Below, in pieces: positions 1 to 64,000 of a stretch of DNA of 64,000 nucleotides; position 1 is the first letter of the stretch; every line of letters begins with the position of its first letter. A program made the position numbers and the translations under genes. The DNA lies in the IMG/VR virus record IMGVR_UViG_3300022921_000002, positions 157,448 through 221,447 of that record, one strand, 5' to 3'. Under the pieces are notes generated by a model. That model saw nothing but the letters and a program-made list of their open reading frames with translations. It was not told the DNA's origin and did no database searches. The stretch is from a virus.

Positions 1-1
1 T

Positions 2-280
2 TATCTGTGGTTTCATGGTTTATTTAATAATGTATTAGAAGACCCTGCTTGTCAGACAATGTGGAACAAAACTAAACCATGGCTGGCTAATCATAAACCG
101 CTTCCTGAAACACCTGACAACCCACATTGGTTTACACCATATAATGCCAGCCGATGGACAAAAATAAGAAAACAAGGATTGCCATTAACAGGACCTTGTT
201 ATAAATTAGCACATGGAACATCTAGGAGAATGATCCAAGAACCTACTATTATGAGGATATTTAATTATGAAAGTAAATAA
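2..280 (+). CDS. 3' end of an unidentified protein, cut by window edge
   Basis: The frame is open from base 2 without a stop, so this is the C-terminal 92 residues of a gene that starts left of the window. An internal ATG at 59 is not a likely start because it lacks a ribosome site and coding continues upstream. The fragment is rich in Trp, Pro and His and I do not recognise a family. It overlaps the next gene by 14 bases, so the two are probably co-transcribed. Confidence 0.6.
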   Translation, partial: YLWFHGLFNNVLEDPACQTMWNKTKPWLANHKPLPETPDNPHWFTPYNASRWTKIRKQGLPLTGPCYKLAHGTSRRMIQEPTIMRIFNYESK

Positions 281-1028
281 GTATTATATAATTTATACTA
301 ATGATAACCTATCAAAACAATACGCAAATGATGCTGCCGAGCAATGTAAAAAGCTTGGAGTAAATTATGAGTTATACGAAGGATGGAAACCACAAGGTGG
401 TCCTGGTCAAATGTGGAGAAAGTTTACCGCTGAAACAGGAATTCCAATCAAATCATTTAAAAGAATGATGGTTGGTGCTCATGGTTGTATGGCTTCTCAT
501 TTACAATTATGGCAAAGGATTGTTCAGAATAAAGAATGTGCTGTTATATTAGAACACGATGGGATGATGCTTCATAAAGTAAAGTTGGATATTCCTGATA
601 ACAAAATCGTTGCGTTAGGATACAAATATAGAGAATGGGAAAACTATGACTATAAAACCGCAGGTCAACCCGAAAGAATTAAAGATGTGAAATTTCATCC
701 AGGTTCTCATGCGTATGCTATTACACACATTACCGCGCAGAAAATGATTGATGAAGTAACAAAGGTAGGTGTTACCGAGGCAATTGATAATCGTTGGTTT
801 ATGAGCAGTCGGAAAAATTTTACTAAAATACCAATGGCTATTTGTGATCCTATAGCAGCAATTGGGTGGTTAAGATTATCAACTATTCAGAAATATAGTG
901 CCACTCATAATAATCATGCCGAAATGTTAGAATCTTTTAAGAACAACTTTAAAGGTCAGCTAAAGGAATCAATCGTTATACCCAAAGGGTCTGTAAATAT
1001 TATAAATAGAAACAAAATCAGAGAATAG
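267..1028 (+). CDS. Glycosyltransferase family 25-like (LPS-type)
   Basis: 253 residues. The segment around residues 70-100 (GCMASHLQLWQRI, then VILEHDG) matches the GT25 core, in which GCxxSHxxxW precedes an ILExD acid motif. GT25 enzymes move sugars onto lipooligosaccharide or protein-linked glycans. The C-terminal part (HPGSHAYAIT, then a DNRWF segment) also fits GT25. It starts inside the preceding partial gene. The acceptor is unknown: host surface glycan or a virion protein are both possible. Family call from motif recall, not a search. Confidence 0.75.
   Translation: MKVNKYYIIYTNDNLSKQYANDAAEQCKKLGVNYELYEGWKPQGGPGQMWRKFTAETGIPIKSFKRMMVGAHGCMASHLQLWQRIVQNKECAVILEHDGMMLHKVKLDIPDNKIVALGYKYREWENYDYKTAGQPERIKDVKFHPGSHAYAITHITAQKMIDEVTKVGVTEAIDNRWFMSSRKNFTKIPMAICDPIAAIGWLRLSTIQKYSATHNNHAEMLESFKNNFKGQLKESIVIPKGSVNIINRNKIRE
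1001..1008 (+). promoter_or_regulatory. T4-type late promoter element TATAAATA
   Basis: Exact TATAAATA lies 29 bases before the start of the large 1087-residue gene. In T4 this octamer is the -10 element read by the gp55 sigma factor. Its position before a presumed virion gene fits late expression. Confidence 0.6.
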
Positions 1029-1037
1029 AGGTATCTT

Positions 1038-4000
1038 ATGGCAGACGAAAGCAATAAGGACAAAAAGAAAAAGGTTAAGGGATTTAAAGAATTTGATCCT
1101 GGAAACTATATTGATATTGAACCTACTATCAATGAAGCAAAAGTAGGCGAGGTTGTTATTTCTTGGGGACGTATGAACCCTATTACAACTGGGCACGAAA
1201 AACTTATCAATAGAGTTTTAAATGTAGCAAAATCAAAGAATGCTATTCCTGCTGTATTTTTAACACATTCTCAAGATAAAACAAAAAATCCATTGTCATA
1301 TAATGATAAGATCAAATATGCCGAGGTAGCATTTGGTAAAATCATTAAAAGATCAACTGCCAAGACAATCATTCAATTAATGCAGCAGTTACAAAAGAAA
1401 TTTAAAAAGGTAACTCTCGTTGTTGGTTCTGACCGATATAAAGAGATGGATACATTGCTTAACAAATACAATGGTAAAGAATATAAATTTGATGAAATAG
1501 AAGTTGTATCCGCAGGTGCTAGAGATCCTGACGCTGAAGGTGTTAAAGGAATGTCAGCATCAAAAATGCGTGAGTATGCTGTTTCAGATAATATCAAAAA
1601 GTTTACTACAGGATTACCTAGTAAGCTAAAAACAAGCGCGGCCGACATTATGGCCAGCATTAAAAAGGGAATGGGAATGTCGGAAGAATATAACGAAGAT
1701 AACTTTATCGAAGAAGATGAATTAGACGAAGCTTTGACTCGACAGCAGCGTATTAAACGCGGCCGTCAAATGCGAAGAATGCGTGTTAAAATGAAACGAG
1801 GTCGGGAAAAGGCAAAGCGGCGCCGTGCCAATATTGATGTTTTGAAAAGAAGATCAAGAAAAGCAGCACGTAATATAATTAAAAAGCGTCTTGCTGGTAA
1901 TAAACGATATGCTGATATGGAGCCTGCGGAAAAGGAACGTATTGATAAACGCATTGAAAAGATTTCAAAACAACGTATTGATAACCTGGCAATTAAATTG
2001 TTACCTTCTGTTAAAAAGAAAGAACGTGAGAGATTACAAGCACGTCATAATAAGAATGAGTCTGTTGATCTGAATGAGATGTGGGGTGCATATGTAACTA
2101 AGCGACCACATATGCTTATGGATAAAAACAACAAACCAAAGTTTGATAAACGGTTTAAGATGTTTAAACCTAAACAAGTTACAGAGATGAATGAGTTTGA
2201 TATTGAAGATATCGTTGAACTTATGGAATCAGTTGAAAAATTTACCGAAACAACAGGTAAATATTACACAGGTGTTGCTAAAAATAAGAAAGATGACCGT
2301 GAAGATCATTTTGAACGTAATGCTAAAAAGGCTGATGATGATCCTTCAGCATATAGGCCAGCACCAGGTGATAAAGAAGCAAAGACAAAAGAATCAAAGC
2401 ATACAAAAAAAGCACGAGCGATGGGTTACACTGAAGAATTTGATTTTTTAGGTGAAGATGCCGCAGGCAAATCATTAGCTGATAAAGCAAAGAAATCTGA
2501 CATGCCTGCAGGGATTTTACGTAAAGTATATAACCGTGGTGTTGCCGCATGGAAAACAGGTCACCGCCCAGGAACAACACCTGAACAATGGGGACATGCT
2601 CGAGTAAATTCATTTATTACTAAATCCTCTGGTACATGGGGTAAGGCTGATAAAGACCTTGCTGCAAAGGTTAATGAATCAGTAGAAACAGTTAATGAAG
2701 TTAGGAGAAACGCTATGGCTGCCAAGCCTAAGAACACTAAAGCAGAACGTGAGAGTAGACTAGCACAGAATATGAAAAAATTAAAGGATATGCGTAAATC
2801 TGATAAGTCTTGGGGTAAATCAAGCGCATTTGATTATCACGAGGAAGTAGAACTTGACGAATTAACAGCAGCTGAGAAAAAGCTAGTAAATCAAATGTAT
2901 GATAAAAAAGGCAACCTCACACCACATGGTAAAAAAGTAATGAACCACGGTAAGAAAAAAGGTGATAAAGGTTTTGTTGAATCGTTAGATGATAAGTTTG
3001 AAGCATTCATCTCACTTAATGAAGCCGCAACGCCTCAAATGAAAAAGGCAGCTGCAAGTATCGAAGCATATGCAAAGAAAAGCGGTGGCATTGATAAAGC
3101 AGACTTTATGAAAGCAGCAAAGATGCTATCATCTGGTAATGCTGGTATAAAATTCGTTAAATTTGTAGATGATCTTGATACAGAACCACGCGAATGGTTA
3201 ATCACTAATCTTGCTAAGACTATGGGTAAACAAACAGTTGAAAAAATGTTTAAAGTTAAAATCCGTGAAGAAGTAGAACTAGATGAAGCCGAAATGAGCC
3301 TATATGATAAAATAAAGGCAGCAAGAGCAAACCCATCACCAGACAAGCCTGCAAGAGGTCGTGGATCAAAAAATCGTAATCCAAAAACTTATGACCCACG
3401 CAAAGCACTAGACAAAGAAGATGATCGTCTTCAAGGTATGGTAAAGAAAAAATTGAAAAAAGAAGAGTTTGAACTTGATGAAGATCTTACACACCAGACA
3501 GTAAAGCCACCGAATCATACTAAAAAGTTTTCTGGGAAAGATTCTCGTGACACACAAGACACATCGGCGAATGAGTGGGATGCGCCAGGTAATAAGCGTC
3601 ATACTGTAACGAGTAGTCAAGCAGATGCTCATGATAAAACTGCTGCACATCACAATGAGGTTGCGGATGCTCATACAAAGGCAGGCGAAAAATCTTCTAG
3701 TCCAACTTTACAAAGATTGCATCACCAAGCCTCAGTCCATCATAAGAAGGCAGCAGAAGCACACTTTAATGCTTCTCATTCTAGTTCAGGTGCAGATAAA
3801 GATGGTTCTATTCAAAAAAAGGCAAAGGATCTGCATATGGCATACCATCTAACTATGCATGCTAACAAGATGTCTCAAGAAGTAAGAAATAAGGGTTCTA
3901 AAGCAAAGCGTATCCTTGAAGAAGTAGAAGAGCTTGATGAAGATGCTAAAATGAAAAAGCAATCTGATGATAACCTAAAAAGTTTACATAAGCAATTCAA

Positions 4001-4301
4001 AGGTCAAGATCAAAAAATGCCATCAACTCAGCATATGATGAAGCGTATCACTAAAGAAATGAAACGCCGTAATATGGGTGAGTCTGAAGAAGCAGCAAAG
4101 TTAGCATCTGTTGCTAACGGTGGTGTTCAGGATAAAGAAGATAAATTTAGAAATGCATTAAACCGTGTTCGTAATAAAAAATCAATGAAAGATGAAAGCT
4201 CTTGTGGATCATCAAAGAAAAGAAATGAAGAAGCTGGCGCAGGCGAAGAAGGTACAGCTAAATTAGTTAAAAGACTAAAGAAGGATACACCTAATGCATA
4301 G
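1038..4301 (+). CDS. Large mosaic protein: nucleotidyltransferase domain plus basic and phage-linker domains, putative head polyprotein
   Basis: 1087 residues. Residues 35-205 form an HxGH-superfamily nucleotidyltransferase: GRMNPITTGHEKL (44-56) and MSASKMRE (172-179) match the HxGH and ISxxxxR motifs. Residues 232-345 are extremely Arg/Lys-rich. Residues 474-545 look like the phage domain I know as DUF5824 (KVYNRGVAAWKTGHRPGTT). Residues 856-945 are His/Ala-rich. The domains are separated by acidic linkers ending in [LI]xE at E33, E231, E347, E473, E608, E662, E750, E815 and E968, which fits the T4 prohead-protease consensus. I infer a head-packaged, processed polyprotein; a non-virion multidomain enzyme is the alternative. 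Start at 1038 has an AGAGGT ribosome site and a late promoter upstream. Confidence 0.7.
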   Translation: MADESNKDKKKKVKGFKEFDPGNYIDIEPTINEAKVGEVVISWGRMNPITTGHEKLINRVLNVAKSKNAIPAVFLTHSQDKTKNPLSYNDKIKYAEVAFGKIIKRSTAKTIIQLMQQLQKKFKKVTLVVGSDRYKEMDTLLNKYNGKEYKFDEIEVVSAGARDPDAEGVKGMSASKMREYAVSDNIKKFTTGLPSKLKTSAADIMASIKKGMGMSEEYNEDNFIEEDELDEALTRQQRIKRGRQMRRMRVKMKRGREKAKRRRANIDVLKRRSRKAARNIIKKRLAGNKRYADMEPAEKERIDKRIEKISKQRIDNLAIKLLPSVKKKERERLQARHNKNESVDLNEMWGAYVTKRPHMLMDKNNKPKFDKRFKMFKPKQVTEMNEFDIEDIVELMESVEKFTETTGKYYTGVAKNKKDDREDHFERNAKKADDDPSAYRPAPGDKEAKTKESKHTKKARAMGYTEEFDFLGEDAAGKSLADKAKKSDMPAGILRKVYNRGVAAWKTGHRPGTTPEQWGHARVNSFITKSSGTWGKADKDLAAKVNESVETVNEVRRNAMAAKPKNTKAERESRLAQNMKKLKDMRKSDKSWGKSSAFDYHEEVELDELTAAEKKLVNQMYDKKGNLTPHGKKVMNHGKKKGDKGFVESLDDKFEAFISLNEAATPQMKKAAASIEAYAKKSGGIDKADFMKAAKMLSSGNAGIKFVKFVDDLDTEPREWLITNLAKTMGKQTVEKMFKVKIREEVELDEAEMSLYDKIKAARANPSPDKPARGRGSKNRNPKTYDPRKALDKEDDRLQGMVKKKLKKEEFELDEDLTHQTVKPPNHTKKFSGKDSRDTQDTSANEWDAPGNKRHTVTSSQADAHDKTAAHHNEVADAHTKAGEKSSSPTLQRLHHQASVHHKKAAEAHFNASHSSSGADKDGSIQKKAKDLHMAYHLTMHANKMSQEVRNKGSKAKRILEEVEELDEDAKMKKQSDDNLKSLHKQFKGQDQKMPSTQHMMKRITKEMKRRNMGESEEAAKLASVANGGVQDKEDKFRNALNRVRNKKSMKDESSCGSSKKRNEEAGAGEEGTAKLVKRLKKDTPNA

Positions 4302-4566
4302 CTTCAAGCAACATTTGGAAGCATGCTGGTCTGATTACAAACAGGTTGGCATGAAGAAAAAAGGTGACAAGATGGTACCTAATTGTGTACCAAAGAATGA
4401 AAGTATTCCACCTGAAGTTGTGGGTGCGGCAATTGCTGCTCCTATGGTTGCACAAGGTATTAAGCATACCGCAAAAGGTGTTGCCAAAGCAGTTAAAGGT
4501 GCTATTAAGGCACGTAGAGCTATTAAGAATGCAGGTCAACGAATTGCTGATAAGGTAGTAAAATGA
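4294..4566 (+). CDS. Small putative internal head protein with targeting peptide (MHSFKQ)
   Basis: 90 residues, first of four tandem small genes with related N-termini. It begins MHSFKQHLEA, close to the T4 internal-protein targeting peptide (MKTYQEF type). Residues 15-33 (YKQVGMKKKGDKMVPNC) are a short motif I recall from other marine phage proteins. The C-terminal half is Ala/Lys-rich and predicted helical and basic. It overlaps the large upstream gene by 8 bases and the next by 4, indicating translational coupling. Function as a head-packaged protein is inferred. Confidence 0.6.
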   Translation: MHSFKQHLEACWSDYKQVGMKKKGDKMVPNCVPKNESIPPEVVGAAIAAPMVAQGIKHTAKGVAKAVKGAIKARRAIKNAGQRIADKVVK

Positions 4567-4850
4567 AAACATTTAAACAATATATCTTTGCTGAGCATAC
4601 ACAATGTGGAACACCTGATTGTTGTGGTGAATGTGATACCGCCGTTACCGAAGGCTCAGAAACCTGGGAAGCTGGATATAAGCGCCGTGTTGTAAAAACA
4701 ACTGATCCTGACCATAAAGAGGCAGGACATAATTGGCGTATTAAAGGTAAAGATAAATCTCATCTTACTATTAAATTATATAAAGAAAAGCCTTCACAAC
4801 AAGAATTCAATAAACAAATGAAAAGAGTTGCAGGACACGAGTTCGGATGA
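4563..4850 (+). CDS. Small putative internal head protein with targeting peptide (MKTFKQYI)
   Basis: 95 residues starting MKTFKQYIFAEH. A Cys cluster (CGTPDCCGEC, about 15-24) follows the leader and could bind metal. Residues 35-95 (TWEAGYKRRVVKTTDPDHKE to the RVAGHEFG end) form a compact basic domain of a type seen in marine phage mosaic proteins. Both ends overlap the neighbouring genes by the four bases ATGA. Packaging into the head is inferred from the leader; no enzymatic motif is visible. Confidence 0.6.
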   Translation: MKTFKQYIFAEHTQCGTPDCCGECDTAVTEGSETWEAGYKRRVVKTTDPDHKEAGHNWRIKGKDKSHLTIKLYKEKPSQQEFNKQMKRVAGHEFG

Positions 4851-5140
4851 AAAGCTTTAAGCAATATATTTCTGAAGGTATCATGGTTAAACTGATTCGT
4901 GGTAAAGGCCAGGATACTTTAAAAATGAAAGACACTAAAGAAAAGAGTTGGGTTGAATTACGCGGCAAACCTAATTTTGAAACTAAATATGATAAAAGGG
5001 ATCCGTTACATAAAGCAATTACGGCGCTAGGTAAATCGGCAAGCATATCTGATTTTATGAATGGTGATGAAGTAAGTATAAATCCAAACCATCCTGACGG
5101 TAAGAAAGCGTTGGCAACTATAAAGAAGTTAATGAAATGA
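4847..5140 (+). CDS. Small putative internal head protein with targeting peptide (MKSFKQYISE)
   Basis: 97 residues starting MKSFKQYISEGI. I8-S9-E10 exactly fits the [LI]xE cleavage rule of T4 gp21 protease, so removal of a 10-residue leader is predicted. The remainder is basic and ends in DGKKALATIKKLMK. No known enzymatic motif. ATGA overlaps with both neighbours make it part of a coupled four-gene set. Confidence 0.6.
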   Translation: MKSFKQYISEGIMVKLIRGKGQDTLKMKDTKEKSWVELRGKPNFETKYDKRDPLHKAITALGKSASISDFMNGDEVSINPNHPDGKKALATIKKLMK

Positions 5141-5403
5141 AAACATTTAAACAACATATGGAAGCAACATACCAAGGTAAAGAGGTTAAGTTAAACAAAC
5201 CTATGGCGGGTGATGTTGCTAAATCAAAAGTATTCGTTGATCCTGATGGCGACGGTGTTGCTAAAAAAGTTAATTTTGGTGACAAGAATATGACAATTAA
5301 AAAGCATATTCCAGGTCGACGTAAATCTTTTAGAGCAAGACATAATTGCGATAATCCTGGGCCAAAAGATAAGGCACGATATTGGTCTTGTAAAGCCTGG
5401 TAA
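5137..5403 (+). CDS. Small putative internal head protein, DUF5872-like domain
   Basis: 88 residues. It begins MKTFKQHMEATY, a member of the targeting-peptide family, with M in the P3 position before E. The rest contains VDPDGDGV (about 32-39, possible calcium loop) and a C-terminal RRKSFRARHNCDNPG...ARYWSCKAW segment resembling the phage domain I recall as DUF5872. Last of the four coupled small genes. Its role is unknown; a cationic, head-packaged, perhaps injected protein is the inference. Confidence 0.6.
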   Translation: MKTFKQHMEATYQGKEVKLNKPMAGDVAKSKVFVDPDGDGVAKKVNFGDKNMTIKKHIPGRRKSFRARHNCDNPGPKDKARYWSCKAW

Positions 5404-5407
5404 ATAT

Positions 5408-5415
5408 TATAAATA
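5408..5415 (+). promoter_or_regulatory. T4-type late promoter element TATAAATA
   Basis: Exact TATAAATA in the 38-base gap before the gene at 5442, followed by AGAGAAG as ribosome site. This restarts late transcription after the four small internal-protein genes. Confidence 0.55.
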
Positions 5416-5441
5416 AAACAAACAGCAAATAGAGAAGTAAT

Positions 5442-5786
5442 ATGTATAGTTTTTCAGAACATAGTCTTATTGAACACGTTGAGGCACATCTCATTGAGAA
5501 TGATCTTGTACTTGATAATATAGATGACGAACAACTTGACGAAATCATCGGTATGGCCGCAAAGGCTGTAGGGGCAGTTGCTAAGGTAGGTGCAAAAGGT
5601 GTTCGACGAGCATTAACAAATAAACAAGGTCAATTCCGTTTATCAACTGCTGGGCGTAATACGGCACGTGCTAATAAAGCAAAACGTATTAATGATAGAG
5701 CAAATGCTATCCGTGATAGAAAAACCACAAAGGCGAATATTGACAAGGCCAGAGAAAACTTACGCAAAGCAAGAGAGGGAAAATAA
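5442..5786 (+). CDS. Putative virion-associated small basic protein
   Basis: 114 residues. The N-terminal 34 residues are acidic and end QLDE (L32-D33-E34), a possible prohead-protease site. The remaining 80 residues are strongly basic (Lys/Arg/Ala) and predicted helical, so cleavage would release a DNA-binding-like peptide. The design resembles T4 internal proteins, but the N-terminus (MYSFSEHSLIEH) differs from the MKTFKQ group. It is followed one base later by the next gene. Function unknown. Confidence 0.55.
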   Translation: MYSFSEHSLIEHVEAHLIENDLVLDNIDDEQLDEIIGMAAKAVGAVAKVGAKGVRRALTNKQGQFRLSTAGRNTARANKAKRINDRANAIRDRKTTKANIDKARENLRKAREGK

Positions 5787-5787
5787 A

Positions 5788-6351
5788 ATGGACACGAATA
5801 CAGTTAGAGAAGCAATTATTGATGCCCTCGGTCGAGTAGGTGAACTCGACGAAAAGAAAATGGATCCAGTGGGGCAGGCTGACGCAGATATTGATAACGA
5901 TGGAGACGTTGATAATTCAGATGAATATCTTCACAAACGTCGCAAAGCTATCAAAAAGGCTATGAAAGAAGAGCAAGAAGCTCGCTTAAATGAAGCAACA
6001 GCTATGACTGCTGGGCCAAAAGGTAGCTTAGGCGGAATTGGTAAAAAACCATCTATGCCTGCTCCTGGAGATAGTAAAAGAACTATTAATGCTCCAAAAG
6101 GAACCGCACGTCATCATGCCGATATGGCAGCAAAACATCAGCAGTCAGCTGAGCATCACGGAAGAAGAGCATCTGAACATGAGGATGAAGGAAATGATGA
6201 TAAAGCAGATCATCATTATGATAAAATGCAACATCACGATAATGCGGCTGATGCGCATCAGCATGCACAAGATATGATTAAGAAACACGGTTCCGATCAT
6301 CCTGAAGCTCAAAAAGCATCTAAAGAAGCTAATAAGCATAAATTATCATAA
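5788..6351 (+). CDS. Putative virion protein with EF-hand-like loop and His-rich helical tail
   Basis: 187 residues. Start at 5788 is chosen over an in-frame ATG at 5668 because it follows AGAGAGGGA and does not overlap the previous gene. Residues 34-45 (DIDNDGDVDNSD) form a dockerin/EF-hand-like calcium loop. L20-D-E22 and L67-N-E69 are possible prohead-protease sites. Residues about 98-180 are a His/Ala/Asp-rich helix with spacing like AEHH and ADHH, related to residues 856-945 of the large protein at 1038. Exact role unknown. Confidence 0.6.
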   Translation: MDTNTVREAIIDALGRVGELDEKKMDPVGQADADIDNDGDVDNSDEYLHKRRKAIKKAMKEEQEARLNEATAMTAGPKGSLGGIGKKPSMPAPGDSKRTINAPKGTARHHADMAAKHQQSAEHHGRRASEHEDEGNDDKADHHYDKMQHHDNAADAHQHAQDMIKKHGSDHPEAQKASKEANKHKLS

Positions 6352-6388
6352 GAATAAATAAGAAACCCAAATAAGGAGATAAAAACAA

Positions 6389-6691
6389 ATGGCACTTTGG
6401 GGAAAAACCGACACATTAGCAGATGTTCCAAAATGGTTGGAAGACGACGCTAATAATACAAACAAATCAAATGATCGCGACAACGCGGTGTTTGTTGACC
6501 TTACAGAAGCTGGAGTTGCAGCTAACAGAGCAAAAGGTTTGACAGGTCCGGGCTGGTGGTTGTACCACACATCAAATGGCCGTCATTATGCAGAATGCTT
6601 GGTACCAATGAAAGTATCCGCGGGAGATGCAGGTGACCTTGGTGTAACAGGTGATACTGCTGTTGAAGACTTAATCGTAGCTGATACTTAA
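6389..6691 (+). CDS. Putative virion structural protein
   Basis: 100 residues beginning MALWGKTDTLADVPKWLEDD, preceded by a strong AAGGAGA ribosome site. The MALWG start and the WWLYHTSNGRHYAECLV core resemble small structural proteins of marine T4-like phages, but I cannot name a position in the particle. It sits alone between head-type genes and a DUF7207-like gene. The call rests on family memory and context. Confidence 0.5.
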   Translation: MALWGKTDTLADVPKWLEDDANNTNKSNDRDNAVFVDLTEAGVAANRAKGLTGPGWWLYHTSNGRHYAECLVPMKVSAGDAGDLGVTGDTAVEDLIVADT

Positions 6692-6707
6692 GTAAAGAAA
6701 ATATAAT

Positions 6708-7082
6708 ATGAAATTAACAGAATCAACCTTTCTGTTATTTGCCGCAAAACATTATGATAATCCACAATGCTCCGACGTATCAGAGTTTGAAGAGGATTTA
6801 AAACGTTTTCATTATTTACGAAAACTATTTGGCAGATATAGGCAAGATAAAGATTTAAAAGAAAGGTTGATTCTGAATCACCTGATAATCATATATAACG
6901 TATTCGGTGAACAAGCAACGAGTATTTTGTTTATGAGACTTTATGAATACCATGATTATTTAAAACCGTTTGTTGAATACTTAAACTTCATGCCTACGGT
7001 TATTGAATATGATGGGATTATTATACACAAGGATAGTATTGTGTCTGATAAGTGTATTAAAGAAAAACTCGAAGGAATTTGA
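6708..7082 (+). CDS. Conserved T4-like protein (DUF7207-like)
   Basis: 124 residues, acidic then helical, with the pattern EEDLKRFHYLRKLF...LKERLILNHLIIIYNVFG that recurs in marine T4-like phages. It has no catalytic motif or membrane segment. It lies three bases before the next gene, which is also a conserved virion-module member, so the two probably act together. Specific function unknown. Confidence 0.55.
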   Translation: MKLTESTFLLFAAKHYDNPQCSDVSEFEEDLKRFHYLRKLFGRYRQDKDLKERLILNHLIIIYNVFGEQATSILFMRLYEYHDYLKPFVEYLNFMPTVIEYDGIIIHKDSIVSDKCIKEKLEGI

Positions 7083-7085
7083 CCC

Positions 7086-8222
7086 ATGGTCGTTGATCTA
7101 TTTTTAGTTTACCAATTCATCCGCCGTTTGGCTACACCATTTAATAAGTGGGAAGCATATAAGCAAGGTATTATTGATAAAGATGGTAAAGTATTAATCA
7201 AATCAAAAGATTTTACAAAAGGTTCTCAACGTAAAGCGTGGGGAATTTTTGATAGAATGATTGCTAACCTTAAAAAGTTGTTGGCAAAGGTACCTGGCGG
7301 TAGTTCTCAGTTTGCATCATATGCTGCCGCATTGTTTCTAATTAAAGAATACAAACATTTTACCGATGAATCATTACTAAATGAAGAATGGACTGATGAA
7401 CAATTAGATGAATCAATGCATTTATTTCATATTAGATATAATCATTATACCATACTCTCCGAAAATGTCAATGGTTATTTTGATGAACTTGATGAAAAAC
7501 TTAAAGCATCAGATGATATGGGTGTGTGGGTAAAAGATTTTCAGAAATCAGATGCACCACAATTCAAAGGCAAATCTCAAAAGAAAAGACAACAAATGGC
7601 CGTTGCTGCAAAGCTTGACGCAATGGATGAAGAATTACAAGAAGGCGCATTTAAAAGAATAGCACAAGTGCAATCAAATAAAGCAGATCGTATGGCTTCA
7701 AACGACAAAAAAGGTTTGGATACGTATAAGAAAAAACCAAAAACTGAAATTAAAGAAGCTGCTTCTCCACGTTGGAAAAAAGCTGGACCAAACGGCGAAA
7801 TACAAGCCACTATTGGTGGAAAGAAATATCAAATAGAAAAATCCTTAGATCACAATGAACGCCATAAAGGTGAGTGGAAAGTTATGGTTTGGGATAAGCG
7901 TAGAAACAGCTGGGAGTGGGAAACCACTGAGTACGGTAAAGCCAACGCTAAAGATTGGATTATGGATAGACTAAAAGAATCAGCTACTAATATGCGTAAT
8001 ATAAAACTTGTTAATAAAATCAAGAAGTCTGGTGTTGTAAAATCTGGTTCTATGTCACAGAATGATCCCAAAAAATCTGTTGATACAAAACCTGAAATTA
8101 CAGAAGAAATGCCAGCCAATGCAGTAAGTACCGGTGCAATTGCTAATATGGATGCGTCGGGAATTGATAACAAAAAGAAAAAGAAAAAGATTAAGGATAT
8201 GATGAGGAGAACCCTACAATGA
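7086..8222 (+). CDS. Putative virion structural protein with several [LI]xE sites
   Basis: 378 residues. Residues 1-92 (VVDLFLVYQFIRRLATPFNK through the GGSSQFASYAAALFLIKE segment) form a domain I recall from T4-like cyanophage virion proteins. The rest is a linker mosaic: VKDFQKSDAPQFKGKS (149-164) and a folded segment about 225-297 rich in Trp. [LI]xE sites at E100, E109, E137, E186, E224, E299 and E340 fit prohead-protease processing. It ends in a Lys-rich run and overlaps the endolysin start by 4 bases. Head assignment is inferred. Confidence 0.6.
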   Translation: MVVDLFLVYQFIRRLATPFNKWEAYKQGIIDKDGKVLIKSKDFTKGSQRKAWGIFDRMIANLKKLLAKVPGGSSQFASYAAALFLIKEYKHFTDESLLNEEWTDEQLDESMHLFHIRYNHYTILSENVNGYFDELDEKLKASDDMGVWVKDFQKSDAPQFKGKSQKKRQQMAVAAKLDAMDEELQEGAFKRIAQVQSNKADRMASNDKKGLDTYKKKPKTEIKEAASPRWKKAGPNGEIQATIGGKKYQIEKSLDHNERHKGEWKVMVWDKRRNSWEWETTEYGKANAKDWIMDRLKESATNMRNIKLVNKIKKSGVVKSGSMSQNDPKKSVDTKPEITEEMPANAVSTGAIANMDASGIDNKKKKKKIKDMMRRTLQ

Positions 8223-9076
8223 TTACTATAGAGCAATTTAGCGCTATGATCCCAACTAACAAAGATCCACAACCGTGGTTTGATGCGGCAGTGGAAAAGT
8301 TTGATGAATATAACATTAATACTCCAAATAGAATTGCAGGCTTTATGGCACAGTGTGCTCATGAGTCAGCAGACTTTACACGTTTAACTGAAAACCTTAA
8401 CTATTCGGAAAAAGCATTGAACTCGGTGTTTAGTCGCTATTTCGGAAAAGGAAAACGAAATGCTAAAGAATACGCTCGAAACCAGGAAAAGATTGCAAAC
8501 TATGTCTATCAAGACGAGTTTAGATCCAAGCGAGGAGCTTTGGGAAACACTGAACCCGGGGATGGCTGGCTATTTAGGGGTAGAGGTATCAAACAGCTTA
8601 CGGGCAGAAATAATTACGCGGCTTTTGGAAAGTCCGTTGGAATGTCAGCCGAGGAAGCTGCAGAATATGTAGCAACACCAAAAGGTGCTATTGAGTCAGC
8701 ATGCTGGTTCTGGGCATCTAATAAACTCGACAAATATGCCGATAATGGTGATAATGTGGGGTTGACAAAAAAGATTAATGGTGGTACAATTGGATTAGAT
8801 GACCGTAACCGTCGTTGGGAATCAGCCTTAGCCATCCTCGGTGGTGAAATGCCTGCACCTAAAAAAGCAGCACCTAAGAAAGCTGCAGGTGTGCGTACAC
8901 TACGCAAAGGTATGAAAGGTGATGACGTTGCTAAAATGCAAAAGGCAATTGGTGTAGGAGCTGATGGCGATTTTGGATTTGGAACTCTTACTGCTGTTAA
9001 AAAATGGCAAAAGATGAACGGATTGGTTGCAGATGGTATTGTAGGTCCTGCTACACAAGCAAAGATGTTTAAATAA
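8219..9076 (+). CDS. Endolysin: GH19 chitinase-like domain plus peptidoglycan-binding domain
   Basis: 285 residues. Residues 1-212 are a GH19-type lysozyme/chitinase domain: H48-E49 in AQCAHESADF supplies the catalytic acid and FRGRGIKQLTGRNNY is the substrate-cleft motif. An Ala/Pro/Lys linker (216-228) leads to a PG_binding_1 domain (230-285, KGMKGDDVAKMQKAIGV and DGIVGPATQ). No signal peptide, so export would need a holin. It sits just upstream of the spanin genes. Cleaves the glycan backbone of host peptidoglycan at the end of infection. Confidence 0.9.
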   Translation: MITIEQFSAMIPTNKDPQPWFDAAVEKFDEYNINTPNRIAGFMAQCAHESADFTRLTENLNYSEKALNSVFSRYFGKGKRNAKEYARNQEKIANYVYQDEFRSKRGALGNTEPGDGWLFRGRGIKQLTGRNNYAAFGKSVGMSAEEAAEYVATPKGAIESACWFWASNKLDKYADNGDNVGLTKKINGGTIGLDDRNRRWESALAILGGEMPAPKKAAPKKAAGVRTLRKGMKGDDVAKMQKAIGVGADGDFGFGTLTAVKKWQKMNGLVADGIVGPATQAKMFK

Positions 9077-9113
9077 ATAAATAAATGACGGAATTAAACA
9101 AAGGAGACACAAA

Positions 9114-9326
9114 ATGTCACTAGAGAAAATTGTAGAAGCGGCAATGTCTGAAAAGCCATTGGATCTGAAAGAAGCATTTGAAGCTGAAGTTGAAGAGCGT
9201 ATTATGGCTGCATTGGCAGAGAAATACAAAAAAGCAATGGAAGCAAAAGATGAAGACGACGACGATGAAGATGATGACGATGAGGACGAAGATGATGATG
9301 ACGATGAGGACGAAGACGAAAAGTAA
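9114..9326 (+). CDS. Acidic prohead-core-like protein (gp67-like)
   Basis: 70 residues: a helical first half (MSLEKIVEAAMSEKPLDLKE) and a tail of about 24 almost pure Asp/Glu residues. T4 gp67, a small prohead core protein with an acidic tail, has this build, and the SEKPLDLKEAFE pattern resembles marine gp67 homologues. In T4 gene 67 lies between genes 20 and 21; here it lies inside the lysis region. AAAGGAG ribosome site. A generic acidic peptide is the alternative. Confidence 0.5.
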   Translation: MSLEKIVEAAMSEKPLDLKEAFEAEVEERIMAALAEKYKKAMEAKDEDDDDEDDDDEDEDDDDDEDEDEK

Positions 9327-9339
9327 GTCTTCTTAACAT

Positions 9340-9789
9340 ATGGCAAAACTATATCTGTTACTTATTGTCTGTGGTTTAATTGGTGGTGTAGGATATGGTG
9401 CTAAATCATATTATGAATGGTCGGAAGCAACCATTTCAACACTTCGTACTAATAACGTTCAATTAGCATCTGCGGCGGAAACTCTACAAAATACTGTAGA
9501 CACAATGGCCGCAGATGCAGAACGTAACGAAAAACTCAATCAAAACCTGACAGCGCAACTAAATGAATCACGAGAGTATTTAAATACTTTGCGTGCTAAA
9601 TTTGCGCGAATTGATTTAACTATGGAAGCGCTAACTGACGCGCAAAATTTGGAAGAAAGGGTAAACAATGCTGTTGAAAGACTTATCAGTGATATTGCCG
9701 ATGAAACTACTCCTCCTAGTGCTGTTGATGATACTCCTAACAGCATGCTCGGGGAGGACAGTGGAACCGACAGTAGTAACGTCGACTGA
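9340..9789 (+). CDS. Inner-membrane spanin (Rz-like)
   Basis: 149 residues. One N-terminal membrane segment (LYLLLIVCGLIGGVGYGA) is followed by a long coiled-coil periplasmic domain, the topology of i-spanins. Its 3' part contains, in another frame, the start of the lipoprotein gene at 9668, the classical overlapping Rz/Rz1 arrangement. With the endolysin nearby it would disrupt the outer membrane at lysis and implies a Gram-negative host. Sequence-level homology not tested. Confidence 0.75.
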   Translation: MAKLYLLLIVCGLIGGVGYGAKSYYEWSEATISTLRTNNVQLASAAETLQNTVDTMAADAERNEKLNQNLTAQLNESREYLNTLRAKFARIDLTMEALTDAQNLEERVNNAVERLISDIADETTPPSAVDDTPNSMLGEDSGTDSSNVD

Positions 9790-10045
9790 ATACATCCAGC
9801 AAAACATTCCTATTCAAGGTAGGCCGGCTAAAGTAGATTTTCCGCCTGTAGATTGGTATGTTATCACCGAAGAAAATTTGGAAGAAAAGATTGATGAAAT
9901 TGAAGCTCAACAAGGATCTGTTGTTGTTTTTGCTGTAACATCAAAAGGATACGAAAATCTTGCATTAGGTATTGCTGAATTGCGTCGCTATATTAATGAA
10001 CAAAAAGCGATAATTGTGTACTACGAGGAAGCATTAAAAGAATAA
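9668..10045 (+). CDS. Outer-membrane spanin lipoprotein (Rz1-like)
   Basis: 125 residues, starting out of frame inside the i-spanin gene and running 256 bases beyond it. A hydrophobic leader ends in LLTACSG, a clean lipobox with Cys as the lipidated residue. Start at 9668 follows AAAGGG; an alternative ATG at 9701 (MKLLLLVL) gives a more standard leader but lacks a ribosome site. The mature part is longer than most Rz1 proteins. Partner of the i-spanin. Confidence 0.75.
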   Translation: MLLKDLSVILPMKLLLLVLLMILLTACSGRTVEPTVVTSTEYIQQNIPIQGRPAKVDFPPVDWYVITEENLEEKIDEIEAQQGSVVVFAVTSKGYENLALGIAELRRYINEQKAIIVYYEEALKE

Positions 10046-10048
10046 ATA

Positions 10049-10077
10049 TTGACAATACTATAGATTTGTGATACATT
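10049..10077 (+). promoter_or_regulatory. Sigma70-like promoter (TTGACA-17-TACATT)
   Basis: TTGACA at 10049-10054 and TACATT at 10072-10077 with a 17-base spacer, followed directly by a strong AAGGGGAG ribosome site. It would drive the small GTG reading frame at 10091 and the coiled-coil/TM gene at 10159. Confidence 0.55.
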
Positions 10078-10090
10078 TAAGGGGAGCATA

Positions 10091-10195
10091 GTGTTTGTTT
10101 TCTTTTTTTATTTAATCACAGGTGATTTGCAGGCACCTAAAGTAAAAAGGCTAGAAAATTGGCACAATCTAATTGGGAAACAGATATCGCCCTAA
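10091..10195 (+). CDS. Candidate 34-residue hydrophobic-start peptide
   Basis: GTG start four bases after GGGGAG, the best ribosome site nearby, just downstream of a promoter. It encodes 34 residues beginning with a Phe-rich hydrophobic run (VFVFFFYLI) and then a polar tail. It overlaps the start of the next gene in another frame. It could be a leader peptide coupling translation of the TTG-started gene at 10159. Too short for family recognition. Confidence 0.3.
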   Translation: MFVFFFYLITGDLQAPKVKRLENWHNLIGKQISP

Positions 10196-10647
10196 TAAAA
10201 TCGGATATCAAGCAAATACAAAAATTCTTTAACAGAGTTGAAGATTCTATGGACATGATGGCAGAACTGTCTAAAAACGTTGCTGTTCAAAATGAAGTCC
10301 TAGATAACACTAAAGATAAGTTAGATGATGTTGAAAAGCTGTGCGAAGAAACAAAACGCACCGATGAACTACGCATGAATGTTTTAAGTGATAGACTTGA
10401 AGAGTATAGACGATCTTCAAGAGAGGATCATCAACGTTTAGCAGATCATAATGCAGATAAGCGAAATAACCACGTCAAAGAAATATTAGACAAAATTGAC
10501 AACATGGAAAAATCAGTACATCAAAGAATTAACGACCAACAAAAAAAGATCAATCATCTTGAGAACTGGCGTTATTATATGATGGGTATTGGAGCTGTTG
10601 TTTTAATTTTCATTGCGAGAGTAAATTGGCCAGAATTATTTGGTTGA
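10159..10647 (+). CDS. Coiled-coil protein with C-terminal membrane anchor, possible lysis accessory
   Basis: 162 residues from a TTG codon preceded by AAAAAGG. Residues 1-125 are long helical coiled-coil; residues 133-153 (YYMMGIGAVVLIFIARV) are a single membrane segment near the C-terminus. This layout recalls XhlA-type holin accessory proteins, and it lies just after the spanins, but no holin with several TM segments is seen here. Lysis function is inferred from position. Confidence 0.55.
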   Translation: MAQSNWETDIALIKSDIKQIQKFFNRVEDSMDMMAELSKNVAVQNEVLDNTKDKLDDVEKLCEETKRTDELRMNVLSDRLEEYRRSSREDHQRLADHNADKRNNHVKEILDKIDNMEKSVHQRINDQQKKINHLENWRYYMMGIGAVVLIFIARVNWPELFG

Positions 10648-10672
10648 CAAACCTTTAAATCTGTAATATTAT
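10644..10672 (+). promoter_or_regulatory. Sigma70-like promoter (TTGACA-17-TATTAT) for primase operon
   Basis: TTGACA at 10644-10649 begins inside the stop region of the preceding gene; TATTAT at 10667-10672 with a 17-base spacer. It precedes the primase, ThyX and RNR genes, consistent with early or middle expression. Confidence 0.6.
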
Positions 10673-10704
10673 AGATTTATACATTAACAATTGAGCTTTA
10701 TATT

Positions 10705-11721
10705 ATGGTTGACTTTACAGAGCTGAAGTATGCCCAGATGTTATCTGGCCGACTCGAAAACTTCAGAATACGCAACACCAATCCTTACAAAATCAACTTT
10801 CGTTGTCCCATATGTGGAGACAGTCAAAAGTCACGTTCAAAATCACGTGGGTGGTTACTCGAGTCAAAAAATACGTTTCACTTCTATTGTCATAACTGTG
10901 CTTCAAGCCAAAGCTTTTCATTCTTTTTGAAAGGTCAGGATCAAGTATTGTATAATGACTATATAGCTGAAAAGTTTGTTGCGAATACTCATTCAAAATC
11001 TACTAAGGATGATGATAATACCGAACAGTTTAAAACTAAGGCACCAACCTTTAATAAGACTAACCCGCTATCAAAGATTAAAAAGGTTAGTCAACTAAAG
11101 TTCGACCACCCAGTCAAAAAATATATACAGCAACGGCAAATACCACCTCACCAACATTATCGTTTGTATTATGCTCCTAAGTTTAAAACATGGATTAATA
11201 GTGTAATACCAAACAAGTTTGAAAATGTTGGTAAAGATGAGCCACGCCTAATCATACCTTTTCTTGATAAGAACGGTAAATGTTTTGGCGTATCAGCTCG
11301 TGGGTTTAGTGATTACGGAATGCGTTATATAACTATTATGTTTGAGGACAGACCTAAGATATTTGGCCTTGACAAAGTAGACTTCAATGATGTATATTAT
11401 ATTACAGAAGGTGCAATTGATTCTTTCTTTTTACAGAATGCTGTAGCAATGGCAGGCGCCGAAGGTAATACAAAAGGTGTTGATAATACTGATAATGCCG
11501 TATTTGTTTTTGATGCTGAACCACGTAATAAAGAAATACACAAGCGTATGGAAAAGGTAATTGAGGCAGGTCTTGGTATCTGTATTTGGCCAAGTAATTT
11601 GCCGGGCAAAGACATTAATGAAATGGTTCTTGAAGGTATAAATGCCGAAAAGGTAATCGAAGAAAACACATATAGAGGCTTAACTGCAAAATTAAAATTT
11701 GCTGATTGGCGTAAAACATAG
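10705..11721 (+). CDS. 61: DNA primase subunit (T4 gp61-like)
   Basis: 338 residues, the usual gp61 size. C34-x2-C37 and C62-x2-C65 form the N-terminal zinc ribbon for template reading. The Toprim domain (about 230-300) contains YYITEGAIDSFF with the catalytic Glu, and a later DAEP acid motif. gp61 makes RNA primers for lagging-strand synthesis with the gp41 helicase, which is not in this window. First gene after a promoter. Confidence 0.9.
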   Translation: MVDFTELKYAQMLSGRLENFRIRNTNPYKINFRCPICGDSQKSRSKSRGWLLESKNTFHFYCHNCASSQSFSFFLKGQDQVLYNDYIAEKFVANTHSKSTKDDDNTEQFKTKAPTFNKTNPLSKIKKVSQLKFDHPVKKYIQQRQIPPHQHYRLYYAPKFKTWINSVIPNKFENVGKDEPRLIIPFLDKNGKCFGVSARGFSDYGMRYITIMFEDRPKIFGLDKVDFNDVYYITEGAIDSFFLQNAVAMAGAEGNTKGVDNTDNAVFVFDAEPRNKEIHKRMEKVIEAGLGICIWPSNLPGKDINEMVLEGINAEKVIEENTYRGLTAKLKFADWRKT

Positions 11722-11731
11722 AGGAACTAAA

Positions 11732-12400
11732 ATGAAAACCAGACTTATTGGATATACTCAACCTGTAGAAGGTGAAATCATTGGACTTGATAATGTTCAA
11801 GATTTGATTGCATACTGTGCTCGAGTATCAAACCCGAGTAATCAATTGAACCAAGAAACGGCACCTAAGTTGCTATCCTATCTTGCAAAGCATGCTCATT
11901 GGTCACCATTTGAAATGGCAAATGCGACATTAGAAATTGAAACAACGCGGGATATTGCGCGTCAGATGTTACGTCACCGTTCGTTTGCCTTTCAAGAATT
12001 TAGTCAACGATACGCCGATCCGAGAGATATGGATAACACTTTTGTAATGCGTGAAGCACGTCTACAGGATCTCAAAAACCGTCAGAACAGCATTGACTCA
12101 GATGATGAACGGTTGCAAATGATGTGGGAATCAAAGCAAGGTGAAGTTATCCGTGCTGCAAAGGATGCATACAATTGGGCCATTGAAAACGGTATTGCAA
12201 AAGAACAGGCACGTGCTGTATTACCCGAAGGTAATACCATTTCTCGTTTGTATATGCAAGGTTCTATTCGTTCATGGATCCATTATATTGAACTGCGTTC
12301 AGCAAACGGAACTCAAAAAGAACATATGGAAATTGCCCGTGAAGTTGCTTGCGCTATATCCAAAATATTTCCAGTGATTGATACTTATGTCCAAAAATAA
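11732..12400 (+). CDS. thyX: Flavin-dependent thymidylate synthase ThyX
   Basis: 222 residues from the ATG at 11732, which follows GAGGAACT; the in-frame ATG at 11699 lies inside the primase gene. RHRSFAFQEFSQRY (81-94) is the ThyX signature for FAD and dUMP binding, and LPEGNTISRLYMQGSIRSW near the C-terminus also fits. It methylates dUMP to dTMP using folate, NADPH and FAD. Placed before RNR genes, it completes dNTP supply for phage replication. Confidence 0.95.
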   Translation: MKTRLIGYTQPVEGEIIGLDNVQDLIAYCARVSNPSNQLNQETAPKLLSYLAKHAHWSPFEMANATLEIETTRDIARQMLRHRSFAFQEFSQRYADPRDMDNTFVMREARLQDLKNRQNSIDSDDERLQMMWESKQGEVIRAAKDAYNWAIENGIAKEQARAVLPEGNTISRLYMQGSIRSWIHYIELRSANGTQKEHMEIAREVACAISKIFPVIDTYVQK

Positions 12401-12467
12401 ATATTTTTATATACCGGAAAATGGTTTCTGGAATGATAAATATGAGTACCATGGCAATCTATGGTAA
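12387..12467 (+). CDS. Possible 26-residue peptide after thyX
   Basis: ATG at 12387 overlaps the end of thyX by 14 bases and opens a 26-residue frame rich in aromatic residues (YFYIPENGFWNDKYEYHGNLW region). There is no clear ribosome site apart from coupling to thyX. The remaining bases to 12551 hold only weak hairpin potential followed by a short T run. Low confidence. Confidence 0.2.
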   Translation: MSKNKYFYIPENGFWNDKYEYHGNLW

Positions 12468-12551
12468 GAATAATCCCTATTAGCACAAAATATGCCACAT
12501 CCTCAAGGTGCGGTTTTTCTGTCCTTAACACATACGAAAGAGGTTCACCGA

Positions 12552-13826
12552 ATGTTTGACTCCCGAGCACTACCTAAAGATATAGTAAATTACGTTATTA
12601 AACGTGACGGATCAACAAAGAGTTTTGATTCAAGTAAGATTGCATATGCGGTTAATAATGCTATGAAAGCAATTGGTATTCGAGCAAAATCCTTACCTGG
12701 TGAAATTGCATTTGAAGTTACAAAAAGTATTAACGAAGATGCTGAGGATGTTATTGTTGATGTTGATACAGTACACAAAACAGTTGAGAACGTGATGATG
12801 GATATGGGATTACACGACTTAGCTCGTGAGTATATCCTTTTTCGTTTTAACAACCAACCTGACATTTTCCGTAAACGTACAAACCTTAAACCATATGAGT
12901 ATCCGCAACTCGTTGAGTATACTGATGCTATCCGACATTCATATTGGGTACATACCGAGTTTAATTATTCGTCCGATATCCAGGATATGAAAGTGCGTAT
13001 GACTGAGTCTGAGGTTGATATTGTTAAAAAAGCAATGCTTGCTATCTCACAAATTGAGGTACAGGTAAAAACATTTTGGGCAAAGATTGGTGATAAATTT
13101 CCTAAGCCTGAAGTACAAGGTGTTGGTGTAACATTTGGTGAATCAGAAGTACGCCATGCCGATGCCTATTCTAATCTCATTGAAATTATGGGTCTCAATG
13201 ATGAATTTGAAAAGGTTGTAGAAATTCCTGCAATGAAAAAACGCATTGCCTATCTTGAGCAATCAATTGCAGCACCTGTTGATAATAAGGATTACTTCCA
13301 TAAGATTATCCTATTCTCAATGTTTGTTGAAAACGTATCACTGTTTTCACAATTTCTAATTATGATGGCGTTTAATAAACATAGAAATTTACTTAAAGGT
13401 ATTTCTAATGCTGTTGAGGCAACATCAAAAGAAGAAGATATCCATGCTCGTTTCGGATTTGAGCTTGTAAACATTATCCGTGAAGAAAATCCTGATTGGT
13501 TTGACAAAGATAGTATTGCTGAAGTCAACCGCCTGTGCCGTGATGCATTTAAAGCAGAGTCTGCAATTGTTGATTGGATCTATGGTGATGCCGATCTCGA
13601 TTTTCTACCTAAAGCGACTGTCAAAGAATTCCTAAAGCATCGTTTCAATCAATCATTAAAGGCAATTGATATGAAGCCTTTATATGATGTTGACGAGGAA
13701 GCCGTAAAGAGTACTGATTGGTTTGTTGAAGAAATTTTGAGTACAAAGAATATTGACTTCTTTGTTAAACGCTCAACTGCATATTCAAAGAAAACCAAGG
13801 CATTCACCGAAGATGATTTATTTTAA
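12552..13826 (+). CDS. nrdB: Ribonucleotide reductase small subunit NrdB with N-terminal ATP-cone
   Basis: 424 residues from the ATG at 12552 (AGAGGT site); an ATG at 12492 would add 20 unlikely residues. Residues 13-105 are an ATP-cone (VIKRDGSTKSFDSSKI...REYILFRFN). The radical domain follows: metal ligands E169, E199, H202, E260, E295, H298 and Tyr206 in the ExxHxxxY motif, so a tyrosyl radical is expected. ATP-cones normally sit on NrdA; here the partner NrdA lacks one, so activity control seems moved to this subunit. Gene order is nrdB-nrdA. Confidence 0.93.
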   Translation: MFDSRALPKDIVNYVIKRDGSTKSFDSSKIAYAVNNAMKAIGIRAKSLPGEIAFEVTKSINEDAEDVIVDVDTVHKTVENVMMDMGLHDLAREYILFRFNNQPDIFRKRTNLKPYEYPQLVEYTDAIRHSYWVHTEFNYSSDIQDMKVRMTESEVDIVKKAMLAISQIEVQVKTFWAKIGDKFPKPEVQGVGVTFGESEVRHADAYSNLIEIMGLNDEFEKVVEIPAMKKRIAYLEQSIAAPVDNKDYFHKIILFSMFVENVSLFSQFLIMMAFNKHRNLLKGISNAVEATSKEEDIHARFGFELVNIIREENPDWFDKDSIAEVNRLCRDAFKAESAIVDWIYGDADLDFLPKATVKEFLKHRFNQSLKAIDMKPLYDVDEEAVKSTDWFVEEILSTKNIDFFVKRSTAYSKKTKAFTEDDLF

Positions 13827-13838
13827 AAGGAAAACACT

Positions 13839-15494
13839 ATGAGAGATTTTTATTGGCTAAACGAAGACTCAAGGACATTTTTATCAAGAGGTTATTTGAG
13901 TAAAGGTGAAACAGCTAAGCAACGAATTAGAGATATTGCTGATAAAGCTGAAGAGTACTTGGATATCAAAGGATTTAGTGACAAGTTTTATGGGTATATG
14001 AGTAAAGGTTATTATTCATTAGCGTCACCTGTGTGGGCAAATTATGGTAAAGAACGTGGTTTGCCTGTATCTTGTTTTGGATCATATATTGATGATAGTA
14101 TGCAATCAATTTTATTTGGGCATGCTGAAAATGGAATGCTAATGAAAAACGGTGGTGGCACGTCAGGTTACTTTGGTGCTGTCCGTGGGCGAGGTGCTGA
14201 AATCACAGATCAAGGTGAGTCGTCAGGTTCAGTACATTTTATGCAGATGTATGATACATTGGCATCAGTTGTATCACAAGGTTCTGTCCGTCGTGGTTTC
14301 TTTGCAGCATATCAAGATATTGAACACCCCGATGCTGATGAGTTCCTTGACATTGCAACAGAAGGTAATCCTATTCAAGGGTTAACAACAGGCATTACTG
14401 TTTCCGATAAGTTCATTAAAGAAATGAAAGATGGTGATCCACAGAAACGCGCATTGTGGGCAAAAGTTTTACAGCGCCGTTCTGAAGTTGGTTTTCCATA
14501 TATTCTGTATTCTGATAATGTAAACAATGGCCGTCCTGATGTTTATAAAGATAAGGATATGAAAGTACACGCATCTAATATGTGTGCTGAAATCGCATTA
14601 CCGTCAAGCGCCGAAGAAACATTTACTTGTGTTCTATCATCACTAAATTTATTACATTGGGATGAGATTAAAGAAACCGATGCAATTGAAACTTTGGTTA
14701 TGTTCCTTGATACTGTATGTCAAGAATTCATTAATAAGACTGAAGGTCAAATTTATATGAAACGTGCTCGTGACTTTGCTATGAACCATCGGGCATTAGG
14801 TGCAGGTGTACTAGGTTGGCATTCCTATTTGCAATCAAAGATGATTGCTTTTGAATCAAAAGAAGCAGCACAGCTCAATGTTGAAATTGCTAAAACATTC
14901 CATGATAGATCATACGCGGCATCTGCTGAACTTGCGGACAAACTTGGTGAACCACCTTTGCTAAAAGGTTATGGCCGTCGTAATTCAACAACAATGGCAA
15001 TTGCTCCGACTAAATCATCAAGCTTTATTTTAGGCCAAGTATCACAATCAATTGAACCTGAGTTTAGTAACTGTTATGTTAAAGACTTGGCAAAAATGAA
15101 AGTGACAATTAAGAACCCGTATCTTTTGAAACTGTTAAAGAAAAAAGATCAGGATAAATCAGAGGTTTGGGAATCAATTCGTAATGCTGATGGATCAGTA
15201 CAACATTTGATCTTTTTGTCTGAGGAAGAAAAAGAAGTATTCAAAACATTCTCAGAAATCAATCCATACACAATTATTGACCAGGCTGCTATTCGTCAAC
15301 AGTATATTGACCAATCACAAAGTTTAAACTTGATGCTTGATCCTGACCTTTCAGTTAAAGAAATCAATGCGTTGTACCTATATGCTCATGAGATGGGTGT
15401 TAAAAGTTTGTATTATAGTTATTCTATGTCAGCAGCACAATCATTAACACGGAAACGAGTTTCATCAATGGAGTGCGCAGCCTGCGAAGCATAA
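13839..15494 (+). CDS. nrdA: Ribonucleotide reductase large subunit NrdA lacking ATP-cone
   Basis: 551 residues, about 200 shorter than E. coli NrdA because the N-terminal ATP-cone region is absent. Catalytic features remain: C79, N247-M-C249-A-E251 (thiyl radical site), C264, the radical-transfer pair Y525-Y526 and the C-terminal redox pair C546/C549. It reduces ribonucleoside diphosphates with NrdB; the glutaredoxin at 28210 may re-reduce it. AAAAGGA ribosome site 12 bases after nrdB. Overall allosteric control probably depends on the NrdB cone. Confidence 0.95.
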   Translation: MRDFYWLNEDSRTFLSRGYLSKGETAKQRIRDIADKAEEYLDIKGFSDKFYGYMSKGYYSLASPVWANYGKERGLPVSCFGSYIDDSMQSILFGHAENGMLMKNGGGTSGYFGAVRGRGAEITDQGESSGSVHFMQMYDTLASVVSQGSVRRGFFAAYQDIEHPDADEFLDIATEGNPIQGLTTGITVSDKFIKEMKDGDPQKRALWAKVLQRRSEVGFPYILYSDNVNNGRPDVYKDKDMKVHASNMCAEIALPSSAEETFTCVLSSLNLLHWDEIKETDAIETLVMFLDTVCQEFINKTEGQIYMKRARDFAMNHRALGAGVLGWHSYLQSKMIAFESKEAAQLNVEIAKTFHDRSYAASAELADKLGEPPLLKGYGRRNSTTMAIAPTKSSSFILGQVSQSIEPEFSNCYVKDLAKMKVTIKNPYLLKLLKKKDQDKSEVWESIRNADGSVQHLIFLSEEEKEVFKTFSEINPYTIIDQAAIRQQYIDQSQSLNLMLDPDLSVKEINALYLYAHEMGVKSLYYSYSMSAAQSLTRKRVSSMECAACEA

Positions 15495-15497
15495 ATT

Positions 15498-16694
15498 ATG
15501 GAATATATGAAATTTTTTAAAGACACGGTTGCATCATTTAGAAGCGACGGAAGATATCGAGTATTTAATGATATTATCCGTGAAAAGGGTCAGTTTCCTA
15601 GGGCTATTTGGTATGGGAAATATGCACCAAAGAATATTGTTAATTGGTGCTCAAATGATTATTTGGGTATGGGTCAAAACCAATATGTCATAGATGCTAT
15701 GCATACTGCATTAGATCAAACAGGTTCAGGTTCCGGCGGTACGAGAAATATCGGCGGAACCTCAGTTTTCCATGTAACACTTGAACGTGAAATTGCAACA
15801 CTACACCAACGTGAAAACGCATTACTGTTTAGTAGTGCATACGTTGCCAATGAGTGGGCTCTAATTGCTCTTTCACGCATCATCCCAAACATTTGCTTTA
15901 TATCTGATAATAAAAACCATGCCTCAATCATTATGGGAGTAAAGCACAGCCGTGCACCTAAAATGATTTTTAAGCATAATGATATGGCAGATCTCGAGAA
16001 ATGTTTAAAGGCAGCAAAAAAGAATAAGCAAATTCCTTGCGTATTGTTTGAGTCCGTATATTCAATGGACGGTGATGTTGCGCCTATTAAAGAAATCGTT
16101 GAGTTATCACATAAATATAACGCAATGACTTATATAGATGAAGTCCATGCGGTTGGTTTGTATGGTCCTACAGGTGCAGGTTATTGTGAACATTTAAATT
16201 TATATTCCGATGATATTGATATTATCAACGGCACGTTAGGAAAAGCATATGGGGTACAAGGCGGGTATATTTCAGGTAAGCAAGAAGTTATTGATGCGAT
16301 TAGATTGGTTGCATCAGGGTTCATATTCACCACCTCCATGTCACCTGTTATATGTGCTGGGGCACTCGCCAGTATAAAATATCTCAAAGACCATTCTTGT
16401 CTAAGAGATCAACAACAAGAACGAGTAAAAAAGCTCAGACAAATGTTAGAAGAAGCAGGATTGAATATACATCCTAATGCTTGTACTCACATTATCCCAG
16501 TAATGATTAATGATGCCTTTAAATGTAAAGAAGCATCGGATAGATTACTAAACGAATTCGGTATATACATTCAACCGATTAATTCACCAACAGTAGAGGC
16601 AGGTACCGAAAGGTTACGTATTGCTCCTACACCATACCATACCGATTTGATGATGGTGGAATTAGTCGAAGCGCTGAAAGAAGTATTGAAATGA
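15498..16694 (+). CDS. hemA: 5-aminolevulinate synthase (Shemin pathway)
   Basis: 398 residues, full length for the alphaproteobacterial family. It condenses glycine and succinyl-CoA to 5-aminolevulinate, the first tetrapyrrole precursor. [29 protein letters not shown] and [13 protein letters not shown] are family hallmarks; H141, D214-E-V-H217 and K249 (TLGKAYG, PLP lysine) are present, so the enzyme should be active. It begins 3 bases after nrdA, apparently as one transcript. Other alpha-oxoamine synthases (KBL, BioF) are less likely given the RYRVF and [10 protein letters not shown] segments. Auxiliary metabolic gene. Confidence 0.92.
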
Positions 16695-16735
16695 ATCAAT
16701 TAGAAAATGCCTTCTTCAGTAAAAAGGAAAAAACT

Positions 16736-17155
16736 ATGAGTAAAGTAAAAAAGGCATTTTGGTTTTGCCTAGGAATTATTTTGGTAGGTGTGGCATATCT
16801 TGGTGTATTACTACCCGGTCTACCTTGGTCAACACCAATTCTAGGTGCAACATTCTGTTTTGCCAAATCAAGTGACAGACTGCATAATTGGATTATGAAT
16901 CATCCACGGTTCGGTCCATTTGTTAAAAACTGGGGTACATACCGTGTATATCCAACAGCGGCTAAATGGTTGATGGTTGCCGTAATGAGTACATCCTTGG
17001 CATTTATGTGGTTTGGTACAGGAAACGAAAAAGCAACATTATATCTGTTTATTACTTTTGCCTTAATTGTTACGTGGGCGTGGCGTTATCCAGGATCACA
17101 AGAAATTGCCGAAAAAAGAATTGCCGAAGGTAAAAAGATTGGTTGGCTAAAGTAA
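16736..17155 (+). CDS. DUF454 (YbaN-like) inner-membrane protein
   Basis: 139 residues from the ATG at 16736, which follows AAAAAGGAAA; an ATG at 16691 overlaps hemA by ATGA but gives a nonfamily extension. LGVLLPGLPWSTPILGATFCFAKSS matches the DUF454 core (GLP-TPF, FA+SS), and there are two or three membrane segments. The molecular role of DUF454 is unknown. Its position after the aminolevulinate synthase could be meaningful (transport or membrane step) or accidental. Confidence 0.8.
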   Translation: MSKVKKAFWFCLGIILVGVAYLGVLLPGLPWSTPILGATFCFAKSSDRLHNWIMNHPRFGPFVKNWGTYRVYPTAAKWLMVAVMSTSLAFMWFGTGNEKATLYLFITFALIVTWAWRYPGSQEIAEKRIAEGKKIGWLK

Positions 17156-17165
17156 ATAAATAAGA

Positions 17166-17360
17166 ATGGATCGCTGCAAAAAACAACACATTTTATTTGA
17201 AAAAATTAGTAATGGATCTTACAAAGCGATAGATACATGGTGTGGCAATGTGTTAGAAGATGAAACAGTTTGGTATTGCAGTGATGAATGTATGGAAAAA
17301 GGTGAAGAAGGAAAGCCTTTAAAATACAAGAAAGATTATAATGAAATAAGCATTGACTGA
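17166..17360 (+). CDS. Small Cys-containing unknown protein
   Basis: 64 residues with Cys at 4, 26, 38 and 42, the last pair as CSDEC, which may bind zinc. Preceded by an A-rich stretch without a strong ribosome site. No recognised family. Confidence 0.5.
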   Translation: MDRCKKQHILFEKISNGSYKAIDTWCGNVLEDETVWYCSDECMEKGEEGKPLKYKKDYNEISID

Positions 17361-17371
17361 GGAGTTATACT

Positions 17372-18394
17372 ATGAAGCGAATACTAATCACTGGTGGCGG
17401 TGGATTTATTGCTCACCATTTAATTAACCAGGTACTTATCCGAACAGACTGGGAAATTGTAACACTTGATCGGTTAGATTACAGTGGCAATCTCAATCGA
17501 CTCCATGATTTACTTCAGGACCGAACTCCTGCCGAACGTAAACGTGTACGGACAATCTTCCATGATTTAAAAGCAGAAATCAACCCAATGCTTGAAGCAG
17601 ACATTGGTAAGGTTGATATTATTGCTCACCTTGCCGCAGGTTCCCACGTTGACCGTTCAATCGAGCGTCCTATGGAATTTGTCATGGACAATGTAGTGGG
17701 TACAGCTAATCTTTTAGATTATGGCCGTAGGCAGGATAACCTTGAAAGGTTCTTATACTTTTCAACTGATGAAGTATTCGGCCCTGCACCTGATGGTATT
17801 AAGTATGACGAGTACGACCGTTATAATTGTACTAATCCTTACTCAGCATCTAAAGCTGGTGCTGAGGAATTGGCTGTTGCATACCAAAATACTTATAATA
17901 TGCCAATCTATATTACGCATACTATGAACGTATTTGGACAACGGCAACATCCTGAAAAGTTTATTCCAATGACTATTAGGAATGTTCGAGATGGCGGTAT
18001 GGTAACTATTCACAGTGATGAAACAAAAACAATTCCAGGATCACGCCATTACATCCATGCTGAAGATGTAGCTGATGCAACAATGTTCTTATTGGAACAC
18101 AACCGCACATTGGATATGACAAACAACACAGGAATTAAATGCCCTAAGTTTAATATCTGTGGTGCTACGGAATTAAACAATTTGGAACTTGCACAGCTTA
18201 TCGCTGATTCCCAAGGAAAGGAATTGAATTATCAATTTATGGATTTCCACAGTAGCCGTCCTGGTCACGATCTTCGATATGCACTCAGCGGTGATAGAAT
18301 GGCGAATATGGGATGGACACCTCAACCTGTTGAGAAAAGACTTGATGAAGTAGTACATTGGACATTAGAAAATAAAAGGTGGCTTGACATATGA
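17372..18394 (+). CDS. NAD-dependent nucleotide-sugar epimerase/dehydratase (RfbB-like)
   Basis: 340 residues of the extended SDR family. GGGGFIAHH near residue 8 binds NAD; STDEVFG and YSASK (Tyr/Lys catalytic pair, near residue 158) follow, with RHYIHAEDVADA downstream. Best fit is dTDP-glucose 4,6-dehydratase or a related 4,6-dehydratase. Starts the sugar cassette, GAGG ribosome site, and overlaps the next gene by 4 bases. The exact nucleotide sugar cannot be told from sequence. Confidence 0.85.
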   Translation: MKRILITGGGGFIAHHLINQVLIRTDWEIVTLDRLDYSGNLNRLHDLLQDRTPAERKRVRTIFHDLKAEINPMLEADIGKVDIIAHLAAGSHVDRSIERPMEFVMDNVVGTANLLDYGRRQDNLERFLYFSTDEVFGPAPDGIKYDEYDRYNCTNPYSASKAGAEELAVAYQNTYNMPIYITHTMNVFGQRQHPEKFIPMTIRNVRDGGMVTIHSDETKTIPGSRHYIHAEDVADATMFLLEHNRTLDMTNNTGIKCPKFNICGATELNNLELAQLIADSQGKELNYQFMDFHSSRPGHDLRYALSGDRMANMGWTPQPVEKRLDEVVHWTLENKRWLDI

Positions 18395-18954
18395 ATTGGG
18401 AAACATTTATAGAACAGAACTATGAGCATGCTTGCAATACAAAAACTGATATTGATGAGCATCTGCCAATCCTAAGAGCATTAGGTGACCAATGCGACCA
18501 TATTACAGAAATGGGTGTTAGGTTTGGTGCAAGTTCAAAAGCATTCTTATGCTGTGACGTAACACTTATTTCATATGATATTGAATATAACGAACAAGTA
18601 AATAGATTATTTGAAATTGCAAAAGATGCTGGTAAATCGGTTGAGTACATTATTCAAGATGTTCTCAAAACAGAAATTGTACCAACTGACTTGTTGTTTA
18701 TTGATACATGGCACTCAAACGAGCAATTGAGACAAGAACTTGCATTGCACGGAAATCAAGCACAGAAATTTCTAGTGTTCCATGATACACAAACTTATGG
18801 TCTTCAAGATGAAAGTTGGAATAAGATTAAACCGAGTGAACCGGGGTGTGGTTTGTTACCTGCCATTATTGATTTTATAATTGAAAATCCGCATTGGCAA
18901 TTCCATACACACCGAACAAATTGTAATGGACTGACTGTATTAGAGAGAAGATAA
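18391..18954 (+). CDS. Class I SAM methyltransferase-like protein
   Basis: 187 residues. ITEMGVRFGASSKAFL resembles the SAM-binding motif I, followed by YDIEYN (acid at the end of strand 2), and LLFIDTWHSNEQLRQEL as motif IV. This fits the Methyltransf_24/CmcI-like group, often found beside glycosyltransferases. It overlaps the dehydratase and the GT17 gene, so it likely modifies the same glycan. Substrate unknown. Confidence 0.65.
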   Translation: MNWETFIEQNYEHACNTKTDIDEHLPILRALGDQCDHITEMGVRFGASSKAFLCCDVTLISYDIEYNEQVNRLFEIAKDAGKSVEYIIQDVLKTEIVPTDLLFIDTWHSNEQLRQELALHGNQAQKFLVFHDTQTYGLQDESWNKIKPSEPGCGLLPAIIDFIIENPHWQFHTHRTNCNGLTVLERR

Positions 18955-20501
18955 TGATTGTAGATTGCTTTCCGTTTTTTGCACCGACAAATGAAGAAAT
19001 ACTATATTTAAGAGTTAACCTACTCAAAGATGTTGTTGATAAATTTATTATTGTTGAAAGTAACAAAACTCATAGTGGTGAACCTGTTGAGCGTCGGTTC
19101 CTTGAGATTGCTCGTAATCAAGGTTTGCCGATGGAAAAGATCATTTATATTGAGCATGATATTCCTGAAACTGAAGATTTAAAAACATTAGCAATTGATA
19201 GAGTAAACGCAGGTACTAATAAAAATAATATTGATTCATTATATGCAAGAGTACGTGAGCGTTTACAAAAAGATGCTTGTATCAATGCTTTTAATCAATT
19301 TAATGATGATGACGTTTTTATCTATGGTGATGCCGATGAGATTATCAATCCTCAGCATGTGGAATGGTTAGCAAACCTGTGCCGCGCCAATACATCCGTG
19401 ATTTTAAAAATACCTCTTGTTTATTTACAAGGTCGTGCAGATCTGCGTGTCCATCACCGCAATGGTCAACCGCTTATTTGGATGCGTGCTATGTTCTTTG
19501 CAACAAAGGGACAGATATGGAAAAATGGTGGTTTTAATAATATTCGTTGTGGTAATATGCAGGATGATGTTAGATTTCCTATTCAAGATGGTAAAGTCAT
19601 ACAGGATCTTGGGTGGCATTTGGCATGGATGGGAACAAACGACCAACGTAATAAAAAAGCACGTTCATTTGCTCATGCCTTTGATAAATTCCAATGGATG
19701 AAGAAACAAGATGATTTTGTGAACGGTGGATACGAAAAACATTTCAATAGCAATGATCCAGTTGAAGGTGGTATTGCACCTGATGGAAATCCTGGGCATA
19801 TATTGAAAAGATATCCTCTCGATAAATTACCAAAAATGCTACTTGATACTCCATACCTTAGTAAATTCTTTTTACCTGAAGTTGATATAATGAAAGAGTT
19901 TACGTTTAATCACTGTGTTTGTTATTGGTGCCAAAAATTGGATTGGCCTTTGATGTATGATCTTGACGGCGATGGTAAAAAGACATGGTTTGAAATACCA
20001 CGGAGTTGTTCTGTCACAGTAAAAGAAAGTCATCCTAACCGCAAGCAAGTTAGCCAGGATGATCCTGAGTACAAAAATGCAAAAAAACCACTCATTATAT
20101 TTACAGAACCCGTTGAAAGGTTTTTGTCTTGTATGAACGTATATCTTGTACCAGGTCAACGGTATTACGATTATGGTAAAGATATTTTTAAATCATTTGA
20201 TGTTAATCTTGAAGATTGTACCAAACAAGAAAAGATTGATTATTTCTTTACACATTTAAATAAGGTGTGTTCTTATCATCAAGTACACCATTTCCATCCG
20301 CAAGTTAGATTTATTGATTTTGAAACATTTGATGAGTTTACGGTTATCAACAAACACGAAACAAGTAATTATCTTGGAACTGACCGTGTAATGAATAAAA
20401 CAACAAAAGAAATAAATGAAAGCGATTTAACCAAAGATCAACTTGACTTCATACGTTGGGTTTATCGAGAAGATTACGAGTTCTTTAAAAATTATGGCTA
20501 A
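18954..20501 (+). CDS. GT17 glycosyltransferase fused to sulfotransferase-like domain
   Basis: 515 residues. Residues 1-310 match GT17: DCFPFFAPTNEEILYLRVN start, VESNKTHSG, and GDADEI (about 124) as the metal-binding acid motif. Residues 320-515 look like a Sulfotransfer_2 domain: IPRSCSVTVKES in the place of the PAPS 5'-phosphosulfate loop, EPVERFLSC as the 3'-phosphate motif and LDFIRWVYREDYEFF at the end. The loop is degenerate compared with PKxxST, so activity is uncertain. A sugar-adding and sulfating bifunctional enzyme is inferred. Confidence 0.75.
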   Translation: MIVDCFPFFAPTNEEILYLRVNLLKDVVDKFIIVESNKTHSGEPVERRFLEIARNQGLPMEKIIYIEHDIPETEDLKTLAIDRVNAGTNKNNIDSLYARVRERLQKDACINAFNQFNDDDVFIYGDADEIINPQHVEWLANLCRANTSVILKIPLVYLQGRADLRVHHRNGQPLIWMRAMFFATKGQIWKNGGFNNIRCGNMQDDVRFPIQDGKVIQDLGWHLAWMGTNDQRNKKARSFAHAFDKFQWMKKQDDFVNGGYEKHFNSNDPVEGGIAPDGNPGHILKRYPLDKLPKMLLDTPYLSKFFLPEVDIMKEFTFNHCVCYWCQKLDWPLMYDLDGDGKKTWFEIPRSCSVTVKESHPNRKQVSQDDPEYKNAKKPLIIFTEPVERFLSCMNVYLVPGQRYYDYGKDIFKSFDVNLEDCTKQEKIDYFFTHLNKVCSYHQVHHFHPQVRFIDFETFDEFTVINKHETSNYLGTDRVMNKTTKEINESDLTKDQLDFIRWVYREDYEFFKNYG

Positions 20502-20727
20502 AAGAGATAACAGCGCAAAAGTAATTCAAAAATTACAATATGACATTGACCAGGAAAAAAAGCAAAAGGCAATATATCGTAAAGAGATTGATGAGCTTCG
20601 GCAACAAAAGATGATGTTATTTGAAACAATGGTTGCACTTGTGGATGACGATACATATTGGTCAGATGATGCTAAACAGTCTGGTATTATAAACCGTTTG
20701 AAAAAAGTGCTACAACAAACCAAATAA
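20494..20727 (+). CDS. Small coiled-coil unknown protein
   Basis: 77 residues from the ATG at 20494, overlapping the end of the GT17 gene by 8 bases. The first half is a charged coiled coil (KVIQKLQYDIDQEKKQKAIY), followed by a helix ending in Lys. No known family. An in-frame upstream ATG at 20443 would lie deep in the previous gene. Confidence 0.5.
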   Translation: MAKRDNSAKVIQKLQYDIDQEKKQKAIYRKEIDELRQQKMMLFETMVALVDDDTYWSDDAKQSGIINRLKKVLQQTK

Positions 20728-20730
20728 CTA

Positions 20731-20760
20731 TTGACATTACTAATAGAATCAGTTTATATT
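20731..20760 (+). promoter_or_regulatory. Sigma70-like promoter with TAGAATCA elements
   Basis: TTGACA at 20731 and TATATT at 20755-20760 (18-base spacer, or TTATAT with 17). TAGAATCA occurs in the spacer and again directly after the -10 box. It drives the secreted hydrolase gene at 20793. Confidence 0.7.
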
Positions 20761-20792
20761 AGAATCATAATAAATATAAACTTGAGGTAGTA

Positions 20793-21329
20793 ATGTTAAA
20801 TTTTGTCAAAAATACACCGATCGCAGTAACACAATCTGTTATCCGAATAATCCTTGTTCTAGGACTTGTAGTTGCTGCTAGCACAAGCCAAGCAGAAGCA
20901 CAACGGATTGTTGGATTTAATCCATTAGAATTCCCTGAAGAGCACTGTCTTGCCTTAAATATTTACTACGAAGCACGAGGTAGTAACCTGGCAGATAAAG
21001 CAGCTGTTGCTGATGTTGTTATAAATCGTATGAATGATACACGTTACCCAAATACAATTTGTGGTGTAGTACAAGACGGTTATGTTAAAGGTCGCCGTGA
21101 TTGCCAGTTTAGCTGGTACTGTGACGGAAAATCTGATGTTCCCATAGATCTTGACCGTTGGTCAGAAGCACAGAATATTGCGTTTGCAATGACAAAATGG
21201 AGTGAGTTCCGTGGCATCAGTGAAGGTGCAACTCATTACCATGCCGATTATGTACGTCCTTATTGGGCTTCAAGTCTACAACTTGTTGGTACAATCGGCC
21301 GTCACGTTTTTTACCGGTGGAATAAATAA
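20793..21329 (+). CDS. Secreted cell wall hydrolase, SleB/Hydrolase_2 family
   Basis: 178 residues. A signal peptide (residues 1-36, ending SQAEAQ) precedes a SleB-like catalytic domain: LALNIYYEARGS with the catalytic Glu, ADVVINRMND, and CQFSWYCDGKSD. SleB enzymes are lytic transglycosylases or amidase-like peptidoglycan hydrolases. It has its own promoter outside the late lysis region, so it may act earlier or in superinfection control, besides the GH19 endolysin. GAGGTAG ribosome site. Confidence 0.85.
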   Translation: MLNFVKNTPIAVTQSVIRIILVLGLVVAASTSQAEAQRIVGFNPLEFPEEHCLALNIYYEARGSNLADKAAVADVVINRMNDTRYPNTICGVVQDGYVKGRRDCQFSWYCDGKSDVPIDLDRWSEAQNIAFAMTKWSEFRGISEGATHYHADYVRPYWASSLQLVGTIGRHVFYRWNK

Positions 21330-21461
21330 ATGATTGAAATAGTCGGAATATTCCGTGAAGAAGTAATTAAGAAAACATTCAAATGCCCTTTAGATGCAGG
21401 TGAGTTTAAAGATTTTCTTGATGCACAATACCCAATTAAAGTAATATGGAGGAAGATATAA
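21330..21461 (+). CDS. 43-residue unknown protein
   Basis: Begins one base after the hydrolase stop (TAAATG) and ends overlapping the next start. The product MIEIVGIFREEVIKK... is a compact alpha/beta-like peptide with one Cys. No recognised family; coding is supported by tight packing on both sides. Confidence 0.45.
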   Translation: MIEIVGIFREEVIKKTFKCPLDAGEFKDFLDAQYPIKVIWRKI

Positions 21462-21772
21462 TGTCAGAAGAAAGATACGTTGTTGTTACATCAGTTTCTC
21501 AATTTAGAATACGGCATGCTATTCCAATGAGTAAATTACAAGAACTCAATCCTGATATGCCTGTTGATCCCAAATGGGCTGAAGATACTGTTGTAATGAA
21601 TGAAGTAAAAGAATTTTCACAAACTCATCTTGGTGATACTATTATGGATACGTTTGTTCTTGATGAAGAAAGAGTACTTCAACTGTTTGACCGTGATAAT
21701 GATTATCTATCAGAATGGGATACAGAAAAGAAATTAAACTGGATCCATGATTGGAAGGAAAAACCACTGTGA
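21461..21772 (+). CDS. Unknown acidic protein
   Basis: 103 residues from the ATG at 21461, which follows GGAGGAAG; the in-frame ATG at 21446 lies before that site. Acidic, with VVVTSVSQFRIRHAIPMSKL at the start. The three small genes here are coupled by overlaps. No family recognised. Confidence 0.5.
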   Translation: MSEERYVVVTSVSQFRIRHAIPMSKLQELNPDMPVDPKWAEDTVVMNEVKEFSQTHLGDTIMDTFVLDEERVLQLFDRDNDYLSEWDTEKKLNWIHDWKEKPL

Positions 21773-21966
21773 CCCATTCCGTCGAAGAACTATATGAAAA
21801 GATAAATGTATTATATAACAAAGGAATAGAATTACACCGTGAAAGGTACCGTGTAGCAGGCAGTTATGATGAAATACAATGTCAGTATATGGTTGACGAT
21901 ATAAAAGCATTGGCACGCGAGATTGAACATGGTCCTATTGATTTAAATAGAGATTTTAGTAAGTAA
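21769..21966 (+). CDS. Unknown helical protein
   Basis: 65 residues from a GTG whose GTGA overlaps the previous stop; GGAAGG lies upstream. A TTG at 21751 is a less likely start. Predicted helical (SVEELYEKINVLYNKGIE), no membrane segment, no family recognised. Confidence 0.5.
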   Translation: MTHSVEELYEKINVLYNKGIELHRERYRVAGSYDEIQCQYMVDDIKALAREIEHGPIDLNRDFSK

Positions 21967-21967
21967 A

Positions 21968-22285
21968 ATGGAACATAAAGAATTAACACCTGACTGTTGG
22001 GTGGTAATAAGATCAAATAATACAGAGCCTCCGCATTATAGATTGCTTGTAGGTTTTGAAGAAAAAGATGAATATAAAGTTAGCACAAAGATTGAATCCT
22101 GTGAAGCTGTACAGAAAGATTATGTGTTTACAACCGACAAGGTAAAATATTTTTGTAATGACAAGAACCGTGGTTTAAGACCAGTTATTAACCACGTATA
22201 TCTTTCAATGGTTGACTCAAGTCAGCATGACATAACATTAGTCAGAAACGATGAGTATTTCTCACTACTACATTATATGGAATAA
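21968..22285 (+). CDS. Unknown protein
   Basis: 105 residues, mixed alpha/beta, starting MEHKELTPDCWVVIRSNNTE. The beginning suggests a small beta-barrel domain similar to other T4-like hypothetical proteins, but I cannot name it. One-base gap from the previous gene and four bases to the next. Confidence 0.5.
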   Translation: MEHKELTPDCWVVIRSNNTEPPHYRLLVGFEEKDEYKVSTKIESCEAVQKDYVFTTDKVKYFCNDKNRGLRPVINHVYLSMVDSSQHDITLVRNDEYFSLLHYME

Positions 22286-22288
22286 AAT

Positions 22289-23056
22289 ATGAAAATTTTG
22301 ATATGCGGCCATGGTTTCGTTGGTAAGGCTCACGGGTTATTTTTATCATCACACCATGATATTAAAGTGTATGATCCACAATTGGGTTATAAAGATACTA
22401 CAGTATTTAATGATGCTGACGCAGTTATTATTGCCGTTTCCACTCCCGAAGGTGAAGATGGTCAATGCGATATGTCAAATGTGTATGACACAATCGAGCG
22501 CATTATGCCAGGAACACCTGTTCTTATAAAATCAACGGTCAGTCTTGAAGGTTGGCGGTTGATTAACCGTGCCTATCCAAATGAATTTATTACCTTTTCT
22601 CCCGAATACCTCCGAGCAGATTATGCTATGGAAGATTTTAAAAATCAAAAAAGTATAGCTGTAGGTGGCGGTGATGTTAATTTATGGGTTGGTATATTAT
22701 CAGAATCATTAGAAATACGTGTTGATATTATGAACCCCGAGGTACTTATTTTAAACAAGTATTTTAGAAATGCGTTTTTGGCAATGAAAGTTGCCTTCTT
22801 TGAACAGATGTATGATATGGCGATTACGTCAGGTGTTGATCCGCACGAATTATTGGCAACTGTTTCAGATGATAAACGTATTGGTAAAAGTCATACATAT
22901 ATTAATACAAATGACCGAGGTTTCGGTGGTCATTGTTTCCCAAAAGATACATCAGCTTTATTGGCAACAGGCCATCAAATGGGTTACGACTTGTCCATCT
23001 TATCCGAGGCAATGCAATACAATGAAAGGTTGCGAAATGAGAAAAATAATATATGA
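22289..23056 (+). CDS. UDP-glucose/GDP-mannose dehydrogenase-like protein, short form
   Basis: 255 residues, against about 390-430 for full-length enzymes. The Rossmann motif (GHGFVGKAHG), STPEGEDG, KSTVS, EYLRADYA and the catalytic GFGGHCFPKDT (Cys near 215) are all there; the C-terminal UDP-binding domain is missing. It may still oxidise a smaller substrate, pair with another subunit or be a trimmed enzyme. It lies in the sugar cassette and overlaps the next small gene. Confidence 0.8.
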   Translation: MKILICGHGFVGKAHGLFLSSHHDIKVYDPQLGYKDTTVFNDADAVIIAVSTPEGEDGQCDMSNVYDTIERIMPGTPVLIKSTVSLEGWRLINRAYPNEFITFSPEYLRADYAMEDFKNQKSIAVGGGDVNLWVGILSESLEIRVDIMNPEVLILNKYFRNAFLAMKVAFFEQMYDMAITSGVDPHELLATVSDDKRIGKSHTYINTNDRGFGGHCFPKDTSALLATGHQMGYDLSILSEAMQYNERLRNEKNNI

Positions 23057-23246
23057 CAATATCTGCGAAGTCGTAAGTACACGGACCGATGTTATAGTTG
23101 AAGCTGAAGCCGATAATATGAGACCAGGAGTTTCATTTGAAGCATATGTAGCAAACAATAAAATTAAAATGAAATGGAACGGCAAGATTTACGTTGGTAA
23201 TGTGTCAGGTATGGAATTTACATCAACAGGACCTAAAGAACTATGA
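23037..23246 (+). CDS. Unknown small protein
   Basis: 69 residues from the ATG at 23037, in an out-of-frame overlap of 20 bases with the dehydrogenase; ATG at 23022 is an alternative. Beta-rich, with MKWNGKIYVGNVSGMEF. Followed by a 4-base overlap with the cytidylyltransferase. No family recognised. Confidence 0.5.
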   Translation: MRKIIYDNICEVVSTRTDVIVEAEADNMRPGVSFEAYVANNKIKMKWNGKIYVGNVSGMEFTSTGPKEL

Positions 23247-23650
23247 AGGTGGGGTTTACTGCATCGGCATTTGATTTACTCCACGCAGGACACGTTCAAA
23301 TGTTAAGAGATGCAAGAGAACAATGTGACTTTTTGATATGCGGATTGCAAATTGATCCGACATTAGACCGAGCCGATAAGAATGCTCCTGTGCAAAATAT
23401 AGTTGAAAGATATACACAATTAAAAGCAATTAGTTACGTTGATGAGATCATTCCGTATTTGACAGAATCAGATCTTTGTGATATATTATCAATGTACCAC
23501 ATAGATGTTCGTATTCTAGGTGTTGAGTACAAAGAAAAAGATTTCACAGGTAAAGACATATGCCGCAAACGTGGCATTGATTTATATTTTAATAAACGAG
23601 ATCACCGTTTTAGTACAAGTGATTTAAGAAGGAGAGTTTGTAATGACTGA
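23243..23650 (+). CDS. Cytidylyltransferase, TagD/glycerol-3-phosphate type
   Basis: 135 residues. GFTASAFDLLHAGHVQML carries the HxGH nucleotide-binding motif; RYTQLKAISYVDEIIP and STSDLRRRV (the RTxGISTT-like end) complete the small TagD fold. Such enzymes make CDP-glycerol or CDP-alcohols for polymer building. Located between a UDP-sugar dehydrogenase and a carbamoyltransferase, so a surface-polymer role is likely. Substrate not determinable. Confidence 0.8.
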   Translation: MKVGFTASAFDLLHAGHVQMLRDAREQCDFLICGLQIDPTLDRADKNAPVQNIVERYTQLKAISYVDEIIPYLTESDLCDILSMYHIDVRILGVEYKEKDFTGKDICRKRGIDLYFNKRDHRFSTSDLRRRVCND

Positions 23651-23822
23651 TGGACCATTTAAAGCGGCATTTGATGCAGATACTACCGGCGTAGTGCATC
23701 GTGAGATTATAACCTATCGTATGAAGAACGGTATGATGGTAAAAGAAACCGCATGCCGTGATTACTATAAATCTGGTGATTACCATGATAGCATATCAAC
23801 ACAACCGTTGGTGCAACGATGA
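23643..23822 (+). CDS. 59-residue unknown protein
   Basis: Starts 8 bases inside the previous gene after GGAGAG and ends with an ATGA overlap onto the next gene. The start MTDGPFKAAFDADTTG resembles a short conserved phage protein. No catalytic motif. Confidence 0.5.
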   Translation: MTDGPFKAAFDADTTGVVHREIITYRMKNGMMVKETACRDYYKSGDYHDSISTQPLVQR

Positions 23823-24001
23823 GTGATGAGCAATGGCAAATAGATTCTGATATGCTGATTCAACTTCATAATACCGCAAGGATTATGGAACAATCCGATA
23901 ATACGGCAGGTAATGAACTCCGACAAATTGCCGACCGTTTTAGTACACTAATTAAAAATGCACATAGTCGAAGACATTGGTGCAATGGGAATGAGAAATA
24001 A
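23819..24001 (+). CDS. 60-residue helical unknown protein
   Basis: Predicted fully helical (LIQLHNTARIMEQ). It overlaps its neighbours by four bases and one base. No recognised family. Confidence 0.45.
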   Translation: MSDEQWQIDSDMLIQLHNTARIMEQSDNTAGNELRQIADRFSTLIKNAHSRRHWCNGNEK

Positions 24002-24174
24002 TGTTTAAATTGTTTAAATCTAATACAGACGCAGAAATTGATTTTGGGCAAGATGTATCAATGGTACCACAGATTGAAATAGTACCTGAGCCATCATTAT
24101 CAGATATGCTCAAATTGGTTGAAGAACGTCTTGACCGTATTGAAAGTAAAATTGACAAACTACTCAATGAGTAA
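24001..24174 (+). CDS. 57-residue unknown protein with C-terminal coiled coil
   Basis: Starts on the last base of the previous stop. A short basic start (MFKLFKS) is followed by an acidic linker and a C-terminal helix (LVEERLDRIESKIDKLL). Resembles small anchor or adaptor peptides; no family named. Confidence 0.45.
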   Translation: MFKLFKSNTDAEIDFGQDVSMVPQIEIVPEPSLSDMLKLVEERLDRIESKIDKLLNE

Positions 24175-25537
24175 GGTTTGGTTAGGTATAAGTGAAGGCT
24201 TCCATGATGCCGGTGTAAGTATGATTTGGAACGGGCAAATATTGTCGGCAACTCATGCTGAACGGTTTAGTCGTAAAAAGAATGACCGTTGGGTTCATCC
24301 TATGCAGTATCCGCAAGGTATTAATAACGGATATGATAAGATTGCTTTTTATGAAAAACCTTGGTTGAAAACAACGCGTCAGCTATGGGCAGGTCAAGGT
24401 TTAAAACCAAAACGTACTAAATACAACAAGTCATTCCATCACCATGAGTCTCATGCTGCCGCAGGGTTTTATACTTCAAAGTTTGATTCCTGTAATATTT
24501 TAGTTATTGATGCAATTGGTGAATGGGATACTGTTTCCGTTTGGAAAGCATGGACGAAGAACGGTATACCAAAAATGATTAAATTAAAATCATATAAGTA
24601 TCCGTTTTCAGTGGGTTTGTTTTATTCAGCAATTACTAAATCAATTAAATTGAAGCCACAGGAAGATGAATATATTACCATGGGTATGGCAGCATACGGC
24701 GAGCCAATTTATACCGATGAGCTCAAAGAAATAATGCTACACAAAAATTGCCATAAAGGAATAGCGCAATTTCAATATGCAAAAGATGAAGATATTGCGG
24801 CATCAGCACAAAAGGTTGTTGAAGATTTCATTATTGAAATGGTAAAAGATTATTGCCCACACGAAAACCTGATTATGATGGGTGGTGTGGCATTGAATTG
24901 TGTTGCGAATACAAAGGTTGCTGAACTTGGTAAAAACATTTGGATTATGCCAAATCCTGGTGATTGTGGATCTTCATTAGGTGCTGCGGCACTAGGTTAT
25001 GGAAAGAAATTGATATGGGAAGATCCATATCTTGGAACGGAGATTAAAAATGAAGTACAAATTAGTGGCGTTGTTCAGCATCTTATTGATAATTCCTATT
25101 GCGGTATTGCGAATGGCCGCGCTGAGTTTGGCCCTCGTGCCCTTGGCAATCGTAGCCTTATCGCTGACCCTCGACGAGATGTTAAAGATACCGTTAACGA
25201 AATTAAACGTAGACAAAAATTTCGACCCTTTGCACCTGCGATCCTGGAAGAATTTGCTAATGAATATTTCCAAGGACCAATGAATGAGTATATGCAATTT
25301 GTGGCGCAAGCCAAACACGACTATAAATCTGTAACCCACGTTGATGGTTCAGCACGTGTTCAAATTGTAAAACCAAACTGTAAATCTATATTACGCCCAA
25401 TACTTGAGGAATGGTATGAAAAGACAGGTTGTCCAATGTTATTGAATACGAGTTTAAATATTAAAGGTCAACCGATGGTTGATACTTGGGAACACGCATT
25501 AGAATTTGAAAAGAAATATAATGTTAAAGTCTTCTAA
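24167..25537 (+). CDS. Carbamoyltransferase, NodU/CmcH family
   Basis: 456 residues from the ATG at 24167, overlapping the previous gene by 8 bases. KSFHHHESHAAAG is the YrdC/Kae1-like metal site, GGVALNCVANTK the ATP site, and GRAEFGPRALGNRSLIADPR the C-terminal hallmark. The family transfers carbamoyl from carbamoyl phosphate to sugar or antibiotic hydroxyls. In this cassette the target is probably a phage-directed glycan. All signature blocks are intact, so activity is expected. Confidence 0.9.
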   Translation: MSKVWLGISEGFHDAGVSMIWNGQILSATHAERFSRKKNDRWVHPMQYPQGINNGYDKIAFYEKPWLKTTRQLWAGQGLKPKRTKYNKSFHHHESHAAAGFYTSKFDSCNILVIDAIGEWDTVSVWKAWTKNGIPKMIKLKSYKYPFSVGLFYSAITKSIKLKPQEDEYITMGMAAYGEPIYTDELKEIMLHKNCHKGIAQFQYAKDEDIAASAQKVVEDFIIEMVKDYCPHENLIMMGGVALNCVANTKVAELGKNIWIMPNPGDCGSSLGAAALGYGKKLIWEDPYLGTEIKNEVQISGVVQHLIDNSYCGIANGRAEFGPRALGNRSLIADPRRDVKDTVNEIKRRQKFRPFAPAILEEFANEYFQGPMNEYMQFVAQAKHDYKSVTHVDGSARVQIVKPNCKSILRPILEEWYEKTGCPMLLNTSLNIKGQPMVDTWEHALEFEKKYNVKVF

Positions 25538-26372
25538 ATATATTCTTGCAACAGGCTGCAGTTATACGGATTTAGAATATCGTTCTCCTCATTATGACAT
25601 TAAACCATGGCCTATGTGGCCTGAACTTGTTGGTGACTATTTAAGTTTGCCTGTTAAAAATATTGCAAAGTGCGGTGCAGGAAATGATTTTATGTTGGAT
25701 CAACTTATTCCTATAATTGCAAAAGATCATATGAATATTGATTGCGTTATGATACAATGGTCGGCAATAGACCGATGGTCAGTTTATAGTGATGATATAT
25801 TTTTAAATAACCCAAAATCTGATATTCAAAATGAGAATACACAAGATCCTCATAAGTTGGTTAGTAAAGAACGGGCAGGATATTATGAGCGTTTAGAATA
25901 TTCAAAATATTTAATGAAAAGAATTAATGCTAAAGGAACTATAACACTTGTACAGTTATTCTTTCAGCAATGTTTGACTATTGAAAGATTATGCCGTGCG
26001 CTTGGGATCAAATGCGTACACCTACAAGCATGTGGTCATATAGGTTTAAGTTATGTAAACTCTGCATTAAAAATAATGGGTGAAAAATTTACTTCACACG
26101 AGCAACATATGGAATGGATGAAACAAGTAAGTTCATTACCTGAATACAAAGAATTGTATAATGAAAAAACTACAATGATTAACTTTCCCAAAACAAGTTC
26201 TATTCCTTTAGTAAAAGTATCGGATGATCCAATATATTGGTCAGTACAGCACTTGTTTAATTCAAACCGAGATAAATATCGCATCGGACCATTAGATAGT
26301 CATCCTTCTGAAGATGGTCAGAATTTGATGGCTGAAATGTTTTACTTGAAATATAATGAGGTTTATGGATAA
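25521..26372 (+). CDS. SGNH-hydrolase-like protein, copy 1
   Basis: 283 residues from the ATG at 25521, which overlaps the carbamoyltransferase by 17 bases. ILATGCSYTDLEYR contains the possible nucleophile Ser (block I), KCGAGND the Gly/Asn block and DSHPSEDGQ the Asp-His pair of an SGNH esterase. It is homologous to the next gene. Deacetylation or esterase action on sugars is possible; such genes recur beside carbamoyltransferases in marine phages. Not tested for activity. Confidence 0.65.
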   Translation: MLKSSKYILATGCSYTDLEYRSPHYDIKPWPMWPELVGDYLSLPVKNIAKCGAGNDFMLDQLIPIIAKDHMNIDCVMIQWSAIDRWSVYSDDIFLNNPKSDIQNENTQDPHKLVSKERAGYYERLEYSKYLMKRINAKGTITLVQLFFQQCLTIERLCRALGIKCVHLQACGHIGLSYVNSALKIMGEKFTSHEQHMEWMKQVSSLPEYKELYNEKTTMINFPKTSSIPLVKVSDDPIYWSVQHLFNSNRDKYRIGPLDSHPSEDGQNLMAEMFYLKYNEVYG

Positions 26373-27193
26373 TGCTACTTGCTGCTGGTTGTAGTTATAC
26401 TGACGAAAATTTTACCTCGGTACTTCATCCTGAATATGATACTTCATATAAAAAATGGCCTGAGATAGTTGCTGATAAACTTGGTGTAATGCATAAGAAC
26501 CTAGGTGCCTGTGGTGCAGGTAATGATTATATCACAAAGCAACTGACAATGGAAATACTTAAAAATCATAAAAACATTACTGCCGTTATGGTTGGATGGA
26601 CTGAAATACATCGCTTTACTATCTTTGACTTTTATCGCTGTAATCCGTTCGCAACTGTTGCAAACCATAAAGTACCTTCTATGAAAACATATAAAAAATT
26701 TGAAACTTCTCAGGAAGAACGGGCATTGTTACCGTTCTATGATCTATTATATAGTTATGGTTTATTTGACAAACCAAGCAACGGTGGTAATACTCAAAAC
26801 CTTTTCGTTTATATGGTGAGGCAACTTTTAGATGGTATGTTTCAAATACAGGAATTATGCTCTACCTTTAATATACCTTACATCGGTGGACAGCTATGCG
26901 GATATACTGACCGTGAAAAGTGGCACACGTTGTCAAAAATATATGGCGACATTCCATTTTCAGAATCAGCATGGACAAGTATGTTTGGTGAATTAGAAGA
27001 ACTGTGGAGACTTAAACCAAACAGCCATATTGGATATCCGTTTATGAAAACACTAGGTGGTTATAGTATTAATAGTTTATTAACATACGACCAAGGACAT
27101 AAGGTTTCAGAGATAGACTCTCATCCAAATGAAAAAGGTCACCAATTTATAGCGGATTTATACTATGACAAATATAGAAAAACTTATTCTTAA
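26372..27193 (+). CDS. SGNH-hydrolase-like protein, copy 2
   Basis: 273 residues. LLAAGCSYTDENFT, LGACGAGNDYITK and EIDSHPNEKGHQF align with the same blocks in the preceding gene, so the two are tandem paralogues that have diverged strongly in the middle. They share one base (taATG). Predicted cytoplasmic, no signal peptide. Substrate unknown; modification of the same sugar precursor is inferred. Confidence 0.65.
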   Translation: MLLAAGCSYTDENFTSVLHPEYDTSYKKWPEIVADKLGVMHKNLGACGAGNDYITKQLTMEILKNHKNITAVMVGWTEIHRFTIFDFYRCNPFATVANHKVPSMKTYKKFETSQEERALLPFYDLLYSYGLFDKPSNGGNTQNLFVYMVRQLLDGMFQIQELCSTFNIPYIGGQLCGYTDREKWHTLSKIYGDIPFSESAWTSMFGELEELWRLKPNSHIGYPFMKTLGGYSINSLLTYDQGHKVSEIDSHPNEKGHQFIADLYYDKYRKTYS

Positions 27194-27293
27194 ATTAAAA
27201 TTTAAATGGTTGTATTTTAAACTACGATTTAAAAAAGATGTAATCAAAGATGAAGATGTAGACATTTACATATACGAGGCTGACGATGATTAG
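27165..27293 (+). CDS. 42-residue basic-then-acidic small protein
   Basis: ATG at 27165 lies in the end of the second SGNH-like gene, and the stop overlaps the phosphomannomutase start. The first 24 residues are Lys-rich, the last 15 acidic. It fills an otherwise empty 92-base gap. No family recognised. Confidence 0.4.
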   Translation: MTNIEKLILKLKFKWLYFKLRFKKDVIKDEDVDIYIYEADDD

Positions 27294-27993
27294 ATATATT
27301 TTTGACGTTGATGGTACACTAACACCGAGTCGTCAAAAGATGGACCGTAAGTTTAAAAAGTTCTTTTTGAAATTTATGGAAACTCATAAGGTGTGGATTG
27401 TAACAGGATCGGACTATGCCAAAACAAAGGAACAACTAGGTGCTGATATTACCGAAAATGTTGTTACTTGTTATAATTGTTCTGGCAACGAAACAAGGCA
27501 TAGAGGACAAATTGTAAACGCATCAACCTGGGAATTACCTGATGAAGTACGAGCATTTCTCAACCTTCAGTTGACTATTTCAGAATTTGTTTTGAGAACA
27601 GGTAATCACATTGAAGAACGGCGAGGTTGTGTTAACTTTAGTGTCGTTGGTAGAAATGCCACACTCGGTGAACGTAAACTCTATATTGAATATGATAAGA
27701 AAACAAATGAAAGACGCAATCTTGCCAATAACTTTAATTATGTTTTTGGATCAGAATCAATGGGTCTTCATGCCGTGATTGGCGGTGATACTGGATTAGA
27801 CATATATCCTATCGGTAAAGATAAATCACAAATACTTCAAGATTTTAATGCTGATGATGATATACAGTTCTTTGGTGATAAAATGGATATCGGAGGTAAT
27901 GATTATCCTTTAGCACGTGTTAATAAGGCAGGAACAAATCATCACGTTAAAGATTGGCGTGAAACTTGGGAGATACTAAAATGTTTACCATAG
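27286..27993 (+). CDS. Eukaryotic-type phosphomannomutase (HAD superfamily)
   Basis: 235 residues. FDVDGT (6-11) is the HAD nucleophile motif; NFSVVGRNATLGER corresponds to the sugar-phosphate loop of PMM (NISPIGR), and IQFFGDKMDIGGNDYPL to the metal and phosphate loop (FFGDKxxxGGND). It interconverts mannose-6-phosphate and mannose-1-phosphate, feeding GDP-mannose. This differs from the common bacterial PMM/PGM fold. A partial mannose-6-phosphate-isomerase-like cupin lies at 63766. Confidence 0.85.
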   Translation: MIRYIFDVDGTLTPSRQKMDRKFKKFFLKFMETHKVWIVTGSDYAKTKEQLGADITENVVTCYNCSGNETRHRGQIVNASTWELPDEVRAFLNLQLTISEFVLRTGNHIEERRGCVNFSVVGRNATLGERKLYIEYDKKTNERRNLANNFNYVFGSESMGLHAVIGGDTGLDIYPIGKDKSQILQDFNADDDIQFFGDKMDIGGNDYPLARVNKAGTNHHVKDWRETWEILKCLP

Positions 27994-28217
27994 AAATGGA
28001 CTGGGATGAAACTGCAGTTCAAGTATTAGATCAAAGTGGCCATTATGAAGATGTTGAATATATTATCTATGAGGATATTGTTTACATTAGGCAATGGGAT
28101 GAAGATCTTCAAAGATATAGTGTAATCGCTATGACTGCTGAAATGTTTAGGGATTTTGGTTTTGCCCTCGACTTACCTGAAGGTGCATACATAACAAAAA
28201 GGAAAGAAGATGATTGA
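27981..28217 (+). CDS. Unknown acidic small protein
   Basis: 78 residues from the ATG at 27981 (GGGAGA upstream); it overlaps PMM by 13 bases. Beta-rich with many Asp/Glu (WDETAVQVLDQ). It overlaps the glutaredoxin start by 8 bases. No family recognised. Confidence 0.5.
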   Translation: MFTIEMDWDETAVQVLDQSGHYEDVEYIIYEDIVYIRQWDEDLQRYSVIAMTAEMFRDFGFALDLPEGAYITKRKEDD

Positions 28218-28458
28218 AATTTACGGAACACCAACTTGCGGATATTGTTTGAGAGCAAAAAGACTTGCACAGTCTCACGATATTGTGACAGAATATAAAG
28301 ATATAACCTTTACAAATTTTAGAGAGGAATTGCTTGAACGCAAATCTGATTATACAACGGTTCCTCAAATTTGGTGGCACGGAAAATATATTGGCGGTTA
28401 TAATGAATTAGCTAATGAAATCGAGAACACGAGAAATTTTGGAGATGGTCCTTTTTAA
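28210..28458 (+). CDS. Glutaredoxin
   Basis: 82 residues. CGYC (10-14 region, TPTCGYC) is the redox motif, TVPQIWWHGKYIGGYNEL supplies the cis-Pro and glutathione-site GG. It would transfer electrons to the phage ribonucleotide reductase, whose NrdA has the C-terminal CxxC. The TVPQ and GGY blocks are canonical. AAAGAAGA ribosome site. Confidence 0.9.
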   Translation: MIEIYGTPTCGYCLRAKRLAQSHDIVTEYKDITFTNFREELLERKSDYTTVPQIWWHGKYIGGYNELANEIENTRNFGDGPF

Positions 28459-28461
28459 CTA

Positions 28462-28490
28462 TTGACATTCCTGTTCTAATAGTGTAGATT
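28462..28490 (+). promoter_or_regulatory. Sigma70-like promoter, TAGATT -10
   Basis: TTGACA at 28462-28467, 17 bases, TAGATT at 28485-28490, then AGAATCAT. Only the downstream TAGAATCA copy is present. AAAGGAATCA overlaps the ribosome site of the next gene. Confidence 0.7.
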
Positions 28491-28517
28491 AGAATCATCA
28501 AATAAAGGAATCATATT

Positions 28518-28760
28518 ATGACATACACCGTTGAACTCGACATTTCATCCGAAGCTGACCACAAAGAAGTTGTACAATTCGCAGCTGAACATGGCTGCCG
28601 TGTAATTATGCGTGTTGAAGAAGGTCCTGCTGGAGGAAATCCTCTTTACACATTTGGTTCTGAAAATTTTGATATGATCCAAGAATTAACCGAACAAGTA
28701 CTCGGTGCAGGCCACGGATTTGATGAAGAAGAACTTAAAACTATGATCGTGGAGGTATAA
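28518..28760 (+). CDS. Unknown acidic protein
   Basis: 80 residues, alternating beta and alpha (YTVELDISSEADHKEVVQFA). First gene after a strong promoter, suggesting early or middle expression and a host-takeover role, but no family is recognised. Confidence 0.5.
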   Translation: MTYTVELDISSEADHKEVVQFAAEHGCRVIMRVEEGPAGGNPLYTFGSENFDMIQELTEQVLGAGHGFDEEELKTMIVEV

Positions 28761-28762
28761 TA

Positions 28763-28930
28763 ATGTTAGATCAAATGGAATTCGCAAAACGTTTACGTGG
28801 CTTAGCTCGTCGCTCAGATAATTTTGGTAAAGACCGTGAAACTATTCTTGAAGAAATCATTATGATGGCTGAGCATTACGAAACTTGGGCTGAACGTATT
28901 GAAAAGCAAATGGAAATGGAGGCAGCTTAA
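28763..28930 (+). CDS. 55-residue helical unknown protein
   Basis: ATG 9 bases after GGAGGT. Two amphipathic helices (MEFAKRLRGLARRS and AEHYETWAERIEKQM). Overlaps the next gene by one base. No family recognised. Confidence 0.5.
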   Translation: MLDQMEFAKRLRGLARRSDNFGKDRETILEEIIMMAEHYETWAERIEKQMEMEAA

Positions 28931-29259
28931 TGTCCATGCATATGGTTCGTGGTGTACAAGTCCACGGTAATTCAAAAAAGAAATTAACACCACGTGATAA
29001 AAAAGCGGCGGTCGAGCATGAGAAATGGTTGGCAAAGATGGGTGTTGGTAAAACAAAGGCACGTAATACTAATACTATTCCTGATTATGACACAGGACCA
29101 CGTATGACCTCTGATAAGGTTGCTGGTAACGGTGCTAAAAAAGAAGCAACACAATATACTGGTAATTATATTATCGGTATTGGTCAAATGCATAAATCTA
29201 ACGGTGTTCCTATCACTCGTAAAGAAGATGCGGTTGCAATCGCAAGTATGAGGCGCTAA
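28930..29259 (+). CDS. Conserved marine T4-like hypothetical protein
   Basis: 109 residues, basic. The pattern IPDYDTGPRMTSDKV, then YIIGIGQMHKSNGVPITRKEDA and a final ASMRR recurs in marine T4-like phage genomes as I recall. GGAGG ribosome site. No catalytic motif and no transmembrane segment; function unknown. Confidence 0.6.
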   Translation: MSMHMVRGVQVHGNSKKKLTPRDKKAAVEHEKWLAKMGVGKTKARNTNTIPDYDTGPRMTSDKVAGNGAKKEATQYTGNYIIGIGQMHKSNGVPITRKEDAVAIASMRR

Positions 29260-29462
29260 TGAAACTTACAACTGATATGATTATTGATGATGAGTACATT
29301 ATGTTTGGTGACAAAGTTACTCGTTTTGAGGTTGTGGATAATAAAGGCCGCGCCTATGTAAAACACCGTGTACAAGAGCTAAAGTTTCAACTACAAGATG
29401 ATGGTAGAACACTTAAAGCATTTGTGCGATTTGAAGAAGAGGAGGAAATATCAAATGACTAA
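29259..29462 (+). CDS. Unknown small protein
   Basis: 67 residues, beta-rich with an acidic tail (FEEEEEISND). One-base overlap with the preceding gene, and the next gene starts in its last codons. No family recognised. Confidence 0.5.
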   Translation: MKLTTDMIIDDEYIMFGDKVTRFEVVDNKGRAYVKHRVQELKFQLQDDGRTLKAFVRFEEEEEISND

Positions 29463-29586
29463 ACTTATTTATGGAACAGCAATAGCATTTGCTCTGGTAC
29501 TATCTAGTTGGTATCTGATCCACATTTGGTCGGATTGTCTTAATGAAAATTCAGTATTTACCTGTATGAGGATGTTAAGTAAATGA
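29455..29586 (+). CDS. 43-residue single-TM protein
   Basis: ATG at 29455 follows the excellent site GAGGAGG. One membrane segment (IYGTAIAFALVLSSWYLIHI) then a short Cys-containing tail. Ends with a 4-base overlap onto the ligase. Role unknown; position before ligase may be accidental. Confidence 0.5.
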   Translation: MTKLIYGTAIAFALVLSSWYLIHIWSDCLNENSVFTCMRMLSK

Positions 29587-30704
29587 AGATAATTATGAAT
29601 ACCGAATCAATCTATAAACGCGATTCAAAAGAAGCAATCCGTGTATGGTTTGGTGAAGTAGGAGTAGATGGTGATACCTATGGTTGGCGCAGTACAGCAG
29701 GTTTGTTGGACGGCAAAAAAGTCACGTCAGGTTGGAAAATAGTTGAGCAAAAAAATGTCGGTAAGGCAAATGAAACCTCACTTGAGGAACAGGCTGTATC
29801 TGAAATGAACTCAGACTATGATAAAAAACTTGAACGTGGCTATTTCAAAACCATTGCTGATATTGATAAATTCACTAAGATCAAACCAATGTTGGCTGCA
29901 AAGTATGAAGATGTTACAATTAACTTTGAAACTCAAAGATATTATACTCAACCAAAATTAGATGGTATTCGGTGTATTGCTCGAGCGGATGGATTGTGGT
30001 CTCGTGGGTTTAAAGAAATCATTAGTGTACCTCATATCCATGAAAGTTTAAAATGGTATTTTGATAAACATCCTGATGCTATTCTTGATGGTGAGTTATA
30101 CAACCATGACCTCCGTGAAAACTTTAATAAGATCACATCGTTGGTCCGCAAAACAAAACCAGAACCTTGGGACATTAAAGACTCAAAAAGATTGGTAGAA
30201 TATCACGTTTATGATCTAATCAGTTCAAATGAAGTATTTTCAAAACGAATTGATGAATTATGCCTATTGGAATTTGACCCGTGTATTCAAGTTGTTAAAA
30301 CAGAAGAAGTACATAGCTTTGAAGAAATTGACGCTAAATATGGTGGATACCTTGAAGCAGGTTACGAAGGACAAATGGTCCGTGCTGATAATGTTTACCA
30401 ACAAAACAAACGGTCAAAGTTTTTACTTAAACGTAAAGAGTTTCTAACTGATGAGTTTACAGTTATCGGTGTTGAAGAAGGTAAAGGTAATTGGTCAGGA
30501 CATATCAAACGGTTTATCCTTGAATTAAAAGATGGTACTCAATTTGGTGCAGGTGTACGTGGCAATCAAGCATTACTTAAAGAAATGTATAACAACAGTG
30601 ATAAACCTAATTGGTGTACTTTACGTTACTTTGCACCAACACCTGATGGCATTCCAAGGTTTCCTGTAGTAATTGATTGGGGAAACGGCGTTCGTGAGGA
30701 CTGA
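29583..30704 (+). CDS. ATP-dependent DNA ligase with N-terminal WGR-like domain
   Basis: 373 residues. Residues 1-90 resemble a WGR domain (VWFGEVGVDGDTYGWRS and a KKLERGYF end). K125 in TQPKLDGIRC is the adenylated lysine (motif I); DGELYNH (motif III) and EGQMVRADN (motif IV) follow, with motif V FLLKRK. It seals Okazaki nicks with the primase and RNase H in this window. T4 gp30 is longer, so this is a compact type. Start at 29583 overlaps the upstream gene; ATG at 29595 is possible. Confidence 0.88.
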   Translation: MKIIMNTESIYKRDSKEAIRVWFGEVGVDGDTYGWRSTAGLLDGKKVTSGWKIVEQKNVGKANETSLEEQAVSEMNSDYDKKLERGYFKTIADIDKFTKIKPMLAAKYEDVTINFETQRYYTQPKLDGIRCIARADGLWSRGFKEIISVPHIHESLKWYFDKHPDAILDGELYNHDLRENFNKITSLVRKTKPEPWDIKDSKRLVEYHVYDLISSNEVFSKRIDELCLLEFDPCIQVVKTEEVHSFEEIDAKYGGYLEAGYEGQMVRADNVYQQNKRSKFLLKRKEFLTDEFTVIGVEEGKGNWSGHIKRFILELKDGTQFGAGVRGNQALLKEMYNNSDKPNWCTLRYFAPTPDGIPRFPVVIDWGNGVRED

Positions 30705-30734
30705 CATAAATAACTCTATCAAAGGAGTTATATT

Positions 30735-31157
30735 ATGTGGTTTCATAAAGGTGAAGAATTTACCTCAGAAATGATTAAAGACTATATTGGATTTGTTTAC
30801 TGTATTACGGACAAATCCAATGATAAGAAATACATTGGCAAAAAATTGCTAATGTCAAAAAGGCGCCTACCACCTCTTAAAGGTAAAACCCGTCGACGTA
30901 TTAAAATCGTTGAGACTGATTGGCAAAAATATTATGGTTCATCTGAAGAAGTCAAACTGATGGTTGAAGAAAAAGGCGCCGACAATTTTCATAGAGAAAT
31001 ACTACACCTATGCCATAAGAAAGGTGAGCTCGGATATTTAGAACTCCGGGAGCAAATCTTACGTGATGTTTTATTGCGTGACGATTATTATAATGGAATT
31101 GTCCAAGCAAAAATTCACCGAAACCACATAAAGTCATTGACATATCTTATAGAATAG
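30735..31157 (+). CDS. GIY-YIG-like putative endonuclease
   Basis: 140 residues. GFVYCITDKSNDKKYIGKK gives the two-strand GIY-YIG pattern (FVY and YIG), and RRLPPLKGKTRRRI is basic. It resembles small putative endonucleases repeatedly seen in T4-like marine phages. It might process DNA or be a freestanding homing-type nuclease; no clear DNA-binding tail. GGAGTT ribosome site after a short CATAAATA variant. Active-site Arg/Glu not verified. Confidence 0.6.
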   Translation: MWFHKGEEFTSEMIKDYIGFVYCITDKSNDKKYIGKKLLMSKRRLPPLKGKTRRRIKIVETDWQKYYGSSEEVKLMVEEKGADNFHREILHLCHKKGELGYLELREQILRDVLLRDDYYNGIVQAKIHRNHIKSLTYLIE

Positions 31158-31165
31158 ATTATTAT
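31137..31165 (+). promoter_or_regulatory. Sigma70-like promoter, TATTAT -10
   Basis: TTGACA at 31137-31142 inside the end of the upstream gene, 17 bases, TATTAT at 31160-31165, then CTAGAATCAC. A TAGAATAG copy lies in the spacer. Confidence 0.55.
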
Positions 31166-31190
31166 AGTCTAGAATCACAAGGAGATACCA

Positions 31191-31421
31191 ATGATTATCA
31201 AACGCAAATCAGCATACACCGGTCTTACTCGGTCAAAGGATATTCCTGTTGACCCACAAGGCTGGGCAATGTATCAGTCAGGTTACGGCAGTGTTGATGA
31301 ATGTCTTCCGTATCTTACTGATGAAGACCGTGACTTTATTTTGTCAGGTATGATGCCTGATGAATGGAACACTGCTATCAGTGCCGAACTAAAACTAATT
31401 GTGGAAGATACTTTTATATGA
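31191..31421 (+). CDS. Unknown small protein
   Basis: 76 residues after its own promoter and a GGAGA site. Basic start, acidic end (DEDRDFILSGMMPDEWNTAI). Overlaps the kinase start by ATGA. No family recognised. Confidence 0.5.
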   Translation: MIIKRKSAYTGLTRSKDIPVDPQGWAMYQSGYGSVDECLPYLTDEDRDFILSGMMPDEWNTAISAELKLIVEDTFI

Positions 31422-32101
31422 TATTCCTATTTAACGGACCACCCAAATCAGGCAAAGATGCTGCCGCTGATTATTTTAAAGAAAAAGGTTATAAGCACCT
31501 TTCTTTTAAATATCAGTTATATAAAGAAACTTGTAATTACTTTGGATGTAATTATGATTGGTTCATGGAACGATATGACGACCGCTTAGTAAAAGAAGTA
31601 CCTCATATGGATATCGGACATATGTCTTGCCGTGAAGCAATGATCTATGTTTCTGAAATAGTTGTCAAACCAAGAAAAGGTTTGGATTACTTTGGTTTGC
31701 AGGTGGCAAATGAAATTGATTTATCAAAGGATTATGCTATCTCAGATGGCGGTTTTGTTGACGAATTAAAACCTGTTATAAATACTATTGGTTCCGATAA
31801 TTTTATCTTGGTCCAATTGACTCGCGATGGATGTGACTATTCAACCGATTCAAGACGGTATTTTAATGGTAAAGTTGTAGAAGAAATTGTTAACTCTTAT
31901 GCAACACCAATCCAGGCCAAATATGTTTTAGATTATAAGTTTGATGTTAAAACGTACAGGATACATAATAATGGCACGCTCGGAGCTTTTCATAGTGCAT
32001 TAGAAAATATTTATGAAAAGGAAGTAACATATAAAAATGTCAAAGAGCAAAAGTTCAAATGCGACCAAGAAGGAAAAATACTCGAGTCGGATATTCTATG
32101 A
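31418..32101 (+). CDS. Deoxynucleoside monophosphate kinase-like (T4 gp1-like)
   Basis: 227 residues from the ATG at 31418. FLFNGPPKSGKDAAADYF is a P-loop of the gp1-type dNMP kinase family (GxxxSGKDTxAD), and the central part has a GLDYFGLQVANEIDL segment with a downstream DGGFVDEL acid motif. It would phosphorylate dNMPs for phage DNA synthesis. It overlaps the following gene by 65 bases, unusual for this genome. Sequence divergence from T4 gp1 leaves the substrate open. Confidence 0.65.
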   Translation: MIFLFNGPPKSGKDAAADYFKEKGYKHLSFKYQLYKETCNYFGCNYDWFMERYDDRLVKEVPHMDIGHMSCREAMIYVSEIVVKPRKGLDYFGLQVANEIDLSKDYAISDGGFVDELKPVINTIGSDNFILVQLTRDGCDYSTDSRRYFNGKVVEEIVNSYATPIQAKYVLDYKFDVKTYRIHNNGTLGAFHSALENIYEKEVTYKNVKEQKFKCDQEGKILESDIL

Positions 32102-32279
32102 AAATCCATATGACATTGAAACATTTTTCGAAGCTCTTGGTATCGCAGCCGACCACGGTAAAGAATTGCAATACGTAGATCAATTTATTGCACGTATGAA
32201 ATCTGAACCGACGAATGATACGGCAACCACCTGCTTTGAAATCTTAAGAGATTTTGAACTGATTAAATTTGAAGATTAA
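32037..32279 (+). CDS. Unknown acidic protein, overlapping gene
   Basis: 80 residues starting out of frame within the last 65 bases of the kinase. The later part (FFEALGIAADHGKELQYVDQ) lies in its own space. The overlap is long but no internal start gives a better fit. No family recognised. Confidence 0.45.
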   Translation: MSKSKSSNATKKEKYSSRIFYENPYDIETFFEALGIAADHGKELQYVDQFIARMKSEPTNDTATTCFEILRDFELIKFED

Positions 32280-32305
32280 CTAAACTAAAATAGAAAGATT
32301 ATATT

Positions 32306-32557
32306 ATGGACAAGAATGAAATTATTAATGCACTTAAAGTCGGTGTATGCGAAATTACTTTCACAAAAAAGAATGGTGATGAGCGACTAATGTTTGCAAC
32401 ACTCAGTGAAGAGATGTTGCCACCTCAAAAAGATATTGAGGAACAAATCCAAAAGAAAAAACCTAACAGTGATGTTCTCGCGGTTTATGACGTGAAGGCA
32501 CCAGGATGGCGTTCTTTTCGTTGGGATTCATTAAAAGAATTTACAAAAGGAGTTTAA
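32306..32557 (+). CDS. DUF2693-like small beta-barrel protein
   Basis: 83 residues. VCEITFTKKNGDERLMFATL and the end APGWRSFRWDSLKEF match a T4-like family I know as DUF2693, thought to have an SH3-like barrel. Function unknown; the family is widespread in T4-like phages. Confidence 0.65.
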   Translation: MDKNEIINALKVGVCEITFTKKNGDERLMFATLSEEMLPPQKDIEEQIQKKKPNSDVLAVYDVKAPGWRSFRWDSLKEFTKGV

Positions 32558-32560
32558 TAA

Positions 32561-33520
32561 ATGAGCTGTATCTATAAAGGTGTGGTTGAGGAGTCTGAAC
32601 TATCAGGTAAATCCAAAGGTGGTACTGAAATGATGAGAGCACGCCTTATGGACGGAGTAGATCCTGCACTGTTGCAGGAATATGCTATCCACTTGTCACG
32701 TCCGCGTGATATGAAAGGTGATGTTAAAAATATCCTATGGTGCCATGATCTTGCCGAGGATCCTGAAAACAAAATTCTAAAAGAAAAAGGTTGGAATAAT
32801 TTTGACCATATTGTTTTCGTTTCACAATGGCAACGAGATCAGTATATCACTTATTATGGTATACCGCACTCAATGTGCTCGGTAATTCCTAATGCTATTG
32901 AAAAGGATTACAAACCTTCGGAAGAAAAAGATTATGAAACTATTCGTTTTGTATATCATACAACTCCGCACCGTGGTTTGGAATTACTTATTCCTATCTT
33001 TGAACAATTAGCAAAAGAATTTGATAACATCCATCTTGATGTGTTTTCGTCATTTGGTATATATGGTTGGGGTCATAGAGATGAACCTTACCAACCGTTG
33101 TTTGATAAAATTGAAGCACATCCTAAGATGACTTATCATGGATCGGTAAATAACCGTCTTGTATTGGATACATTGGATAAATCTCATATTTTCCTATATC
33201 CAAATACATGGAAAGAAACATCTTGCATCTCGTTAATTGAGGCAATCAAATCAGGTTTGGTTTGTATTCACCCCAACCTTGGCGCACTTACTGAAACCGC
33301 AAGCGGTGCAACAATTTCTTATGATTTCCATGAGAATGCCACACAACATGCGAACGTAGCATATTCTGTCGCAAAAGGTGTACTTAATATGCAACAATCC
33401 GATCCTGACTTTATTCGCCGTTTCACAACAAGTGATAGGTTCAATTTAGCCAGAAATAATATAAATACTTTTACAACAACATGGACACAGCTCCTACGAG
33501 CATTGGCAGTAAATGACTGA
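32561..33520 (+). CDS. Glycosyltransferase, GT4/GT1 family (GT-B)
   Basis: 319 residues. KGGTEMMRARL at the start, VFVSQWQRDQY and IPNAI in the middle, then the GT-B C-terminal domain with TTPHRGLELLIPIFEQL and KETSCISLIEAIKSG (donor-binding Glu). It is a retaining GT4-like enzyme, separate from the sugar cassette. An SD-like AAAGGAG precedes it. Donor and acceptor unknown. Confidence 0.8.
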   Translation: MSCIYKGVVEESELSGKSKGGTEMMRARLMDGVDPALLQEYAIHLSRPRDMKGDVKNILWCHDLAEDPENKILKEKGWNNFDHIVFVSQWQRDQYITYYGIPHSMCSVIPNAIEKDYKPSEEKDYETIRFVYHTTPHRGLELLIPIFEQLAKEFDNIHLDVFSSFGIYGWGHRDEPYQPLFDKIEAHPKMTYHGSVNNRLVLDTLDKSHIFLYPNTWKETSCISLIEAIKSGLVCIHPNLGALTETASGATISYDFHENATQHANVAYSVAKGVLNMQQSDPDFIRRFTTSDRFNLARNNINTFTTTWTQLLRALAVND

Positions 33521-33872
33521 CAACATCATAGAATTCCCTAAAGTCAATACAAACGTCGAGTCTTTGACGAAAGAACAGTTGCGTTCAGTACTTGACGAGT
33601 ATAAAGAAGAAGTAGCTAATGAAATGTCGGAATTTTTGTTTCGGCACGTCATTGGTGAATTAACAAGGGTGGGGCATAGCTTTGATAAAAATATGGAATA
33701 TTTTATGCCTTCTATGATGATGGTCCTAGAATCAATAAGGTCGTTAGCTTTACAGGCACACGGAATTGAGCACGACTTTCAATCAATCGCAAAAGATATA
33801 CTTGAAATTGAAACAAAAGATATTAACAGTTTTAAAGAAAAAATGGTTGACATTGAGGAAGAGTTAGATTAA
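33513..33872 (+). CDS. Unknown helical protein
   Basis: 119 residues, acidic, helical, overlapping the glycosyltransferase end by 8 bases. Contains a promoter for the following RNase H gene in its last codons. No recognised family. Confidence 0.5.
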   Translation: MTDNIIEFPKVNTNVESLTKEQLRSVLDEYKEEVANEMSEFLFRHVIGELTRVGHSFDKNMEYFMPSMMMVLESIRSLALQAHGIEHDFQSIAKDILEIETKDINSFKEKMVDIEEELD

Positions 33873-33875
33873 TAT
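33847..33875 (+). promoter_or_regulatory. Sigma70-like promoter for RNase H
   Basis: TTGACA at 33847-33852 in the end of the upstream gene, 17-base spacer, TAATAT at 33870-33875, no TAGAATCA copies. Precedes rnh at 33911. Confidence 0.45.
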
Positions 33876-33910
33876 AGTTTATATAAATCAAATTGAAATG
33901 AGAAAACACA

Positions 33911-34771
33911 ATGGCAATATTAGTAGATTACAACCAAGTTATCCTTGCCTCGCTATTTGCGAGCATCGGTAACCATACGAACATTGATGTAGATGAAAAT
34001 CTTATTCGGCATATGTTCTTAAATTCAATTCGTTCTAACCGTAAAAAGTTTACAAAAGAATACGGTGAGATCGTTATATGTGCTGACGGCAAAAATTCAT
34101 GGCGCCGTGAAGCATTTCCTTATTATAAGGCAAACCGTCGCAAATCACGAGATGAGTCTGAACTCGATTGGAATGTATTATTTGGTATTATGAATACCAT
34201 CCGAGATGAGTTGAAAGAATTCTTTCCATATAAAGTAATTCATATGGATCACTGTGAAGCTGATGATATTATTGGCACTATCTGCCATGACGAAGGTACT
34301 GATTTAAATATCGGTAATGAAAAATACCTTGTTCTATCAGGTGATAAAGATTATATCCAATTACAATCCTATGTGAACGTAGATCAGTATGATCCTGTTC
34401 GTAAACGTTGGATCCGTAATGATAATCCTACAAATTATCTCAATGAGCATATCCTTCGTGGTGATAAAGGTGACGGTGTACCAAATGTCCTGAGTCCTGA
34501 CAATTGCCTTGCAGTAGGCACACGTCAAAAGGCAATGACAAAACCGCGCCTTGAGAAATTACTCAAAGGTACGTCTGAAATGGATGAAGAAACATTGCGT
34601 TGCTTCCACCGTAATAAAATGATGATTGACCTAAGTCAAATCCCTGCTAATTACGTAGAACAAATTCGTTCTGAATGGAAACAACCAAAAGACATCGGAC
34701 GGCAATATCTATTTGATTATTTTGTCAAGCGTAAATTGAAAAACTTAATTACAGATATACAGGATTTTTAA
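33911..34771 (+). CDS. rnh: RNase H / 5'-3' exonuclease (T4 Rnh-like)
   Basis: 286 residues, close to the T4 enzyme's size. MAILVDYNQVILASL (first acid), ICADGKNSWRREAFPYYKANRR, HCEADDIIG and SGDKDYIQLQ are the FEN-type acid clusters, followed by LRGDKGDGVPNVLS, the helix-hairpin-helix site. It removes RNA primers and trims flaps. Accompanied here by primase and ligase, it completes lagging-strand maturation. Confidence 0.9.
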   Translation: MAILVDYNQVILASLFASIGNHTNIDVDENLIRHMFLNSIRSNRKKFTKEYGEIVICADGKNSWRREAFPYYKANRRKSRDESELDWNVLFGIMNTIRDELKEFFPYKVIHMDHCEADDIIGTICHDEGTDLNIGNEKYLVLSGDKDYIQLQSYVNVDQYDPVRKRWIRNDNPTNYLNEHILRGDKGDGVPNVLSPDNCLAVGTRQKAMTKPRLEKLLKGTSEMDEETLRCFHRNKMMIDLSQIPANYVEQIRSEWKQPKDIGRQYLFDYFVKRKLKNLITDIQDF

Positions 34772-34775
34772 TAAG

Positions 34776-35204
34776 ATGGCAAAAAAATTAGCAATTTCAG
34801 AAATCATTTCTGAGCTCGGTAATATGGGTAAACCTGAAGAAAAGATTGAGTGGTTGCTGAAAAATGATTCGCAACCACTCCGTGAAATCTTACGGTTGAC
34901 TTATGACAAATCAGTTAAGTGGTTACTACCTGACACTGCTCCGCCTTGGAAAGAAAACGAATATGAAGATGAAGCACGTTTGATGCTTTACCGTGAAATG
35001 CGGCGTATGAAAATCTTTCTTGAAGGTGGCGGATATGACAATTTGAATCAAGTCAAAAGAGAAGGTTTATTCATAAGTTTGCTTGAAGATATATATAATG
35101 AAGATGCCAAACTTTTGGCCAACTATGTTATAGCACAAAAATCATTTAAAGGACTGCGTAAGTCAACCGTAGTCAAAGCATTTCCTGATCTAATAAAAGA
35201 GTAA
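34776..35204 (+). CDS. Conserved T4-like protein (DUF6433-like)
   Basis: 142 residues following rnh. NDSQPLREILRLTYDKSVKWLLPDTAPPWKEN is the characteristic block of a T4-like family I recall as DUF6433, always near replication genes. No catalytic motif. Likely linked to DNA replication or late transcription, by position only. Confidence 0.6.
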   Translation: MAKKLAISEIISELGNMGKPEEKIEWLLKNDSQPLREILRLTYDKSVKWLLPDTAPPWKENEYEDEARLMLYREMRRMKIFLEGGGYDNLNQVKREGLFISLLEDIYNEDAKLLANYVIAQKSFKGLRKSTVVKAFPDLIKE

Positions 35205-35209
35205 GAATA

Positions 35210-35386
35210 ATGGCAAAAACGTTTAAGAAATTCCGCGAAGATTATATGGATGATGAATGGGGTGATGAAGACGAAACAGTTACCAACAAGGAACGTCGTA
35301 TGAAGAACCGCCGTGATAGGAAAAAAACTAAACGCAATGAACGCAATGAAACATTTTTAGAAAAAAATGATTTAAAAAGAAATTAA
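35210..35386 (+). CDS. 58-residue basic protein
   Basis: Starts MAKTFKKFREDYMDDEW, a pattern seen in small T4-like genes near rnh, then a basic stretch (KERRMKNRRDRKKTKRNER). The start resembles the MKTFKQ leader proteins, but no [LI]xE follows. Function unknown. Confidence 0.5.
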   Translation: MAKTFKKFREDYMDDEWGDEDETVTNKERRMKNRRDRKKTKRNERNETFLEKNDLKRN

Positions 35387-35389
35387 CTA

Positions 35390-35418
35390 TTGACATTTGA
35401 GTACAAATAGTGTAGATT
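35390..35418 (+). promoter_or_regulatory. Sigma70-like promoter, extended TG-TAGATT
   Basis: TTGACA at 35390-35395, 17 bases, TAGATT at 35413-35418 preceded by TG. It is followed by TGATTCTA, the inverted form of TAGAATCA. Confidence 0.65.
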
Positions 35419-35450
35419 GATTCTATAAGGTAAAACAAAAGGAATCAATC
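35415..35450 (+). promoter_or_regulatory. Leader inverted repeat covering ribosome site
   Basis: GATTGATTC (35415-35423) and GAATCAATC (35442-35450) are perfect complements separated by 18 bases. The right arm overlaps the AAAGGA ribosome site of the gene at 35453, so pairing in the mRNA or binding of a dimeric protein to DNA could control it. The left arm overlaps the -10 box, so the RNA arm may be partly absent. Confidence 0.4.
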
Positions 35451-35452
35451 TT

Positions 35453-35839
35453 ATGGGTACTTCATCAATGATCGCAAACTACAACGAAGACGGTACAGTT
35501 ACAGCAACATATTGCCATTACGATGGTTATCTTGCTTATAACGGCCGTCTTCTTTTTGAATCATATAACACTCCTGAAAAAGCAAAAGCTGTTGCTAATG
35601 CAGGTTATATCTCAGCTTTAAAAGAAGACTTGCAAACATCTTTAGATGAGTCAGTACATTCAAACCAATCTCCTGTAACATACAATTCAGTTGAAGATTT
35701 TCTGGCAAATGGCCGTGAATACGCTTGTGCTGATTACCTTTACCTGTTTGATGGTGACGCATGGTTCTTTGTTTCAACTATGAATGAAGGTCCATGGTTG
35801 ATGGAAGAAGTTGAAATGAATTTAGCGGTGGAGGCATAA
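35453..35839 (+). CDS. Unknown protein of the phage MGTxS group
   Basis: 128 residues. MGTSSMIANYNEDGTVTATYCHYDGYLAYNGRLL is the start of a family I recall from many phages (MGTRSxI, YCHWDGYxxxNG). Acidic, no membrane segment. Own promoter with an inverted-repeat leader. Function unknown. Confidence 0.6.
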   Translation: MGTSSMIANYNEDGTVTATYCHYDGYLAYNGRLLFESYNTPEKAKAVANAGYISALKEDLQTSLDESVHSNQSPVTYNSVEDFLANGREYACADYLYLFDGDAWFFVSTMNEGPWLMEEVEMNLAVEA

Positions 35840-35915
35840 ATTTGAAATTAAATCAAATTAACCATTGACATTCTCCGTAGAATCAGTTATATTAGAATCA
35901 TCAAATAAAGGAAAA
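35840..35915 (+). repeat. Duplicated promoter region, copy 1
   Basis: 76-base region that aligns without gaps to 44951-45026 with only five adjacent mismatches in the promoter spacer. It includes the AT-rich upstream stretch, promoter, both TAGAATCA copies and the ribosome site. Confidence 0.8.
35865..35893 (+). promoter_or_regulatory. Sigma70-like promoter with two TAGAATCA copies
   Basis: TTGACA at 35865-35870, 17 bases, TATATT at 35888-35893. TAGAATCA occurs in the spacer and again across the -10 end, 15 bases apart. Confidence 0.75.
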
Positions 35916-35920
35916 ACCAA

Positions 35921-36286
35921 ATGACTACACAATTTAAAAACTTTGATCGCAAAAACCTGAAATCACTTCGTCAAGAAATGAGTGCACTACTTGCATCTTA
36001 TGGTGTATCAAGCAACCTTGATATTGAAGTTGGCAATATGTCTTTCAGTGATGCTGAAGTAAATATCAAAGTTTCAGCAAAAGTTAAAGGTGCGGTTACT
36101 ATGACTGATCGCATTCTTCAAATGGAAGTTGACCGTTTGGGTCTTTCTATGAAAAACCGTGATGGTGATGAACTCATTGAGTACAAATCCCGCTCACCAA
36201 AATATGCCTTTGTTTTCCGTTGTGGTAAAACTGGCAAAATGTTTAAAACCGATGAGCGTTCTGCAATCCGGCGGTTCGCATCCTAA
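35921..36286 (+). CDS. Unknown protein
   Basis: 121 residues, alpha/beta, with a C-terminal FVFRCGKTGKMFKTDERSAI segment. First gene of a promoter-led pair with the HAD phosphatase. No family recognised. Confidence 0.5.
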   Translation: MTTQFKNFDRKNLKSLRQEMSALLASYGVSSNLDIEVGNMSFSDAEVNIKVSAKVKGAVTMTDRILQMEVDRLGLSMKNRDGDELIEYKSRSPKYAFVFRCGKTGKMFKTDERSAIRRFAS

Positions 36287-36301
36287 GAAAGGAAATATAT
36301 T

Positions 36302-36883
36302 ATGAATAAACGTGAAAAATTAATTTTAGTCGACTGTGATGGTGTATTGCTTGATTGGCAATACTCCTTCTATCAATGGATGGAAGCTCGTGGTCATTAC
36401 GCAAAAGACATTGCTGAATATGATATGGGTCAAGTTTTTGATATGTCATATGACAAAGCAAAAGAAATGTGTGAGTACTTTAACTGCTCTGCTGCAATCG
36501 GTTGGTTATCACCATTCCGTGATGCAAAGAAATATGTTAAAAAACTCAATGAAGATCACGGGTACATCTTCCATTGTATCACTTCACTGTCGACTGACAA
36601 ATATGCTGGTAAGCTTCGGATGAAAAACCTTGAAGCAGTATTCGGTAAAAAAGTGTTTGAAGAACTTATCTGCCTACCATGTGGTGGTGATAAAGATAGT
36701 GCTCTTGAAGCATACCGTGACTCAGGTTGTTTTTGGGTTGAAGATAAACCTGAGAACGCCGTAACCGGTTCTAAATTTGGTCTTGAATCACTGTTGATTG
36801 AACATCCACACAATAAAGATTTTTCTCACACTGATGTGGTAAATGTTAAAAATTGGCGTGAAATCTATGATCTTATTGTATAA
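36302..36883 (+). CDS. HAD-family phosphatase, 5'-nucleotidase-like
   Basis: 193 residues. LILVDCDGVLLDW holds the DxD nucleophile pair; ITSLSTDK (motif II) and VEDKPENAVTG (motif IV, Glu/Asp) follow. Best comparison is the 5'(3')-deoxyribonucleotidase group or other small HAD phosphatases. It may recycle host nucleotides. A terminator follows at 36916. AAAGGA ribosome site. Confidence 0.75.
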   Translation: MNKREKLILVDCDGVLLDWQYSFYQWMEARGHYAKDIAEYDMGQVFDMSYDKAKEMCEYFNCSAAIGWLSPFRDAKKYVKKLNEDHGYIFHCITSLSTDKYAGKLRMKNLEAVFGKKVFEELICLPCGGDKDSALEAYRDSGCFWVEDKPENAVTGSKFGLESLLIEHPHNKDFSHTDVVNVKNWREIYDLIV

Positions 36884-36886
36884 ATA
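36879..36886 (+). promoter_or_regulatory. T4-type late element TATAAATA
   Basis: Exact TATAAATA overlapping the HAD stop codon. It would start late transcripts toward the PhoH/PAAR/tail fibre block, but a terminator hairpin lies 30 bases further on. Confidence 0.5.
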
Positions 36887-36915
36887 ATGCTAACAGATGT
36901 TAGTTAGATTATGTG

Positions 36916-36942
36916 AAGGCAATCTGTTAAGGTTGCCTTTTT
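36916..36942 (+). terminator. Rho-independent terminator
   Basis: Stem AAGGCAATC / GGTTGCCTT of nine pairs (one G-T) with loop TGTTAA, followed by a T run. A shorter hairpin (CTAAC/GTTAG) lies at 36890-36903. It ends the transcript carrying 35921-36883. Confidence 0.75.
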
Positions 36943-36961
36943 CCATTTTAAAGGAGTATGA

Positions 36962-37222
36962 ATGCCTGTATATAGTTTTGAGAATAAAGAAACGAATGAA
37001 CAATTTGAATTGACAATGAGTATGGCTGAACGAGAGCCGTACCTAGAAGCAAACCCCAATATAAAACAGATATTTACGAAATTTCCGGGAATCGGTGACC
37101 CGGCACGTCTCGGCATTAAAAAAGTTGACGACGGTTTTAAAGATGTGCTTAAAAATGTAAAGAAGCATCATCCAGGTTCAATTAAAAAGGATGGTGCAAA
37201 AAATAAAATTAACACATGGTAA
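36962..37222 (+). CDS. FmdB-like protein without the zinc cysteines
   Basis: 86 residues. MPVYSFENKETNEQFE and the later DPARLGIKKVDDGFKDVLKNVKKHHPGS are the pattern of marine T4-like FmdB-type proteins, but the CxxC pairs of the zinc ribbon are absent. AAAGGAG ribosome site. Function unknown; placed first in the late + strand block. Confidence 0.55.
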   Translation: MPVYSFENKETNEQFELTMSMAEREPYLEANPNIKQIFTKFPGIGDPARLGIKKVDDGFKDVLKNVKKHHPGSIKKDGAKNKINTW

Positions 37223-37241
37223 TACACCATTAGGAGGTTTC

Positions 37242-37991
37242 ATGGCTAAACAGCGAAGATTATCCCGCAAAGAAAAAAGAAGAGCAGAACGTGAACAGGA
37301 TTATATGATGGGCATTTTAAACACTAAGTTTTCAATGCGAAAGATTCAACCACTCACACCATCACAATCTGATCTATTTCAATCTTATAATAAAGGATAC
37401 AATATCGCAGCTATCGGAACAGCAGGTACAGGAAAAACAATGTGTGCTACATACTTGGCACTCAATGATGTACTACAGAAAGGAGAGTATGAAAAGATCA
37501 TCATTATTAGATCTGCAGTTCAGACACGCGAGCAGGGCTTTATGCCCGGATCACAAGCACAAAAAGAAGCGGTATTTGAATCACCATATACCGATATTGT
37601 GAATGACTTATTTGGAAGAAAGGATGCTTATCAAGTTCTAAAAACAAAAGGAATGATTGAGTTTAAAACTTCATCATTTGTCCGAGGATTAACTTTTGAC
37701 AATGCAATTATTATCGTGGACGAATGTCAATCAATGACATACCATGAACTTGACAGCATTATTACTCGTGTCGGAGAATCATCAAAGATTGTATTTTGTG
37801 GTGACACAAAACAAGATGATCTACAACAATCTAAAAACCGTGCCGATATTTCAGGATTAGTAAGCTTTGTTAAAGTACTAAATGCTATACCGTCCTGTGA
37901 TGTTGTAAAATTTGGAGTGGAAGATATTGTCCGCTCGGGATTGGTAAAAGAATATATAATTGCAAAAGAGAAACTATTAGAGGCCGCATAA
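37242..37991 (+). CDS. phoH: PhoH-like ATPase
   Basis: 249 residues from the ATG at 37242 (TAGGAGG). AIGTAGTGKT (Walker A), IIIRSAVQTREQGFMPG, SSFVRGLTFDNAIIIVDECQ (Walker B) and FCGDTKQDD are PhoH hallmarks. PhoH proteins are RNA-helicase-like ATPases common in marine phages; the link to phosphate starvation is debated. N-terminus is a basic tail (KQRRLSRKEKRRAER). One-base overlap with the PAAR gene. Confidence 0.9.
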   Translation: MAKQRRLSRKEKRRAEREQDYMMGILNTKFSMRKIQPLTPSQSDLFQSYNKGYNIAAIGTAGTGKTMCATYLALNDVLQKGEYEKIIIIRSAVQTREQGFMPGSQAQKEAVFESPYTDIVNDLFGRKDAYQVLKTKGMIEFKTSSFVRGLTFDNAIIIVDECQSMTYHELDSIITRVGESSKIVFCGDTKQDDLQQSKNRADISGLVSFVKVLNAIPSCDVVKFGVEDIVRSGLVKEYIIAKEKLLEAA

Positions 37992-38290
37992 TGCCAGCAG
38001 TTATAAGAAAAGGGATAGATAGTCATATTGGACATTTCAGTACGACTCCTAACCCTTTTCATAAAACTAAATATGTTGTTGCAGGACAAGGTAAGGTTAC
38101 CGCTCAGGGTGGCCTTGCCGTAACAACAGGTGGATCAACAGCCTGCGGTGATGATGCCGTGGGCGGTTCATCAAAAGTAACTGCAGGTGGATACGCCGTC
38201 CATAGAACTGGTGATGCCACAAGTGGTCATGGTAGTTATGTTGCAAATGCCGCTTCGGCAGGTTCAGACAAGGTTACCGCCGGCGGATAA
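37991..38290 (+). CDS. PAAR-motif spike tip protein
   Basis: 99 residues, Gly-rich. MPAVIRKGIDSHIGH, GGLAVTTGGST, SSKVTAGGYAVHRTGD and a final GSDKVTAGG are PAAR-type beta repeats with His/Cys metal ligands. PAAR proteins form the sharpened tip of the T4 gp5 spike (gp5.4). It precedes the tail fibre, which suits a tail role. Confidence 0.8.
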   Translation: MPAVIRKGIDSHIGHFSTTPNPFHKTKYVVAGQGKVTAQGGLAVTTGGSTACGDDAVGGSSKVTAGGYAVHRTGDATSGHGSYVANAASAGSDKVTAGG

Positions 38291-38297
38291 ATAACGC

Positions 38298-38528
38298 ATG
38301 GCAAATCCAAATTACGCATCCTTATTAGCACAAATTGCAGCGGAGACCGATCCCGTTGCTAAAGCAGCTTTGGAAGCACAACTTGTCATTGTCGCAGAAC
38401 TTACAGAAGAAGAAATAGAATTATTTGAGTATACCGCATTTGACTATATTGAATTTAACCCGGGTTATAATAACGAGTTCAAATCATATGTTGGCCAATA
38501 CTTTAATGACGACGGAGATTCAACCTAA
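38298..38528 (+). CDS. Small acidic protein before the tail fibre
   Basis: 76 residues: an Ala-rich helix (LLAQIAAETDPVAKAALEAQ) then an aromatic acidic tail. GATAAATA, a late-type variant, lies at 38286-38293 just upstream. One-base overlap with the fibre gene suggests a structural or assembly partner. No family named. Confidence 0.5.
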   Translation: MANPNYASLLAQIAAETDPVAKAALEAQLVIVAELTEEEIELFEYTAFDYIEFNPGYNNEFKSYVGQYFNDDGDST

Positions 38529-41500
38529 TGGCTATTACCAAAAGAAGCACTAAAGGCACCTCATTAACATATAATGAGATGGACGATAACTTTGAAGCAA
38601 TCGCACCGAGAACATCCGCGGAAGGTTCACTGCAATTACCATCAGGTTCAACATCCCAACGAGATACAACACCGATTAATGGCTATATACGATATAACAG
38701 TACACTGAACCAATTTGAAGGTTATGTGAGTGGGCAATGGGAACGGGTTGAGTCAACAACACAAGTTGGTACAGCAAACCAAAATGCGTTTTCTGAATTT
38801 ATTATTGCAGGACAAACAAGTATTCTGGCGGATGCTGTCACTGATAGTATTACTTTTGCAAACAATGCTGGTATTTCTATTACGACCGATCCGTTAACCT
38901 CAACAATAACTTTTGAAAACACATCTATTCAAGATTTTGCTTTCTCAAGTTTAACAGGCGTACCAACAACAATTAGCGGTTATGGTATTACCGATGCATT
39001 TGACGGTGACTATACGAACTTAACAAATAAACCTACCATACCGACTAATAACAATGAGCTATTAAACGGTGCAGGATATATCAGTTCGTTTACAGAAACC
39101 GATCCTATATTCTCAGCATCCGCTGCTGCAAATATCATTTCGTCACAAGTTAGTAATTGGGATACTGCTTATGGTTGGGGTGACCATTCTATTCAAGGAT
39201 ATATCACTACCGAATCAAATGACTTAACTGTTGGTGTTACGTGGGTAACAGTTCCTGATCTTTATATTGCCAACACCGCGGTTGTTCAACACCAGGCTGA
39301 CTTATCAATTACTGAAAGTCAAATATCTGATCTTGGATCATATATTACTGAGGTACCTTCTGAATATTTAACCGAGACTGAAGGTGATGCTCGATATGTT
39401 ACTACCGAGACTGATCCTGTATTTAGTGCGCATACAACTTCAAATATTGTTGATGGCACAGGCTATCTTTATAATAACGGTAGCGGAACATGGATTTACG
39501 GTATACCAGGTGGTGGCGGTGGATCTGAGGTAAACGATTTAACAAGTGTAGTTACATGGACAACAGTTCCTGACGCATATATTTCAGAATCAAGTGTTAC
39601 ACAACACCAAGCCGCATTATCAATTACTGAAAGTCAAATATCTGATTTTGGTAGTTACCTTGCCGACGATTATACTTATACCGAAACTGATCCTATATTC
39701 TTGGCATCACCAGTTGGATCGGTAACAACAACACAAGTTAGTAATTGGGATACTGCTTATGGTTGGGGTGACCACTCAACACAAGGATATATTACAGGTG
39801 GATCAATTACTGAAACTGATCCTGTCTTTACCGCAGCGACAGTTAGTAGTATTACTGATGGCACAGGTTATCTTACAAACGATGGGTCAGGTAATTGGTC
39901 TTATGTTTCACCAAGTACTTTTATTACTCAAGGTAATGAAACAGTCACAACTTTAACTGCTGATTCAGTAAATCAAAAATTGGTATATACCGATGAAGAT
40001 GGTACACAAAATGATGTTGATTTATCTTGGACAATTGATGATACCAATCTTGCAAGACTTACATCGGGATCCGTTAATTCTAACACAAAGATTGCCACAT
40101 TTACTCGAGATGATGCCTCAACCTTTACAATAGATTTTAGTTCAATTGCCGCACCTTTAACAGGTTTGGTTGATGGTGACTTCACATCGGAAGGTTTGAT
40201 GAAAAGAGGTCAAAATGCTGGTGATTATGAAATCATAACCGATAATTCTAGTAATTGGAATACTGCTTATGGTTGGGGAGATCACAGTACAGCAGGTTAT
40301 AGCACTACATCTTATTCTGACTCCGATGTTGATACGCACTTAAATCAAGGTTCTGCATCCGCAGGTCAACTCCTGAGTTGGAACGGATCAGATTATCAAT
40401 TTACTGATCCACCTGCAAGTGGTATTGCACTTACTGATTTTAGTGTAATTCAAAATACTCCAGGTACACCTACTTTATCTTATAATAATTCAACAGGCGC
40501 ATTTACTTATACTCCACCAGATTTAAGTTCTTACCTAACAAGTGAAACGTCACACGCCGACGTTGTTGTTGATGGCGACTTTGCAACTACAGGATTGATG
40601 AAAAGAGGTGTAAGCGCAGGATCTTATACAACAATTACAGATAATTCTGGCAATTGGGATACTGCTTATGGTTGGGGTGACCACTCGCAAGCAGGTTATG
40701 CAACAGGTACTCTTTATACCGATAGTGATGTTGATAGCCATTTAAATAGTTCAACCGCAACTGTCAACCAAGTATTATCATGGACAGGCGCAGATTATGA
40801 TTGGATAACATTAGCAACATCAAGTTATGGTGATAATGATGTCAACCTGCACTTAAATCAAGCATCCGCTGGAACAAACAATGTTTTAATTTGGGATGGT
40901 TCTGACTATGCATGGACAACACAAGTATCAGGTGGCATCGCCTCGGTTAATGATGATACTTCTCCATCATTAGGCGGTAACTTAAATCTTAACGGCTATA
41001 ACATTACTGGTACACAAATTAACCTTAACGCATCAAGTTTTGTTGGTATTCCTCCAACAACTCTCGATGGCGGTAGGCTTGTGTTTAACCAAGGGCAAAC
41101 AGGTACGCCATCATCAAGCAACACCAATTGGTCTTATATTGAGGTTGAACGCGGTAACTCTACAAACGTATCTCTTCGTTGGCATGAAGGTCTGGACAGA
41201 TGGGAATTTACAAATAATGGTACCACCTGGGAAGAAATGGGATCAGCAACACCTGATTGGACAGATATTCAAAATACTCCTACAACCATTGCAGGATACG
41301 GAATTACCGACGCGTATGATGATTCCGCTGTTGATACACACTTAAACCGCAATACTGCTCAAATAAACGAAGTACTTACTTGGGATGGTTCTGACTATGC
41401 ATGGTCACAAGCAACAGGTGGTGCAGCTGCAACTGAAAATGTTAATTATGTTACCATATCAGGATCAACAACAATTCTTCTTGCTAACGAAGGTCATTTT

Positions 41501-43789
41501 AACTTAAGCATTACAAGTGCATCAAACGGAGCAACCATTTTCCTTTCAGGTACAGGATTTAATCCATCGGACGAGTTCCATGAATTTTATGTTTTATATG
41601 TTAGATCAACAAGTACAAGCCCTGTTATTACCTGGGACTCAAATATCTTTTGGGCATATCCAGGCGGTGCACCTGCCTTACCTGATTTTGGTAAAAGTAC
41701 TCTTTTAAGATTTGTTAGTTATAATGCAAATGCCACATCACCAGCTGTACCTTATTATACTGCTTTTATTGAAGTAGAAAACATATTACCCGACGGCCGC
41801 GGCGGACAAACTTTGGGATCATTTAATTATAGTGTCGCATACACTGGTGTTTTACCTTTGAAATTTGGTGGAGCGGTTTCACCTGAACCCGGTATACAGG
41901 ATGGTAATGTTTATGGGTCAGGAAACTTTGGTGATGGCGCGCATTGGTTTAATATTGATGGCGATACTCCTGGATATATTTGGGGCCATGCATCCGGCGC
42001 TTTATATTGTGTTGCTACACAACAATTTGGTGGTGGTGCTTATCAGCCTGGTACTGAGTCAATGTTTGAAAGTAGCCAACATAGAGACTTAACTTCTACT
42101 GCAGCAAATTCACCGTTTATGAGTCCAGACGGACTTAATTATTACAAAATTACTAACGATTACTCTCAATCTCCTGCCGGATATAAACTTCAACAGCATA
42201 CCGTAGGTACTGCATTTGATTTAAGTACGATAGCTACAAGTCCAACCAACACTATTACAGTTACCGATTCGGCAACAAACCAAAACTTCTATGATTCAAG
42301 TGGAAATTGGGGACGGCCTACTTTTATAAATTTTTCAAGTGATGGCACAAAGTTGTTTATTGGCGGAAGAATTGCAGTATTAGCAAGATATGATTTAAGC
42401 GTAGCTTGGGATATTTCCACCATAACTTTTTCATCAGGTACTATTGCTCAAGCAGATCAATCGGTACGGTTCCAATCCTCAAATTCGGCAACAAGTAGTG
42501 GAAGCTGGTTTATGACAGGAGATGGATCTCAGGTTTGGTTCCAAAACAACGGAACCGGCACCATTATGAGTGTTGATATTCCAACACCTTATGATTTATC
42601 TTCAGTAACAAACCCAACTACGGATCCGGTATCACAAGGTAACTATTCTAATGAATCAACAGCTTGGCCGTCAAATGGTTATCCTGCTGCTTTACTATGG
42701 AGTGAGGCAACCGCAACAGAAGCAGCAGGTAAATATTTCTTTATAATAAGAAATACCTCGGGGGCATGCCCAACGTGCCATCGTGGAACTTGTAGTACTC
42801 CATACGATTTATCTACAATTACCTGGGATGACATTTTACCTACAGGTAGTAATATAGGAGCGTTAAGGGATCAAAACGATAGTAATGAAATCTCTTTAAA
42901 CATTAGTATGGAAGATGGCATATATTTTAGAAACGAAAGTCAAGCAAGCACCAATGATAATTATGTTGTGGTTTTGGCATATGTGAACTCTAACAATGGG
43001 TTAGAGAGATGGGTACATTCAATAACTGACGGTAAGATTAATACAATAAATCCAACATTTTATGCTAAAGATAGTAATTATGATGGAACGGAATACCGAA
43101 CGTTTGGTTTAGACTTTACTCAAACTGAACAAATGGTATTTTTGGAAAGAAGAAGATATGGCAGTCCTTCTAATTATAATTGGTATATAAGTTATTGCAA
43201 TTTGCAAATTGGAAGTGGTTCATCTACGTTACCTGGAATTTCACGTAAAGATATTACAAGCGTGATAACCGAAGGTGGCTCATTGGCAACAAACCTTTCT
43301 ACAATATATGTAGTCGGTTTACAGTTAAGAAAAGATCAGCTTTGGGCAAGCAACGGCAACCCTGAAATGTATGTCTTGAAAATGGTTCAGTCAACAGAGG
43401 TTTATCTCCAAAGAATTGTTAATACGTCAGGTAGAACATCGGCAAATAACACTAATAGCGGTTGGTCAACTGCCACCCCTTACGTAGTATTAGATTTATA
43501 TAACTTAACGAACTATCCTCAAGATTCTAGGATTGCTGATTTTGTTATAACTCCTGACGGTACGAGACTTATTTGTGTATTTGAAGATGCATCTTTACAT
43601 CAGTGGTCAATGTCCACAGCTTGGGATATTACAAGTACAATTACTCACGACGGAACACAGTATATACCGATTAAACGAGGAACTGCTCATATGCCTACAC
43701 ATATCCGTTTTAATTCAGACGGTACATTAGTTTACATTGTGAATAGAGATAGCATGGTTTATCAATATTCAGTTCTATTAGATATTTAA
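38528..43789 (+). CDS. Giant tail fibre / receptor-binding protein
   Basis: 1753 residues. The start (AITKRSTKGTSLTYNEMDDN) is a T4-like fibre attachment pattern. Residues about 140-980 hold repeats: four NWDTAYGWGDHSxxGY units, four xxVDxHLN...WDGSDYxW units and TTIxGYGITDA units, as in trimeric fibre shafts. Residues about 1200-1750 look like a beta-propeller or similar (repeated PYDLS, WDISTI, SSDGTKLF). A Cys cluster CPTCHRGTC is inserted near 1416. Presumably binds the host surface; no peptidase or lyase motif seen. Confidence 0.8.
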   Translation: MAITKRSTKGTSLTYNEMDDNFEAIAPRTSAEGSLQLPSGSTSQRDTTPINGYIRYNSTLNQFEGYVSGQWERVESTTQVGTANQNAFSEFIIAGQTSILADAVTDSITFANNAGISITTDPLTSTITFENTSIQDFAFSSLTGVPTTISGYGITDAFDGDYTNLTNKPTIPTNNNELLNGAGYISSFTETDPIFSASAAANIISSQVSNWDTAYGWGDHSIQGYITTESNDLTVGVTWVTVPDLYIANTAVVQHQADLSITESQISDLGSYITEVPSEYLTETEGDARYVTTETDPVFSAHTTSNIVDGTGYLYNNGSGTWIYGIPGGGGGSEVNDLTSVVTWTTVPDAYISESSVTQHQAALSITESQISDFGSYLADDYTYTETDPIFLASPVGSVTTTQVSNWDTAYGWGDHSTQGYITGGSITETDPVFTAATVSSITDGTGYLTNDGSGNWSYVSPSTFITQGNETVTTLTADSVNQKLVYTDEDGTQNDVDLSWTIDDTNLARLTSGSVNSNTKIATFTRDDASTFTIDFSSIAAPLTGLVDGDFTSEGLMKRGQNAGDYEIITDNSSNWNTAYGWGDHSTAGYSTTSYSDSDVDTHLNQGSASAGQLLSWNGSDYQFTDPPASGIALTDFSVIQNTPGTPTLSYNNSTGAFTYTPPDLSSYLTSETSHADVVVDGDFATTGLMKRGVSAGSYTTITDNSGNWDTAYGWGDHSQAGYATGTLYTDSDVDSHLNSSTATVNQVLSWTGADYDWITLATSSYGDNDVNLHLNQASAGTNNVLIWDGSDYAWTTQVSGGIASVNDDTSPSLGGNLNLNGYNITGTQINLNASSFVGIPPTTLDGGRLVFNQGQTGTPSSSNTNWSYIEVERGNSTNVSLRWHEGLDRWEFTNNGTTWEEMGSATPDWTDIQNTPTTIAGYGITDAYDDSAVDTHLNRNTAQINEVLTWDGSDYAWSQATGGAAATENVNYVTISGSTTILLANEGHFNLSITSASNGATIFLSGTGFNPSDEFHEFYVLYVRSTSTSPVITWDSNIFWAYPGGAPALPDFGKSTLLRFVSYNANATSPAVPYYTAFIEVENILPDGRGGQTLGSFNYSVAYTGVLPLKFGGAVSPEPGIQDGNVYGSGNFGDGAHWFNIDGDTPGYIWGHASGALYCVATQQFGGGAYQPGTESMFESSQHRDLTSTAANSPFMSPDGLNYYKITNDYSQSPAGYKLQQHTVGTAFDLSTIATSPTNTITVTDSATNQNFYDSSGNWGRPTFINFSSDGTKLFIGGRIAVLARYDLSVAWDISTITFSSGTIAQADQSVRFQSSNSATSSGSWFMTGDGSQVWFQNNGTGTIMSVDIPTPYDLSSVTNPTTDPVSQGNYSNESTAWPSNGYPAALLWSEATATEAAGKYFFIIRNTSGACPTCHRGTCSTPYDLSTITWDDILPTGSNIGALRDQNDSNEISLNISMEDGIYFRNESQASTNDNYVVVLAYVNSNNGLERWVHSITDGKINTINPTFYAKDSNYDGTEYRTFGLDFTQTEQMVFLERRRYGSPSNYNWYISYCNLQIGSGSSTLPGISRKDITSVITEGGSLATNLSTIYVVGLQLRKDQLWASNGNPEMYVLKMVQSTEVYLQRIVNTSGRTSANNTNSGWSTATPYVVLDLYNLTNYPQDSRIADFVITPDGTRLICVFEDASLHQWSMSTAWDITSTITHDGTQYIPIKRGTAHMPTHIRFNSDGTLVYIVNRDSMVYQYSVLLDI
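39149..40700 (+). repeat. DNA repeats inside the fibre gene
   Basis: Four copies of a 50-base unit starting near 39149, 39736, 40247 and 40645 encode the NWDTAYGWGDHS block, the closest pair being copies 1 and 2. They can recombine and vary fibre length. Confidence 0.75.
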
Positions 43790-43801
43790 GGAAAGAGAAT
43801 A

Positions 43802-44233
43802 ATGCTTATACGAGTTAATGAAGATGGTACAATAATATATCCAGTAGAAGGTAAGGACATTCAAAAGTACGTTGAATTAGAAGGACTTGAGATTGAAGAT
43901 TTTACTGATTTGGATCTCTCAACAATTAGGATATATCCAGTTGACATACAAAATCCTGTAGGTACTGAAACGCAATCTGCCGTGCAGCATACCGAACCGA
44001 CATTGGTTGATGGCAATTGGGTTTTAGGATTTGATTTAGTATACCATTCTAATGAGGAATTAATTCAAAGCGCAAGTATTAAAAGGTGGAGACTATTATC
44101 TGAAACCGATTGGATGGCATGCTCGGATGTAACCATGAGCGATAATTGGAAAACCTATCGACAAGCACTACGTGATATTACTGAACAGGATGGATATCCT
44201 CAAACTATCAATTGGCCAACAAAACCTATTTGA
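43802..44233 (+). CDS. Tail fibre assembly chaperone-like protein
   Basis: 143 residues. The C-terminal half (KRWRLLSETDWMACSDV, YRQALRDITEQDGYP and INWPTKP) matches the conserved end of tail-fibre chaperones and tail assembly proteins. It lies straight after the fibre, as is usual for gp38-like chaperones. AAAGAGA ribosome site. Confidence 0.75.
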   Translation: MLIRVNEDGTIIYPVEGKDIQKYVELEGLEIEDFTDLDLSTIRIYPVDIQNPVGTETQSAVQHTEPTLVDGNWVLGFDLVYHSNEELIQSASIKRWRLLSETDWMACSDVTMSDNWKTYRQALRDITEQDGYPQTINWPTKPI

Positions 44234-44258
44234 CAAGTTCCTACTTCTATGATATTAT
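44230..44258 (+). promoter_or_regulatory. Sigma70-like promoter, TATTAT -10
   Basis: TTGACA at 44230-44235 over the chaperone stop, 17 bases, TATTAT at 44253-44258, and one TAGAATCA copy downstream. Confidence 0.65.
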
Positions 44259-44285
44259 ACAATAGAATCAGATAAAGGATATATT

Positions 44286-44951
44286 ATGTTTAACCATGTT
44301 GACCACGGTGTTGTTTTACCTAAAATTACACGAGGTGCAGTAAACGGTCACCGCAAGTACTACACACCTGAAGGTAATGCTTACCCATCAATCACAACAG
44401 TTTTATCCATACTTTCAAAAGAAGGAATTATGGAATGGCGTAAACGTGTTGGTGAAGAGGAAGCAAATAAGATTTCTCGTCAAGCAGCAACTCGTGGTAC
44501 AGCAGTACACAAACTTGCTGAAGATTACCTTAACAATGATCCAAATTGGCAAGGTAAACAAATGCCCGCTAATTTAAATTCATTTAATGATTTGAGAAAG
44601 ATTATCGACGGTCGTTTAGATAACGTGTGGATGCAAGAAGAGTTTCTTTATAGTGATAAACTTAAGACTGCAGGTCAGGTTGATTGTATTGCCGAATATG
44701 ATGGTGAACTATCAGTAATTGATTTTAAAACAAGTCGTAAACCAAAAAAGGCAGAATGGATTGAAGGTTACTTTATTCAAGCATCATTTTATGCCGCGGC
44801 ATTCCTTGAAAGAACAGGTATACCAATCAAACAAGCAGTAATCCTTATTACAGTTGATGGCCATGAGGCACAAGTATTTAAGATCAGAACATTTGATTAT
44901 CTTGAACACTTCCTTGCAGTCCGTAAAAAATATGCTGAAATAAATGAATAA
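44286..44951 (+). CDS. PD-(D/E)XK exonuclease, MGME1/Cas4-like
   Basis: 221 residues. RGTAVHKLAEDYL supplies the N-terminal His/Glu, AGQVDCIAEYDGELSVIDFKTSRK the D...DxK core, and IQASFYAAAF the QxxxY motif. No Cys cluster, so closer to the mitochondrial MGME1 type than Cas4. Might degrade host DNA or process recombination ends. Own promoter; AAAGGA site. Confidence 0.75.
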   Translation: MFNHVDHGVVLPKITRGAVNGHRKYYTPEGNAYPSITTVLSILSKEGIMEWRKRVGEEEANKISRQAATRGTAVHKLAEDYLNNDPNWQGKQMPANLNSFNDLRKIIDGRLDNVWMQEEFLYSDKLKTAGQVDCIAEYDGELSVIDFKTSRKPKKAEWIEGYFIQASFYAAAFLERTGIPIKQAVILITVDGHEAQVFKIRTFDYLEHFLAVRKKYAEINE

Positions 44952-45026
44952 TTTGAAATTAAATCAAATTAACCATTGACATTTGGAATAGAATCAGTTA
45001 TATTAGAATCATCAAATAAAGGAAAA
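44951..45026 (+). repeat. Duplicated promoter region, copy 2
   Basis: Second copy of the 76-base promoter region found at 35840-35915. Confidence 0.8.
44976..45004 (+). promoter_or_regulatory. Sigma70-like promoter with two TAGAATCA copies
   Basis: TTGACA at 44976-44981, 17 bases, TATATT at 44999-45004; TAGAATCA in the spacer and across the -10 end. Confidence 0.75.
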
Positions 45027-45031
45027 CTACT

Positions 45032-45376
45032 ATGACAAAATTCGACAAAACAAAATTTAGCTTTCACGGCGGTTACTTGACATACACAGGTGATTATGAA
45101 GGTCGTCCTGTCTATAAAGAAGGTAAAAATGTTCATCCTTCAAATGTAGGTCGTGGCATTGATTTGTTTATTGCTCGTTTCAAGTACAGTGGTACACCAA
45201 TCACAAAAGCAAAATTTCTTAAAGAACTGATTAGAAATTTTACTGTTGAAGAATATGTTGCAGCTCGTAACGGTCACGAAGTTTCGCCATTAGGAGTTCT
45301 TGATAACAAAAACCCAGGTTGGTCCGATAAGATTGTAGTAGCTTGGCGTGAAAAGCGAGGTATGAAAACTCTATGA
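45032..45376 (+). CDS. Unknown basic protein
   Basis: 114 residues, basic, soluble, starting MTKFDKTKFSFHGGYLTYTG. First gene of the promoter-led set that continues with the DenV-like gene, 4-base overlap. No family recognised. Confidence 0.5.
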   Translation: MTKFDKTKFSFHGGYLTYTGDYEGRPVYKEGKNVHPSNVGRGIDLFIARFKYSGTPITKAKFLKELIRNFTVEEYVAARNGHEVSPLGVLDNKNPGWSDKIVVAWREKRGMKTL

Positions 45377-45942
45377 ATATATTTGTCCTTGATGAAAACC
45401 CCAAAATCGCGGCACAGATGGTCTGTGATAAGCATTGCTCGAAGATGATTATTGAGTCAGGGCAAATGCTTTCTACGGCCCATAGAATGCTTGACGGCTA
45501 TATAGAACCGCGACCTTCTAAATCAGGAAAACGTATCGTAAAATATTACGTTCATCCTGACACTGAAATGGAGAATGTTCTATACAAAGCGGTACATCAT
45601 TATCATCCTTGCACCGTTTGGTCGACGTTATCAAAAGCTAATTATATATGGCATTATGAGCACTTTCTAGGGCTCATAGAAGAATTCTCAGTGCGGTACA
45701 AAAAGTATCATATGACTGCGAGTAAGCTTAAAGATATCCTTGCTAGTCCTCCGCAGAATATACCGGATATTGGTATAACAGAATTTCCGCAAGCAATGAA
45801 TAATTTTCCTTTATGTAAGGTTGAAGGTAATCCTGTTAGTGCATATCGTAAGTATTATAGTATGACTAAACATTTTGCAAAATGGGAAAAAGGTCGTGAA
45901 GCGCCATCGTGGTGGCAAGGATTTATAGGATACCCAGCGTGA
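45373..45942 (+). CDS. Pyrimidine-dimer glycosylase (DenV)-like protein
   Basis: 189 residues. The opening NIFVLDENPKIAAQMVCDKH and QMLSTAHR, then HPCTVWSTLSKANYIWHYEH and a FAKWEKGREAPSWW end, fit the Pyr_excise-like T4 phage family. T4 DenV uses an N-terminal Thr; here the residue after Met is Asn, so a glycosylase role is not assured. Confidence 0.55.
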   Translation: MNIFVLDENPKIAAQMVCDKHCSKMIIESGQMLSTAHRMLDGYIEPRPSKSGKRIVKYYVHPDTEMENVLYKAVHHYHPCTVWSTLSKANYIWHYEHFLGLIEEFSVRYKKYHMTASKLKDILASPPQNIPDIGITEFPQAMNNFPLCKVEGNPVSAYRKYYSMTKHFAKWEKGREAPSWWQGFIGYPA

Positions 45943-46265
45943 GATATATTCTGTTAGATCAAGATGCTGGTATTTTTTTAGGTACACACCGTGTTCCTTT
46001 AGGTAACAATGAGTACGAAGGTTTTGTTATATTTTCATTAAACAATCCGTTTGGAATAACAAAGGCATATTCGTTTGATAATATAAAAGATGCTGAACTC
46101 TATATGCGGGCTTTTTTAATTAACGAATTTCCTGATATCCGTGTACTTGAAATTGAATGTCAAAACAAATACGTTGATGTTGTTGACCTACTCAAAAACG
46201 GTCTTGATGAGTTTACCTTTGATATGATTGATAATATTCCAATGATAAATGATACAGTTCATTAA
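45939..46265 (+). CDS. Unknown acidic protein
   Basis: 108 residues from the GTG at 45939 (GTGA overlap with the previous stop); GTG at 45909 is the alternative. Alpha/beta, with RYILLDQDAGIFLGTHRVP. No family recognised. Confidence 0.45.
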   Translation: MRYILLDQDAGIFLGTHRVPLGNNEYEGFVIFSLNNPFGITKAYSFDNIKDAELYMRAFLINEFPDIRVLEIECQNKYVDVVDLLKNGLDEFTFDMIDNIPMINDTVH

Positions 46266-46289
46266 TTTCTTTTTAAATCAAATTAACTA

Positions 46290-46318
46290 TTGACATTTGG
46301 TTTAGAATCAGTTATATT
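46290..46318 (+). promoter_or_regulatory. Sigma70-like promoter with TAGAATCA in spacer
   Basis: TTGACA at 46290-46295, 17 bases, TATATT at 46313-46318; TAGAATCA in the spacer only. AAATCAAATTAACTA upstream matches the duplicated promoters. AAGGAATCA sits at the ribosome site. Confidence 0.7.
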
Positions 46319-46348
46319 ATTAATATAACAAATGAAAAGGAATCAGTT

Positions 46349-46678
46349 ATGACAACTCAAACTCAAAAATTTTGGAAAGAAACACCACTTGCAAACGTAG
46401 CTTCATTAGTCGCAACTTTTCGTGGTTACGCTGCCCAGGAGGCTGATCTTGCTGATCTGTATAATTCAGACGCAGATGATTTTCATAAAGCAATTGTTCT
46501 TTTTCGTCAGTCGGACTCTGAAGGTCTTTCACAATACGTTTCAGAAATGGATACTTCTGCTCGTGAAGACTTGGTTGAAGCTTTTTGGTTTGACTGTGGT
46601 AACGATTTCGTTGAAAATGTTCTTGGTTTTTCAATGAGTAAATCTTGGATTAGAGAGAATACTCAGCAAGCTGCATAA
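46349..46678 (+). CDS. Unknown acidic protein
   Basis: 109 residues, helical, high Ala/Glu/Asp, no membrane segment. Flanked on both sides by promoters of the TAGAATCA family, so it is a single-gene unit. No family recognised. Confidence 0.5.
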   Translation: MTTQTQKFWKETPLANVASLVATFRGYAAQEADLADLYNSDADDFHKAIVLFRQSDSEGLSQYVSEMDTSAREDLVEAFWFDCGNDFVENVLGFSMSKSWIRENTQQAA

Positions 46679-46684
46679 TAACTA

Positions 46685-46713
46685 TTGACAAATGCTTTAG
46701 AATCAGATATATT
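46685..46713 (+). promoter_or_regulatory. Sigma70-like promoter with TAGAATCA in spacer
   Basis: TTGACA at 46685-46690, 17 bases, TATATT at 46708-46713. Drives the DUF932 gene. Confidence 0.7.
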
Positions 46714-46749
46714 AAATATATCGTAACAAACAAACTTAGGAAAAATATC

Positions 46750-47703
46750 ATGGCACACGAACTTGAAATGGTAAACGGCGAAGCACAAATGGCATATCGC
46801 AAAAGTCAAGGATTACCTTGGCACGGTCTAGGCACACCAGTTGATGATAATATGTCACCACAGGAAATGATGCAAGCCGCAGGACTTGATTGGTCAGTTG
46901 AAGAAGTAGAATGTTTTGCCCCTTGGAAAGGTGAGAATATTGCCACAGGAACAAAGGCACTTATCCGTTCAACTGATGGTAAAGTACTAACGCAAGTCGG
47001 TAAGAATTGGAACCCAGTTCAGAATTCCGACGCATTTGATTTCTTTACTGAATTTGTATCAAACGGTGATATGCAGATGGATACTGCAGGATCACTTAAA
47101 GATGGCCAACTTGTATGGGCAATGGCAGACGTGAATGACGGTTTCTCATTGTTTAACGGTGATGAGGTAAACGGTTACTTGTTGTTTTCAAACCCACATA
47201 TGTATGGTAAAGCAATTGATATTAAATTCGTAATGGAACGTGTTGTATGTAACAATACATTGGCAGTGGCGTTAAATGAAAAAGGTCAGCCATCCGTTCG
47301 CATGAACCACCGTTCAGTTTTTGATCCTGTAAAGGTTAAAGAAATTCTTGGTCTTGGTCATAACAAGGTTCAGCAATTCAAAGAAGCAGCAAACTTCTTA
47401 GGTACTCGTCGCTATACTGATGAGAAGCTTACAGAATTCTTTGGTGTTGTATTTGGCAAATCAACAAAGGAAAAAGAAATCCTTGCACGTACAGCAAAAG
47501 AAGCAATGGCATTGGTTGAAGATCAACCAGGTGCAGATTTTGCGCCAGGCACATGGTGGAATGCTTACAATGCCGTTACTTATATGACTGACCACAAACT
47601 AGGTCGTTCTACCGACTCACGCATGGCATCAGCATGGTTTGGTGGCAATGCAAAACGTAAAGTTGATGCACTTGATACAGCATTGGAAATGGCAAATGCT
47701 TGA
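46750..47703 (+). CDS. DUF932 phage/plasmid-like protein
   Basis: 317 residues. GLPWHGLGTPV at the start and VVCNNTLAVAL with WWNAYNAVTYMTDHK mark the DUF932 (phage/plasmid TIGR03299-like) family. The molecular function is unknown. It stands alone behind a strong promoter, suggesting high early or middle expression. Confidence 0.8.
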   Translation: MAHELEMVNGEAQMAYRKSQGLPWHGLGTPVDDNMSPQEMMQAAGLDWSVEEVECFAPWKGENIATGTKALIRSTDGKVLTQVGKNWNPVQNSDAFDFFTEFVSNGDMQMDTAGSLKDGQLVWAMADVNDGFSLFNGDEVNGYLLFSNPHMYGKAIDIKFVMERVVCNNTLAVALNEKGQPSVRMNHRSVFDPVKVKEILGLGHNKVQQFKEAANFLGTRRYTDEKLTEFFGVVFGKSTKEKEILARTAKEAMALVEDQPGADFAPGTWWNAYNAVTYMTDHKLGRSTDSRMASAWFGGNAKRKVDALDTALEMANA

Positions 47704-47788
47704 TATTAAATCAGTTATAATTTGGGGAGTAGCTTGCGGGCTACTCCTTATTCTCGCTGATCCATTAATGATTATCCGACCACTATAG
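47696..47788 (+). CDS. Candidate 30-residue membrane peptide
   Basis: ATG overlaps the DUF932 stop by 8 bases. The product has one strong hydrophobic segment (VIIWGVACGLLLILADPLMI). It fills most of a 94-base gap. The same bases contain a perfect hairpin (GGAGTAGC/GCTACTCC at 47726-47747) with a poor T run, so a terminator is the competing explanation. Confidence 0.4.
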   Translation: MLDIKSVIIWGVACGLLLILADPLMIIRPL

Positions 47789-47797
47789 GAGCACTAA

Positions 47798-48166
47798 ATG
47801 AATTACTCATTATTATTTTCAGTTTGCCATCTTGTAAGTATTTCAATGTATTCTTATTTGCAAGATGAACGTTATTTAATTATCGCAGGCGCAATGCTTG
47901 TTTGGTCACTTTTTAATTTTATCAAAGTTGGTGCGTTAGTTCTATCACCACAATTTGAAATATCTCTCGATTTGAATGAAGATATTCCTTTATCTTATAA
48001 GTATTTGCTAATCTGTGCATCAGCATTATCAGCATACGCAATATGGTCTATAGGCTATAGTTTTTTCGCAGGGTTTTCTGCCGTTTATATTATAACTGTA
48101 TTTGTATCTTTAACTATCCAACTATTTGATATTGATATGACAACTACAGATGAGGATGAAGAATGA
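47798..48166 (+). CDS. Unknown membrane protein
   Basis: 122 residues with about four membrane segments (for example LIIAGAMLVWSLFNFI and YLLICASALSAYAIW) and an acidic tail. TAGGAG ribosome site and an ATGA overlap with the kinase. Holin-like size, but far from the lysis genes. No family recognised. Confidence 0.55.
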   Translation: MNYSLLFSVCHLVSISMYSYLQDERYLIIAGAMLVWSLFNFIKVGALVLSPQFEISLDLNEDIPLSYKYLLICASALSAYAIWSIGYSFFAGFSAVYIITVFVSLTIQLFDIDMTTTDEDEE

Positions 48167-48588
48167 AGATTTTAATATTTGGCTTGCCGGGTTCAGGTAA
48201 AACCTGGCTTGCCGAACGACTACAAAAGCGTTTGAATTGCGCTTGGTTCAATGCCGATAAAATCCGTGAAATGGCAAACGACTGGGAATTCAGTGAAGCT
48301 GCTCGTTTACGCCAAGCTTATCGCATGAAAGGTATTGCTGATTACGAAAAAGAAATGAGACGAATGGTTATCTGTGATTTCGTTTGTCCACTTGAAGAAA
48401 CAAGAGAAATCTTTGATGCCGATTATACCGTATGGATGGATACTATCCAAGAAGGTCGATTTGGTGATACTAATAAAATGTTTCAAAAACCTTCAGAGGT
48501 TAATTACCATGTAGAAAAATGGTTTGATAACACAGATGAAGGTTTAGCAGATGCTATTGAAAGACATATAAGGATTAATAATGTTTGA
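48163..48588 (+). CDS. Adenylylsulfate kinase-like P-loop kinase
   Basis: 141 residues. FGLPGSGKTWLAERL (Walker A), FNADKIREMANDWEFSEAARLRQA, VICDFVCPLEETR, and WMDTIQEGRFGDTNKMF follow the order of APS kinase (CysC). CysC makes PAPS, the sulfate donor of sulfotransferases. It lacks some residues of the classical CysC end, so a related alcohol or sugar kinase remains possible. It is coupled to the nucleotidyltransferase that follows. Confidence 0.65.
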   Translation: MKILIFGLPGSGKTWLAERLQKRLNCAWFNADKIREMANDWEFSEAARLRQAYRMKGIADYEKEMRRMVICDFVCPLEETREIFDADYTVWMDTIQEGRFGDTNKMFQKPSEVNYHVEKWFDNTDEGLADAIERHIRINNV

Positions 48589-48988
48589 TTACAAGAAACC
48601 AACAGTACAGATGCTAGGTCGATGGCAACCTTGGCATGATGGTCACACCGAACTATTTAAACGTGCTCATTCAATCACAGGTCAAGTTGTTATTATGGTC
48701 CGTGACGTATTTAACTTTGACGGTGATGCAGGTGCAGGTCGTACCGCAACACAAGATGATAATCCTTTTGGTATTATTGACGTTATTAATAATATTGAAG
48801 CAGGTCTTAGACTACACGGATTTGAAAATGGTTATGAGTATTTGATTTTAGAAGTACCTAACATTGTTGATATTAGTTACGGTCGTGGTGTTGGATATAC
48901 ATTTACCGAACACGATTTGGGTAAAGACATCCATGACATATCAGCAACAAAAATTCGTCAACAAATGCGAAAAGAAGGAAAACTCTAA
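48581..48988 (+). CDS. HxGH nucleotidyltransferase
   Basis: 135 residues. GRWQPWHDGHTELFKRA (HxGH) and ISATKIR (nucleotide-binding end) place it in the NMN/cytidylyl/ATP-sulfurylase-like superfamily; the GRxQPxHxGH form is closest to NadM-type. It overlaps the kinase by 8 bases, so kinase and transferase likely act in sequence on one substrate. Substrate undetermined. Confidence 0.7.
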   Translation: MFDYKKPTVQMLGRWQPWHDGHTELFKRAHSITGQVVIMVRDVFNFDGDAGAGRTATQDDNPFGIIDVINNIEAGLRLHGFENGYEYLILEVPNIVDISYGRGVGYTFTEHDLGKDIHDISATKIRQQMRKEGKL

Positions 48989-49332
48989 TGGAAGCCCCAG
49001 TTTTTGAAAAGGGATACCCAAGCTATGACGCGGTCAACCGTGATAGAATGGGTGATATGAAATTTACAACAGCAGGAGATATTATGGCAGCACAAGACAC
49101 ATATCAAGTAACAGCAGATGAAATTCGTTCTTTTATTGAACGGTTTGAGCGTCTGCAAACAGAAAAGCAAGACATTCAAGATGCTCAAAAAGAAGTGATG
49201 GTTGAGGCAAAAGGACGAGGTTATGATACTAAGGTTCTACGTAAAGTCATTGCAATTCGTAAACGTAACCGTGACGATGTAGATAATGAGAATGCTGTAA
49301 CTCAAATGTATATGGAAGCATTGGGAATGTAA
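48988..49332 (+). CDS. GapR/DUF2312-like DNA-binding protein
   Basis: 114 residues. The core VTADEIRSFIERFERLQTEK, EAKGRGYDTKVLRKVIAIRK and the end YMEALGM match the alphaproteobacterial GapR (DUF2312) family, a coiled-coil protein clamping overtwisted AT-rich DNA. The first 33 residues are an extra N-terminal tail; M24 could be the start, but AAGGAAA precedes 48988. It may adjust host or phage DNA topology. Last gene of the + strand block. Confidence 0.8.
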   Translation: MEAPVFEKGYPSYDAVNRDRMGDMKFTTAGDIMAAQDTYQVTADEIRSFIERFERLQTEKQDIQDAQKEVMVEAKGRGYDTKVLRKVIAIRKRNRDDVDNENAVTQMYMEALGM

Positions 49333-49359
49333 TTTACAAGTTACAATCTGGCATTAAAA

Positions 49360-49382
49360 AAGGAGGGGAAAATCCCCTCCTT
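49360..49382 (-). terminator. Terminator between converging gene blocks
   Basis: Perfect ten-pair stem AAGGAGGGGA / TCCCCTCCTT with a three-base loop. The A run just left of it gives a T run on the minus strand, so it ends late transcripts from gene 23; it may also act weakly on the plus strand. Confidence 0.8.
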
Positions 49383-49419
49383 AGTAGTATCGTTAACCGA
49401 TATCTTATTATTATTGTTC

Positions 49420-50745
49420 TTAGAACAAGTTAGATACCAATACACGGCGGTAGTACAAGTTGGTGTTTGCTGTAAGAGCACCAAGACCTTGTGAGTCGTG
49501 GTCACCTTCAGCATATGGGTTAGCAACCATACCGTAGCGAGTCTTAAACCCGATTTTTGGTTGGAAGCTGTTTTCACCAACGGCACGAACCATTTGCAAC
49601 GGTACGTATGGGCAATAGAACAAGCCAGCATCAAATGCACTTGAACCTTTATAACCGACAACCAAATAGTTGCTGCCTGCATATGGGTCAATATACACTC
49701 TGTAACGACCGTTAAGAACACCGGCGAATGTGTTGCCTGTATCATCAACTGCCAAGTTGTTACCGTTAAGTGCTGGTGTGTAGTCGAGTACACCGGCCAT
49801 TTGCAATGCTGATGCAACATCAGAAGAACAGATAACCATGTTACCTTTACCACGACGTGTACCTTTTGCGATTGCGTTTGCTTCTTGTTCAATTTGGAAC
49901 ATCAAGCCCTTGAACTTCTCAACAGACCAACGTCCGTTTGCATCAACGTCAAGATCGAATGTACCAGGAGTAGCTGTAGCTGTTGCACCTGCTTTAGCAG
50001 TTGTGTAAATTGTACGAACTAATTCACGGTTGATTTCGACCAAGATTTCTGATTGCAGAATGTTTGCCAGCTCTGTTTCAGCATCCAAACCGTGTACGGC
50101 TTTAAGATCCTGAGCAAGTTCTGTTGTGTATTCTGCTTTCAATGCGCGTGATTTTGCAGTTACGGCAACTTTCTCGATTGAGAATGCCATTTCAGCAAAT
50201 CCTGCACCTACACCGTCGCCCAATGCTTCAGCTGCTGCTGTTGTCATACCTGTACCAGTATTAGCAGTTGCAGCGGAACCAACAGTACCCGCAGATGCGC
50301 CAGCACCTGAGAAGCCTGTTGCTGCTTCGTTGTAGAATGCTTCGTCACCAGCTTGGCTGGTGTAATGCGAACGCATTGCGAAGATCAAGCCTGTTGGGCC
50401 TGTCATAGGTTGAACACCAGCAATGTCATATGCCATCAAGTTTGGCATAGCACGGCGTACCAATGAAATCAGGATAGGATCGTAACCTGCAACAGGACCT
50501 GCTGCAGTTGCGCCTGAACTGAAACCTGCTGGTGCGGAACCTGCAGCATTGGTTGGTGCGGCTTCTGACAACAAGGAGCTCATGCCCACTTGTGTGTCGC
50601 CTGACTCCATAAGAGCCTTTTCTGTGTTTTCAAGAATTGTAGCGGTTACGCTTTTCTTGTGCTGATCGGCGATTGGTGAAAAAGAATCGTGCTCAAGAAT
50701 TGGGCCCCACTTCTCCACAAGCGCTTGATAGTTTGACTGAGTCAT
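49420..50745 (-). CDS. 23: Major capsid protein gp23
   Basis: 441 residues, in the size range of marine T4-like capsid proteins. RRAMPNLMAYDIAGVQPMTG, KAEYTTELAQDLKAVHGLDA and RVYIDPYAGSNYLVVGYKG are gp23 signatures. L59-S-E61|A62 aligns with the T4 maturation cut after SFLTE65, so the N-terminal 61 residues should be removed by gp21. Late promoter at 50783-50790; terminator downstream. Confidence 0.97.
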   Translation of the reverse strand: MTQSNYQALVEKWGPILEHDSFSPIADQHKKSVTATILENTEKALMESGDTQVGMSSLLSEAAPTNAAGSAPAGFSSGATAAGPVAGYDPILISLVRRAMPNLMAYDIAGVQPMTGPTGLIFAMRSHYTSQAGDEAFYNEAATGFSGAGASAGTVGSAATANTGTGMTTAAAEALGDGVGAGFAEMAFSIEKVAVTAKSRALKAEYTTELAQDLKAVHGLDAETELANILQSEILVEINRELVRTIYTTAKAGATATATPGTFDLDVDANGRWSVEKFKGLMFQIEQEANAIAKGTRRGKGNMVICSSDVASALQMAGVLDYTPALNGNNLAVDDTGNTFAGVLNGRYRVYIDPYAGSNYLVVGYKGSSAFDAGLFYCPYVPLQMVRAVGENSFQPKIGFKTRYGMVANPYAEGDHDSQGLGALTANTNLYYRRVLVSNLF

Positions 50746-50782
50746 ATCTGTCTATCTCCTTGTTTTGGTTTTCTTCTGGATA

Positions 50783-50790
50783 TATTTATA
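50783..50790 (-). promoter_or_regulatory. Late promoter TATAAATA before gene 23
   Basis: TATTTATA on the plus strand reads TATAAATA on the minus strand, 38 bases before the gp23 start. Confidence 0.7.
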
Positions 50791-50797
50791 AAAGTTA

Positions 50798-51763
50798 TTA
50801 TTTCAAATGTGTTTTAGCATTAAGAGCCTCGACGAGAGCATTAACTGTATAATAATCCGATGCAGGTTTAGCTACAACGGTATCTTCTACAATGATTTCG
50901 TCTTCCTCAACATTAGCATCTTCCGTTACGGCTTTTGCTTCTGCAAAGAATGATTCCTTAAGAGTATTAAGGTTTGCGGTGTACTCTTCGATATTATTAA
51001 AATCGAGCTTTTCAGCAAGAACCTTCATTCTTTCCTGTTGGGTCAGAGTAAGATCCTCAGTGACTTCTGCGAACACTTTTCCGGCTTGCAAAGAAGTGAT
51101 CTCTTTTTGCAATGCAATGTTCTCGTCAATACGAGTATTTGCATCAGTTTTCAATCCTTCAACTTCTTCTTCAAGCTCAGCAACAACATCAATGGTATCT
51201 TCATTGATTGCAATGTTGTGCTCTTCAAAAAGTCCTTTCAGACCGTCCATCAACGATTCTGCCATTTCAACCTTAATGCCGGCTTCGATAGCAACTTCGT
51301 TTTCTGTCATCCACTCTTCTACAACATAGTCGAGATAGGAATCTAGGTTTTCAACAAGGCCATTGACAGTTGAGTCAATTGAAGATTTCATTTCTTCATC
51401 AAGCTGTGTTGAATATTCTTCATTCATTTTGGCAGCTTTTGCCGCAGCACTTTCATTTACTGCTGCTTCAAATACCAAAGTTACTTTTGATTTAAACTCT
51501 TCTGAAAGATCCATGCCTTCAAACATTGCTGAGATTGATTCGTCAAGTTCAACGACTTCTTCTACAACAACTTCTGCATCAGCAGATTCTGCATCTTCTT
51601 TCATTCCAGGTGTTACTGCTGCAATTTTTTCAGGTGTTGGATCAACCTTCTTTGCTACATCAGCCTTGTGTTTTTTTGCCGTACCGCCTTTTGGTGTAAC
51701 AGGATCTTCAACTGAAGAAACACCATCGTCGGCTACAAACTTTTCTTGTAGTTCATCTGACAT
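50798..51763 (-). CDS. 22: Prohead core scaffolding protein gp22
   Basis: 321 residues, highly acidic and helical, between 21 and 23 as in T4. [LI]xE sites occur early (L5-Q-E7) and in VVELDESISA, so the scaffold is expected to be cut by gp21 into small peptides before DNA packaging. Long coiled coil about 190-260. Preceded by a late promoter and AAGGAG ribosome site. Confidence 0.88.
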   Translation of the reverse strand: MSDELQEKFVADDGVSSVEDPVTPKGGTAKKHKADVAKKVDPTPEKIAAVTPGMKEDAESADAEVVVEEVVELDESISAMFEGMDLSEEFKSKVTLVFEAAVNESAAAKAAKMNEEYSTQLDEEMKSSIDSTVNGLVENLDSYLDYVVEEWMTENEVAIEAGIKVEMAESLMDGLKGLFEEHNIAINEDTIDVVAELEEEVEGLKTDANTRIDENIALQKEITSLQAGKVFAEVTEDLTLTQQERMKVLAEKLDFNNIEEYTANLNTLKESFFAEAKAVTEDANVEEDEIIVEDTVVAKPASDYYTVNALVEALNAKTHLK

Positions 51764-51799
51764 GCTTACTACTCCTTTTGTTATATTCTTTATACCTAA

Positions 51800-51807
51800 T
51801 ATTTATA
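51800..51807 (-). promoter_or_regulatory. Late promoter TATAAATA before gene 22
   Basis: TATTTATA on the plus strand, 37 bases before the gp22 start. Confidence 0.7.
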
Positions 51808-51811
51808 ATTT

Positions 51812-52513
51812 TCATTTTCTGAGTGATTCGATAAATTTATTCAACATAGCAGCTGCTTGTGCTTCATCAATCCGCTTGACAACTGTTTTGTATTGTGTTT
51901 CAACTTCTTGTTGAATTTCTTCAATCACTTCAGCAACCTGTTCTTGAACCTGCGCAGGCAACCAAGAAGATGAAGCAATGTCATAAAAGTATTCAACATT
52001 TTCCATAATACCATTTACGAAACAATTAGGGCCAGACGGATCGGTTACAACATCAACAGTAGCTAAATGGAAATCTGATTGAACTTCCATGATACCATCT
52101 TTTGTTGGTTTAACTGAACCAAGTCCACGTGTTGATACACCGACCTGAACTCCTTCGTCAATGAATGTCTTAACAATTTCACCCATTGGAGTACCAAGCA
52201 ATTTTGCTTTACCCATAAAGTTTGAACCATCTCTCCTCATTTCAGTAATCAAATGAGATACACGGTCGCCGTTTACGGTTGGTCCATCAGGGTGACCAAG
52301 TTCCCCAAGAGCTCGTTTGGTTTCAACAAAATCTTTATTGTATCGAACCATTTCTTTCTCAAGGATTTCGGATGGGTAACATCTACCGTTGCGATTGTTA
52401 ATGTCACCTTGCATAAAGATACCTTCAATGAAGTAGGACTTTTTGCCAGTTTCTTCATTTAATTCTGTGCTCGTTGAGGCACTTTCGTTAAAAATTTCTG
52501 TAATAAGTTTCAT
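51812..52513 (-). CDS. 21: Prohead protease gp21
   Basis: 233 residues. GELGHPDG (His74) and GVSTRG (Ser127) are the catalytic motifs of the herpesvirus-assemblin-like protease. The N-terminus MKLITEIFNE resembles the T4 Alt leader, and L18-N-E20 is a self-cleavage candidate; I237-like sites near the end (RIDEAQ) also fit. It cleaves scaffold, gp23 and internal proteins after [LI]xE. Confidence 0.93.
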   Translation of the reverse strand: MKLITEIFNESASTSTELNEETGKKSYFIEGIFMQGDINNRNGRCYPSEILEKEMVRYNKDFVETKRALGELGHPDGPTVNGDRVSHLITEMRRDGSNFMGKAKLLGTPMGEIVKTFIDEGVQVGVSTRGLGSVKPTKDGIMEVQSDFHLATVDVVTDPSGPNCFVNGIMENVEYFYDIASSSWLPAQVQEQVAEVIEEIQQEVETQYKTVVKRIDEAQAAAMLNKFIESLRK

Positions 52514-52538
52514 ATCATTAGGTCCTTTATTTGTAATA

Positions 52539-52546
52539 TATTTATA
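52539..52546 (-). promoter_or_regulatory. Late promoter TATAAATA before gene 21
   Basis: TATTTATA on the plus strand, 26 bases before the gp21 start. Confidence 0.65.
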
Positions 52547-52567
52547 ATATTATTACCTTTTAATCCT

Positions 52568-53776
52568 TTATTGAAGTGCTTCTCTTGCAAATCCTACAAT
52601 TTCGTCAAAACCTGCTTGATCTTTTTTCATAACGGATTCCATTTGTTTACGGTTTTTTGTATTCAAACCTTTAAACATTGAATTAAGCAATTTTGCATCT
52701 TGAGGTGAAATCCTAGTTGATTTACCGTTGTCAAATTTAAAATTACCAGATTTTACTGCTTCGTCAATCGTAGCTGCTTCATTTTTCTCCCAAGGGGCTT
52801 TTTTCAATGTGACTGCTTTTTTACCCTCTTTGGATGGCGCTGTTGCCTTATCCAATTCTTTTGCAAGTGCAGCACTTTGGCTTTCTTTAACACCACCGCC
52901 AAGAGCCTTTTTGATTAACTCATTTGCTTTAACTTTTTTGACTTCCGACATTTTATCCATGCCATGGTCATCTGTTTGTTTTGCTCTTGTTGTTCTCATA
53001 ACTGTGCGAGTTTTGCCATCAGGACCAGTCATAGTTACTGGTTTTTTTGTAGCAGCTTGAGTTGTTTCCTCAAGTTCTTCGCCCATTGACATTACTTCGG
53101 CTGTTGCATAACTGTAAAGTGTTTGCATTTCTTTTGCCACACCTGCCAATTTGTTTTGAAACCATTCTTCAGGATCTGATGTTTTTGACACATATGCCGC
53201 AATACCTTGCATTGCGTGTGACATTGAACGCAAAGCATTCATCATCATTGGCTTTTCTTCCATTGGGTTTTCAGCAAGATCAACATCTTCTTTCATAGAA
53301 TTTTTATATAGATCCAATGCTTTTGCATATTTTGGATTTTTCATCATACGTTTTGATTCACCGTGATCTGGATTATCGTGTGCCATACGGACCGTAGGCT
53401 CATCCAAGGAATGCTTTTTCATATGTTTCTTATATGCATCAAACTTCTTAGGATCGACGGTCTTGCCAAAGGATTTACTCATTGGTTTCATTGAACGTGA
53501 GATCTCATCAATTTGTTTTGCTTCTTCGCCTAACTTACGACCGCCACCTGCATCTGAACCAGTTTTCTTGATATATGCTGAGTCATATTTTGCATCGGTG
53601 CCATCATCGGCAGGGCGCTTTTTCATAGTTTTACCTTTGATTTCACCAGTAAAAACTGCGTCAGGTGCAACCGGGTGTTTAACTGTTTCAGCATCGTGCA
53701 TATCTTTAAAGCGATTATTTTCATCGGAGCGGTTATGCTTCGATACTTCAGCTAGTTTTTGTTTAAAAGACTTCAT
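52568..53776 (-). CDS. Internal head protein with targeting peptide, between 20 and 21
   Basis: 402 residues, basic, where T4 has genes 67/68. It begins MKSFKQKLAEVS: L8-A-E10 is a possible cleavage site, and the leader matches those of the small genes at 4563-5140. Other sites are QIDE|I and TIDE|A. The rest is Lys-rich with Met-rich helices about 175-240. I infer a head-interior protein that is processed during maturation. Confidence 0.7.
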   Translation of the reverse strand: MKSFKQKLAEVSKHNRSDENNRFKDMHDAETVKHPVAPDAVFTGEIKGKTMKKRPADDGTDAKYDSAYIKKTGSDAGGGRKLGEEAKQIDEISRSMKPMSKSFGKTVDPKKFDAYKKHMKKHSLDEPTVRMAHDNPDHGESKRMMKNPKYAKALDLYKNSMKEDVDLAENPMEEKPMMMNALRSMSHAMQGIAAYVSKTSDPEEWFQNKLAGVAKEMQTLYSYATAEVMSMGEELEETTQAATKKPVTMTGPDGKTRTVMRTTRAKQTDDHGMDKMSEVKKVKANELIKKALGGGVKESQSAALAKELDKATAPSKEGKKAVTLKKAPWEKNEAATIDEAVKSGNFKFDNGKSTRISPQDAKLLNSMFKGLNTKNRKQMESVMKKDQAGFDEIVGFAREALQ

Positions 53777-53814
53777 AACGCCTCTCCTAAATTGATTTAA
53801 TTCTATTTATCATT

Positions 53815-55332
53815 TTATTCTTCTGCAGGCTCATCAGGGTATTCAGCTTTTTCAGCTTCAATCTGTTCCTTCATATCTTTCATTTCATCATCTGACATCT
53901 GAAGGACGTTACGGATAACCCATTCTCTTGAATAATAAACACCAACATGGTCTTCAACATCACGTAGTGTTTGCATACGTTCACGGATAATTTCTGCTTC
54001 TTTTAATTCTTCAAAGTAATTATCATTAATAAAATCGTAACGAATAGCATTTTTGATCTGTGCAAATTCTTCAGGTGTCATAATGCCTTTAAGGATCATT
54101 TGTCTTTCGAGCATAATAGTAAACAATCCAGCAAACCGTGATCTAACACGGCGAATCATTTTAGTAAACTTCAATTCGTCACGAGTAATCTCTGTACTTC
54201 TACCAAAAGTATTCATTGTTTCAGGCTCAAGACGTGTTAACGGTACACGTAATGATTTAAACAACTTGTTCTTAAAGTATTGCATATTTTCATCAGTACT
54301 TAGTGCCTGAGATGAACCTCCTGCAAGTGTATCAACTTCTGTTGACCTTTCACCGCCTCTACGAGGGAACCAAAAGTCTTCAGTCATTGTCATCATTTTG
54401 CGGGCATCACTAATTTCACCAGTACTTGAATTATATTGTAACTTATTCTTATGGCGAACCATCATATCACGTAGATATTGTTCAGCCTTTGATTTCGGCA
54501 AGTTACCAACATCAATATAGAAAATACGGCGTTCAGGTGCTCTCGTTAATGTATAGATAACGGTTGCATCTTCCAACATTCTCAACTGATTGAGTGGTTT
54601 AATTGCGGGATGTAGATATGACAAAACAAGGGAATTAGTTTCATTCATAAGACCTGAAGTAACTCGAGCAACCGAGTCCTTAGCAATTTTGTAGCCTTGT
54701 GTACCTTGAGTTGCTGATGATGATCTATCGGCACCAAATCCATTTTCAGAATACATATAATATTCTGCTTTTACTTTTTTAACTGGGATACCGCTATGTG
54801 TATCCTTTTGACGTTTATCAACCTCACGAATAAGTTTAAGTTTCCGTGGATCAACATATCTTACCTCAACAATACCTTGCTTAAGGTCTTCATTATCAAT
54901 CATCATATGATAATTTAATCTTCCGTCTACATAGAACTTGGAAAATATTTCATATGCGGTATTTTGAAAATCCAATAACGTCAGGACATTTTCAAATTCT
55001 TCAGTAACTTTATTCTTAACTTTGTCGGGAAGATCGGTATCATCTAATACGATCTCGACAATTTTATCATCTGATGAGATACTAATTGCTTCATTAATAA
55101 CTTCATCAATGCCCTGAGTAATTTCAGGTTGCATTGCCATAACTCTATATTTTGTAACAAGCTCGGATTCTGTTTTGGCATTCCCTTCCATATCGAGGAA
55201 TGTACCATAAAAGCCACCCATAGCATTGCCGACGGTAATAGCACCGTCATCATTTTGCGGTTCAGCAAAGGAGACTGGAACATTGTCCGCCTCCTCTACC
55301 TCACGCTTGATTTCAAAACCAAAAATTCTCAT
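53815..55332 (-). CDS. 20: Portal protein gp20
   Basis: 505 residues, close to T4 gp20. VRYVDPRKLKLIREV, YLHPAIKPLNQLRMLEDATV and YIDVGNLPKSKAEQYLRDMM are gp20 hallmarks, as is the RVPLTRLEPE region. Forms the dodecameric DNA gateway and neck docking site. The N-terminal FGFEIKR leader is usual. Confidence 0.96.
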   Translation of the reverse strand: MRIFGFEIKREVEEADNVPVSFAEPQNDDGAITVGNAMGGFYGTFLDMEGNAKTESELVTKYRVMAMQPEITQGIDEVINEAISISSDDKIVEIVLDDTDLPDKVKNKVTEEFENVLTLLDFQNTAYEIFSKFYVDGRLNYHMMIDNEDLKQGIVEVRYVDPRKLKLIREVDKRQKDTHSGIPVKKVKAEYYMYSENGFGADRSSSATQGTQGYKIAKDSVARVTSGLMNETNSLVLSYLHPAIKPLNQLRMLEDATVIYTLTRAPERRIFYIDVGNLPKSKAEQYLRDMMVRHKNKLQYNSSTGEISDARKMMTMTEDFWFPRRGGERSTEVDTLAGGSSQALSTDENMQYFKNKLFKSLRVPLTRLEPETMNTFGRSTEITRDELKFTKMIRRVRSRFAGLFTIMLERQMILKGIMTPEEFAQIKNAIRYDFINDNYFEELKEAEIIRERMQTLRDVEDHVGVYYSREWVIRNVLQMSDDEMKDMKEQIEAEKAEYPDEPAEE

Positions 55333-55355
55333 TTATTTCACCTTGTCATATTATA

Positions 55356-55889
55356 TTAAGTGGTTGGGATACCGGTATTGCCTTCAACTCTCCATAAATC
55401 ATATTGGAAGGTAACACCGAATTCTTCGATGGTATCCTGCTGTTGCCAATCCATTTGAATTCCTTCAATTGCAGTTGGGAACATTCCTTCAAAAACATAT
55501 GTTCTGAGAACTGAACCATTTTTACTGAATTGAGTAATCAACCCATTTGACTTGTAATCCTGTGGCAACCCACGGACATTCGAGTCGTGTGAGTTGATTG
55601 AATTTGACCAAGCTTCCATAGCATTACGGATAGCAAAATCTTCATCGTTGATAATTGTGACCGACCAATCTGCGAATACTCTATCACCTGCGTACTTTAC
55701 TTCTCTTCCAAAGTATGGTACAACATACTGACCTACTGTCGATTCTGGAATTCCCGCAGAACGGACCATGAATGGCACTTTAAAGTCAGCACCCGGAGCG
55801 ACCGGGTTAGTGATTTGAACTTCGAATAGCGTAGGACGAGCACCACCACCAACTAGCTCCGATTTGAACTGATTGATATTAAATGCCAT
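55356..55889 (-). CDS. 19: Tail tube protein gp19
   Basis: 177 residues. FNINQFKSELVGGGARPTLF and VPYFGREVKYAGDR are the gp19 start and core; WSNSINSHDSNVRG is typical of the tube family. It polymerises into the inner tube and lies between 20 and 18, as in T4. AAGGAGA ribosome site. Confidence 0.93.
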   Translation of the reverse strand: MAFNINQFKSELVGGGARPTLFEVQITNPVAPGADFKVPFMVRSAGIPESTVGQYVVPYFGREVKYAGDRVFADWSVTIINDEDFAIRNAMEAWSNSINSHDSNVRGLPQDYKSNGLITQFSKNGSVLRTYVFEGMFPTAIEGIQMDWQQQDTIEEFGVTFQYDLWRVEGNTGIPTT

Positions 55890-55918
55890 TTTCTATTCTC
55901 CTTTTATTAATCTATTTA

Positions 55919-57778
55919 TTAAGTTAGCTGACCAACAATTTCGTCAAACTCAATACCTGTTCTTGTTGCGATAAATGTCAATTCAATAACATTAATAGAA
56001 CGAGCAGGCTTGATAAAGATGCTTGCACGGAATTTGTTTTGATCTACAATTTCAGGAGTGTTCACAGTAGAGTCAGAAATTACTCTATAGTCAATAATAC
56101 CACGTCTTCCTTGAATGTCACGTAGGAACGGATCAACAATATTTTTAAATTGTGTTTGAGTAAACTCGTCGTTTAGCTCGAATAAGAACCCTTCCGCCGC
56201 GGTAGCAATTGCTTTCTCAACTGCAATAAACAGCCTACGAACATTGATGCGGTCAAATGCCGATGCGAATGTCTGAGATGTTTTATCACCGAACAACAAT
56301 ACTCCTTGTCCGATTTGAGACATTACTGGGTTAATTCCTTGACTATATAGCTGATCTCGTTGTGCTTTACTTGGATTAAATGCAAGCTTAACAACATTCT
56401 TAATCAAACCTTTTCTAAATCCTGCAGGTGATTCCCATACTTCAACTCTTGATGCAAGACCTGCCATGTCACCGTTTAATGGTACCCAGCGATATTGGTC
56501 GTTATATTTATCATAGCGATACTTATATCCGCTATCCATAAACATATATGAGTTCAATGGGCTAATTTTATTTTTGTGTGCAATAATTTTAGTCATTTTG
56601 GCATTTGGTTTATTTTCATCAACTGCGGCTAGTTTTGATGGTGAAACATACATTACGCAATCTTTACGTACGTCAACAATATTTGACATAATGTAGCTTG
56701 CGTGTGTACCAGCATCATCACTTTTACCAACAAGGATACTTGAAATATCAATTTCGTTTGTATTTACGAATTTGTCATATGCGCCGCCAATTGCTGCAAG
56801 TGTTGTATTTGCTTCATCAGTTGCATTTGATCCACCGTTCATTGTTTCGTAAACAGTAATGTTTGTATTAGCGGTTCCGATAGTTGCGGTATTTGCAACA
56901 TTAATCCAAGATGAATTGTTTTCAATTACAGTATCGTAATATTTTAATGTACCGTCTGCTCTTGTTGCGCCTACTGTAGTTGATAAGTTTTCAAATGTTT
57001 CCAGGATAGTATTTGCTTTTCCTGAAATATTTCCTGAATTATCAATAACTGCAACGTGAATATGAAACGCGTCGGGTGCACCATTGAACAAGCTATTATA
57101 TGCCCACTTAGTTTCCATTGAGATGGTAGGTAGTGCGGTTGCAGCCAATGTGTATGCATTACCAAACCCCATGGTATACGCATAACCTGTTACTGTATTT
57201 GCTTCGATAATTTCTGATTCTGCAACGGAAGCAACACTAAGGTTTTGATAACCTACGCTATCGTTACCTACGGTAAGTATATCACCCGCAGTTACAGTTG
57301 TAATTCTGTCAGCAGGTACAACTTCAAAAATAACGCTTGTGGCGCCAAACTCAATAGTTTGCTGAACTGCTGGGTTTGAAATTTTATTTGTTGGAATATC
57401 GCCTGCAACAATTTCAACATTACCAAATCCTTCTGAGGAACAATAAGCAACACTCAATGAGTCGCCTAGAACACCCGGATATTTTGCTGTGAAATTTGTG
57501 TTTGCAGCGGTGTTTGAACTGTCGTCGGCACGTACTACCCACAATGCATTTGAATATGCAAGGAAGTCAGCAGCAGTAAACCATGTTTCGTAGTTTTCAT
57601 CACCTGGTTTACCAAAACGGTCTGCCAATTGCGTTTCTGCTGAGATTAAGATCGGCTCGTTAATTGGACCCCAATTAAAAATGCCAGCTATCGCAGCAGG
57701 TGGTGTACTGATGGCCGGGACAACCGCCGATGCGTCGATTTCTCGAACGATGACCGAAGGACTTACGGAAAAAGCCAT
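55919..57778 (-). CDS. 18: Tail sheath protein gp18
   Basis: 619 residues. The N-terminus VSPSVIVREIDASAVVPA and the C-terminal domain (ARSINVIELTFIATRTGIEF) match T4 gp18, which forms the contractile sheath. The variable middle (Ala/Thr/Asn-rich, about 120-330) is the exposed part. Late promoter upstream at 57829. Confidence 0.95.
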   Translation of the reverse strand: MAFSVSPSVIVREIDASAVVPAISTPPAAIAGIFNWGPINEPILISAETQLADRFGKPGDENYETWFTAADFLAYSNALWVVRADDSSNTAANTNFTAKYPGVLGDSLSVAYCSSEGFGNVEIVAGDIPTNKISNPAVQQTIEFGATSVIFEVVPADRITTVTAGDILTVGNDSVGYQNLSVASVAESEIIEANTVTGYAYTMGFGNAYTLAATALPTISMETKWAYNSLFNGAPDAFHIHVAVIDNSGNISGKANTILETFENLSTTVGATRADGTLKYYDTVIENNSSWINVANTATIGTANTNITVYETMNGGSNATDEANTTLAAIGGAYDKFVNTNEIDISSILVGKSDDAGTHASYIMSNIVDVRKDCVMYVSPSKLAAVDENKPNAKMTKIIAHKNKISPLNSYMFMDSGYKYRYDKYNDQYRWVPLNGDMAGLASRVEVWESPAGFRKGLIKNVVKLAFNPSKAQRDQLYSQGINPVMSQIGQGVLLFGDKTSQTFASAFDRINVRRLFIAVEKAIATAAEGFLFELNDEFTQTQFKNIVDPFLRDIQGRRGIIDYRVISDSTVNTPEIVDQNKFRASIFIKPARSINVIELTFIATRTGIEFDEIVGQLT

Positions 57779-57828
57779 ATTTTTCTCCTTTATGTATTAG
57801 AAACTTGTTTTTGTTTTATCACTGTTTC

Positions 57829-57836
57829 TATTTATA
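57829..57836 (-). promoter_or_regulatory. Late promoter TATAAATA before gene 18
   Basis: TATTTATA on the plus strand, 51 bases before the gp18 start, in the gap between 17 and 18. Confidence 0.65.
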
Positions 57837-57847
57837 AATGTTCCGAT

Positions 57848-59452
57848 TTACAGCACCAACCCATTATCATCGTCAGCCCAATCTCCGCCTGTATCAATAA
57901 ACCCAAATGGAAGCATTTCCTCATCTATTTGTTCTTCGGTTTTTTCTCTAAGCTTTGCTAACGTGTGTATATCAGATAATTCTCTAAAATAGTCTTGGCT
58001 AGTAAACCAAGCAAATATTACCAAGTTCATTACCAGGTCATCGTGTGCACCTGGCTCTGCCTCATATGAATTTCCTTTCCGTGAAAACCGAGACAGTTCT
58101 TGTATTGTGTCATAATCCCGTAGTAATACTTGATCTTGCTCTACTAAAAGTTTTAGCATTTGGCAACCAGTACCCTTTACGAGTTTTGTTGTTCTTATTC
58201 CATTGTCTAATCTTTTACCACCAAATCCTGACGAGACACGTTTACCTTTGGCGCCTGCGTTTTCGGTGTATAATAAGTTTTCATAACCCAGATCCATTAA
58301 AAGAACATCACTCACTTGTTCTCCAATGTCATTAATTTCTATTAAAACGCTTGCTTCATTATAAAGATTACCTATTCTATATATAATAGATGCAAAATCT
58401 ACAGGTGTAACAAAGTTATCTCTATACACGCAAACCTGCTCATACGGCATAGTTGTAGCATCAAGTACTGTAAATGTTGAGTAATCTAATCCTTTACCTC
58501 GAGATACGTCAACTGTCATTACATATGAGTGTTCAGCAATTGGTTTTGCATATTGAGAAATACCTTCAGCCTGATGTAAAGGTTGGTCATATGCTAAGGT
58601 TTTAAGTTTTGCACCACTAATAAGTGTACCTGAACTGCCTAGAAACTGGCAACAGTATTCTTGGTTGAACTTTTCTTCATCATAATCAAGTGCCTCGAGT
58701 GTTTCCTGTTTCCATTTCTCATCACGTCCTGGAACATCATCCCACATAACTTCAGTATACTCATAACCGTTTGTACCTTCTTTTGCACCTTTACAAGTTT
58801 TCCAAAAATGGTTTAACCCATTAGGTGTAGAAGTCATCAGAAGTTTTGTTGACTCGCCAGACGAAATAGTAGGATAAACAGATGCGAAAAATTCGTCGTA
58901 TCCTTCAATAAATGCAACCTCATCAAGGTATAGAAAATTAACAGACTTACCACGAATTGCGCTCGAAGACGTAGTACCTGCCACCACTTGGCAACCATTT
59001 TCAAGTGCAATGTTTCCTTTGTTCCATTCTTCAATTCCTTGTTGAAGCCATTTAGGTAATGCTTCATATGCTAACTTGACTCGAGCCATAACTTCCCTTG
59101 AAGCATCACCTTTGTTTGCCAAAATAGCAACTGTTTTAAATTCATTAAACAAAATATAGTGTAAAATGATAGCAACCGCAGTTGTTGTTTTACCTGACTG
59201 ACGCGCTGTTAATACCGCGACGCGGCGATTATTTGTAATCTTTTCAACAATTTCTTCTTGATAGTTATACATATCAAACGGTACAAGACCACGGTCAACA
59301 TGGACGATTTTAATATATTCCTTTGCGAAATAAATTGGATCATCCGCACATTTGGTGTACTCCTGAATAAGTTCGGCATTCCATTCAATACCTTCACCAA
59401 CACGTTTAAGATGTGAGTTACCTAAGTACCCTTTATCCATCATCTTTGTCAC
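57848..59452 (-). CDS. 17: Terminase large subunit gp17
   Basis: 534 residues. ARQSGKTT (84-91, Walker A), FLYLDEVAF (Walker B), MTSTPNG (coupling motif) and the nuclease acid motif TVDVSRGKGLDYS are present. It packages DNA into the prohead through gp20 and makes the cuts. It overlaps gene 16 by 20 bases. Confidence 0.97.
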   Translation of the reverse strand: MTKMMDKGYLGNSHLKRVGEGIEWNAELIQEYTKCADDPIYFAKEYIKIVHVDRGLVPFDMYNYQEEIVEKITNNRRVAVLTARQSGKTTTAVAIILHYILFNEFKTVAILANKGDASREVMARVKLAYEALPKWLQQGIEEWNKGNIALENGCQVVAGTTSSSAIRGKSVNFLYLDEVAFIEGYDEFFASVYPTISSGESTKLLMTSTPNGLNHFWKTCKGAKEGTNGYEYTEVMWDDVPGRDEKWKQETLEALDYDEEKFNQEYCCQFLGSSGTLISGAKLKTLAYDQPLHQAEGISQYAKPIAEHSYVMTVDVSRGKGLDYSTFTVLDATTMPYEQVCVYRDNFVTPVDFASIIYRIGNLYNEASVLIEINDIGEQVSDVLLMDLGYENLLYTENAGAKGKRVSSGFGGKRLDNGIRTTKLVKGTGCQMLKLLVEQDQVLLRDYDTIQELSRFSRKGNSYEAEPGAHDDLVMNLVIFAWFTSQDYFRELSDIHTLAKLREKTEEQIDEEMLPFGFIDTGGDWADDDNGLVL

Positions 59453-59873
59453 CTTTAAGCATTTTCAATAAATCAGCGGTGGACAAAATTAAATTATTAT
59501 TAGTTACGTTTTGCTGGTCAGGTTTACCGCCATTCTTTTCTTCTTGTGCGTATTTCTTTTTAGTGGAAATATCAACATAATCTTTATTGGCATCAAGCAA
59601 GGTTTTCATTAATGTTGAAACAACCTCAAATGCCCGTGGTGACTCAGATTGCTTTGCAATTTCAACCATTTCTTTAACAGCATCATCACCCATTTCAATT
59701 ATGTTCTTGACATTCTTTCTTGCCAATTCCATATCAGAAACATTCTCATCATCAGATGCAATAGCAGGAACCGATGGTTCTTCAATTGGTGCTGGGACAA
59801 TTTCATTAACTTCATCTTGTATTTCACTCAAAGGTCGAATACCTAATGCCTTTGAAATATGGTCATCATTCAT
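59433..59873 (-). CDS. 16: Terminase small subunit gp16
   Basis: 146 residues, acidic, in the T4 position before 17. ALGIRPLSEIQDEV, a central helix (KNIIEMGDDAVKEMVEIA) and KYAQEEKNG fit the small-terminase pattern. It recognises DNA and stimulates gp17 ATPase. The sequence is variable in this family, so context carries most of the weight. Confidence 0.85.
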   Translation of the reverse strand: MNDDHISKALGIRPLSEIQDEVNEIVPAPIEEPSVPAIASDDENVSDMELARKNVKNIIEMGDDAVKEMVEIAKQSESPRAFEVVSTLMKTLLDANKDYVDISTKKKYAQEEKNGGKPDQQNVTNNNLILSTADLLKMLKGDKDDG

Positions 59874-60688
59874 TATGTATCTTCCTCATCTATAATTGTT
59901 ATGATTCCCCAATCATCTTCAAAGTCAATTTCGGTATATGGAACCGTTTGGGCAATATCCGTTGTTGCAACATTAGCAGCGGTCATACCTGGCTGAAGTG
60001 TTACTTTTTCCAATAAAGGACTTGTTATATCAGAGTCCGGGGCAAACTTTGCATCAATAAATTTAATAACTTTCTTAGTTCTTTCAGGGCCGTAATACCA
60101 ACCTTTAAGTGTAAAACTCAATGTATATAGAATAGCACGCCGTTCGGTATATTCACCTTCATATAAATCTTCTGTTATAACACTCTGTAAAACAACAGGA
60201 ACATCAATAGGTGGCAAATCAGGAATTAGCCTAGCACTTACAGTCCAATCAGGTTGAAAGAATGGTAGAATTTGTTCTAATATTTTTGTTGCGTCTTCTT
60301 GATACTTTGTCATAATATATAATGAAAAGTCAAGGTTATAAGGTGCACCGCTATAAACATAACTTTTTGAGTCGTTAGTATCACCTACTGCTTTTGATTT
60401 CATAACTCGTTGGGTTGTACCAATTTTGCGCTCACCGTCATAAGACATACTTGTCATTTCAAATGACATTCGTGGTAATGTGATTGCTGACCTGCGGTTT
60501 AAACCAGGATCTTGTTCAACTCTTGATAATATTTTTTGCATTGGTGCATATGAAATAGGAACAATCATAGATTGCTTCGTTACACCTGCGTTGTCGCTTC
60601 TTTCAATTGTTAACTGATTAAACAAGGTACCAAATATTGCTACATATTTTCTTGTAAGACCGTTGTAAAAATGATTTGCTATTGCCAT
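59873..60688 (-). CDS. 15: Tail sheath stabiliser / terminator gp15
   Basis: 271 residues, equal to T4 gp15 length within one. HFYNGLTRKYVAIFGTLFNQL and PISYAPMQKILSRVEQDPGL are strong gp15 signatures. It caps the tail for head joining. It shares one base with gene 16. Confidence 0.93.
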   Translation of the reverse strand: MAIANHFYNGLTRKYVAIFGTLFNQLTIERSDNAGVTKQSMIVPISYAPMQKILSRVEQDPGLNRRSAITLPRMSFEMTSMSYDGERKIGTTQRVMKSKAVGDTNDSKSYVYSGAPYNLDFSLYIMTKYQEDATKILEQILPFFQPDWTVSARLIPDLPPIDVPVVLQSVITEDLYEGEYTERRAILYTLSFTLKGWYYGPERTKKVIKFIDAKFAPDSDITSPLLEKVTLQPGMTAANVATTDIAQTVPYTEIDFEDDWGIITIIDEEDT

Positions 60689-60689
60689 G

Positions 60690-61361
60690 TTAATCGCCTA
60701 TGCTTATGTTTTCACTAAACGGATCAATCTCTGAGAAGTCAAGGATACCGTCACCTTCAGTTTCAAAGAATGTATTCTGTGCAATTGGATCGGTGTTTGC
60801 CAATGCCGTAAGTGTTGTTGGTGTAGTAGGATCAATAGCATCAAAGAACGTATCAATGTTTTCAACACCTGTCTCAAATCTTTCACCGCTGTATTCCATC
60901 AATTCGCATCTAAGGTCATATACCTGTAACGCACCGGTTTGATAAAATACACTTTCGTGCTCGACGTGCATAATTTTGAATATCTTTTCATTCAATGGGA
61001 AGTAAATACAGTCACCTTCAAGCGGCCTTGTCTTTACTGGGTTTTCACGAGTTGCAAATCTTTCAAATGTTCGGAATGCTACTGTGAATGTAATTGAGTC
61101 TCTGATCTGTAAACCAAATCTTGACAGGAAGTCACCTTCACCTTCAAATCCATCTACGTTTTTAACATACATTTCCATCTGATAGGTTTCGTTAAAGATT
61201 GACAAATCATCTTCGTTGAGTATTTCATCTTTTGCTTGAAATGCCCTTGAGATATAGATAGTGTCAAGACCGTAGATTTGAATTGATTCAATAACTAGGT
61301 CATCTACGAGATTTTGCTCATATGTGTTATCGTAATTTTGAAAATAAAGATTTGTCGCCAT
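60690..61361 (-). CDS. 14: Neck protein gp14
   Basis: 223 residues, shorter than T4 gp14 (256). TNLYFQNYDNTYEQNLVDDL and the SGERFETGVENIDTF end fit gp14. It forms the neck with gp13 and joins head to tail. One-base spacing to gene 15. Confidence 0.9.
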   Translation of the reverse strand: MATNLYFQNYDNTYEQNLVDDLVIESIQIYGLDTIYISRAFQAKDEILNEDDLSIFNETYQMEMYVKNVDGFEGEGDFLSRFGLQIRDSITFTVAFRTFERFATRENPVKTRPLEGDCIYFPLNEKIFKIMHVEHESVFYQTGALQVYDLRCELMEYSGERFETGVENIDTFFDAIDPTTPTTLTALANTDPIAQNTFFETEGDGILDFSEIDPFSENISIGD

Positions 61362-61363
61362 GG

Positions 61364-62107
61364 TTACCCAATGAAGTTATAAGTAAGTGGTTGAAGACTT
61401 TGTATAGCATCCTCTTCCATTCTTAACTTATCTTCTCTCGCCTCCGCTAAAATTTGCTCACCGTTAAAAGACACACCGCCAACAAGCTGCATATTATTAA
61501 ACTTGGTGAGGTTTAAACCCCATTGTTCTCTTACTAAAACTGCAGCATAATTTTGCAGCCAACGGTCCGACCAAACATCTTCATAAAAATCTTCATCTAC
61601 AATGTCATATGCTTCAACGATAATATATGTACCTACAACCCATCTCGATGGATCATTATCAATATAAAGTTTATTAACGTGTTTGTTATAGCGGATGAGA
61701 GGTTTACCGACAAGGATCTCTTGCATAAATTCAATATGCTGCATAGTCATAAAATAATTCTGTACAGAGTAACTTGTTAGTTCGGTGATATTATTTAAAA
61801 CGAATTGATATTGGACATTAAACATACCAGACCCAGTGGCAATACTTGTATCAAAATCAAATACTTTTGAAATACCGAGTAATTTTTGCGGCAATTGAAT
61901 ATAACCGTTATCTTTATCAGCTTGTGTAATTTGATGTTTTAGATATATAAGTTGACTGCCGTTGTAATGGTAATCTCTCCAAAATGAAATTGCTTCATCA
62001 ACGCGGTCATCTACTTGTTCGTCCGACACGTTAATCTGAATAACTGGCGCGCCAATCTTTCTTAAAATATGTTCTTTAAATTCATCTCTTGTTGTTGGCT
62101 GTGCCAT
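61364..62107 (-). CDS. 13: Neck protein gp13
   Basis: 247 residues. TRDEFKEHILRKIGAPVIQI and RVDEAISFWRDYHYNGSQ, then a RWVVGTYIIVEAYD segment, are gp13 hallmarks. Shorter than T4 (309), usual for marine relatives. Two bases from gene 14. Confidence 0.9.
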   Translation of the reverse strand: MAQPTTRDEFKEHILRKIGAPVIQINVSDEQVDDRVDEAISFWRDYHYNGSQLIYLKHQITQADKDNGYIQLPQKLLGISKVFDFDTSIATGSGMFNVQYQFVLNNITELTSYSVQNYFMTMQHIEFMQEILVGKPLIRYNKHVNKLYIDNDPSRWVVGTYIIVEAYDIVDEDFYEDVWSDRWLQNYAAVLVREQWGLNLTKFNNMQLVGGVSFNGEQILAEAREDKLRMEEDAIQSLQPLTYNFIG

Positions 62108-62117
62108 GGTTGTCCCC

Positions 62118-62450
62118 TTATGCCAGCTCTGATCTTACAATGATCTTAATGTAGCCAGTGTTTGGAAATGTTTCTGATGTTCCGTTTGTATAATCAATTT
62201 GGAATTCTGCCGAGTGAATACCTGTGTTTGCAGTATCACCTGGTTGCCAATCATATTTGACTATTCCTTTTGATGCATTAACAACTGCACCGGTTCCGTC
62301 TGTGACAATAGATGTTCCACCTTCGGAAGTCATATGAAATTTTATAGCAGATGCATTTGTCATGGATCGTGCTCTTCCAGTTGCGTCGGTTAAAACGGCC
62401 TCAATAGAAGGAGCTGTATCGTTTTGTTTAATGTAAAAACTAGCCGCCAT
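62118..62450 (-). CDS. Virion protein, BppU-N-like beta domain
   Basis: 110 residues. FYIKQNDTAPSIEAVLTDAT, KFHMTSEGG and VKYDWQPGDTANTG fit the immunoglobulin-like N-terminal domain of baseplate upper proteins. In T4 genes 10-12 would lie here; this is instead a set of small beta-rich genes. Role in the baseplate or fibre is inferred. Confidence 0.6.
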   Translation of the reverse strand: MAASFYIKQNDTAPSIEAVLTDATGRARSMTNASAIKFHMTSEGGTSIVTDGTGAVVNASKGIVKYDWQPGDTANTGIHSAEFQIDYTNGTSETFPNTGYIKIIVRSELA

Positions 62451-62492
62451 TGTACTTTCTCCAAGTCTTTTGTTTTTATTTATTCAATGTCT

Positions 62493-63290
62493 TTAGTAGC
62501 TTTTTACTAAACGACCTTGTGATGGTCTTACGAGTGTTTCGTTTCTATAATCACGGCTGATAATTTTAACTCCTGTTCTTAAATCAATATAGTTATTATC
62601 ATCAATTCTTACACCGTTTTCACCGCTTTTTGTTGTTCGTAATCCATTCAAACTATTTAATATGTTTAACTCATTCTGTCCATCATTTCCATTACGAAAT
62701 GCAAGACCATTTAATCCTGTCCTGCTATATTCTCTTGTTGAATCATTGATTGCAACTGATGAGAGTAAAAATGGTACAACAGTATCACCTTCAAATTCTG
62801 ATACTTGCGCCATTCTTGATGAAAGGCCAATTTCAAATACCTTATCAAAAATACCTTTGACGGGTACTTCACCTGTGCCTGTTGTAGTAAATGATGTTTT
62901 AGGTTTACCCCGGGCCGATACTAATACACCTGTTTGGAAATCCGTTATGAAATCAAGTGTAGTGTTTACAGTACCACGGTTTGGTACATCAACTTCAGTA
63001 TCTGTTGTAAATGTAACTGTCTGGTCCAATGCACCTTTGATTGGTGCTATTCCTGTTGCATCTAAAATAAATGGTACGAGCACATCACCATCAAAGGCGC
63101 CTGTTGCTACGGAAGATGATGTTGATACCCCAAATGAGATACCGACATCAGCACTACCAACAATTGGATTAAATGCTGTTGATGAAAAGGTAAAAGGTAA
63201 AGTAAATGCTAGATTACCAGATGCTGGTACTCTTACACCGTATGAAACAACGGAAAAATCTAGTGTATTACTTGAGGTCCCTGTTGCCAT
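62493..63290 (-). CDS. Putative baseplate/fibre structural protein with internal repeats
   Basis: 265 residues, Gly/Thr/Val-rich beta structure with repeats of the type VPASGNLAFTLPFTFSSTAF / GDVLVPFILDATGIAPIKG / GDTVVPFLLSSVAIN. The C-terminal 80 residues differ (NGLAFRNGNDGQNELNI). GGAGGT ribosome site before the ATG. A 268-residue antisense frame is a shadow. No family named. Confidence 0.55.
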   Translation of the reverse strand: MATGTSSNTLDFSVVSYGVRVPASGNLAFTLPFTFSSTAFNPIVGSADVGISFGVSTSSSVATGAFDGDVLVPFILDATGIAPIKGALDQTVTFTTDTEVDVPNRGTVNTTLDFITDFQTGVLVSARGKPKTSFTTTGTGEVPVKGIFDKVFEIGLSSRMAQVSEFEGDTVVPFLLSSVAINDSTREYSRTGLNGLAFRNGNDGQNELNILNSLNGLRTTKSGENGVRIDDNNYIDLRTGVKIISRDYRNETLVRPSQGRLVKSY

Positions 63291-63308
63291 GGAACGTCAC
63301 CTCCAGGC

Positions 63309-63716
63309 TTATGCACCGCCCGCAGTGATTGTGAATGAAGTAATAGAAATTTGCTGTCCAACAGCAATACTTGTGTTATCGAGTTCCATATCACCGCCGC
63401 CTGAGGTTACTGTGATTGATCCTTGCATATGGCATGATGTGCCACCAGAATTGTGTATTCGGAAATAACCTGCAACACCTGTTGAGTCAGCAGATAAATC
63501 TTGCCATGAACCTAATAGGTTTACAACACCACTCGAAGGTGTACCTAAAAAGTCAGAAGGTAATGTCATGGTTGCAAGAACGGTACCTGTGTTTGCTGAA
63601 GCACAATTAGTAGGTGGTGATCCTGTTGAAATTGTGAGTATTGGACTAACGCCTGTTGTTGTTTCTATTGCGGCAAGTGTCGCATTTCTAACGTCGTCGG
63701 ATAATTGAAACGCCAT
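63309..63716 (-). CDS. Putative tail-associated structural protein
   Basis: 135 residues: FQLSDDVRNATLAAIETTTGV then a beta-rich body (SGGGDMELDNTSIAVGQQIS). AAGGAGAAAG ribosome site and a late promoter upstream. A family of similar small marine phage virion proteins exists, but I cannot state its place. Confidence 0.55.
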   Translation of the reverse strand: MAFQLSDDVRNATLAAIETTTGVSPILTISTGSPPTNCASANTGTVLATMTLPSDFLGTPSSGVVNLLGSWQDLSADSTGVAGYFRIHNSGGTSCHMQGSITVTSGGGDMELDNTSIAVGQQISITSFTITAGGA

Positions 63717-63756
63717 TTCTTTCTCCTTTTAAATAAGAATTGTACTGTGTTCCAAC

Positions 63757-63764
63757 TATTTATA
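63757..63764 (-). promoter_or_regulatory. Late promoter TATAAATA
   Basis: TATTTATA on the plus strand, 41 bases before the start of the structural gene ending at 63309. Confidence 0.65.
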
Positions 63765-63765
63765 A

Positions 63766-64000
63766 TTAGTTACGCCTTTCAATATCATCTTCTGATAATG
63801 TATCGCCCATCCATACTTCAATCACCTTTACAGGTGTTTTACCGACGTTTTTAGCCAAATGCCATGTCTTTACAGGAATGTCGATACTGTCACCGGTTGA
63901 GTAAACCTTAGATGTTTTGTATCCATTTGGAAACTCAAGATTCATTTCAAGTTTACCATCAACAATATGCCAGTGTTCTGAGCGAACAAAATGTCTTTGG
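63766..64000 (-). CDS. Partial cupin, mannose-6-phosphate isomerase (ManC C-terminal)-like
   Basis: 77 codons and stop remain; the start is beyond the window. RSEHWHIVDGKLEM, VYSTGDSIDIPVKTWHLAKN and VIEVWMGDTLSEDDIERRN match the C-terminal isomerase cupin of ManC (HW, EVxxGxxLxEDDI). Could link to mannose metabolism with the phosphomannomutase at 27286. Confidence 0.75.
   Translation of the reverse strand, partial: QRHFVRSEHWHIVDGKLEMNLEFPNGYKTSKVYSTGDSIDIPVKTWHLAKNVGKTPVKVIEVWMGDTLSEDDIERRN

Follow-up and report, generated by a model that had tools for sequence, protein, structure and literature searches.

In phage T4, the prohead protease gp21 cuts after [LI]xE, the internal proteins are headed by a 10-residue capsid-targeting sequence (CTS) that is cut after such a site, and gp22 is a classical multi-cut substrate of gp21 (PMC9026906). 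Enzymes have been found in virions of cyanophages. The cytidylyltransferase gp154 of S-CREM2 was detected by mass spectrometry in CsCl-purified virions (PMC10665884), the NMNAT of S-SCSM1 was detected in virions by mass spectrometry (PMC9602691), and virion NMNAT is also cited for S-CBWM1 and S-SZBM1. It was suggested that an injected NMNAT may sustain NAD early in infection (PMC10665884, PMC9602691). Here, we describe a 1087-aa ORF of a marine T4-like phage, which probably encodes internal (core) head proteins as one modular precursor for maturation by gp21.

The window, that is, the whole stretch of DNA analysed, is the final 64 kb of a 221,447-base virus record. The major head protein shares 66-67% identity with its counterparts in Sinorhizobium phages phiM12 and phiN3 and Stenotrophomonas phage DLP6, and cyanophages are the source of most database matches to the 1087-aa protein. 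Homologues of gp20, gp21, gp22 and gp23 are all encoded in the window, and translation of the window gives an unbroken frame for the ORF. A sequence-only reading of this DNA had proposed a head polyprotein and had pointed to a gp21 gene, which we confirmed. The genes concerned are as follows (a slash marks a putative cut site).

1038-4301, plus strand: whole candidate polyprotein ORF, 1087 aa; open frame, homologues in related viruses
51812-52513, minus strand: gp21 prohead protease homologue, the expected cutter (PHROG 207, E 1.7e-73)
50798-51763, minus strand: gp22 scaffold homologue (PHROG 237), with the sole other EEVVELDE/ linker of the genome
49420-50745, minus strand: gp23 major head protein by homology, probable cut SLLSE/AAP

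Thus, a gp21-type protease and a gp22 core (PHROG 207 and 237), which a T4-type internal protein calls for, are found in the same genome. Between the portal and gp21 homologues, i.e., in the place of T4 gp67/gp68, there is a 402-aa ORF (52568-53776, minus strand), which starts with CTS-like MKSFKQKLAE/ and has the inner sites QIDE, VDLAE and TIDE. It gave no Pfam match and no PHROG match, and is possibly a second core polyprotein. Elsewhere in the window, a 70-aa ORF (9114-9326, plus strand) contains 24% Glu and has an Asp/Glu run at its end.

The chain was divided into the following segments, all on the plus strand.

1038-1136, plus strand: leader, aa 1-33, targeting-like GFKEFDPGNYIDIEPTINE, ending at E33; disordered, at the CTS position of shorter homologues
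1137-1730, plus strand: NMNAT/NadD-like nucleotidyltransferase, aa 34-231, with TTGH and SASKMR, ending at E231; Pfam, PHROG and structure match
1731-2078, plus strand: Arg/Lys-rich helical module, aa 232-347, net charge +29, ending at E347; a separate gene in several relatives
2079-2456, plus strand: aa 348-473, holding the first half of DUF5824 (Pfam), ending at E473
2457-2678, plus strand: aa 474-547, second half of DUF5824 (TGHRPGTTPEQWG); a CTS-headed free gene in relatives
2679-2861, plus strand: small module, aa 548-608, ending HEEVELDE/; 66% identical at another position in relative locus L013
2862-3023, plus strand: LTAAEK module, aa 609-662, ending with internal, CTS-like KFEAFISLNE/; from comparison with relatives
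3024-3287, plus strand: AATPQM module, aa 663-750, ending REEVELDE/; 94-97% identical over exactly 88 aa elsewhere
3288-3482, plus strand: AEMSLY module, aa 751-815, ending KEEFELDE/; 92% identical in relative locus L123, with other neighbours
3483-3941, plus strand: LTHQT His-rich module, aa 816-968, ending EEVEELDE/; 83-90% identical in unrelated proteins
3942-4301, plus strand: C-terminal module, aa 969-1087, and stop; from comparison with relatives

The unlike domains that had been named from the sequence were all recovered. DUF5824 was matched at aa 408-540 (Pfam, E 1.1e-16), the Arg/Lys-rich segment is as basic as listed above, and the His-rich segment contains 16 His. The full-length AF2 model (48 sequences, mean pLDDT 68) has well-predicted blocks at about aa 34-216, 232-340 and 666-744, with low-confidence stretches between them. 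Among isolated phages, neither segment 663-750 nor segment 816-968 was matched, and therefore there is no annotation to borrow for them.

The nucleotidyltransferase was recognized by Pfam (CTP_transf_like, E 5.9e-5) and PHROG (3041, E 3.6e-83), and its AF2 model matched NadD/NMNAT structures. GRxNPxxxGH and GxSASKMR are conserved in the enzyme family, and TTGH and SASKMR are intact here. Modelled separately, the enzyme had a pLDDT of 88 and its best Foldseek matches were NadD/NMNAT; CoaD and FAD synthetase folds scored nearly as well, so NMN/NaMN is not singled out as substrate. A sequence search of the PDB with the nucleotidyltransferase, as a single sequence and as a profile, gave no useful match, and the fold assignment is thus based on AF2 and Foldseek. 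According to this model, aa 34-231 have the Rossmann-like fold and the [HT]xGH and SxxxxR-type motifs of an NMNAT/NadD-type enzyme. Its role in a new host is possibly NAD supply.

The sequence-only reading had named nine cut sites, E33, E231, E347, E473, E608, E662, E750, E815 and E968, and each of them is indeed [LI]xE. There are 15 [LI]xE in the ORF, including six more (E226, E394, E397, E744, E961 and E962), versus 8.2 expected from its own composition (shuffles, p = 0.011). Window proteins pooled are also 1.5x over their own shuffles, and the density in the ORF, at 1.38 per 100 aa, does not differ from the median of the window, which is the outcome that the reading itself had named as counting against it. 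The raw density is ordinary, so the numerical argument from motif count fails and we rejected the raw count as evidence for a polyprotein. The type of site is another matter. Nine acidic [LI]xE were counted where 0.58 were expected, and none of 5000 shuffles reached this number; with seven distinct acidic sites, the ORF ranks first of the 272 in the genome. Across these 272 ORFs (71,137 residues), matches to the strict linker [DE].?[VFE][DE]L[DN]E are confined to this ORF (five) and gp22 (one). Seven of the nine named sites are located at most 5 residues from pLDDT <50 (43% expected, p = 0.04), the exceptions being E662 and E968. In the AF2 model, E968 falls within a predicted helix and E662 at the end of one, which indicates that not all named sites need be used. 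E473 falls within the DUF5824 span.

Comparison with relatives revealed what the linkers separate. We compared the segments between sites first with ORFs from 26 related viral loci and then with those from 168, and found 118 proteins with at least two modules, in 31 module orders; 209 of the 232 inter-module gaps hold [LIVM]xE. Segment 663-750 precedes, instead of following, segment 609-662 in some chains (94-97% identical), and it also occurs in separate proteins of 485 aa and 255 aa. For segment 816-968, identity is 83-90% within proteins where it has other neighbours. At the start of the AATPQ/AATPA module, the upstream flank is fully variable except that its last residues are [LIVM]xE, as in VELDE/AATPQ, SLNE/AATPQ, FIDE/AATPQ, EMNE/AATPQ, HLDE/AATPQ and NIIE/AATPA. 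At the DNA level, the module is identical from the first codon after GAA and the preceding DNA differs. Hence, several [LI]xE sites lie between modules and are kept in relatives, as expected of a gp21-cleaved polyprotein. The claim that modules are separated by gp21-type sites is thus supported indirectly, by the [LIVM]xE found where modules meet in relatives, and fails as far as it leaned on the ordinary number and density of the motif.

Breakpoints were defined as 994 context-distinct junctions in 120 ORFs; [LI]xE lies at most 4 residues from 287 of them, versus 103 expected from the same proteins (2.8x). In controls, the enrichment was 0.67x for [LI]xK, 0.78x for [LI]x[AGS], 1.02x for [LI]xD, 2.3x for Ex[LI] and 2.3x for any acidic pair. 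The signal is thus due in part to acidity, with a further contribution from the exact motif. Better sequence evidence than the breakpoint count comes from profiling the flanks position by position. In 92 non-redundant flanks at module starts, P1 is Glu in 85% and P3 is Leu, Val, Ile or Met in 70% (Leu or Ile in 50%), P2 is mostly Asp, Asn or Glu, and information declines upstream; breakpoints and flanks were both taken from phages related to one another, which limits their independence. A CTT-GAT-GAA-like stretch recurs at linkers, but linkers with other codons (CTTAATGAA, ATTGATGAA, ATGAATGAA, ATAATTGAA and ATTAACGAA) obey the [LIVM]xE rule as well. We rejected the idea that the linkers are mere DNA recombination joints because the rule survives different codons. 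A constraint at the protein level is likelier, and a DNA joint and a protein constraint can both hold. Judged from these alignments, the chain is modular, and its cassettes are exchanged between sites that carry an [LIVM]xE signature.

The linkers resemble the targeting peptides of free genes. The leader of the 1087-aa protein, GFKEF...PTINE/, is 33 aa long and loosely like the T4 CTS; it failed the strict CTS pattern, which shorter homologues pass. Leaders of relatives end xLDE/A, and enzyme homologues start with MINSFSQYLVEE, MSFKSFAEYVTEE, MKSFNAFLTEA, MKNFSSFLTEA (S-CREM2 gp154) or MKSFLQFLKEA (S-SCSM1_91). In relatives, the second half of DUF5824 is a free gene directly after MKSFKGFISE/ (then DATG), and the Arg-rich module is a free gene directly after MLSFKQFVSE/ (then VLDA). 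In relative locus L006, MIKFNQFIDE/ stands inside a chain before AATPQM, where the window has KFEAFISLNE/. A linker can thus stand where another protein has a targeting/cut peptide, and cleavage at either would leave the module with an identical mature N-terminus. Of all the arguments for cutting at the linkers, this equivalence of linker and CTS as cut sites, which is evident at the sequence level, is the strongest. A full CTS copy as the general linker was rejected, since full internal copies (F..FI..E) were in only weak excess at junctions (21/994 versus 11.9 expected); most linkers are of the shorter ELDE type. Downstream of the chain, six small ORFs follow on the same strand.

4294-4566, plus strand: orfA, CTS-like start MHSFKQHLEA/; matches an internal module of relatives' chains
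4563-4850, plus strand: orfB, CTS-like start MKTFKQYIFAE/; partial match within the Melnitz chain
4847-5140, plus strand: orfC, CTS start MKSFKQYISE/G; CTS kept in relatives though residues vary
5137-5403, plus strand: orfD, CTS-like start MKTFKQHMEA; internal module of the Melnitz chain
5442-5786, plus strand: orfE, start MYSFSEHSLIE; fused to the C-terminus of the 485-aa protein in locus L007
5668-6351, plus strand: orfF, RVGELDE/ and His-rich tail; homologue of virion protein S-SCSM1_92

Thus, orfA, orfB and orfD, which are free genes here, match internal stretches of the 650-aa chain of Methylophilales phage Melnitz (MelnitzEXVC044M_18). Other cultured relatives, each with the protein concerned, are Pelagibacter phage HTVC008M (gp130), Sinorhizobium phage phiM12 (gp159) and Stenotrophomonas phage DLP6 (AAY80_068). 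The GTG start of orfF overlaps orfE, and its true start is probably the downstream ATG of MDTNTVREAI; orfF also contains an EF-hand-like stretch, DADIDNDGDVDNSDEY. Outside the window, a DUF6267 protein (E 1.8e-107) at record positions 152350-153579 (L180:15850-17079) starts with MKKFSTLLNE/A and has a ligase-like KWDGAPA motif. Its homologues in DLP6 and Melnitz are also CTS-headed (MMKFTQFLAE). From these motifs, it is possibly a packaged nucleic-acid ligase-like enzyme.

Homologues connect this family to the virion. S-CREM2 gp154 and the S-SCSM1 NMNAT are homologous to aa 31-256 and 33-217 of the window protein, respectively. Neighbour genes 89, 90, 92 and 93 of S-SCSM1 are annotated virion proteins, and S-SCSM1_92 is a 520-aa mosaic with KEEVELDE/R that is homologous to orfF. 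This KEEVELDE-linked multi-module neighbour was itself detected in virions by mass spectrometry (PMC9602691). The packaged SAM hydrolase gp6, kinase gp14 and NMNAT gp154 of S-CREM2 are all CTS-headed. The strict CTS pattern, which follows the T4 CTS, is found in six annotated genes of S-CREM2, five of which encode virion proteins (hypergeometric p = 0.003; the pattern was drawn up with the N-termini already known). The S-CREM2 authors noted that carry-over of abundant proteins is possible in virion detections (PMC10665884). They found a Cas9-like nuclease in the virions and could not tell its virion presence from carry-over (PMC10665884). We observed that this nuclease, gp12 (7704-10313), has RFASFMAE/A after a short N-terminal extension, which suggests directed packaging. 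The idea of a virion-internal protein with a packaged nucleotidyltransferase gains indirect support from homologues, through published mass spectrometry and CTS N-termini, and loses the argument from motif number.

We propose that a single N-terminal targeting leader would bring the chain into the prohead core, where gp21 would cut after [LI]xE of the acidic linkers during head maturation. Cutting would free the NMNAT/NadD-like enzyme, the Arg/Lys-rich, DNA-binding-like piece and several small modules, and the freed pieces would remain beside the packaged DNA and accompany it into the next host. The chain probably arose by fusion and swapping of genes each with its own capsid-targeting peptide, so that old targeting/cutting sites became linkers. 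That this chain is cut, which of its sites are used, and that the pieces are retained, injected and play a role in the new host are what we infer. It is about an even bet that marine T4-like phages run cargo cassettes in general, in which a module between [LI]xE linkers is packed in fixed ratio, released by gp21, injected, and exchanged at protease-site joints.

There is a smaller chance, which we regard as unlikely, that the ORF encodes a packaged multi-domain internal head protein from which the leader alone is removed, the inner linkers being uncut flexible spacers and relics of gene fusion. Acidic pairs are generally enriched at junctions and some sites lie in predicted helices, as this would have it, and most mapped cuts in SPN3US remove N-terminal propeptides (PMC10052503). 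However, uncut spacers do not account well for P1 Glu and P3 Leu/Val/Ile/Met being kept across different codons and linkers, nor for the identical motif ending the removable CTS of free genes, and many such sites are cut in T4 gp22, gp67 and gp68.

Those T4 proteins raise another explanation, that the ORF is a core/scaffold protein whose small peptides mostly leave the head, so that nothing is delivered. The linker is common to gp22 only, many modules are small and basic, and T4 core-protein fragments mostly leave the head. We nevertheless consider it very improbable, as the chain contains a conserved enzyme with intact motifs whose homologues are retained in mature virions. The virion homologues also count against a cytoplasmic NAD-metabolism enzyme with long variable tails, in which the sites occur by chance and there is no link to the head. 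The products of phage NAD genes generally work inside the infected cell, and the raw motif density is ordinary; but CTS starts are found throughout the family and module junctions fall at the sites, and we give this explanation the least credence of all.

If the chain is a gp21-matured precursor, it would be a simple way of loading many cargo proteins in fixed ratio, for which T4 gives each protein its own leader. The sequence rule (CTS, or [LIVM]xE/ after an acidic linker) could be used to predict which of the many 'hypothetical' genes in marine T4-like phages have products that are carried in the virion and arrive first in the host. It marks the packaged SAM hydrolase, kinase and NMNAT of S-CREM2 and, in looser form, the Cas9-like nuclease, and puts gp21 cut sites of marine phages within direct test.

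Among known systems, polyvalent proteins (Iyer et al. 2017, PMC5512222) likewise contain many unlike domains, are thought to be injected with DNA and are sometimes processed, whereas they are defined by ArdC-N, zincin peptidase and other domains and are suspected of self-processing; the cutter here would be the prohead protease. None of their signature domains (ArdC-N, zincin peptidase, DarA, ParB-like) was found by Pfam, which gave only CTP_transf_like and DUF5824, and we rejected membership on domain content. Ejection proteins of phiKZ/SPN3US-type giant phages are internal proteins that a gp21-like protease processes behind short xxE motifs, as proposed here; however, their mapped cuts remove propeptides, and the literature examined on them describes no chain releasing several modules. 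The virion NMNAT/cytidylyltransferases of cyanophages (S-CREM2 gp154, S-SCSM1 ORF91, S-CBWM1) share the homologous domain and the gene neighbourhood and start with a CTS, but are 286-409 aa without the long module chain, and their reports mention neither CTS nor polyprotein. T4 gp22, gp67 and gp68 have many gp21-cut [LI]xE sites, and gp22 of this genome has the EEVxELDE linker in common with the chain; their fragments are structural and mostly leave the head, in contrast to the conserved enzyme with retained homologues here. In T4 IPI, IPII, IPIII and Alt, a targeting peptide, an [LI]xE cut and cargo in the head go with gp21 and gp22, as proposed for this chain, whose genome has both genes; the T4 proteins have one leader and one cargo per gene, whereas the modules of this chain are lined up behind a single leader and separated by sites. 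In the open-access literature that was searched, we found no account of a CTS-type polyprotein from marine T4-like phages, and the following are already known individually: CTS packaging with gp21, multi-cut core proteins, virion NMNAT, and injected proteins with several domains. We therefore count the chain as a new variation on T4 internal-protein packaging.
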